Of a DNA stretch of 34,349 nt, positions 1 to 34,349 are shown piece by piece (position 1 is the stretch's first letter; the number at the start of each line of letters is the position of its first letter). Both the position numbers and the translations under genes were made by a program. This stretch comes from a bacterium (GTDB lineage: Bacteria > Myxococcota_A > UBA9160 > UBA6930): positions 1-34,349 of the forward strand of contig JAAETT010000244.1 in the NCBI GenBank assembly GCA_024228115.1, written 5' to 3'. The notes below the pieces were generated by a model that was not told where the DNA came from, did no database searches, and was given only the letters and a program-made list of their open reading frames with translations.

Positions 1-61
1 ACCATTGCTGAAGCGTCGCCCGCTGGCTCTTGCTGAGGTGAATCTCGGCTGCGACCCGCAT
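1..61 (-). CDS. Transposase N-terminus (IS630-like), partial
   Basis: The frame starts at ATG 61-59 on the minus strand and runs off the window after 20 codons. It reads MRVAAEIHLSKSQRATLQQW, which resembles the N-terminus of IS630-family transposases: a short lead, a 'L(T/S)xxQRATLxxW' segment, then a helix-turn-helix that would lie outside the window. An AGAGGGG ribosome-binding site lies 4 nt before the ATG. The same frame occurs at 34289-34349 on the plus strand. Too little is present to say whether the full gene is intact. Confidence 0.6.
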   Translation of the reverse strand, partial: MRVAAEIHLSKSQRATLQQW

Positions 62-139
62 CGTGCCCCTCTGGCCGTTCGCCGCGAGGGTAACGTGGAT
101 AGTCCAATAGTGCCCTTTATTTATGAATCATATCACTAG
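1..139 (-). mobile_element. 5' end of an IS630-family-like insertion sequence, cut by the window edge
   Basis: This segment is the exact reverse complement of 34211-34349. It contains the start of a transposase-like reading frame pointing out of the window (start ATG at 61-59). The shared sequence ends at CTAG, after which the two copies differ completely. IS630 elements are known to prefer CTAG and duplicate the TA, so the junction fits that family. The part next to the junction (about 104-139) is AT-rich and unlike the rest of the window, as expected for foreign DNA. The family call rests on only 20 codons plus the junction. Confidence 0.7.
1..139. repeat. Left copy of a 139-bp perfect inverted repeat
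   Basis: Positions 1-139 equal the reverse complement of 34211-34349 without a mismatch. Identity stops at position 140 (a here, c in the other copy). The two copies are in head-out orientation at the two ends of the window. Confidence 0.97.
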
Positions 140-141
140 AT

Positions 142-1371
142 GATCAGATTTCTACGGTTTCTCGTGATCGCCAACACTACGGAGAGTCCGAAACCGGATC
201 GGTGCAGGTCAGCGTCCGGGCGCAAGGGGGGGGCAGCACCGGTTCTGCAGTTGGCAACGCCACGCTGGTCGATGCGGCGTCGGGCCGAACGAGCGGCAAC
301 CTCAGCCTCCGGCAAGCTGCGGTCGGGGGCTCCAGCTCCTCGGGCGCGGACGGCGGTTCGGCCACTTCATCGTTGATCGCAAGAAACGCCGGTGGTGGGT
401 CGATCGACGCCATCGCCGATGCGTTTGGAGGCCCCGCTTCCGGCGGAGGGAGCGGAGGCTCTGCCACGGCCTCGGTCGACGCGCTTGGTGCGAACACGAG
501 CGCTGTGCGCGGCGAGGCGAATGCGCTCGGCCGGAGCAACGACTCCCATGCAGCCGCCGTAGCTGAAGGCTTTGGGCCGACCACGGCCCTCGCGACGGCG
601 ACCTCGCAATTCCAAGGCATCGCAACGGCACAGGCGACCGCGACGACACGAAGCCTCCTCTCAGACCCGACATGGGGAGTCGCGTCGGGTCGCGCCGTAG
701 GAATGGGCACCGGCGGACTCGCGACCGCGAGCGCATTCTCGCAGGAGATCAGGGCCATCGCGCAGGCCGAAGTCGTGGGCGAAGCGATCTCAGTCGCGTC
801 CCTCGAAGGGACACCCGGCCCCCTGGTCCCAGGCGACGCGAATGTCGCGGTATCCGCAGTCGCGGCTCCGGCCCAGGCTACCTTGCCTGCAGCCGCTCCG
901 TTCGTTGGACAAGGGGACGCCATCCTCGCCTGGGCCGCCCTGGCCTTCGCGGCTCCGGCGTCCGCTACCGCCGACGAGGTCATTCTGCTCGAGACCGAAA
1001 TCGAGCTCGAGCGGCTTCCCGACCTGTCCGCCTTCCCGGATCTGGACCTGGTCGCGTTGAGCCCCACCGGGCAGCTGCTCGGGACGCAGCTCCAGTTGAC
1101 CTTCGAGATCGGAGGGCAGGTAGTCCTCGATCTGAACACGACCGATGAGCAGGCATTGGATGGTCAGGTCTTTTCTTTCGACCGTTCCGCCCTACCCCCG
1201 TCCTCCGACTCGACCGCCCGTCTTCGAGCCACCCTGTTTGCTGAGGATCCGACCACTGCGTTCGGCCTGGAATTCCTGCTGATCGCGGGCGTGCCCGAGC
1301 CTCGAACCACGGTCTTGCTGATGACGATCCTCGTCGTCGCAGCCGTATTCCGGACCCGGACCAGGCGCTAG
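142..1371 (+). pseudogene. PEP-CTERM surface/exported protein, 5' end removed by the IS
   Basis: The reading frame is open from the IS junction to TAG 1369-1371, so the original start and the signal peptide are missing. The first complete host codon is at 142; a GTG at 202 is in frame but has no convincing ribosome-binding site, and protein-like sequence continues upstream of it. About the first 280 residues are low-complexity, rich in Ala, Gly, Ser and Thr. A more ordinary beta-rich stretch follows (about 955-1280). The C-terminus is a classic PEP-CTERM sorting signal: VPEP, a hydrophobic segment, then an Arg-rich end (RTRTRR). In this family the signal is processed by an exosortase and the protein goes to the cell surface or extracellular matrix. 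No exosortase gene is in the window. The rest of the gene should lie on the far side of the IS. Confidence 0.8.
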
Positions 1372-1375
1372 CCGC

Positions 1376-1394
1376 CCCGCCGATGCGGGCTTTT
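1376..1394 (+). terminator. Intrinsic terminator after the PEP-CTERM gene
   Basis: A CCCGC/GCGGG stem with a CGAT loop is followed by CTTTTCT, 4 nt after the stop codon. The stem is only 5 bp, so termination may be modest. Confidence 0.6.
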
Positions 1395-1480
1395 CTCTGA
1401 GTCGCACCGACCCCGGACTAGCAATTCGGCCAGAACCCCATCGTGAACCAGCGCAAACGATCGATCCCTTCGGCTACCAA

Positions 1481-1557
1481 TGGTGGGGCGTACTGGACTC
1501 GAACCAGTGACCTCCGCGGTGTGAGCACGGCGCTCTAGCCAACTGAGCTAACGCCCC
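1481..1557 (-). tRNA. tRNA-Val(CAC)
   Basis: The minus strand folds into a full cloverleaf. The 7-bp acceptor stem is GGGGCGT/ACGCCCC. The D stem is GCTC/GAGC, the anticodon stem CCGTG/CGCGG with loop CTCACAC (anticodon CAC, codon GUG), and the T stem ACTGG/CCAGT with a TTCGAGT loop. The CCA end is encoded (TGG at 1481-1483 on the plus strand). It lies downstream of pyrG on the same strand. Confidence 0.96.
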
Positions 1558-1589
1558 AGGAGGACCTAAGGCCCTGTGGGTCAAGGGGT

Positions 1590-1617
1590 TTTAGACGAGG
1601 GCCCCGGGCCGCGCAAG
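1590..1617 (-). promoter_or_regulatory. Possible promoter for tRNA-Val
   Basis: On the minus strand a -10-like TCTAAA (1595-1590) follows a -35-like CTTGCG (1617-1612) with a 16-nt spacer. The predicted start is some 25-30 nt before the mature tRNA. The match is weak, and the tRNA could instead be read through from pyrG. Confidence 0.3.
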
Positions 1618-1655
1618 AGCGCTTCGGGTGCTGGGCGGATCGGACGTTTCCAGCC

Positions 1656-3275
<1,620 letters not shown>

Positions 3276-3746
3276 CTATCGGACGGCGGCGGCGCTTTCG
3301 CTGGCCCGCACGTCGTCGATACGAATCTGGTGGATGGGAACGAAGGGCTGTGGCAGGCCCTCCGGCGCGAAATAACCGATCTCGAGGGTCTCTTCCGGCG
3401 TTGTGGGCTCGCCCTGCCCCACCGGCGTGCCCTCGAAGCAGAGGTTCACGGATTGCACCCGGTTGCCGTCCGGGTAGGCAATCACCTGACGAGCCGGCTC
3501 GGAGTAGACGCCGATCAATCGGCCCACGTCGATGCGCACCCCGGTCTCTTCTTCGACCTCGCGGGCCGCGGCGGTGGCCACGTTCTCGCCGGCCTCCACA
3601 TAGCCTCCCGGCAGGCCCCAGTGCCCGTTGTCGCTGCGGCGCATCAGCAGGAGCGGGCTGCCGGGACCGGCGCTCCACACCACAGCTGATACCGAGAGGC
3701 GGATCTCCGTCGGATCGGCGGCGAAGTACGACGTGGAAGCCGTCAT
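3276..3746 (-). CDS. Nudix hydrolase
   Basis: The Nudix box is complete: GGYVEAGE, seven residues, then REVEEETGV, which matches GX5EX7REUXEEXGU and supplies the metal-binding glutamates. Family members hydrolyse nucleoside diphosphates linked to another group. The sequence does not fix the substrate; ADP-ribose-type or MutT-like activity are both possible. I chose ATG 3746, which gives an N-terminus MTASTSYF. An in-frame GTG at 3776 would add ten residues (MRGKFRIARH) and cannot be excluded, because neither start has a strong ribosome-binding site. It lies directly upstream of pyrG, so nucleotide housekeeping is a reasonable but unproven guess. Confidence 0.88.
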   Translation of the reverse strand: MTASTSYFAADPTEIRLSVSAVVWSAGPGSPLLLMRRSDNGHWGLPGGYVEAGENVATAAAREVEEETGVRIDVGRLIGVYSEPARQVIAYPDGNRVQSVNLCFEGTPVGQGEPTTPEETLEIGYFAPEGLPQPFVPIHQIRIDDVRASESAAAVR

Positions 3747-3841
3747 GTGCCTGGCGATCCGGAACTTGCCGCGCACGGCGATGCCGTGGGGGAATGCGAC
3801 GGGACCGAACGGATGTCTCTCACCCCGAAGGAGTTCGGAGG

Positions 3842-3870
3842 GTTGTAGCGCCCGGCTCGCGCCGCCGCAA
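3842..3870 (-). promoter_or_regulatory. Candidate promoter of the Nudix-pyrG unit
   Basis: On the minus strand a -35-like TTGCGG (3870-3865) and a -10-like TACAAC (3847-3842) are 17 nt apart. Transcription would start near 3835, giving a leader of 60-90 nt. The -35 element lies within a 21-bp tandem duplication. The match is moderate (3/6 and 4/6). Confidence 0.35.
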
Positions 3871-3899
3871 TTTCCGCGGGCTCGCGCCGCCGCAATTTC
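3854..3899. repeat. 21-bp direct repeat, 25-bp period
   Basis: The sequence GGCTCGCGCCGCCGCAATTT plus C occurs at 3854-3874 and again at 3879-3899, separated by CGCG. It lies in the 150-nt gap between argC and the Nudix gene and duplicates the -35 region of the candidate promoter. Confidence 0.9.
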
Positions 3900-3926
3900 G
3901 TGGGGGCGAGACAGCGTTTCAGAGGC

Positions 3927-4961
3927 CTACGGCGAGAACGGTGCCTCGCCGAGCCCGGCCGTCTCCTCGAAGCCCGCCATCAGGTTCAGGCATTGCACGC
4001 CCTGCCCCGAGGCACCTTTCACCAGGTTGTCGATCGCGGCAAGCACGATCAGCGTGCCGTTGCGTTCGTCGGCCACGACATTGACGTCGCAGAAGTTGCT
4101 GCCGCGCACACTGCTGATCTGGGGCGCCTCGCCGGCGGGCAGCATCCGCACGAAGGGCTCGTCCTTCCAGGCCTCGGCCAGGATGGCGCGCGCGGCATCT
4201 TCTCCCACGGGCGCTTTCGTGCGCAGGTAGATCGTACTCAGCGTGCCCCGCACCGTGGGCAGCAGATGGGGCACGAAGCTCACCCGCACCTCGGTGCCGG
4301 CGGCCAGGCGGGCCTCCTGCTCGATCTCGGGCCCGTGGCGGTGGGCGCCGATGGCGTAGGCCTTCGCGTTGCCGTCCATCTCCGCCATCAGGAAGTGTTC
4401 GGCCAACTTGCGGCCGGCACCGGAAACCCCGGACTTGCTGTCGATGTGGATCCCCTCGGTCTGGACGATACCGGCCCGGAGGAAGGGCACCAGCGGGATC
4501 AGCACGGAGGTCGGATAGCAACCGGCCACCGCCACGAGGTCTGCGCTGCGGATCTCCTTCCGGTACAGCTCGGGCAGGCCGTAGACGCCTTGCCCGAACA
4601 GCTCCGGGGCGCCGTGGGGGCCGTACCAGGCCTCGTAGGTCGCCGAATCGGAGAGGCGGAAATCCGCCGAGAGGTCCACGACCCGCACCCCGGCCTTCCG
4701 CAGGCCGGCGGCAATAGGGGCGGCGGTGGCGTGGGGCAGGCAGAGAATGGCTGCATCCGCCCGGCTGGCGAGCGCCTGCGGGTCGGCATTCTCGAATTCC
4801 AGCTCGGTGACACCCCGGAGTGCCGGGTAGACCTCGCCCACGGGCTGACCCGCCCGCTGCTCACTGGTCGCCGCGACCGCCTCGCAATGCGGATGGCGGT
4901 GCAGGATGCGCAGGCTTTCGAGCCCGGTGTATCCGCTCGCTCCGACGACGGCAATCCGCAT
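3927..4961 (-). CDS. argC: N-acetyl-gamma-glutamyl-phosphate reductase
   Basis: This is the NADPH-dependent reduction of N-acetylglutamyl phosphate to the semialdehyde, third step of arginine synthesis. The protein has 344 residues. The nucleotide-binding GASGYTG is at 7-13 and the catalytic Cys148 is in the family signature AGCYPTS. The start at 4961 begins MRIAVVGASGYTG and has AGGAG about 7 nt upstream; the frame extends further upstream but only as non-protein-like Arg/Ser-rich sequence. It follows the rplM-rpsI terminator by a short gap. That position after rplM-rpsI is also known in Geobacter-type genomes. argJ, which acts in the same pathway, is 17 kb away. Confidence 0.97.
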   Translation of the reverse strand: MRIAVVGASGYTGLESLRILHRHPHCEAVAATSEQRAGQPVGEVYPALRGVTELEFENADPQALASRADAAILCLPHATAAPIAAGLRKAGVRVVDLSADFRLSDSATYEAWYGPHGAPELFGQGVYGLPELYRKEIRSADLVAVAGCYPTSVLIPLVPFLRAGIVQTEGIHIDSKSGVSGAGRKLAEHFLMAEMDGNAKAYAIGAHRHGPEIEQEARLAAGTEVRVSFVPHLLPTVRGTLSTIYLRTKAPVGEDAARAILAEAWKDEPFVRMLPAGEAPQISSVRGSNFCDVNVVADERNGTLIVLAAIDNLVKGASGQGVQCLNLMAGFEETAGLGEAPFSP

Positions 4962-5000
4962 GGTCGATCTCCTATGGTCAGCCGAACCCGGCTGAAACGC

Positions 5001-5028
5001 AAAACGGGAGGCCCGAAGACCTCCCGTT
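5001..5028 (-). terminator. Intrinsic terminator after rplM-rpsI
   Basis: On the minus strand, a 9-bp stem (AACGGGAGG with CCTCCCGTT, loop TCTTCGGG) runs into TTTTGCG. It sits about 25 nt after the rpsI stop and separates the ribosomal unit from argC. Confidence 0.85.
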
Positions 5029-5052
5029 CGCAAACGATTCTCTGGATGAGGC

Positions 5053-5451
5053 CTAGCGCTTCGAGAACTGGAAACGGGCACGCGCACCGCGCTGCCCGTA
5101 CTTCTTCCGCTCGATCTTCCGCGCATCGCGGGTCAGGAAGCCCGCTTTCTTCAGCGCCGGGCGCTGAGACGGGTCGAGCTTCTCCAACGCGCGGGCAATG
5201 CTGTGGCGCAACGCGCCTGCCTGGCCGGAGACACCGCCGCCATTGATGCTGGCAACGATGTCGTACTGGCCGCCGAGGCCGGTGGTATCGAAGGGCTGAT
5301 GGATCATCTTCACCAGGCTCTCGCGGGGGAAGTACTCCTCGAGGGGCCTGCCATTCACGACGATCGAACCCACGCCGAGCTTCACCCGGACGCGGGCCAC
5401 AGAGGTCTTGCGACGGCCGGTCGCGGCGGTACTGGTCTGCACATCAGTCAA
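5053..5451 (-). CDS. rpsI: 30S ribosomal protein uS9 (S9)
   Basis: The protein has 132 residues, the usual uS9 length. It shows [12 protein letters not shown] near the N-terminus, the GGG-containing middle ([12 protein letters not shown]), and the basic C-terminal tail ending QFSKR that reaches the P-site tRNA. The start is chosen as TTG 5451: a GAGGAG sequence sits 7 nt upstream, and no ATG fits. A GTG nine nucleotides later is the alternative. The first codons overlap the 3' end of rplM by 8 nt, so translation is probably coupled. Confidence 0.95.
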
Positions 5452-5896
5452 GGACGAGCTCCTCGGGCTTTTGAGCCGCGTGGGGATGATCGGGACCGGC
5501 GTAGACCTTGAGCTTCGCGAGCATCTTCCGGCCAAGTGCGTTCTTGGGAATCATGCCGCGGACGGCGTTGCGCACGACCCGGTCCGCATACGGGCCGGAG
5601 AGCAGCTTGTCCGCGGTGATCGATTTCAGGCCGCCCGCCCAACCAGAGTGGCGGTAGTACGTCTTCGCCTCTCGCTTGCGGCCCGTGAGCTTCACCTTCT
5701 CGGCGTTGATCACGATGACGAAATCGCCGGTATCGACGTGGGGCGTGTACGTAGGCTTGTGCTTGCCGCGAAGGATCGTCGCCACGTGGGTCGCGAGACG
5801 GCCAAGCACGACGTCTTTGGCGTCCACGACGAGCCAGCGCCGTTCGACGTCGGCGAGCTTGGCGCTCTGAGTGGCCAGGTGGGCCTGGGCTCCCAT
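5444..5896 (-). CDS. rplM: 50S ribosomal protein uL13 (L13)
   Basis: The protein has 150 residues against about 142 in most bacteria; the extra residues are an N-terminal lead ([13 protein letters not shown]). Family features are [42 protein letters not shown] and the [14 protein letters not shown] segment. AGAGAGGA lies about 9 nt before the ATG. It is the first gene of the rplM-rpsI pair and is preceded by a 204-nt spacer that contains a very long hairpin (5987-6083). Confidence 0.96.
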
Positions 5897-5986
5897 CGGA
5901 TGCAGTCCTCTCTAAGGGCTCGCGCGCGCAGAGCGCGGCGGCGAGGGGTGTTCGATAGCAAGCGGATCCCCGGGGGTCAAGAAGCC

Positions 5987-6083
5987 GGAAGCGGGGACGT
6001 TCTTTCCGCTGTTTCCGTTGCGGGTTTTCCCGCTCCGCGGGAAAACCCGCAACGGAAACAGCGGAAAGAACGTCCCCGCTTCC
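5987..6083. repeat. 97-nt near-perfect hairpin between truA and rplM
   Basis: Two 47-nt arms (5987-6033 and 6037-6083) are exact reverse complements with a 3-nt loop (TCC). The arm starts GGAAGCGGGGACGTTCTTTC. There is no T run, and a terminator would not need such a long stem. It occupies most of the truA-rplM spacer. A 13-nt core of the arm, AGCGGGGACGTTC, recurs between leuA and leuB (9003-9015). This looks like a REP/BIME-type or small miniature element; that is an inference. Confidence 0.95.
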
Positions 6084-6100
6084 TCAGGGCGTCCCCGCGG

Positions 6101-6841
6101 TCAAGCATCCACTCGCACCAGGGTCAGGCCCAGGGCGGGTGCGGTGGGGCCCGCGGCCCTGCGCTCTCGGCTGGCGAGCACCTCAGCGGTCCACGAGGGC
6201 ACCTGACGGCGCACGCCCACCTCCAGAAGGGTTCCCACCAGGTTTCTGACCATGTGGCGTAGGAAGCCGTCTCCCTCCGCCTCGATCACCACGGCCTCCC
6301 CAGCGGCCCCCTTCACCTCTAGACGGGCCAGGGTGCGAACCGTATCCGTCACGCTCGAACCCGCCGCCTGGAAGGAAGCGAAATCGTGCCTCCCCAGAAG
6401 GAGTTCGCTGGCCGTCTGCATGGCCGCCAGATCCAAGCGTTGGGGGACGTGGTGCCAACGCCGCAGCCGCAGGGGGGAGCGCCTGGCCGCATTCCAGATC
6501 TGGTAGCGATACAACTTGCCCTTGGCCGCGAAGCGCGGGTTCCACCCGTCCGGGGCGAAGGCCGCATCGGCGACCGCCACATCGGCCGGCAGCTTGGCGT
6601 TCAGGGCGCGGGCCAGGGTCTCGGGGGCGAGATCCGTCGCCAGAGCCGCGGCGACGAGTTGGCCCTCGGCATGAACCCCGGCATCGGTTCGACCGGCGGC
6701 CTTCACCGTGGCCGGCGCGCCTACGATCGCCGTAAGCGCGCCCTCCAGCTCGGCCTGCACGGAGCGATGACCTTCCGGCTGCCGCTGCCAGCCCTCGAAA
6801 TCCGTCCCATCGTATTCGATGGTCAGCCGAAAGGTCGGCAT
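6101..6841 (-). CDS. truA: tRNA pseudouridine(38-40) synthase
   Basis: TruA converts uridines 38-40 of the tRNA anticodon arm to pseudouridine. The protein has 246 residues, as usual. The catalytic Asp53 is in AAGRTDAGVHAEGQ, and later family motifs are present (LYRYQIWN, HDFASFQAAGS, FLRHMVRNLVG). The start ATG 6841 gives MPTFRLTIEYDGT, the standard N-terminus, and comes 5 nt after the stop of the preceding gene. It is the last gene of the ilvC-to-truA run. Confidence 0.97.
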   Translation of the reverse strand: MPTFRLTIEYDGTDFEGWQRQPEGHRSVQAELEGALTAIVGAPATVKAAGRTDAGVHAEGQLVAAALATDLAPETLARALNAKLPADVAVADAAFAPDGWNPRFAAKGKLYRYQIWNAARRSPLRLRRWHHVPQRLDLAAMQTASELLLGRHDFASFQAAGSSVTDTVRTLARLEVKGAAGEAVVIEAEGDGFLRHMVRNLVGTLLEVGVRRQVPSWTAEVLASRERRAAGPTAPALGLTLVRVDA

Positions 6842-6846
6842 GAGGA

Positions 6847-7860
6847 TCAGGTGCCGGTGCTGAAGAAGCGCTCGCGAGCCAGCTCGAGGCCGTTGAGCGC
6901 GGCCAGACGAACCGGATCTCCGGCCAGCCAGAGCCGCAAGCCGTGGCCCTCGGGCGCGGACGGGTCGGGACGGACCCGGCCTACGCCCACATCGGAGCTG
7001 CCGATACTGCCGCGGGTGTTGGGGGCACCCGGCTCGTCGCTGACGACGATGCCGGGCGTCTTCGAGAGCGTGTCGGCCGCCTCCTGGGCCGAGAGCGGAC
7101 GCTCGGTCTCGACGGAGAGCTGGATGCCACAACCGGCGAAGGTGGGAATCCGCACGGCCGTCACCGAGAGGGGCATCGGCTCCGGGAGGAGCCGGCTCAG
7201 GTGCACTTCGATCTGGGCCTCCCGGTCTCCCGTCAGGCCCAGCCCCGGCGCGTCGGCCGACGGCAAGCAATCGAAGGCCAGTGGCTTCGGGAAGACCTCG
7301 GAGATATCGACCTCCTGCTGTTGGAAGAGGCCCAGGGTTTCCTGCTGAAGCGCTTCCACGCCGGCGCGGCCCACACTGGAGGCGGATTCGAGGATGGTGG
7401 CCTGGGCCCGCGCCACACCGGCGCGTTCGGCAAGCGCCGCCAGCACGGGGGCCAGCAACAGAACGGGGCCTGCGGGCCCGGCGATCAATGGCTGCTCGGC
7501 GGACCATGCCCGCGCCGGGTTGGCGGCCAGGCCCAGCGGGATCTCTCCGCGCTCGGCCAGAGCACCGCCGAGATCGACGCAGGCCAACTCGCTGCGCAGG
7601 GCAAGCCGGATCCAATCCACACCAGCAGCGGCGGGTGTGCAGAGCCAGAGCAGGTCAAGCTCGGTCAGCGGCGGAGGCTCGGTCTCGACGGGCAGATCGT
7701 GGCCAAGGAACTCGACCTCCTGGCCGATCGAATCTTCGCTCGCCACCGGCACCAGCCGTTGGATCGGAAAGCGGCGCTCTTGCAGGAGCGAGATCAATTC
7801 CCGGCCCACGGTGCCCGTGGCGCCGATCACGGCCACACGCAGCAGCTCGGGCGTGCTCAT
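6847..7860 (-). CDS. Aspartate-semialdehyde dehydrogenase-like protein without the catalytic residues (USG-1-like)
   Basis: The fold and gene position are those of asd, but the active site is gone. The Rossmann motif GATGTVG (13-19) and the late DVGVGRVR segment are kept. The normal PNCST loop with the nucleophilic Cys is replaced by AGPAGPV (127-133). The DNSSxFR phosphate-binding segment is DLGGALAE (96-103). The RVPVxxGHSE segment with the catalytic His is RIPTFAGCG (238-245). Segments such as [14 protein letters not shown] and AFDCLP resemble E. coli USG-1, a non-catalytic paralogue of Asd. It is therefore probably not a working dehydrogenase. The gene overlaps leuB by ATGA and lies 5 nt before truA. 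A true asd should exist elsewhere. Confidence 0.85.
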
Positions 7861-8945
7861 GCGCCCTTCTCGAGCTGACGCAGCACCGCGTCGCCCATCG
7901 CCACACAGCCGAGCGTCGGGCGCTCCTCGCCATCCAGCACCAGATCGCCGGTGCGGAGGCCTTCGCCGAGAACGGCGGTCACCGCACTGCGCACCCCGGC
8001 AGCCACATCCTCCCGCTCGAAGGTGTGTTCGAGCATCATGGCCACGGAGAGGATGGCCGCCAGCGGGTTGGCCGCATCCTGGCCAGCGATGTCCGGTGCG
8101 GAGCCGTGGACGGGCTCGTACAGGCCCACGCCGCCCTCACCCAGGCTCGCCGAGGGCAACATCCCGAGGGAGCCGGTGATCATCGCGGCCTCGTCCGAGA
8201 GGATGTCGCCAAACAAGTTGCCCGTCACGATCACGTCGAAGCGGCCCGGGTCGCGCACCAGCAGCATCGCGCAGGAATCGACGAGCTGGTGGCTGAGCTC
8301 CACGTCGTCGTAATCCTTCGCCACTTCATCGACCACTTCCATCCAGAGCTGCGAAACCTCGAGCACATTGGCCTTGTGGACGTGGGTCAGGTGGTGCCGA
8401 CGCCGCCGCGCGGAATCGAAGGCCACCCGCGTGATCCGGTCGATCTCCACCTCGTCGTAGACCATCGTGTTGCGCGCCTCGCGGCGGCCTTCCACCAGCG
8501 CGCGCCCCCGCGGCTCACCAAAATAGATGCCTCCGGTCAGCTCACGAACCACCAACAGGTCGATGCCGTCCACGACCTCCGGGCGCAGGGTCGATGCGGC
8601 GGCCAGTGCCGGGAACACGGTGGCCGGCCGCAGGTTGGCGAACAAGCCGAGCTCCTTGCGAATGCGCAGGAGGCCTTTCTCGGGCCGTGTATCCACCGGC
8701 AAGGCATCCCATTTGGGGCCACCCACAGCGCCGAGCAGGACGGCCCGACTCGCGCGAGCCTGGGCCACGACCGCATCGGCAAGAGGCGTCCCGTCGGCAT
8801 CGATCGAAGCGCCGCCGATCCGGGCTTCTTCCATTCCCAGTCGCAAGCCCGCCCGGTGCGCTGCGACTTCGAGCACGCGGCACGCTTCGCGGGTGACTTC
8901 AGGGCCGATGCCGTCGCCAGGCAGGACGAGGATCTTCTCGCTCAT
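7857..8945 (-). CDS. leuB: 3-isopropylmalate dehydrogenase
   Basis: LeuB oxidises and decarboxylates 3-isopropylmalate with NAD+ in leucine synthesis. The protein has 362 residues. Family features are [10 protein letters not shown] at the N-terminus, [11 protein letters not shown], the substrate-binding [24 protein letters not shown], the HKANVL lysine region and [12 protein letters not shown] with metal-binding aspartates, then [16 protein letters not shown] stands a few nt before the ATG. It is separated from leuA by 75 nt that hold repeats instead of the leuC and leuD genes found there in some relatives. Confidence 0.97.
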
Positions 8946-8961
8946 GGTCTCCGTTTTCCTG

Positions 8962-9020
8962 CGAATGCAACGGGGCGTTGCATTCGTCGTATTGCGTTGA
9001 GGAACGTCCCCGCTGTTGCG
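8962..9020. repeat. Small palindrome plus copy of the 13-nt repeat core, between leuB and leuA
   Basis: An 11-bp perfect inverted repeat (CGAATGCAACG, loop GGG, CGTTGCATTCG) spans 8962-8986. At 9003-9015 GAACGTCCCCGCT matches the core of the 97-nt hairpin at 5987-6083. The block fills the leuA-leuB spacer. No T run follows on either strand, so it is not an obvious terminator. Confidence 0.8.
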
Positions 9021-10574
9021 TCAGATACCGCGAGGGGCGTTGGTCTGGGGGCGCTGGGTCTTCTGGGCTTCCAGGCGGTTGATGGCGGCTACGTAGGCGC
9101 GGCCACTGGCGACGATGATGTCGGTGTGCGCGCCGTGGCCAATCATGCGGCGGCCGTCTTCGGTCACCGTGACAGTGACTTCGCCCTGGGCGTCCATGCC
9201 GCCTGTGATGGCCTTCACCTGGAACTGGAGGAGCTCGGACTTGGTTTCGGTGAGCTCGGCGATGGCTTTGAACACGGCGTCGACCGGGCCATCGCCCTGG
9301 GCCGTCGCCTTCTTGGGTTCGCCGTCGATCAGGAGTTCCACCGTGGCATTCGGCGTGGCGAAGGTGCCGCTCTGGATGACCAGGTTTCCGAGCCGGAAGC
9401 GCCCGGCTTCCGCGTTCACTGAGCTGGAGACGATGGCTTCCAGGTCTTCGTTGTAGATCGTCTTCTTCTTGTCAGCGAGGGCCTTGAAACGGCGGAAGGC
9501 CTTCTGGAAGTCCTCGTCCGCCAGCTCGTAGCCCATCTCGGTCAGGCGGTCGCGGAAGGCGTGACGGCCCGAGTGCTTGCCCAACACCAACTCGTTCGAC
9601 GGTCGGCCGATCGATTGGGGCGTCATGATCTCGTAGGTGATCGCCGCCTTGAGCACGCCATCTTGGTGGATCCCGGCTTCGTGGGCGAAGGCGTTGTCGC
9701 CAACGATCGCCTTGTTCGGCTGCACCGGGAAGCCGACGATCGACGAAAGCATCCGGCTCGTCGGATAGATCTCGGTCGTGCGGATCTTCGTGTCCAGCCC
9801 GTCGAAGGCATCCTTCCGGACTTTCAACGCCATCACGACTTCTTCCATGGCGGTGTTCCCGGCACGCTCGCCGATCCCGTTGATCGTGCACTCGACCTGG
9901 CGTGCGCCCGCTTCGATGGCGGCCAGGCTGTTGGCCGTCGCCAGGCCCAGATCGTTGTGGCAATGCAGGCTGAAGATCACCTTCTCACTGCCGGGGATGT
10001 GCTCGCGTAGATAGAGGATCAGATCGTGGTACTCGACCGGGGTCGTGTAGCCCACCGTATCGGGCACATTCAGGGTCGTGGCACCGGCCTTCACCGCACA
10101 GTTGAAGACCTGCACGAGGTAATCCCAATCCGATCGGGTGGCATCTTCCGCAGAGAACTCCACGTCATCCGTGAATTGCAGTGCCTGACGCACTGCCCGG
10201 TCCACTTCTTCGAGCACCTGTTCGCGGCCCATCTTGAGCTTGTGCTCCAGATGGATTTCGCTGGTTGCGATGAATGTGTGGATGCGCGGCCGACGCGCCT
10301 TTTCGAGGGCCTCACCTGCACGGGAGATATCGGCTTCGGCGGTGCGCGCGAGGCTGCAGACCCTGGTCTCCTCCAGCGCTTCCGCGATCGCCTTGACCGA
10401 AGCGAAGTCGCCATCGCTGGCGATCGCGAAGCCGGCCTCGATGATGTCCACCCCGAGGCGTTCGAGTTGGCGAGCCAGGGTCACCTTCTCGTTCAGGTTC
10501 ATGCTGCAGCCCGGCGCCTGCTCGCCATCACGCAGCGTGGTATCGAAAATGCGAATGTGTTTGTCGTCGCTCAT
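9021..10574 (-). CDS. leuA: 2-isopropylmalate synthase
   Basis: LeuA condenses acetyl-CoA with 2-ketoisovalerate, the committed step of leucine synthesis. The protein has 517 residues, the usual bacterial type I length. The TIM-barrel start has FDTTLRDGEQAPG (10-22) with metal and general-base residues. HCHND supplies metal-binding histidines, and NGIGERAGN follows. The C-terminal part (about 380-500) is the LeuA regulatory domain that normally binds leucine for feedback control. The start overlaps the pssA stop by ATGA, so leucine synthesis is translationally tied to the phospholipid genes. Confidence 0.96.
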   Translation of the reverse strand: MSDDKHIRIFDTTLRDGEQAPGCSMNLNEKVTLARQLERLGVDIIEAGFAIASDGDFASVKAIAEALEETRVCSLARTAEADISRAGEALEKARRPRIHTFIATSEIHLEHKLKMGREQVLEEVDRAVRQALQFTDDVEFSAEDATRSDWDYLVQVFNCAVKAGATTLNVPDTVGYTTPVEYHDLILYLREHIPGSEKVIFSLHCHNDLGLATANSLAAIEAGARQVECTINGIGERAGNTAMEEVVMALKVRKDAFDGLDTKIRTTEIYPTSRMLSSIVGFPVQPNKAIVGDNAFAHEAGIHQDGVLKAAITYEIMTPQSIGRPSNELVLGKHSGRHAFRDRLTEMGYELADEDFQKAFRRFKALADKKKTIYNEDLEAIVSSSVNAEAGRFRLGNLVIQSGTFATPNATVELLIDGEPKKATAQGDGPVDAVFKAIAELTETKSELLQFQVKAITGGMDAQGEVTVTVTEDGRRMIGHGAHTDIIVASGRAYVAAINRLEAQKTQRPQTNAPRGI

Positions 10575-11416
10575 GATTCAGTCGCACTCCCTTCCGATTC
10601 CGCCGGGATCTCCTCGAGCGTCTTGCCGGTACGCCAGCGCCACACCCACTCCACCGGCCCGGAGGCCACGTAGACGATCCCAACCAGGAAGAGCGTGACA
10701 GAGGGCTTCGAGAGGATCACCGCCAACGCCAACACCATCAGCACCGTGGTCGTGTAGGAGCCCCTGATGCGAAGATCCTTGAAGCTCCGGTAGGGAATGG
10801 GACTCACCATCAGCACGCCGAGTAGTGCGATACCAACGCCTGCCAGGGGTGCGGGGATATCGAGAGGCAACCCGCTCTCACGCAGGAAACCCGCGAACCA
10901 GACCGAGGACAACACCATGCCGGCGCCCGAGGGCGTGGCCAGGCCTTCGAACCTGCCACGGTACCGATCCGGCGTGACGTTGAAGCGCGCCAGCCGCAGT
11001 GCGGCACAGGCCGCGTACAGGAATGCCAGCACCCAACCCGTCCAGCCCAGCTGTTGGAGGGCACCCGCTTGATAGGCGAGCATGGCCGGCGCAACACCGA
11101 ACGAGACCGTATCGGCGATCGAATCGTATTCAGCGCCGAAGCGGCTGGTCGCCCGCGCCATCCGCGCGACACGGCCGTCGAGCACATCGAAGATCCAGGC
11201 GATGAAGATCGCCAGGGCGGCGCGATCCAGGTCGCCTCGTGCCGCCAGGGTGATCGACCAGAAACCCGCCGCCAGGTTGCCCGTCGTGAAGAGCTGCGGA
11301 AGCAGGGCCATGCCCCGGCGGGCATCACCACGCTGGCGGCGACGTCGCTTGCGCCTGCGCCGAGCGCCCTCTCGATCGGCCTGTCCTGTCGGGCTCGGGA
11401 TTTCGGACTCGCTCAT
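10571..11416 (-). CDS. pssA: CDP-diacylglycerol-serine O-phosphatidyltransferase
   Basis: This membrane enzyme makes phosphatidylserine from CDP-diacylglycerol and serine. It belongs to the CDP-alcohol phosphatidyltransferase type: the signature DGRVARMARATSRFG then EYDSIAD fits DGX2ARX8GX3DX3D. The protein has 281 residues with about seven hydrophobic segments. An unusually basic stretch (RRRRKRRRRQR, about 20-30) precedes the first helix and may bind acidic lipid heads. The stop overlaps leuA and the start overlaps the psd stop, each by ATGA. Psd, next to it, uses its product. cdsA, which would supply the substrate, is not in the window. Confidence 0.94.
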   Translation of the reverse strand: MSESEIPSPTGQADREGARRRRKRRRRQRGDARRGMALLPQLFTTGNLAAGFWSITLAARGDLDRAALAIFIAWIFDVLDGRVARMARATSRFGAEYDSIADTVSFGVAPAMLAYQAGALQQLGWTGWVLAFLYAACAALRLARFNVTPDRYRGRFEGLATPSGAGMVLSSVWFAGFLRESGLPLDIPAPLAGVGIALLGVLMVSPIPYRSFKDLRIRGSYTTTVLMVLALAVILSKPSVTLFLVGIVYVASGPVEWVWRWRTGKTLEEIPAESEGSATES

Positions 11417-12096
11417 GCGGCCTCCTCCCCTTCGAGCTCAGCGATCACCGTGCTCCCACCCCGCACCCGGGTGCCGCGCTCCACCAGCGCCGTGGTGCCG
11501 AGGGGCAGCACCACATCGGTACGTGAGCCGAAGCGGATCAGCCCGTAGCGTACGCCCCGGTCGAGCCACTCGCCGATCTCCGGATGGCAGAGGATGCGCC
11601 GGGCGATCAGCCCGGTGATCTGCACGACGCCCACCTGCCGGCCGTCGGCCATGGCGAGGGTCATCGCGCAGCGGACATTGCGGGTCTCGGCCTCGCGGTT
11701 GAAGGCGGCCAGGTAGGCATCCCCGGAACGCTCGAGCGAAACGACGCGTCCGGACACCGGCACACGGTTCACGTGAACGTTGAAGACTGAGAGGAAGATG
11801 CCTATCCGCAAAGCCTTTTCGCCATCCGCGGTCTCGATCTCCCCGACCTCGATGACGCGCCCATCGGCCGGCGCGATCACGAGCCGCTCGCCCTCCGGGA
11901 GGGTCCGCTCCGGGTTCCTGAAGAAGGCCGCCACGAACACACCGAGCCCGCCGAAGACGGCGGAGACGATCGATGCCTCCAGGCCCCAGGCCAGGCCGGA
12001 CACCACGAACAGGGGTATTCCGAACCGGTAGACATCCGGCGCGAACCAGGCGGTGAGCCTCTCCTGGAAATGGGGGTCGGCCGGGCGCTCGCTCAC
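11413..12096 (-). CDS. psd: Phosphatidylserine decarboxylase (short, PSD-A type)
   Basis: The enzyme converts phosphatidylserine to phosphatidylethanolamine at the membrane. The protein has 227 residues, matching the short archaeal/deltaproteobacterial-type family. Two hydrophobic segments near the N-terminus (about 25-60) anchor it. SVFNVHVNRVP is the family motif, and RFGSR near residue 192 contains the Gly-Ser self-cleavage site that yields the pyruvoyl group. The start is GTG 12096, one nucleotide after the ilvC stop, so translation is probably coupled. Confidence 0.94.
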   Translation of the reverse strand: MSERPADPHFQERLTAWFAPDVYRFGIPLFVVSGLAWGLEASIVSAVFGGLGVFVAAFFRNPERTLPEGERLVIAPADGRVIEVGEIETADGEKALRIGIFLSVFNVHVNRVPVSGRVVSLERSGDAYLAAFNREAETRNVRCAMTLAMADGRQVGVVQITGLIARRILCHPEIGEWLDRGVRYGLIRFGSRTDVVLPLGTTALVERGTRVRGGSTVIAELEGEEAA

Positions 12097-12097
12097 G

Positions 12098-13120
12098 TCA
12101 GTTCTTCGATCGATCGACCAGACGATTCTCGCCCAGCCAGGACATCAGGCCACGCAACCGCGCGCCTACCTTTTCCATCGGATGCTCGGCCGCCCGACGC
12201 CGCATGGCGTTGAAGCCGACGAAGCCCGACTGGTTCTCGAGGATGAACTCCTTGGCGAACTCGCCTTCCTGGATCTCCTTCAAGACCTGCCGCATCCGAT
12301 CCTTCACACCCGCATCGATGACGCGCGGGCCACGGGTGAAATCCCCGTACTCCGCGGTATTCGAGACCGAGTAGCGCATATTGGCCATGCCGTTTTCGTA
12401 GATCAGATCGACGATCAGCTTCACCTCGTGGATCGTCTCGAAGTACGCCATCTCCGGCGCGTAGCCCGCTTCGACGAGGGTCTCGTAACCGTTGCGCATC
12501 AACTCGGTGAGCCCACCACACAACACGGCCTGCTCGCCGAAGAGATCGGTCTCGGTCTCCTCGCGAAAGGTCGTCTCGATGATGCCGGCGCGGCCGCCGC
12601 CGATCGCCTTGGCGTAGGCCAGCCCGATCTGCAGCGTGTCGCCGGTCGGGTCCTGATGCACCGCGACGAGGCACGGCACACCCTTCCCTTCCTCGTAGTG
12701 GGCGCGCACCGTATGGCCGGGCCCCTTCGGCGCAACCATGAAGACATTCACGTTCTCCGGCGGAGTGATCGCCTGGAAGTGGATGTTGAAACCGTGGGCC
12801 ACGGCCAGGTAGTCGCCGGGCTCGAGCCCCGGAGCAATCTCGTCGGCGTAGAGCGCGGCGGCGGTCTCGTCCGGGACGGTCAACATGATCACCGAGGCCT
12901 CACGGGCCGCCTGGTCCGGAGTCGCCACGCGCAGACCCGCGGCCTCGGCCTTCGACCAGGAAGCCGAATCCTTGCGCAGCCCCACCACGACATCGACGCC
13001 GGAGTTCTTCAGGTTCTGGGCGTGGGCGTGGCCCTGGCTGCCGTAGCCGATCACGGCGACGATCCGGCCCTCGAGCCGGCCGAGGTCCGCGTCCTTGTCG
13101 TAGTAGATGTTCAGTGCCAT
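12098..13120 (-). CDS. ilvC: Ketol-acid reductoisomerase (class I)
   Basis: IlvC isomerises and reduces acetolactate or acetohydroxybutyrate in valine, leucine and isoleucine synthesis. The protein has 340 residues, the short class I form. The Rossmann motif is [12 protein letters not shown] (25-36), followed by GLRKDSASW with the serine residues typical of NADPH use. The catalytic-domain motifs [23 protein letters not shown] and SNTAEYGD carry the Mg-binding residues. A GGAGA lies about 11 nt upstream of ATG 13120. ilvB and ilvN, often just upstream, are absent; tsaB is there instead. Confidence 0.97.
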
Positions 13121-13241
13121 GGGGGATGCATCTCCGTGGGTTCCTGGGGGACAAAGCGGGCCTTGTGGGCCGGGGACTCCGCCTGCGCTTCCGGGCGCTT
13201 ACGGGATTCCGGCGTCCGCCGAAGGGCCGAGGCTACGAAAG

Positions 13242-13252
13242 CCCCGGAGGGG
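13242..13252 (-). terminator. Weak hairpin after tsaB
   Basis: On the minus strand, CCCC-TCC-GGGG followed by CTTTC starts 2 nt after the tsaB stop. The stem is only 4 bp and the T run is short, so any termination is likely partial. It opens a 134-nt spacer to ilvC in which I saw no clear promoter or T-box. Confidence 0.35.
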
Positions 13253-13254
13253 TG

Positions 13255-14052
13255 TCAAAGCGTCGGTTCGAGGGCCTCGCCCGTTCGCTTCACCTCGGCT
13301 TCCGCACGCCTCAAGTAGCGGGGACGCAGGGCCGCCGCAGCTTGCCCGCCACCCGCCTCCAGGCGCGCCAGGGCAAGCTCTCCGACCCGCCCAGCCCGGG
13401 CGGCGACAGCCGGAGACAGCTCGAGGCCAGGGCCGGAGGCCGCAACCAGGGCAGCCGCCCCGTCGAAGGCATCTTCGCCTACCATGATCTGCGTACCGGG
13501 TGGGAGCAGCCGGGAGAGCCCCTCCGGCGAATAGACGCTCTCGGCTACGATGGGCTCAGCGGCCGCATCGGCCGAGCTCCAAACGCCCGCATAAAGCTCC
13601 CCGCGGCGCGCGTCGAGGAGTGCGGCCACGGGCCCACTCGCGCCGTGGGCCGCCCGCGCCAACGCCGCCAGCGTGGACACGCCGACCAGCGCCGGCCCGG
13701 CCCCGAAGGCCAGGCCCTTGGCGGTGGCGATCGCAATGCGCAGCCCTGTGAACGAACCGGGCCCGGCCGAAACCGCGATCGCATCGAGATCTCCCAAGCC
13801 GAAGCCGGCTTCGTCGAGCACGGTGTCGATCCCTGGAAGCAGCCGCTCCGAGTGGACGCGCGCGCCCTCGCTGGACAGCTCCGCGATCACCCGCGGCCCC
13901 TCGAGGATCGCCACGCTCATCACCCGGGTCGCCGTTTCGAGTGCGAGGATCCGCGGCCCGCCGGTGGCAGCCCGGGGGCGATTCGAACGACCGGCCTCGA
14001 CCCGATGGCGCGGCCTTCCGCGCCCGTTCCCGGAGTGGCGCTCGGCTGCCAA
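13255..14052 (-). CDS. tsaB: tRNA N6-threonylcarbamoyladenosine biosynthesis protein TsaB
   Basis: TsaB is the non-catalytic partner of TsaD in making t6A37 on ANN-decoding tRNAs. Core motifs are ILALETATRVMSVAI and AGPGSFTGLRIAIATAKGLAFG (about 94-115). The only usable start upstream of ILALETAT is TTG 14052, giving 265 residues with a 33-residue basic lead that is longer than usual. The next in-frame starts would remove the conserved beta strand. The ribosome-binding site is poor. The frame is the same as rseP and begins two codons after its stop, so reinitiation after rseP is the likely mode. Confidence 0.9.
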   Translation of the reverse strand: MAAERHSGNGRGRPRHRVEAGRSNRPRAATGGPRILALETATRVMSVAILEGPRVIAELSSEGARVHSERLLPGIDTVLDEAGFGLGDLDAIAVSAGPGSFTGLRIAIATAKGLAFGAGPALVGVSTLAALARAAHGASGPVAALLDARRGELYAGVWSSADAAAEPIVAESVYSPEGLSRLLPPGTQIMVGEDAFDGAAALVAASGPGLELSPAVAARAGRVGELALARLEAGGGQAAAALRPRYLRRAEAEVKRTGEALEPTL

Positions 14053-14058
14053 ACCTGA

Positions 14059-15753
14059 CTACAGACCCCGCATCCAGTCGAAGAAGTTCGACCAGTTGCG
14101 GGAAACATCATTCCATAGAGCGAAGCTCATCAGGGCCACCAACAAGATCAGTCCGACCTGCTGGACGAGCTCGCGGGTGCGAACCGAGAGCGGGCCACGC
14201 TTCACGCCTTCGACCAGGGCAATCAACGCCTGGCCGCCGTCGAGGATCGGAATCGGCAGAAGGTTCAGGATGCCGAGGTTGATGCTGATCAGCATCAACA
14301 GCTGCAGGAAGCGATCCCAGCCAGCCTGGAAGGCGGAGTGGCTTTGCTTGGCGATCTCGATCGGGCCGCCGATCGCCTTACGTGAGATATCGCCAGTGAT
14401 CAGCTTGCGAAGCCCGCGCAGGAAGAGTGTGGTGACCTCGTAGGTCATCACCGTCGCGCGCGGAATGGCGACGAAGGGGTTGCGCAAGCGCTCCTGACGA
14501 ACGGCACCCTGAAGCGCCGCGTTCGCACCCTGAATGCCGATCAGATACTCCTCCTGATCGTTTCCCTCGATCTGGGAAGGCACCTTCTTGGGTTGGATCG
14601 ACACGCGGCGCGTCTCCCCGGCCCGCGCGATCTGGATATCGAGGCTTCGGCCGCCGCTGCCGAGCACCGTCTCCTGGAAGGTGAGAAAGCTGCCGATCGG
14701 TCGCCCGTCGACGGCCACGATCAGATCGCCGGCCTCGATCCCAGCCTGGGCCGCTGGCATCTCCTCGGAAACCGCGGCGACCAGGACGACCGCCGGAGCC
14801 ACACCCAATGCGTCCACGCTGCCGAGGGCCGGAACGCTGACGTCGACCGGGCTCTCTTCTGCCTCCAGGTAAATACCTTGGGGCCGCATGACGCGGAGGC
14901 CGATCTCGCCCACTTCCCCGGCTTCGCGGTAGGCCACGGCAAAGCCGGCCCAGTCCTCGACCTCGCGTTCTCCCACCCGAACCACGCGATCGCCTGCCCT
15001 CAATCCGCTCACTGCAGCAATCGCCTCCGGCCCCGAGAATCCGATCAGCGCCTTCTGCCGCTCGTGCTGGATGCCTAGCCAGCCGACCTGTTTGTCATCG
15101 CGAAACACCCGGTCGATTCCGGGACGGGTTTCGATCGGCACCGAACGTGTGAAATCCGCAGTTCCCTCGCGCTGGATCCCGAGCTCGACGCGTTCGCCCG
15201 GATGCTCCCGGACGAACTCGTTCAGATCCTGCCACCAGGTGACCGGCTCGCCGTTCAGCTCCAGGATCCGGTCGCCAGCGGCGAGACCCGCCCGTGCGGC
15301 CGGTGAGGCCGGTTCGATCGTGCCGATCACCGGGGCCTGCCGATCGATACCCACCCAGAGCGTGCCCGTCAGTAGCAGTACGGGAAGCACCAGATTCATC
15401 GCGGGGCCCGCGAGGTAGATCGCCAGCTTCTTCCACATCGGCTGGGCAGGCAGGCTGCGAGCGGGATCCTCGAGCGCTTCCGGGCCGTCCTCTTCGCCGG
15501 GATTCTCCCCGAGCATCTTCACGTAGCCGCCCAGGGGGATCCAAGCCACGACGTAGTCCGTGCCACTGCGCGTCCAGGCCATGCGGAAGCGGCCGATTCC
15601 AATCGGCGAACCGAAACCGATCGAAAACTTGAGTACGCGAACGCCACAGAGTTTCGCCACGATGTAGTGGCCCCACTCGTGAACCGTGACGAGCACGCCG
15701 AGCATCAGTATGAACGCAAAGATGCCCTCTGCACCGGTGGCGATTTGGCTCAC
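14059..15753 (-). CDS. rseP: RIP metalloprotease RseP/site-2 protease with three PDZ domains
   Basis: This inner-membrane zinc protease cuts within membranes, classically the anti-sigma-E factor and leftover signal peptides. The zinc motif HEWGH is at 25-29 in the first helix, and the third ligand motif LDGG is at 504-507 in NLLPIPILDGGQAL. The protein has 564 residues against 450 in E. coli. Three PDZ-like units can be seen: about 142-205 (SPAARAGLAAGDRILELNG), about 225-292 (VSGLRAGDRVVRVGERE) and about 322-388 (MPAAQAGIEAGDLIVAVDG). E. coli has two. GTG 15753 overlaps the dxr stop by GTGA. Confidence 0.95.
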   Translation of the reverse strand: MSQIATGAEGIFAFILMLGVLVTVHEWGHYIVAKLCGVRVLKFSIGFGSPIGIGRFRMAWTRSGTDYVVAWIPLGGYVKMLGENPGEEDGPEALEDPARSLPAQPMWKKLAIYLAGPAMNLVLPVLLLTGTLWVGIDRQAPVIGTIEPASPAARAGLAAGDRILELNGEPVTWWQDLNEFVREHPGERVELGIQREGTADFTRSVPIETRPGIDRVFRDDKQVGWLGIQHERQKALIGFSGPEAIAAVSGLRAGDRVVRVGEREVEDWAGFAVAYREAGEVGEIGLRVMRPQGIYLEAEESPVDVSVPALGSVDALGVAPAVVLVAAVSEEMPAAQAGIEAGDLIVAVDGRPIGSFLTFQETVLGSGGRSLDIQIARAGETRRVSIQPKKVPSQIEGNDQEEYLIGIQGANAALQGAVRQERLRNPFVAIPRATVMTYEVTTLFLRGLRKLITGDISRKAIGGPIEIAKQSHSAFQAGWDRFLQLLMLISINLGILNLLPIPILDGGQALIALVEGVKRGPLSVRTRELVQQVGLILLVALMSFALWNDVSRNWSNFFDWMRGL

Positions 15754-16928
15754 GGAGTCAGATCCTCCAGATGCGCCCGAGCCTGGGCCCTTGCCCAGGC
15801 GTCGGCGGCCTCCACTTCTTCCAGACGCTCGACCGCTTCGCCTTCATGATCGGCGAGCCAGGCCTCGAGCACGAGGCCGTTGGTGGCTGCGATTCGGGGG
15901 AAGAGCAGCCCCCCCGCGAGGAAGGCTGCGACGGATACTTCGTTGGCTGCGTTCAGCACCGCCGGTGCGGCCTCACCGCCCGTCAGGGCGCGGAAGGCCA
16001 GATCCAGGCAGGGGAAGCGTTTGGTATCCGGAGTCTCGAAATCGAGCCGTCCCGCGGCGGCCAGGTCGAGCCGCGGCGTCGAGACCGGCAGTCGCTCGGG
16101 CCAGGAGAGCGCGAGCGCGATCGGTCCCCGCATATCGGGCATTCCCAGCTGCGCGAGCACCGACCCGTCTATGAACTCCACCAGCGAATGCACGATCGAC
16201 TGCGGGTGCACCACCACCCGGATGCGTTCCGGCGGAACGTCGAAGAGCCAGCGCGCCTCGATCACCTCGAGGCCCTTGTTCATCAGGCTGGCCGAATCGA
16301 TCGTGATCTTCGGCCCCATGCTCCAGTTCGGGTGGTCGAGAGCCTGCTCGACACTTGCGCCCGCGATTTCTTCTTTGCTCCAGGTGCGAAAGGGACCACC
16401 CGAGGCGGTCAGGATGAGGGCATCGATGTCTTCCGGGCGCTGACCGGCCAAGGCCTGGAAGATCGCGCTGTGCTCGCTGTCGACGGGCAGGAGCGCCACG
16501 CCGGCACGCTCCACCTCGCGGCGGACCAACGCCCCGGCCATCACCATCACCTCTTTGTTGGCAAGCGCGATATCGCGGCCCGCGCGGATCGCGGCGAAGG
16601 TGGGAGCCAGGCCCACGGCGCCCACCAGGCCCGCGACCACGAGGTCGGCTTCGTATTCGGCGACGGCAATCAGCCCTGCGGCCCCAACGACGATCTCCGG
16701 GACCGGGACCGAAGCCGCCTCGAGACGCTGACGAAGCTCCGCCGCCCCAGCCTCCTCCATCACCGACACCCGCCCCGGGCGTACCTGCGCCACCTGCTCT
16801 GCCAACCGCTTGATGTTCAGGCCGGCGGCCAACGCCGTGACGCGAAAGCGATCCGGGAACTCCTGGGCCACCGAGAGCGTCTGCTCGCCGATGCTGCCCG
16901 TGCTGCCGAGGAGCGCCAGACGCCTCAC
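15750..16928 (-). CDS. dxr: 1-deoxy-D-xylulose 5-phosphate reductoisomerase
   Basis: Dxr makes 2-C-methyl-D-erythritol 4-phosphate, the committed step of the MEP isoprenoid pathway, using NADPH. GTG 16928 gives 392 residues beginning MRRLALLGSTGSIG, with the nucleotide motif GSTGSIG at 8-14. Further motifs are ALANKEVMVMAG, LLPVDSEHSAIFQAL (metal-binding Asp and Glu) and ASGGPFR, with NWSMGPKITIDSASLMNKGLE after that. The longer frame up to 17072 is a shadow of uppS. The start overlaps the uppS stop by GTGA. Many relatives have cdsA between these two genes; here there is none. Confidence 0.97.
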   Translation of the reverse strand: MRRLALLGSTGSIGEQTLSVAQEFPDRFRVTALAAGLNIKRLAEQVAQVRPGRVSVMEEAGAAELRQRLEAASVPVPEIVVGAAGLIAVAEYEADLVVAGLVGAVGLAPTFAAIRAGRDIALANKEVMVMAGALVRREVERAGVALLPVDSEHSAIFQALAGQRPEDIDALILTASGGPFRTWSKEEIAGASVEQALDHPNWSMGPKITIDSASLMNKGLEVIEARWLFDVPPERIRVVVHPQSIVHSLVEFIDGSVLAQLGMPDMRGPIALALSWPERLPVSTPRLDLAAAGRLDFETPDTKRFPCLDLAFRALTGGEAAPAVLNAANEVSVAAFLAGGLLFPRIAATNGLVLEAWLADHEGEAVERLEEVEAADAWARAQARAHLEDLTP

Positions 16929-17737
16929 GAGCCCTCTCGCACCTGGGCACCGGTCTGGCCGAAGCGGCGCTCGCGGCCATTGAAATCGGCGATCGCCGCT
17001 TCCAGCTCGGCGCGCCCGAAATCCGGCCACATGCAATCCGTGAGGTGGATTTCCGCGTAGGCGAGTTGCCACAACAAGAAGTTCGAGATCCGCATTTCCC
17101 TGCCCGTGCGGATCATCAGATCCACATCGGGAAGCTCGGGCAAATCGAGGTGGGCCGCAAAGGTCTTCTCGTCCAGGCCGTCGGGATCGAGGCTTCCCTG
17201 TTCGTGCTCGCGCAGCAGGCGCCGCGCGGCATCCACGATCTCTGCTCGGCCCCCGTAGGAGAGCGCGAAGACGAGCTGCATGCCCGTTCCACTCTCCGTG
17301 CGCTGCTTGGCATTCTCGAGCGTGCGACGGACGTTAGGCGGAAGGCGTTCCATGCGCCCGATCGTGCGAATGCGGCAACCGCGCTCGATGACCTCCGGAA
17401 GATCCAGCTCGAAGAACTCCTCGGGCAGGCGCATCAGCAGGTCGACCTCCTGCTTCGGGCGATTCCAGTTCTCCGAGGAGAAGGCAAACAGGGTGAGAAA
17501 GCCGATGCCCAGATCGTCCGCGGCGCGCACGATCTTCCGCACGGCCTCCAGCCCCGCTCGGTGGCCCTCGGTGCGGGGGAGCCCCCGCCCTTCCGCCCAA
17601 CGGCCGTTGCCATCCATGATGACGGCGACGTGCCGCGGGATCGCGGCGCCCGCCGGGTCGGTTGCGGGTTCGGATCCCTCGGGCTTGGACCCTTCGGGTT
17701 GGGAGCCTCCGGGCTCTGCGTGTCGGCGCTCGGACAT
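16925..17737 (-). CDS. uppS: Undecaprenyl diphosphate synthase (isoprenyl transferase)
   Basis: UppS makes the C55 lipid carrier for peptidoglycan and other wall polymers. The protein has 270 residues. The catalytic Asp42 is in VAVIMDGNGRWA, followed by FSSENWNRP. The pyrophosphate-binding segment reads IRTGREMRISNFLLWQ (209-224): the Arg, Arg and Ser of E. coli RTGGEHRIS are kept, but the second Gly is Arg213. The first 33 residues are a low-complexity lead with a PEGS-like repeat (GSQPEGSKPEGSEP). GAGGAAG stands 7 nt before ATG 17737, so the lead is translated. The gene lies 18 nt after frr. Confidence 0.96.
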   Translation of the reverse strand: MSERRHAEPGGSQPEGSKPEGSEPATDPAGAAIPRHVAVIMDGNGRWAEGRGLPRTEGHRAGLEAVRKIVRAADDLGIGFLTLFAFSSENWNRPKQEVDLLMRLPEEFFELDLPEVIERGCRIRTIGRMERLPPNVRRTLENAKQRTESGTGMQLVFALSYGGRAEIVDAARRLLREHEQGSLDPDGLDEKTFAAHLDLPELPDVDLMIRTGREMRISNFLLWQLAYAEIHLTDCMWPDFGRAELEAAIADFNGRERRFGQTGAQVREGS

Positions 17738-17755
17738 GGGATGACTTCCTCGGCG

Positions 17756-18325
17756 CTAGACCTGGAGGACCTCCTCCTCCTTCGCATGGGTCATCGTGTC
17801 GATCTTGGCGATGAACTCGTCCGTCAGGTCCTGAATGGTCTTCTCGATCCGGTGCCGGTCGTCCTTGGGGACGCTGCCGTCGCTCTCCAGATCCTTGAGC
17901 ATCGAGACCGCACCGCGGCGCGCTTCACGGACACCGATCTTGTGTTCCTCGGCGGTCTTCTTGATCTGCTTCACCAGCTCCTTGCGACGTTCCTCCGTAA
18001 GCGGCGGAATCGGAAGCCGAATCACCTTGCCGTCGTTGCTCGGCGTCAGGCCCAGGTCAGCCGCTTGGATGGCCCGCTCCACATCTCCCAGCGATCCATT
18101 GTCGAAGGGGGATACGACGATCAGCCTGGCATCTGGAGCCGAGAGGGTTGCGAGCTGATTCAAGGGGGTCGGTGTCCCGTAATAGTCGACTTGGACACCT
18201 TCGAGGATCGCGGGGTTCGCACGTCCAGTGCGAATCTTCTGCAGCCCGGCACCGAAACGGCGCACAGCCCTCTCCATATCCTCCTTCGCCTCGTCCAGAA
18301 CGATGGCTACATCTTCCTCCGCCAT
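17756..18325 (-). CDS. frr: Ribosome recycling factor
   Basis: RRF splits post-termination ribosomes together with EF-G. The protein has 189 residues (185 is typical). Features are LQKIRTGRANPAILEGVQVDYYGTPTPLNQLA, the segment GKVIRLPIPPLTEERRKELVKQ, and the C-terminal helix with EFIAKIDTMTHAKEEEVLQV. AGGGAGAG precedes ATG 18325 by about 8 nt. It lies 27 nt downstream of pyrH in the classic rpsB-tsf-pyrH-frr order. Confidence 0.97.
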   Translation of the reverse strand: MAEEDVAIVLDEAKEDMERAVRRFGAGLQKIRTGRANPAILEGVQVDYYGTPTPLNQLATLSAPDARLIVVSPFDNGSLGDVERAIQAADLGLTPSNDGKVIRLPIPPLTEERRKELVKQIKKTAEEHKIGVREARRGAVSMLKDLESDGSVPKDDRHRIEKTIQDLTDEFIAKIDTMTHAKEEEVLQV

Positions 18326-18352
18326 GCTGTGCTCTCTCCCTGTTGATGCCGC

Positions 18353-19932
<1,580 letters not shown>

Positions 19933-20023
19933 GTTGCGATCCTCTTCCTCGACCCGGTGGGCCGTCCTCCCAGAGATTCTGGGTCAGGGGCCGCGCCTCC
20001 GACGAAGCCCTGGTTTCGTTGGA

Positions 20024-20040
20024 CAGCCGCCCTGCGGCTG
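20024..20040 (-). other. Stem-loop in the rpsB-tsf spacer
   Basis: CAGCCGC and GCGGCTG form a perfect 7-bp stem with a 3-nt loop, about 22 nt after the rpsB stop. No T run follows. It could set the ratio of rpsB to tsf transcript by pausing or by protecting the 3' end; that is inference. Confidence 0.5.
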
Positions 20041-20061
20041 CCTGAATGTTCCGGGCGCTCG

Positions 20062-21147
20062 CTAGGCGTCGCCCTTCGGTGCCTCCTCTGTGGCGGCTAC
20101 GGCCGGCGTTTCAGCTGCGGCGGCTTCGGGAGCAGCAGCGGGGGCCGCTCCCGGTGCGGCCTCGGCGGGCGCCGGTGCCTCGCCCTCGGCCGGCCGTTCG
20201 TCGCGACGCGGGCGGCCCATGGCGGAATGCGCACCACCCGCCTGGCGACCGCGTCGACCGGGTTGCTGCTGTTTGATCTCCACGACACGGCGTCCCGGGG
20301 CCGAATCCGCCCCGGCGTCTCCCTGGGCCGGCTCGTCCTGGATGATGCGCTGGTTGAAGAGCTCAGCGCCCTCCAGGCACGCATCCGCAACGAGATCGCA
20401 GTAGAGCTCGATCGCCCGTACAGCGTCGTCGTTTCCCGGCACGACGAAATCGATGCCCTTGGGATCACAGTTGGTGTCGACGACGGCAATGATCGGAATC
20501 CCGAGACGTCGCGCCTCGGCGATTGCGATATGCTCCTTGTTCACGTCGATCACGAACATGGCGTCAGGCAGGCGCGTCATCTCGCGAATGCCGTCGAGTG
20601 ATTTCCGGTACTTCGTCACCGAACGGTTCAGCCGCGAGAGCTCTTTCTTGGCGAGTTCGGCCACCTTTTCCTCGTCCGCCAGGATCTCGAGCTGATCCTT
20701 GAAGTACTCGATCGATTTCTTGACCGTGCGAAAGTTGGTCAGCATCCCGCCGAGCCAGCGGTTGTTCACGTAGTACTGCTGGCTGCGGATGGCCGCGTCC
20801 TTGATCGGCTCACAGGCCTGACGCTTGGTTCCCACCAACAGCACCTTGCCGCCCTGGGCGACGGTCTCACGCAGGAACTCGAGAGCGCCGACCATGAACG
20901 GCACGGAGTCGTCGAGATTGATGATGTGGACGCCATTGCGCTCGCCAAAGATGAAGGGCTTCATCTTCGGGTTCCATCGGCGGGTCTGGTGACCGAAGTG
21001 GGCACCGGCCTCCAGGAACGAACGAACGGTGGCGGTGCGCTTCTCGCGCTCTTCGGCATGGGTGAGCGACTCGGCCTGGGGCTCAGTCGCGGGGGCCGGG
21101 GTAGCGGCCGGGGCCTGGACGGACGGATCCGTCGGCGTTTCGGACAT
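20062..21147 (-). CDS. rpsB: 30S ribosomal protein uS2 (S2) with N- and C-terminal extensions
   Basis: The uS2 core runs from about residue 42 (SFLEAGAHFGHQTRRWNPKMKPFIF) to about 270, with RWLGGMLTNFRTVKKSI and DVNKEHIAIAEARRLGIPIIAVVDTNCDP. At 361 residues it is about 110 longer than usual. The extra parts are a 42-residue acidic, Pro/Ala-rich lead and a tail of about 90 residues that is first basic (GRRGRQAGG) and then Ala/Pro/Glu-rich. ATG 21147 has AAGGAGA five nucleotides upstream, so the N-terminal lead is real. It heads rpsB-tsf-pyrH-frr-uppS-dxr-rseP-tsaB. Confidence 0.96.
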   Translation of the reverse strand: MSETPTDPSVQAPAATPAPATEPQAESLTHAEEREKRTATVRSFLEAGAHFGHQTRRWNPKMKPFIFGERNGVHIINLDDSVPFMVGALEFLRETVAQGGKVLLVGTKRQACEPIKDAAIRSQQYYVNNRWLGGMLTNFRTVKKSIEYFKDQLEILADEEKVAELAKKELSRLNRSVTKYRKSLDGIREMTRLPDAMFVIDVNKEHIAIAEARRLGIPIIAVVDTNCDPKGIDFVVPGNDDAVRAIELYCDLVADACLEGAELFNQRIIQDEPAQGDAGADSAPGRRVVEIKQQQPGRRGRQAGGAHSAMGRPRRDERPAEGEAPAPAEAAPGAAPAAAPEAAAAETPAVAATEEAPKGDA

Positions 21148-21338
21148 ACGATTCTCCTTTGCGGTTGGTCCTCCGCTCCCGGCTGTGTCCTCCCCACCGC
21201 CGCGCCTGGGGCACGACGGACCGCTGGGGCAACCCGGAACGTGTGAAGTCGCGAAGGGTTAGCAGAACCCCACGCCTGTGTCCGCCCCCGAGGGGGGCGC
21301 CGCGAAAGCGTCGCAGAACCGCTGCACCAGGACCCGGC
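21148..21338 (-). other. argJ-rpsB spacer with a strong hairpin; likely rpsB leader
   Basis: This 191-nt stretch has no gene. On the minus strand CGCCCCC-CTC-GGGGGCG (21299-21283) forms a 7-bp G/C stem without a T run, about 40 nt after the argJ stop. Further on come G-rich blocks and the AAGGAGA of rpsB. In many bacteria rpsB has an uS2-binding leader; I could not recognise a known one here. No convincing -35/-10 pair was found. Confidence 0.4.
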
Positions 21339-22538
21339 CTAGGTGGTGTACTCCGCGTTGATCCGGACGTAGTCGTAGGAAAGATCGCACGTCCAGAAGC
21401 GCGCCCTGGCCCGGCCAGCTGCGAGGTGGACGCGAATCCCGATCTCCGGCGCCGCCATCTTCCGGCCCGCGCGTCGGCGAGCCGCCTCTCCCGTCGATGC
21501 GCCGTTCCGAAATACCGGAACGCCGCAGAGGTCCACTTCCGTCCGAGCCAGATCCAGACGGATCTCCCCGGCCCCCACCGTCTGCAGGATCCTGCCCCAG
21601 TTCGGATCGCGCCCGAAGAGCGCCGTCTTCACCAGCAACGAGTTGGCGATCCGGCGCCCGGCCCGCTCCGCTTCGGCCGGCGATCGGGCCCCGCTGATCT
21701 CGATCGTGACCAGCTTGGTGGCGCCCTCGCCATCTCGCGCCAGATCCCTGGCAAGTGCAGTGGACACCTCGAGCAGAACCGCCCGCAGCCGCCGAGCCGC
21801 CTCGCCCCGGCCGCTCTTGAGAGGCCTGCCTCCGCTGGCACCATTGGCGAGGACGATCGCCATATCGCTGGTCGAGGTCTCTCCATCCACCGTGACGCGG
21901 TTGAAGGTCTCGTCGGTGACCTCACGCCACAGGCCGCGCAGCAGATCCGGCTCCGCTGCGGCATCCGTCGCGACGAAGGCCAGCATGGTGGCCATGCGCG
22001 GCTCGATCATGCCCGAACCCTTGGCCATGCCCGCCACGTTCACGAAGCGTTCGCCCACGCGCCGTCGCCGGTGCGCGATCTTCGCGTAGGTATCGGTGGT
22101 GCGAATCGCGTCGGCCGCATGGGCCAGGCCGTCCGGACCCAGCCGCTTCGCGGCCTGCGCGATTCCATCCTCGATCTTCGCCATGGGGAGCGGCACTCCG
22201 ATCACCCCGGTCGAGGCCACGAGCATCTCGGCCTCCGAGCAACCCATCGCGGCAGCCGCCCGCGCGGCCATGGTCCGGGCATCCCGCAGGCCACGGGCAC
22301 CCATGGCGACATTCGAGATGCCTGCGTTGACCACCACGCCCCGTGCCCAGCCGTTCTTCACCCGACGCTTGCAGACGACGACCGGTGCACCGGGAACGGT
22401 CGAGCGGGTGAAGACGCCTGCCACTGCCGCAGGCCGATCGCTCGCGACGAGCGCGACATCACGCGCCCCGGCTTGCTTGATCCCACAATGCACGCCGGCA
22501 AACTGGAAACCGCGCACCTGACTGCGTCGCTGGGCCAT
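21339..22538 (-). CDS. argJ: Glutamate N-acetyltransferase/amino-acid acetyltransferase (ArgJ)
   Basis: ArgJ transfers acetyl between N-acetylornithine and glutamate, recycling acetyl in arginine synthesis. The protein has 399 residues and self-cleaves before Thr184 in GMIEPRMATMLAF, giving alpha and beta chains. VASTGVIGVPLP, VTVDGETSTSD, ALFGRDPNWGRIL and the terminal DLSYDYVRINAEYTT are all family-typical. Deviations are VNAGISNVAMG (70-80) where most members have VNSGNANA, and TTDTYAKIA where TTDTFPK is usual. It begins 6 nt after the secA stop without a clear ribosome-binding site; secA-argJ adjacency is also known in Geobacter-type genomes. Confidence 0.95.
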   Translation of the reverse strand: MAQRRSQVRGFQFAGVHCGIKQAGARDVALVASDRPAAVAGVFTRSTVPGAPVVVCKRRVKNGWARGVVVNAGISNVAMGARGLRDARTMAARAAAAMGCSEAEMLVASTGVIGVPLPMAKIEDGIAQAAKRLGPDGLAHAADAIRTTDTYAKIAHRRRRVGERFVNVAGMAKGSGMIEPRMATMLAFVATDAAAEPDLLRGLWREVTDETFNRVTVDGETSTSDMAIVLANGASGGRPLKSGRGEAARRLRAVLLEVSTALARDLARDGEGATKLVTIEISGARSPAEAERAGRRIANSLLVKTALFGRDPNWGRILQTVGAGEIRLDLARTEVDLCGVPVFRNGASTGEAARRRAGRKMAAPEIGIRVHLAAGRARARFWTCDLSYDYVRINAEYTT

Positions 22539-22544
22539 CGTTGG

Positions 22545-25277
22545 CTAGGCGGCCCCGCAGCATTTCTTGAACTTCTTTCCGCTTCCGCAATAACAGGGGT
22601 CGTTGCGGCCGATCTTGCGAGGCGCCGCACCGCCCTGCGCCCCGTCCTGCCCTTCCTGGGATTGGGGAAGGCCCGGCCGCCCGGCCTGTGCCTGTGGCCT
22701 CGGCGCCACCGCCGGTTGCGCCTGAGGATCGGGAAGCGCGAACTTGAAGACGATCTCCGCAACCTCGTGATCGACGCGGGCATTCATCTCCTCGAAGAGT
22801 CCGAAACCCTCGCGCTGATACTCGAGCTTCGGATCCTTCTGGCCGTAGCCACGCAGGCTCACCGAATCCCGCAACCCATCCATGGCGTGGAGATGGTCCT
22901 TCCACTGACGGTCGAGGATGTCGAGCAGGATGCGTCGCTCCCACCAGGTGAAATCCGGGTAGCCCCTCTCGGCGTATTCGGCGGCCCATCCATTGCTCTT
23001 CGCTCGCTTGGCTTCGAGCACCTCATGCAGCTTCTCGAGGATGCCCCGGCCCACCACGTCGCGATCGCGCTCGGCCCGGCCGTCGACCACGAAAGGCTCG
23101 CCCATGGCGTCGCAAGCGACGCCAAACTGCCCTTCGAGAGATGCGGTCAGATCGATCCGGCCCTCCTCGTCGGGCTCGCCCTTGGCAGGCCAATAGTTGC
23201 CGAGCGTCGATACCAATACGCCTTCGACGATTTCGAGAACCTCCTCGTGCAGATCCTCACGCGCCAGGATTTCGCGGCGCTTGCCGTAGAAGGCATGGCG
23301 CTGCTTGTTCATGACATCGTCGTAATCGAGCAGATGCTTGCGGATATCGAAGTTGCGGGCTTCGACCTTCTTCTGGGCGTTCTCGATCGCCTTCGAGATC
23401 ATCTTGTGCTCGATGGCCTCGCCTTCCTCGAGCCCGAGGCGTTCCATCCAGGGCGTGATCCGCTCGGAGCCGAAGATGCGCAGCAGGCCGTCTTCGAGTG
23501 AGAGGAAGAACTGGGAAGAGCCCGGATCTCCCTGGCGCCCGGCACGACCCCGCAGCTGATTGTCGATCCGGCGGCTCTCGTGGCGTTCGGTTCCGACGAT
23601 ATGAAGGCCGCCGGCCCCCACCACTTCCTTCGCCTCGGCGAAGCATTGGGTTTCGAATTCCGCCAGGCGCTTGGGGTAATCCGGGTGATCCTTGTCGCCA
23701 CCGCATTTGGCCAGGGCCATGAACTCGGAGTTGCCGCCGAGCACGATATCCGTACCGCGGCCAGCCATGTTCGTGGAGATCGTCACCGACCCCTTACGGC
23801 CGGCCTGGGCAACGATTTCCGCCTCGCGCTCGTGCTGCTTGGCGTTCAGCACATTGTGCTTGATGCCGCGTTTCTTGAGTCGCTTGGCCAGGCGCTCCGA
23901 GTTCTCGATCGAGATCGTGCCCACCAGGATCGGCTGGCCCGTGGCGTGACGCTCCTTGATGTCGTCGATCACGGCTTCGAACTTTTCGCCCTCGGTCTTG
24001 TAGACGACGTCGGCCAGGTCATCACGGATCATCGGGCGGTTCGTCGGCACCACCGTCACATCCAGGTCGTAGATCTTCGCGAACTCAGGCGCCTCGGTAT
24101 CCGCCGTGCCGGTCATGCCGCCGATGCGGTCGTACATCCGGAAGTAGTTCTGGAAGGTGATCGAGGCGTAGGTCTGGCTCTCGCTCTGGATCGGGATGCC
24201 TTCCTTGGCTTCGACCGCCTGGTGGAGGCCGTCGGACCAACGTCGGCCATCCATCAACCGGCCCGTGAACTCGTCGACGATCACGACCTCGGGCCGACCG
24301 CTCGAATCGCTTCGCCGGACGACGTAGTCCACATCCTTCTTCTTCAAGGTGTGGGCCGAAAGCGCTTGTTGCACGGCATGCAGCACGGGCAACATCTGCG
24401 GATCGTAGAGGTTCTCGATCCGCATCAACTTCTCGACGGAGTGAACACCCTGCTCGGTGAGCGTCGCCTGATGATGCTCTTCATCGACCCAGTAGTCGCC
24501 GGTTTCTTCGATGCCCTTGCTCGCCTCACCCTTCTGACCGACACGCAGCCGCGGAATCAGCTGATTGGCAATCCGATAGACATCGGTGTTCTGCTCGGAG
24601 GGACCACTGATGATGAGAGGCGTACGCGCCTCATCGATCAGGATCGAATCCACTTCATCCACGATCGCGTAGTGCAGCTCCCGCTGGACGCAGTACTCGA
24701 GGGCCGGCTTCATGTTGTCGCGCAGGTAATCGAAGCCGTACTCGTTGTTCGTGCCGTAGGTAATGTCGGCTGCGTAGCTCTGCTTTCGCTCGGGCTCTGC
24801 GAGGTTGGGAATCACCACGCCGACCGAGAGGCCGAGAAAGCGGTGAACCTCGCCCATCCACTCGGCATCGCGGCTCGCCAGGTAGTCGTTCACCGTCACG
24901 ATATGCACACCGCGGCCTGACAACGCGTTCAGGTAGGCCGGCAGGGTCGAGACGAGCGTCTTGCCCTCACCGGTCTTCATCTCGGCGATGCGGCCTTCGT
25001 GCAGCACGATCCCACCGAGCAGCTGCACATCGAAATGACGCTTGCCGATCGCCCGCTTCATGGCCTCGCGGACCGTCGCGAAGGTCTCCGGGATCAGCTC
25101 CTGGAGCGGCTCGCCATTTTCGATGCGCTGCTTGAAGGCCGGGGTGCGGCTGCGCAGATCCGCATCGGAGAGCTTCTGCAGCTCCGGCTCCAGGCCATTC
25201 GCCGCCTCGACGAGCGGGAGCATCCGCTTCAGATCGCGATCGTTCTGGCTTCCGAGGATCCGCTTCAGGAATTGCAT
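22545..25277 (-). CDS. secA: Preprotein translocase ATPase SecA
   Basis: SecA drives export through SecYEG. ATG 25277 gives 910 residues starting MQFLKRILGSQNDRDLKRML, the family N-terminus; the frame extends to a TTG at 25343 but that part is not SecA-like. Walker A is MKTGEGKT (100-107) and the DEAD-type box is in IVDEVDSILIDEARTPLIISGP. The second motor domain has TNMAGRGTDIVLGG and the arginine-finger-type GRAGRQGDPGSSQFFLSLED. The C-terminal zinc finger CYCGSGKKFKKCC (SecB and lipid binding) is complete. The gene is followed at once by argJ. Confidence 0.98.
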   Translation of the reverse strand: MQFLKRILGSQNDRDLKRMLPLVEAANGLEPELQKLSDADLRSRTPAFKQRIENGEPLQELIPETFATVREAMKRAIGKRHFDVQLLGGIVLHEGRIAEMKTGEGKTLVSTLPAYLNALSGRGVHIVTVNDYLASRDAEWMGEVHRFLGLSVGVVIPNLAEPERKQSYAADITYGTNNEYGFDYLRDNMKPALEYCVQRELHYAIVDEVDSILIDEARTPLIISGPSEQNTDVYRIANQLIPRLRVGQKGEASKGIEETGDYWVDEEHHQATLTEQGVHSVEKLMRIENLYDPQMLPVLHAVQQALSAHTLKKKDVDYVVRRSDSSGRPEVVIVDEFTGRLMDGRRWSDGLHQAVEAKEGIPIQSESQTYASITFQNYFRMYDRIGGMTGTADTEAPEFAKIYDLDVTVVPTNRPMIRDDLADVVYKTEGEKFEAVIDDIKERHATGQPILVGTISIENSERLAKRLKKRGIKHNVLNAKQHEREAEIVAQAGRKGSVTISTNMAGRGTDIVLGGNSEFMALAKCGGDKDHPDYPKRLAEFETQCFAEAKEVVGAGGLHIVGTERHESRRIDNQLRGRAGRQGDPGSSQFFLSLEDGLLRIFGSERITPWMERLGLEEGEAIEHKMISKAIENAQKKVEARNFDIRKHLLDYDDVMNKQRHAFYGKRREILAREDLHEEVLEIVEGVLVSTLGNYWPAKGEPDEEGRIDLTASLEGQFGVACDAMGEPFVVDGRAERDRDVVGRGILEKLHEVLEAKRAKSNGWAAEYAERGYPDFTWWERRILLDILDRQWKDHLHAMDGLRDSVSLRGYGQKDPKLEYQREGFGLFEEMNARVDHEVAEIVFKFALPDPQAQPAVAPRPQAQAGRPGLPQSQEGQDGAQGGAAPRKIGRNDPCYCGSGKKFKKCCGAA

Positions 25278-25392
25278 GAGGGGAAGCCGCGCTCCCTGAG
25301 GGTTTGAGGGACGGAAGTTAAGGAAGGGCCCCGGAGGGAGCAACGAAGAGGCAACCGGGGGCCACTCGTGCCCCTTGGCGAGCCCACCCTAG

Positions 25393-25794
25393 TCACGGCT
25401 TCGCAAAGCGCAATCGCAGCTTCCCGATCTGGATCTCGTCCCCATCGCGCAGCGCCCGCCGATCGCGCTTCTTGCCGTTGACCAGGGTCCCATTCGTGCT
25501 CCCCAGATCCTCGACGAAAAAGCCGCCTTCAGAGGCCCAACCGATGGCCGCGTGAGCCCGGGAGATCGTCGGCTCGGCCAGGATGGCGTCGGCAGTTCGG
25601 CCACGCCCGATCACGAACCACTCGCTATCGACCGGGATCTCCAGGCCTTCGTAGAAGCCCCGGAGGACGACCACCGAGGCCCCTGCCGGTACCCGGCTCA
25701 CGCCTGCCGACCGCTCTGCTGCCACCCCTGCCGCCATGTCCCACGCCCCTTGAAGCGGGCCGGCAACTCCGGCTGGCCGGCCCCAGTCTTCCAT
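25393..25794 (-). CDS. FHA-domain protein
   Basis: The protein has 133 residues and is almost all one forkhead-associated domain (about 40-133) after a 38-residue unstructured lead. Phosphothreonine-binding residues are present: GRG at 63-65, ISRAH at 77-81 and STNGT at 99-103. It probably reads a phosphorylated partner, but the partner is not evident; no Ser/Thr kinase or phosphatase gene is in the window. There is no signal peptide or membrane segment. It lies between recN and secA on the same strand (45 and 115 nt gaps) and may be co-transcribed with recN. Confidence 0.9.
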   Translation of the reverse strand: MEDWGRPAGVAGPLQGAWDMAAGVAAERSAGVSRVPAGASVVVLRGFYEGLEIPVDSEWFVIGRGRTADAILAEPTISRAHAAIGWASEGGFFVEDLGSTNGTLVNGKKRDRRALRDGDEIQIGKLRLRFAKP

Positions 25795-25839
25795 CGGAGG
25801 GGCTGGAGGCGAACTTGACCGCCCGGCGCCCCAGGTGCG

Positions 25840-27567
25840 CTAGCGGCTGCGGGATTTCGTCTTTCGGCTCGGGGGCTTGGCGCGATCCAGCAGGGCCCGG
25901 GCGTGCTCCCGTGTCTCGGCGCCCGGGGCCTCGCCTCCGGCCATGCGGGCGATCTCCTCGATCCGGCCCTCTGGGTCGAGCGCGACGACGTGAGTGAGCG
26001 TCCGACCGTCCGCCTGATGCTTCTCGACCCGGAAGTGCCGGGCCGGTTGGGCTGCGATCTGAGGAAGGTGCGTGATGCAGAGGACTTGATGATCTACTGC
26101 GAGGGAGCCAAGCACCCCGCCGACCCGCTCGGCCACGGCGCCTCCGATCCCTGCATCCACCTCGTCGAAGACCAGCACCATGCCGGTCGTCTCGGCTCGC
26201 AGGACGTTCTTGAGTGCCAGGAAGACCCGCGAGAGCTCTCCCCCGGAGGCCACCTTGCGCAGCGGCCGGGGTGTCTCGCCCTCGTTGGAGGAGAACAGGA
26301 TCTCAGCGGTCTCGGCTCCGCCTGGCCCACAGGGCAGGCCGGGCTCAGGCGCAACGGGTGTCAACGCAACGTTCACCTCGGCCGATGTCATGGCGAGGGT
26401 TCGGGCGCCCGCCTGGGCCGCCTCGGCCAGACCCTTCGCAGCTTTGCGCCGTGCGCGGCTGAGCTTGGCGGCGCGCTTCGCCACCTTCTCATGCTCCGCG
26501 GCCTGCTCGGCTTCGAGCTTGCCCATCCGCTCGTCGCTGCTGCCCAGAGAGAGAAGCTCGGCCGCTGCCGTGTCGCGGAAGGCCAGGATGTCTTCCACCT
26601 GGTTTCCGTACTTGCGACGCAGGCGCTCGAGCTCTTCGATCCGGTCTTCGACGGCGGAGAGCCTGCCCGGATCAGTCTCGACCCGCGCCGCATAACGCTC
26701 CAGGTCGCGTGCAAGGTCCGCCAACTCGGCCGTGGCACCGGTCAAGCGCTCGGCCGCATCGGCGAGGCTCGGGTCGAGTTCGGCGAGGGCCCCGAGGGAC
26801 CGTTCCGCCTCCGCGAGCTGGTCGCCAATCGCCGTGCCAGCCCCGCCCGACGGATCGCCGGAGAGTGCCACCACCACATTCGCCGTCTCGCCGCCAAGAC
26901 GCTCCGCGTGCACCAGCCGCTTGTGTTCCACGTCGAGCTGCGCAGCTTCTCCCACATCGAGGGCAGCCTCGTCGATCTCGCGCACTTGAAAGGCGAGGAA
27001 GTCCTCGCGCCGAGCGCGCTCCTCGGCTTCCGTTCGCAGGGCCGAAAGCTCGGCCTGACGCTCGCGCAACCCCCGCACGCCCTCTTCGACGGCCTGCCGA
27101 TCGGCCAACAAGCCGCCGTGGTGATCGAGCAGGCGCCCCTGAAGCTCTGGGCGCAACAGCGACTGGGAAGCGTGCTGGCTCGAAACTTCGAGTCGCCCGC
27201 CGAACAATTCGGCGAGCGTGGAGATGGGCACGAGCTGGCCACCGACCCAGGCCCGCCCCCGGCCACCTCGCTGCAAACTGCGGCGGACGATCAATGCGTC
27301 GTCTTCTGCCTCGAGTCCCCGTTCGGCCAGGCTGGCCGCGAGATCCGTCAGTCCCGCGATCTCGAAGACAGCTTCCACCACGGCTTCATCGGCACCCTCG
27401 CGGATCGAATCCCGGTCCGCGCGCGCACCGGCCAACAACCCGAGCGCGCCGAGGACGATGGATTTTCCTGCCCCGGTCTCACCGGTCAGCACGTTCAAGC
27501 CGGGTCCGAATTCGATCTCCAGCTCCTCGACCAATGCGAGTTGTTGAATCCGCAGGCGCTCGATCAT
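25840..27567 (-). CDS. recN: DNA repair ATPase RecN
   Basis: RecN is an SMC-like protein for double-strand break repair. ATG 27567 gives 575 residues starting MIERLRIQQLALVEELEIEF, with AGAGGGG about 9 nt upstream; a GTG at 27615 would add 16 residues and overlap nadK. Walker A is GETGAGKS (29-36). A long coiled coil follows (about 150-370). The C-terminal ATPase half has the signature SGGELSRVFLALK and Walker B VLVFDEVDAGIGG. It follows nadK, an arrangement common in many bacteria. Confidence 0.96.
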   Translation of the reverse strand: MIERLRIQQLALVEELEIEFGPGLNVLTGETGAGKSIVLGALGLLAGARADRDSIREGADEAVVEAVFEIAGLTDLAASLAERGLEAEDDALIVRRSLQRGGRGRAWVGGQLVPISTLAELFGGRLEVSSQHASQSLLRPELQGRLLDHHGGLLADRQAVEEGVRGLRERQAELSALRTEAEERARREDFLAFQVREIDEAALDVGEAAQLDVEHKRLVHAERLGGETANVVVALSGDPSGGAGTAIGDQLAEAERSLGALAELDPSLADAAERLTGATAELADLARDLERYAARVETDPGRLSAVEDRIEELERLRRKYGNQVEDILAFRDTAAAELLSLGSSDERMGKLEAEQAAEHEKVAKRAAKLSRARRKAAKGLAEAAQAGARTLAMTSAEVNVALTPVAPEPGLPCGPGGAETAEILFSSNEGETPRPLRKVASGGELSRVFLALKNVLRAETTGMVLVFDEVDAGIGGAVAERVGGVLGSLAVDHQVLCITHLPQIAAQPARHFRVEKHQADGRTLTHVVALDPEGRIEEIARMAGGEAPGAETREHARALLDRAKPPSRKTKSRSR

Positions 27568-27604
27568 GCCAGAAGGCCCCTCTGCGAATCTGCCGTGCGT
27601 TCGA

Positions 27605-28474
27605 TCACGCGACACCCCAGCCGAGCTTGGTGCGCAGGACGTCGAAGCGTGAGCGAAACGGAGACACGACGAAGTGTGCGGGATGCGAGGAGGCCTCCAC
27701 GAGCACTCTGTCGCCGGCCTCGAGGGTCAAGGCAACCTGACCATCCAGGGTGAGCTGGGCCGTGCCTTCGCGCGGGAAGACGTGCATCTCGAGGCGCGAG
27801 GTATCGGGCAACACCACCGGCCGTTGAGAAAGGCCGTGGGGGCAGATCGGTGTAAGGACCAGGGCCCGCGAGCCCGGCATCAGAATCGGCCCTCCTGCCG
27901 AGAGGGTGTACGCCGTCGAGCCGGTGGGGGTTGCGACGATCAGGCCGTCCCCGCGGTAGGTCGTCACGGGTTCGCCGTCGGTCCAGGTCTCGAGATCGAT
28001 CATCCGCGAGAGATCACTGCGGTTGATCACTGCATCGTTCAGCGCGAGTTCTTGCATCAGCTCTTTTTCGCCGCGCATGGCGCGCACCCGAAGCCTGGTG
28101 CGGCGAACCACAGCCAAGCTGCCCGCCAGCACCTCGTCGAGAACAGCGTCGAGCTCTTCGGGCGCCACTTCGGCCAGGAATCCCAAGGCACCCTGATTCA
28201 CTCCCAGGATCGGAACCGGTCGGGCGCCCGCCTCCCGCGCCACGGCGAGCAACGTGCCATCCCCGCCGATCACGATCAGCAGATCCGCCTTTTCCGCCAG
28301 GGCTCCGCGTCCGACGCCCTCACCGCCCAGAATGGTGGCGGCCTCCGGATCCAAGAGGGAATCGACACCGCGCGCCGCAAGCGCGTCGAGCAGGTGCCGT
28401 GCTACGCCGGCCCCATCCGTGGCGCCGGGCTTCAGACACACGCCCACCGTTCGCACCGACGGGTGCGACGTCAC
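27605..28474 (-). CDS. nadK: NAD kinase
   Basis: NadK makes NADP+ from NAD+ and ATP or polyphosphate. The protein has 289 residues. The catalytic GGDGT motif is at 70-74, followed by GVNQGALGFLAE, ALNDAVI and the glycine-rich GDGLIVATPTGSTAYTLSAGGPI. The start is GTG 28474, with GAGGAT six nucleotides upstream. It opens the long minus-strand run. A polyphosphate kinase 2 lies at 33260-34192, but a functional link is only a guess. Confidence 0.96.
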   Translation of the reverse strand: MTSHPSVRTVGVCLKPGATDGAGVARHLLDALAARGVDSLLDPEAATILGGEGVGRGALAEKADLLIVIGGDGTLLAVAREAGARPVPILGVNQGALGFLAEVAPEELDAVLDEVLAGSLAVVRRTRLRVRAMRGEKELMQELALNDAVINRSDLSRMIDLETWTDGEPVTTYRGDGLIVATPTGSTAYTLSAGGPILMPGSRALVLTPICPHGLSQRPVVLPDTSRLEMHVFPREGTAQLTLDGQVALTLEAGDRVLVEASSHPAHFVVSPFRSRFDVLRTKLGWGVA

Positions 28475-28554
28475 CGGATCATCCTCGTCGCCAACTTGCC
28501 TCCAGCCTCCGAAGAACAGATCCCGGTAGAATAGGGACCCGATCGCGCAGAGGC

Positions 28555-28575
28555 CGGGCCTGCTGGCTCGGCCCG
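28555..28575 (-). other. Hairpin in the spacer before nadK
   Basis: CGGGCC and GGCCCG pair with a 9-nt loop, about 8 nt after the stop of the small exported protein gene. There is no T run. It could mark the 3' end of that transcript. I could not find a good promoter for nadK in the 108-nt spacer; a TATTCT at 28533-28528 lacks a matching -35. Confidence 0.35.
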
Positions 28576-28582
28576 TCGCCGG

Positions 28583-29026
28583 CTAGCGGTAGTAGGGCGC
28601 CAGCTTGATCAGAGCGACGCCGACCGGCGTCACCTTCGCGAGGATGTCGTCGGCGAGCAATGCTCTCCGACCATTCTCAGCCGCATCATTTCGCAGCAGC
28701 TCGATGCGCTTGAAGCGAGGCAGGGTTTCTTCTTTGCCTTCACCGCTCTCCAAGCTCTTCGAAAGGCCCCGAGCGGCGGATGTGAGCATGCGGACATCGT
28801 CCTTCGCTCGATAGAACGACTTCTGATTGGCCGGGTCGAGATTGGAAGGTGTCTTGGCGACGGCGTCCTTCAGCGCCATGCAGGCCTCTGAAAGCTCCTC
28901 GGCGTAGCTCGTCACCCGCTCCTGGTTCCAGTCGGCGACAGGCTCATCGTCCCGTGCCAATGCCGCACCGGCTCCCGCCAGCAAAGCCACCCCTGCAAAC
29001 AATGCAACAATTCGTCGGATGCGCAT
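28583..29026 (-). CDS. Small exported protein of unknown function
   Basis: The protein has 147 residues. The N-terminus MRIRRIVALFAGVALLAGAG and the following AALA form a clear signal peptide, with cleavage likely after residue 24. The mature part is charged and largely helical (predicted by eye), with one Cys in EACMALKD. It has no motif that I recognise. ATG 29026 has AGGAGGG four nucleotides upstream; the frame extends 8 codons further but without signal-peptide character. It lies 81 nt downstream of the von Willebrand A gene on the same strand, so the two exported proteins may be made together. Confidence 0.75.
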   Translation of the reverse strand: MRIRRIVALFAGVALLAGAGAALARDDEPVADWNQERVTSYAEELSEACMALKDAVAKTPSNLDPANQKSFYRAKDDVRMLTSAARGLSKSLESGEGKEETLPRFKRIELLRNDAAENGRRALLADDILAKVTPVGVALIKLAPYYR

Positions 29027-29063
29027 CAATCCCTCCTGTTCCGGATCCAAGGTGCGACCCGGG

Positions 29064-29087
29064 GCCTGACGCTATCACGAGTCAGGC
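29064..29087 (-). other. Stem-loop between the VWA gene and the small exported protein gene
   Basis: GCCTGAC and GTCAGGC form a 7-bp perfect stem with a 10-nt loop. There is no T run. It may act as a processing or stability element between two co-transcribed genes. Confidence 0.45.
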
Positions 29088-29107
29088 GGTGCATACACCC
29101 GCGATCC

Positions 29108-30325
29108 TCAGTATTTGCGCTCGGAATCTGGGTCTTCTTCCACCCGGATATCCAGCCTGCGCTGACTCGCGCGCCGCATGCGCTCGATCTCCGCCCACAT
29201 CACCAGCTCGCGAGTCCGCTCTCGAAGGGCCTCGAGGCGACGCTCCTGGAGCTCCACTTCGACGGCGCCAGAGTGCAGGACGACCGTCCGTTCGACGACC
29301 CGTTCTCGCCCATCCCGATGGTGGGCCCGGACGAGCACGCGGTTCGGTCCCTCGACCAGCTGGACGAGGCCGTCGAAACTCCCGTCCGGGAACGTCCTCA
29401 CGGCCCGCGCCGGAACGCCGGTGGTCGCGTTGTGGATTTCGATCGAGGCGAGATCCACCAGATCGAGGCGCCGCAGCAGGCCCGCCACATCGGCCGGTGA
29501 CTCGACCCGATGCAACTGGCCCTCGCTCCAATTCGCCATCTCCCCGAGAATCGCCTCGGCCTCGATGGCCTTGGGGCCCACCGCGAACGGATGGACCCGA
29601 ATACCGCGCATGCCCGCTTCCCGCGCGGCGAGCATCGCGCGAACGTCAGGCCCATCCCGGATCGGCAAGGTCGGGCGTCCATCCGTCAGCAAGACGATGA
29701 TCTGCTCGCGCACCGGAGCCGGTGCGTCGTCGGGCGCCAGAGCCAGGGTCGCCAGCTCGACCGCCCCCGCCAGATTCGTTCCTCGGAGATGCTCCGGTGC
29801 CGTGACCCGGATTTCGGCAAGGGCGCGGCGCAGCGCTACCGGGGTCGATCCAAGCGGCGCCGCCCAGCGAGCCTCGTCCGAGAACACGATCAGGCCGACC
29901 CGGAAGCGTCGTGGGTCGAGCCGTTCGATCAGGGCGCCAGTGGCCTCCAGCTCCGCAGCAAGAATCGAATCCTCCAGGTCGAGTCCGTCACCCAGTCGGA
30001 CCCTCAACCGCGGGGGTAGATTGCCGCGCCGCTCGAGAGCCGCCAGCCAATCCGAATCGGTCTGACCGCCTTCGCCGTCCCCGTCCCCGTCCAGATCCGC
30101 ACCACTCGGTTCGAGGGTGCTATCCGAAAGGTCGATCGCCACGACCAGGTCGAAGCCTGCCCGACCCCGCGTACCCGCTTGTCCTGCAACCTCGAACAAC
30201 CCAACCGTTTGGACCGGCACATCGGCCGCCGGCGATCGCACGCGAAGCCAATCGCCGGCCGAAGCCCCGGGCGCCGCCACGCCCATGAGCAGCAGGATCT
30301 CGATGATACGACGCCAACGGACCAT
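29108..30325 (-). CDS. Exported von Willebrand factor A domain protein
   Basis: ATG 30325 gives 405 residues; GGAGGG lies about 10 nt upstream. A signal peptide (about 1-23, cleavage near ASA-GD) precedes the VWA domain. The metal-ion site is complete: DLSDS (65-69), the Thr of RGTNLAGA and the Asp of LLTDGRPT. Between the first MIDAS strand and the next helix there is an insert of about 45 residues with a calcium-loop-like DLDGDGDGEGG (78-87). The C-terminal part (about 275-405) is beta-rich then strongly helical and charged. No membrane helix follows, so it is probably periplasmic or secreted. The frame reads much further upstream (to 30931) but that is a shadow of rarA. Confidence 0.85.
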   Translation of the reverse strand: MVRWRRIIEILLLMGVAAPGASAGDWLRVRSPAADVPVQTVGLFEVAGQAGTRGRAGFDLVVAIDLSDSTLEPSGADLDGDGDGEGGQTDSDWLAALERRGNLPPRLRVRLGDGLDLEDSILAAELEATGALIERLDPRRFRVGLIVFSDEARWAAPLGSTPVALRRALAEIRVTAPEHLRGTNLAGAVELATLALAPDDAPAPVREQIIVLLTDGRPTLPIRDGPDVRAMLAAREAGMRGIRVHPFAVGPKAIEAEAILGEMANWSEGQLHRVESPADVAGLLRRLDLVDLASIEIHNATTGVPARAVRTFPDGSFDGLVQLVEGPNRVLVRAHHRDGRERVVERTVVLHSGAVEVELQERRLEALRERTRELVMWAEIERMRRASQRRLDIRVEEDPDSERKY

Positions 30326-30362
30326 ATGAGGCGAACCCTCCGATCGCGTTAGAGTAGAGCGC
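30326..30362. promoter_or_regulatory. 37-bp divergent control region between the VWA gene and rarA
   Basis: The two genes start 37 bp apart on opposite strands, so both promoters must lie here or inside the opposing gene. TAGAGT (30350-30355) could be a -10 for rarA that would start transcription at or just before the ATG at 30363, giving a leaderless message; rarA has no good ribosome-binding site. The -35 is poor. Confidence 0.35.
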
Positions 30363-31775
30363 ATGGGCGACGGCGACTCCCTCGAACTCTTTCCTTCTGC
30401 CGACGCGCCGGAAGCCCGGCCCGCCTCGTCCTCCCATCCGGCCCAACCCGCGCGCCCCCTGGCGGAACGCATGCGCCCCCGCAGCCTGGACGAGGTGCTC
30501 GGCCAGGATGCCCTGCTCGCACCTGGCGCCCCTCTTCGTACGTTGATCGAAGGAGGTGAGCTGCCTTCCCTGCTGCTTTGGGGCCCCCCAGGAACAGGCA
30601 AGACCACGCTTGCACGCCTTCTCGCGAGCAGCCCAGATTCCGCCAACAACCCGGATTCTGCAAACAACCCGGGTTCGGACTTCGTTTCGCTCTCCGCCGT
30701 CGTGGCAGGCATCAAGGACGTGCGCGCCATCGTCGCCGACGCAGAGCGCAATCGGCGTCTCGGCCGCCGTACGGTCCTCTTTCTGGACGAGATCCACCGT
30801 TTCAACCGTGCCCAGCAAGACGCATTGCTTCCCCACGTGGAGGCCGGGACCATCACGCTGGTCGGCGCGACCACAGAGAACCCCTCTTTCGAAGTGATCG
30901 GGCCGCTGCTCTCACGCACCCGCGTCTTCACGCTTCAGGCGTTGGGTCCAGCCGACCTCGTCGCGCTTCTGGAAAGCGCATTGACCGACGAGAAGAGAGG
31001 CCTCGGCAGGAGCGGTGTCGAAGCCGACCCGGAGGCCCTTCGCGCCATCGCCGATGCCGCTGATGGCGACGCGCGGCGCGCGCTGGGAATGCTCGAAACG
31101 GCCGTCACCGTCCACGCAGCCTCCGGGAACGGCGCCATGCTCACTCCCGAAATGGTCCGCGATGCGGTGGGAAGGCGCATGCTGCTGCACGATCGCGACC
31201 GCGAAGAGCACTACAACGTCGTCTCCGCCTTCATCAAGAGCCTTCGGGCCAGCGATCCAGATGCGGCCCTCTACTACCTGGCGCGCATGCTGGAAGGCGG
31301 GGACGATCCGCTCTTCCTGGCGCGGCGATTGGTGGTCTTTGCCTCGGAGGACGTGAGCAACGCAGAGCCGGCCGCCCTCCCCCTTGCTCTCGCCGCCTAC
31401 CAGACGATCGAGCGTATTGGCCTGCCCGAGGGGCGTCTTACCTTGGCCCAGGCAACGACCTTCCTGGCGGCAGCTCCCAAGAGCAACGCCTCCATGCTGG
31501 CCCTCGACCGCGCCACCGAAGCCGTGCGCCAGTTCGGGAACGCTCCCGTGCCGATGCACTTACGGAATGCACCCACGGGCTTCATGAAGGAGCAGGGCTA
31601 CGGCGAGGGATATCAATACCCCCACGACCAGCCGGACACGTTCGTCGCTGCCCGCAACCTGCCCGAAGCCCTCGGCGATGCAGAATTCTACCGGCCGACC
31701 CGCTTCGGGAAGGAAGAGCTCATTGCCGATCGTTTGGCTGCCTGGCGAGAGAAGCGACGCCGAGAGGATCGTTAG
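30363..31775 (+). CDS. rarA: Replication-associated recombination protein A (RarA/MgsA)
   Basis: RarA is a AAA+ clamp-loader-like ATPase that acts at stalled replication forks. The protein has 470 residues. Walker A is GPPGTGKTT (74-82), Walker B LFLDEIHRF (139-147), then ATTENPSFEV with sensor 1 and the sensor-2 Arg region DARRALGMLE. The C-terminal tetramer domain includes EDVSNAEP and PKSNA. The first 32 residues are a Pro/Ala-rich lead. Just after Walker A there is a duplicated SPDSANNPDSANNPG segment (90-104) that most family members lack. A terminator follows the stop. Confidence 0.96.
   Translation: MGDGDSLELFPSADAPEARPASSSHPAQPARPLAERMRPRSLDEVLGQDALLAPGAPLRTLIEGGELPSLLLWGPPGTGKTTLARLLASSPDSANNPDSANNPGSDFVSLSAVVAGIKDVRAIVADAERNRRLGRRTVLFLDEIHRFNRAQQDALLPHVEAGTITLVGATTENPSFEVIGPLLSRTRVFTLQALGPADLVALLESALTDEKRGLGRSGVEADPEALRAIADAADGDARRALGMLETAVTVHAASGNGAMLTPEMVRDAVGRRMLLHDRDREEHYNVVSAFIKSLRASDPDAALYYLARMLEGGDDPLFLARRLVVFASEDVSNAEPAALPLALAAYQTIERIGLPEGRLTLAQATTFLAAAPKSNASMLALDRATEAVRQFGNAPVPMHLRNAPTGFMKEQGYGEGYQYPHDQPDTFVAARNLPEALGDAEFYRPTRFGKEELIADRLAAWREKRRREDR
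30632..30667 (+). repeat. 18-bp tandem duplication inside rarA
   Basis: CCCAGATTCCGCCAACAA (30632-30649) is followed directly by CCCGGATTCTGCAAACAA (30650-30667), 15 of 18 identical. It is in frame and encodes PDSANN twice, in the loop after the Walker A helix. Confidence 0.9.
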
Positions 31776-31819
31776 GCCAAGCACCCAGAAACCGGGAGCC
31801 ACCCCGGGAACCCCCCAGC

Positions 31820-31854
31820 AAAACCCCGGCTTTCCACCCTCGGAGCCGGGTTTT
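31820..31854 (+). terminator. Intrinsic terminator after rarA
   Basis: AAAACCCCGGCT pairs with AGCCGGGTTTT (one bulged C) across a 12-nt loop and ends in TTTT. It lies 45 nt after the rarA stop and could work in both directions. Confidence 0.8.
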
Positions 31855-31896
31855 CCCCCAGTCACGGACTCAGCCTGAGCTGCCGACAAGCAGGCC

Positions 31897-32892
31897 ATGA
31901 GGGGGCTTCAACGGCGACGCATCTTCGAGATCCTCAGCCCCGGGACCGCGGGGGACCGAACCAGTCGCGCTTGCGACGCGGCCCTGATGGTGCTGATCGT
32001 GCTGAATGTCGGCGCGGCGATCGCAGAATCCGTCCCGTCCATCAGCGCAAGATACGGCAGCGCCTTCGCGGTCCTCGAGTTCTTCTCGGTGATGGTCTTC
32101 ACCGTCGAATACGTGTTGCGCGTAGCCACGATCGTCGAAGGACCGGACCCACGCTTTCGATCCCCCGTCGTGGGCCGCCTGCGATACATGGTCTCACCAA
32201 TCGCCGTCACCGATCTACTCGCCTTCGGCCCCTTCTATCTGACCGCCTTCGTCAATATCGACCTGCGGATACTGCGCGTCCTGCGCTTGATCCGGATCTT
32301 CAAGCTCGCCCACTATTTTTCGGCGCTCAATATTCTGCTCGATGTGATTCGTACCGAGCGTCAGGCCTTTGGCGCGGCCTACTTCGTGGTGTTGCTTGGA
32401 TTGCTGATGGCCAGCAGCGGCGTCTATCTCTTCGAGCACGCAGCCCAGCCGGAGGCCCTGGGATCGATCCCGGACGCCATGTGGTGGGCCGTCGCCACGC
32501 TCACCACCGTTGGCTACGGCGACGTCACTCCGATCACTCTGGGTGGCAAGGTCTTCGGTACCTTCGTGATGATCCTGGGGGTCGGGATCGTCGCCGTACC
32601 CACAGGCATCCTCGCCACGGGTTTCGCGCTCGAGCTCAGCAAGCGCCGCGAGCGGTATCTCCAGGAAGTGCTGATCGCAAGTGCAGACGGCGTCATCGAC
32701 GACGCCGAGCGCGCACACCTGGAAGAAGTGCGGCAAGCCCTCGATCTCAGTCCAGCCAATACGAACCGCATGCAAGAATCTCCCAGCTTCCTCGCATCGG
32801 CCCCGCAAGCCGTGCCGTCAATCGAGTGCCCTCATTGCGGCGAGCTGCTGACGGACCCCGTAAAGGAAGCGCTACCGGAATTCGACTCGTAG
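31897..32892 (+). CDS. Six-helix voltage-gated potassium channel with a soluble C-terminal tail
   Basis: The protein has 331 residues. S1 (about 28-45), S2 (57-80), S3 (100-119) and an S4 with regularly spaced positive residues (R124, R127, R130, R133, K136) form a voltage-sensor domain. S5 (155-180), the pore helix with selectivity filter TVGYGD (204-209) and S6 (218-245) form the pore. The tail has an ADGVIDDAERAHLEEVRQAL segment (263-282) of the TerB-like/acidic-loop type, then a single CPHC (311-314), half of a zinc ribbon. The ribosome-binding site before ATG 31897 is weak. Gating ligand and role are unknown. Confidence 0.93.
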   Translation: MRGLQRRRIFEILSPGTAGDRTSRACDAALMVLIVLNVGAAIAESVPSISARYGSAFAVLEFFSVMVFTVEYVLRVATIVEGPDPRFRSPVVGRLRYMVSPIAVTDLLAFGPFYLTAFVNIDLRILRVLRLIRIFKLAHYFSALNILLDVIRTERQAFGAAYFVVLLGLLMASSGVYLFEHAAQPEALGSIPDAMWWAVATLTTVGYGDVTPITLGGKVFGTFVMILGVGIVAVPTGILATGFALELSKRRERYLQEVLIASADGVIDDAERAHLEEVRQALDLSPANTNRMQESPSFLASAPQAVPSIECPHCGELLTDPVKEALPEFDS

Positions 32893-33259
32893 GATCGGAT
32901 CGCGAAGCCCCGACCATTCGGGAATCAGACTGCGACAAACTGCCGATGCGGCCAATCTCGCCACACTCGAATGGGGAAATCTGGTCCAATTCGCGACACC
33001 TCTTCCGGCTGATTCGCCGTCCCCCCACACGGCAGACTCGCAGAGAAATCGGTCGAGGGCTTCTGGGGATGCCCAGGGGCTCCAAACTCGCGTGTTCGCA
33101 TGCGCCTCTCTTGAACCGGGAAAATGACACGTACTTGGCCGGCGTCTTGCTTCTGTTGAACGTGCCCAGATCAACCGGTGGGCCAGGAGGCCGCTTCACC
33201 CGCGCAGACGATGCCCGGGCATCCGTCGCCGCCCAGCCTGGAGCAGGAGCCAAGACCGC
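32893..33259 (+). other. 367-nt gene-free region upstream of ppk2
   Basis: No reading frame here looks like protein; the 242-codon minus-strand frame at 32747-33475 runs into both neighbours and is a shadow. The region holds the sigma-54-type promoter at 33135-33151, two short inverted repeats (GCCGT with ACGGC at about 33027-33044, and CTGGG with CCCAG at about 33063-33076) that might be activator sites, and a leader of about 100 nt. GGAG lies about 10 nt before the ppk2 ATG. Confidence 0.6.
33135..33151 (+). promoter_or_regulatory. Sigma-54-type promoter for ppk2
   Basis: TTGGCCGGCGTCTTGCT matches the -24/-12 consensus YTGGCACGNNNNTTGCW: TGGC and TTGC are exact, with exactly 10 nt between the GG (33137-33138) and the GC (33149-33150). 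Transcription would begin near 33162, about 100 nt before ppk2. Sigma-54 promoters need an ATP-using activator; none is encoded in the window. Confidence 0.6.
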
Positions 33260-34192
33260 ATGAAGGAATCGGAACGCACAGCGAAGAGGATCGGCAAGAC
33301 CGTCGGGAACCTCCCCCTCCCGGCCAGGGTCATGGGTCGAAACTGGATCAACGAAGTCATTCGCGGGATGACGAAGCGCGACCGACATCGGATCCTGCGT
33401 GCTGCCCTTCAGGCCTACATCGAAGCCGAAACGCTCAAGCCCTACCAGGCGGAGCTCATCAAGATGCAGGAGCACCTCGAGCAGAACGGCGGAAAGGTCA
33501 TCATCCTCTTCGATGGCCGCGACGCCTCAGGCAAGGGTGGCACGATCCGACGCGTAACGCGGTACATGAATGAGAAGCACTACCGCACCGTGGCACTCGG
33601 AAGACCGACCGAACAGCAGCAGACCGAGCTGCATATGAAGCGCTACATCGAGCAATTTCCCCACGCTGGAGAGATCGTCCTCTTCGACCGGAGCTGGTAC
33701 AACCGGGCCATGGTGGAGCCGGTGATGGGCTTCTGTACTCCCCGTCAGTACCGGGATTTCATACGAACCGTCAACGACTACGAAGAGAGTTTCGTAAGCG
33801 ACGGCAAGACCACACTGATCAAGCTCTACTTCTCGGTCTCCAAGGACGAGCAGGCTCGGCGTTTTGCGAGAAGGCAGCACGATCCCTTGCGAGCGTGGAA
33901 GCTCAGCGAGGTGGACCTCCAGGCCCAGAACCTCTGGGGAAAGTTCACCAAGAAGAAGCTCGAACTCCTGGAAAAGACCCACACGAAACTCAATCCATGG
34001 TTTGTGATCCGATCGGACCAGAAGGCCCTCGCTCGCATCGAGACCATCAAGCTGATCCTGCGATCGGTCCCCTACAAGGGCCGGAGTCGAACCCTCGATT
34101 TCAAACCGAACGAAGATGTCGTCATTCCCGGCGACAAGGAGGCGAGGCAGATGCGCCGTGCGTACCGGCTCCATGGAAAAGTCGAGGGCTGA
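33260..34192 (+). CDS. ppk2: Polyphosphate kinase 2 (class I type)
   Basis: PPK2 moves phosphate between polyphosphate and nucleoside diphosphates, mostly making ATP or GTP from polyphosphate. The protein has 310 residues, the one-domain class I size. Walker A is GRDASGKGG (86-94), preceded by PYQAELIKMQ, and Walker B with the lid start is LFDRSWYNRAMVEPVMGF (141-158). Later NPWFVIRSDQKALARIETIKLIL is family-typical. The first 40 residues are basic and poorly conserved. It stands alone behind a sigma-54-type promoter. The IS end begins 18 nt after its stop. Confidence 0.95.
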   Translation: MKESERTAKRIGKTVGNLPLPARVMGRNWINEVIRGMTKRDRHRILRAALQAYIEAETLKPYQAELIKMQEHLEQNGGKVIILFDGRDASGKGGTIRRVTRYMNEKHYRTVALGRPTEQQQTELHMKRYIEQFPHAGEIVLFDRSWYNRAMVEPVMGFCTPRQYRDFIRTVNDYEESFVSDGKTTLIKLYFSVSKDEQARRFARRQHDPLRAWKLSEVDLQAQNLWGKFTKKKLELLEKTHTKLNPWFVIRSDQKALARIETIKLILRSVPYKGRSRTLDFKPNEDVVIPGDKEARQMRRAYRLHGKVEG

Positions 34193-34210
34193 CGAGACCC
34201 TCTCCAGTAG

Positions 34211-34349
34211 CTAGTGATATGATTCATAAATAAAGGGCACTATTGGACTATCCACGTTACCCTCGCGGCGAACGGCCAGAGGGGCACGATGCGGGTCGCA
34301 GCCGAGATTCACCTCAGCAAGAGCCAGCGGGCGACGCTTCAGCAATGGT
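34211..34349. repeat. Right copy of the 139-bp perfect inverted repeat
   Basis: This is the exact reverse complement of 1-139. The match ends at 34211; 34210 (g) does not pair with position 140. The unique sequence before it ends in GTAG and joins the repeat at CTAG. Confidence 0.97.
34211..34349 (+). mobile_element. 5' end of the IS630-family-like insertion sequence, right copy
   Basis: This is the same element end as at 1-139, here reading rightward out of the window. It inserted 18 nt after the ppk2 stop codon, so ppk2 itself is intact. Confidence 0.7.
34289..34349 (+). CDS. Transposase N-terminus (IS630-like), partial
   Basis: ATG 34289, with AGAGGGG four nucleotides upstream, opens a frame of 20 codons that runs off the window. 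It is identical to the frame at 61-1 on the minus strand. Confidence 0.6.
   Translation, partial: MRVAAEIHLSKSQRATLQQW

Follow-up and report, generated by a model that had tools for sequence, protein, structure and literature searches.

Anatomy of the hairpin between truA and rplM

The window, that is, the whole stretch of 34,349 nucleotides analysed here, contains rplM, which encodes ribosomal protein L13 and is followed by rpsI (5444..5896, minus strand), and truA, which encodes a tRNA pseudouridine synthase (6101..6841, minus strand; the start was taken as the Met at 6841 and the stop lies at 6101). According to NCBIfam and translation, both genes are transcribed right to left, and the hairpin at 5987..6083 lies between this same-direction pair, 17 nt past the truA stop and 90 nt ahead of the rplM start. 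The first-pass annotation described a 97-nt hairpin with 47-bp perfect arms and a 3-nt loop in this gap, and an inverted-repeat search of the window confirmed it: the arms 5987-6033 and 6037-6083 are complementary at 47/47 positions around a 3-nt loop. When folded as RNA, the hairpin reached -107.3 kcal/mol against a mean of -48.5 (sd 4.4) for shuffled sequences (z -13.4), and 0/200 shuffles were as good; the minus-strand RNA fold gave z -14.8. Among the inverted repeats of ≥20 nt listed in the window, only this hairpin and a pair at the contig ends are 100% complementary. The latter are perfect 139-nt inverted copies (1-139 and 34211-34349), which probably represent either a dispersed repeat or an end effect of the assembly.

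From left to right, the element consists of an outer palindromic extension (5987..5992), a conserved 25-nt module (5993..6017, plus strand), a variable self-complementary spacer (6018..6052) with 16-nt arms at 6018-6033 and 6037-6052, a second, inverted module (6053..6077, minus strand), recognised by its pattern and by the pairing of the halves, and a right outer palindromic extension (6078..6083). By pattern and locus comparison, the left module equals the left terminal repeat of a RAYT/TIRYT gene on contig C653. The spacer, its triloop and the extensions were compared with the orthologous copy in a sister species, G003. The spacer shows two paired changes, the triloop TCC (6034..6036) is AGA, of opposite strand sense, in G003, and the left extension differs from that of G003 yet is complementary in both species.

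No T-run, as required of an intrinsic terminator, follows the 47-bp stem on either strand, and a terminator scan of the element gave only sub-hairpins inside the arms or at the arm edge. An Rfam search of the hairpin returned seven microRNA models, all far under the gathering threshold, and no family.

The repeat family and its transposase gene

The 97-nt sequence matched in 6 of the 60 genomes searched, including the window's own genome (G000; 6.41 Mb in 700 contigs), where about thirty places were matched; the matches in G008 and G031 were weak and partial. The pattern GGGGACGTTCTTTCCGNNGTTTCCG with ≤3 mismatches occurs 50 times in G000, 94 times in G003, which belongs to the same genus, twice in G002, once each in G004 and G008 and 0 times in G001, and its reversed control has 0 occurrences in all six of these genomes. 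G003 was binned from a metagenome and contains a mixture of strains; like it, the remaining genomes are fragmented. When halves were paired in the loci examined, 61 complete elements, all of them inverted dimers, were obtained (22 in G000 and 39 in G003), and 26 half-modules stood alone, six of them in G000 and 16 in G003. The earlier suggestion of a REP/BIME-like or miniature mobile element, with further copies of the arm in the genome, is therefore supported by the dispersed copies and by one Y1 transposase gene with the same module. The alternative, a single copy kept in distant relatives, disagrees with a multicopy family and with a truA-rplM site that was element-free when compared in G004, G002 and G001. 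A conserved cis-acting RNA is rejected, given this absence and the lack of an Rfam family. The hairpin is almost certainly a REPIN-like dimer of TIRtron ends belonging to a dispersed family.

The copies have in common a conserved outer module and a copy-specific spacer that pairs with itself, usually around a 3-nt loop. The loop is AGA, AAA, GGA or GAA on one strand in 45 of the 59 odd-length spacers. The variable dinucleotide of the module is identical in both arms of 59/61 elements, and mismatches within elements amount to 33 of 2,472 pairs (10/1,525 in modules and 23/947 in spacers). A single module forms a weak 8-pair self-stem, in which one G-C pair is lost in variants with AT for CT. L029 and L114, which stand at one and the same site in the two species, form a short subclass: their module-to-module lengths are 66 and 69 nt, and their spacers are the shortest seen. 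At L134 (G002 C36:5907-5997) the modules are paired and the centre is unpaired, possibly a decayed copy.

A REP-associated tyrosine transposase was sought, and one Y1 (IS200-like) gene of RAYT/TIRYT type, bounded by the family module, was found in G000 and G003. In G000 it lies on contig C653, where the module forms perfect terminal inverted repeats of 31 bp starting GGGGACGTTCTTTCCGC; the repeats of the G003 ortholog are 32 bp long with one mismatch. The C653 protein (296 aa) scored 40.3 bits with Y1_Tnp (cut-off 23). Its C-terminal helix-turn-helix lies at the expected position and scored below the curated cut-offs (HTH_23, 22.9 bits against 24.6; Bac_DnaA_C, 17.5 against 31.5), as did the NCBIfam RAYT model NF047646 (63.8 bits, under the cut-off of 80). 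Inspection of the translation shows HVH, a putative HUH-like motif, and a candidate tyrosine region, LVLYIHQNPVRAGLV. A PDB search with the transposase gave only weak HTH matches, to an antitoxin. The gene and its G003 ortholog, which stands at the same place, are 86% identical in amino acids with dN 0.075 and dS 0.297 (NG86), and the gene is evidently under purifying selection.

A protein search at E 1e-20 detected relatives of the transposase in 21/117 genomes, G000 included, with 31 matches, of which 30 correspond to loci. Flanking inverted repeats of >20 nt were read at 25 of these 30 loci, many with a GGGGAC-type core, and those of several relatives read GGGGACAG or GGGGACGG. Convincing flanking repeats were absent at L158, L169, L176 and L177, and the repeat at L167 is doubtful. 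G000 has 11 further Y1_Tnp matches; one of them, on C203, is 43% identical to the cognate protein, and no convincing terminal repeats were found around it.

By its sequence features the transposase locus matches TIRtrons and Y1 subclass 2.1. In the parts of Di Nocera et al. 2013 (PMC3733652) used here, TIRtrons have a RAYT-like gene (TIRYT) with a C-terminal HTH_23/DnaA_C-like domain, sub-threshold in our case, flanked by long inverted repeats that begin with GGGGA, and these repeats form a dispersed family, mostly of inverted dimers, as do our 61 dimers and 26 lone halves. The TIRtron motif GGGGWSAS is matched at 6/8 positions by the module, which reads GGGGACGT; the same parts of that paper describe the motif as common to some TIRs and not all. 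The present study adds arm evolution at the level of orthologs to what these parts describe. For Y1 subclass 2.1, the cited part of Quentin et al. 2018 (PMC6006769) reports no REP-like sequences near the genes, whereas here the terminal repeats form long hairpins.

Orthologous copies and changes in the arms

Flank comparison placed a complete G003 copy at the matching site of 16 of the 22 complete G000 copies, with matched flanks about 83-93% identical over the 16 pairs; four pairs (L006, L015, L026, L030) were matched through one flank only. Among the loci examined, the G000 copies without a complete G003 partner are L003, L004, L005, L007, L008 and L011, and the left flank of L007 matches a half copy in G003. 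The truA-rplM element is found in G000 and G003 (C107) at the same point. G004 has an element orthologous to that on G003 C212, with the module altered on both arms, and is element-free at the truA-rplM and L027 sites; its L028 site carries a short degenerate palindrome, which is maybe a remnant and was not counted as empty. Neither a target-site duplication nor a clean empty site was readable at L027, L028, L010 and L032, which are rearranged or too diverged. The spacer distances between orthologs summed to 96, against a mean of 244 and a minimum of 165 in 20,000 permutations, and by this measure the ortholog spacers are related by descent. Since 16 of 22 copies have a counterpart at the matching G003 site, the window copy is not young; the site comparison shows that it was fixed before the split of G000 and G003, as were the copies at 15 other sites.

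The two arms of a spacer tend to change together. Over the 16 ortholog pairs, 198 spacer pair-columns were compared (only the first 8 spacer columns were counted in pairs of unequal length): 170 were unchanged, in 19 both arms had changed and were complementary again, and 9 were one-sided. In the modules, 396 columns were unchanged and 4 were one-sided. The nine pairs of equal length have 18 differences on the left arm and 21 on the right, and 16 columns, all complementary, are common to both; 2.9 such coincidences were expected, and the simulation maximum was 9, with 0/20,000 runs reaching the observed number. The share of transversions among the paired changes (7/19) is like that in the flanks (12:7 against 993:837, p 0.49), and this speaks against G-U pairs as intermediates. 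Length differs in 7/16 pairs, and both members are still palindromic. The flanks at 11-300 nt are 12.3% different between orthologs, so that the spacers drift at about the pace of the flanks.

Loop positions differ between orthologs in 20/27 cases, against 39/284 for arm positions; of the 8 pairs whose loops consist entirely of purines or of pyrimidines, 5 have switched strand sense. When inverted matches are counted as well, orthologous loops are no nearer to each other than non-orthologous ones (53% vs 54% within one mismatch), and the loop census could also be explained by a preference for a small number of all-purine triloops, with no inversion. The outward extension of the palindrome exceeds that of permuted flanks (sum 201 vs 121 over 60 elements, 0/5,000), and no clear excess was seen at positions 5-14 outside the elements (189 vs 178, p 0.18). 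The palindromic outer flanks may hint at insertion into pre-existing terminator loops.

Two pairs of contigs within G003 have flanks in common. Over about 230 flank bases, C182 and C219 (L099, L113) show four substitutions and one gap, and one paired transversion is the only difference between their spacers. In C200 and C391 (L105, L130), one copy is without the left arm and CGGAA stands at the breakpoints; the arm was apparently deleted between CGGAA repeats. Both differences may stem from the mixture of strains in G003, and misassembly can occur where contigs end in repeats.

Template switching as a probable cause, its rivals and known systems

Taken as a whole, these observations make it quite likely that the hairpin represents a REPIN-like, non-autonomous element, in which two TIRtron terminal repeats stand head to head around a short spacer and whose palindrome is kept mainly by mutation. 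The element at 5987-6083 was presumably spread long ago by the transposase of the TIRtron, its 25-nt modules are presumably conserved in addition for recognition by the transposase, and any effects on the truA-rplM mRNA are probably incidental. The matching of the arms is probably caused mainly by replication template switching between them. As the pattern of changes suggests, replication would stall at the hairpin and the nascent strand would take either the other arm or its sister strand as template. A change in one arm would then become a paired change or revert, small insertions and deletions would be carried into both arms, and a template switch would sometimes invert the loop. The arm and length patterns fit template switching, and the loop pattern fits it less surely. 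The paired changes are unpolarised, so that one-step copying and two fast steps per site are both compatible with them, and nine one-sided spacer changes remain uncorrected, which counts against arm copying. On balance, we incline to the general view that REPIN-like repeats hold long perfect stems by self-editing in replication, not by selection for the hairpin, with stems that drift at about flank pace, remain complementary even in the outer flanks and flip their triloops.

In the cited parts of earlier work, template switching homogenises the arms of yeast inverted repeats and inverts their spacers, including the triloop change TTC to GAA (Abraham and Hazkani-Covo 2021, PMC8604942), has been proposed for RNA stems (Monttinen and Loytynoja 2022, PMC8794818) and has been assayed in E. 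coli quasipalindromes (PMC7202029). Arm homogenisation, changes on both arms and short-loop inversion are probably common to these cases and ours. The cases described in those parts are stems of rRNA and microRNA, inverted repeats in yeast coding sequence and lacZ reporters; ours is a family of mobile elements with many orthologous sites in bacteria. In the open-access literature we found no paper joining REP/REPIN repeats with template switching, and a text search of the literature for the module sequence returned no relevant paper.

The most serious alternative is that compensatory selection acts on the hairpin as RNA (or DNA). Between convergent genes the elements would serve as transcription terminators in both directions or as 3' ends of mRNAs, and mismatches would be purged or compensated singly. 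At least 7 of the 16 ortholog pairs, with gene direction resolved for only part of the 16, have a clearly convergent gene pair around them, whose reading frames end 4-24 nt from the modules, and for this reason RNA-level selection stays a live rival. The cited part of Di Nocera et al. 2013 (PMC3733652) places REPs mostly between unidirectional and convergent genes, and that of Bertels and Rainey (PMC3116915) describes compensatory changes as common in REPIN spacers and attributes them to selection for hairpin formation. However, the window copy lies between same-direction genes and lacks a T-run, transversions make up 7/19 of the paired changes, 7/16 pairs would need matched insertions or deletions, G004 does without the element at two sites (truA-rplM and L027), and Rfam gave only sub-threshold microRNA models. 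We therefore regard such selection as an unlikely main cause.

It is improbable that the arms look corrected because whole hairpins were overwritten by other members of the family through recombination or the transposase. The spacer of the G003 truA-rplM copy (C107) is identical to that at G003 C69:11911, so that copy-to-copy transfer or new insertion must have occurred at least sometimes, and some spacers are nearer to a non-ortholog than to their ortholog. On the other hand, this is the sole identical within-genome pair among the 22 and 39 copies, on which ground we reject copy-to-copy conversion as the main cause, and ortholog spacers are far nearer to each other than expected by chance.

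The perfect arms had been read as a sign of recent origin or of active correction. Active correction is supported by arms that change in step. A young insertion would account for the 47-bp arms and for the element-free sites in G004, G002 and G001, but it is very improbable and is rejected, given the orthologous G003 copy, which is found at the corresponding point of the truA-rplM gap, has 84-88% identity in its flanks and differs by paired changes; the related spacers also argue against independent insertions in G000 and G003. A fold-back artefact of assembly or sequencing is hardly credible: assemblies often break at the elements, several G003 copies sit at contig ends and the window ends in 139-nt inverted repeats, but the flanks on both sides are unique and orthologous in two assemblies, and the element, at 97 nt, is shorter than usual short reads.

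Template switching between the arms, if true, would bear on how paired stem changes, the standard evidence for functional RNA, are read. Arms rewritten from each other would mimic the signal of RNA function at dozens of loci, and paired changes in REPIN-like repeats would be no evidence of such function. It would also link the remark on common paired changes in REPINs to a concrete mutational cause. The 16 orthologous hairpins, with their conserved ends and freer spacers, form a natural assay of bacterial template switching.

Among known repeats, CGTC REPs, with an unpaired CGTC tag, a 20-40 bp stem-loop and no transposase, differ from our family, in which CGTC is base-paired within the long hairpin and the module flanks a transposase gene on both sides. 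MITEs, for example NEMIS, RUP and ERIC, are likewise short, non-coding, intergenic hairpins with inverted ends. These three are known to be tied to other transposases or to none, whereas the ends of the present family match an HUH/Y1 gene. REPINs, as described in the cited part of Bertels and Rainey 2011 (PMC3116915), resemble our family in their pair of conserved inverted ends, their variable spacer that pairs, one long hairpin, a dedicated RAYT gene and paired changes between the arms. In contrast to that description, our family has no GTAG-tagged REP (a conserved GTAG was sought in the element flanks and none was found), its single module is only a weak palindrome, its copies number in tens, not hundreds, and its spacer arms are near fully complementary. 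A transposase of TIRYT type, a subclass said to be without REP-like sequences, here has a population of hairpins.

Two loci of other genomes show variant arrangements. At L133:2001-2312 (G002 C146:17035-17346), about 310 bp lie between inverted modules and resemble the transposase element minus most of the gene, which might be an intermediate between a TIRtron and a short element. At L164 (G005 C30), a related transposase gene has terminal repeats each of which is itself a 60-nt hairpin.
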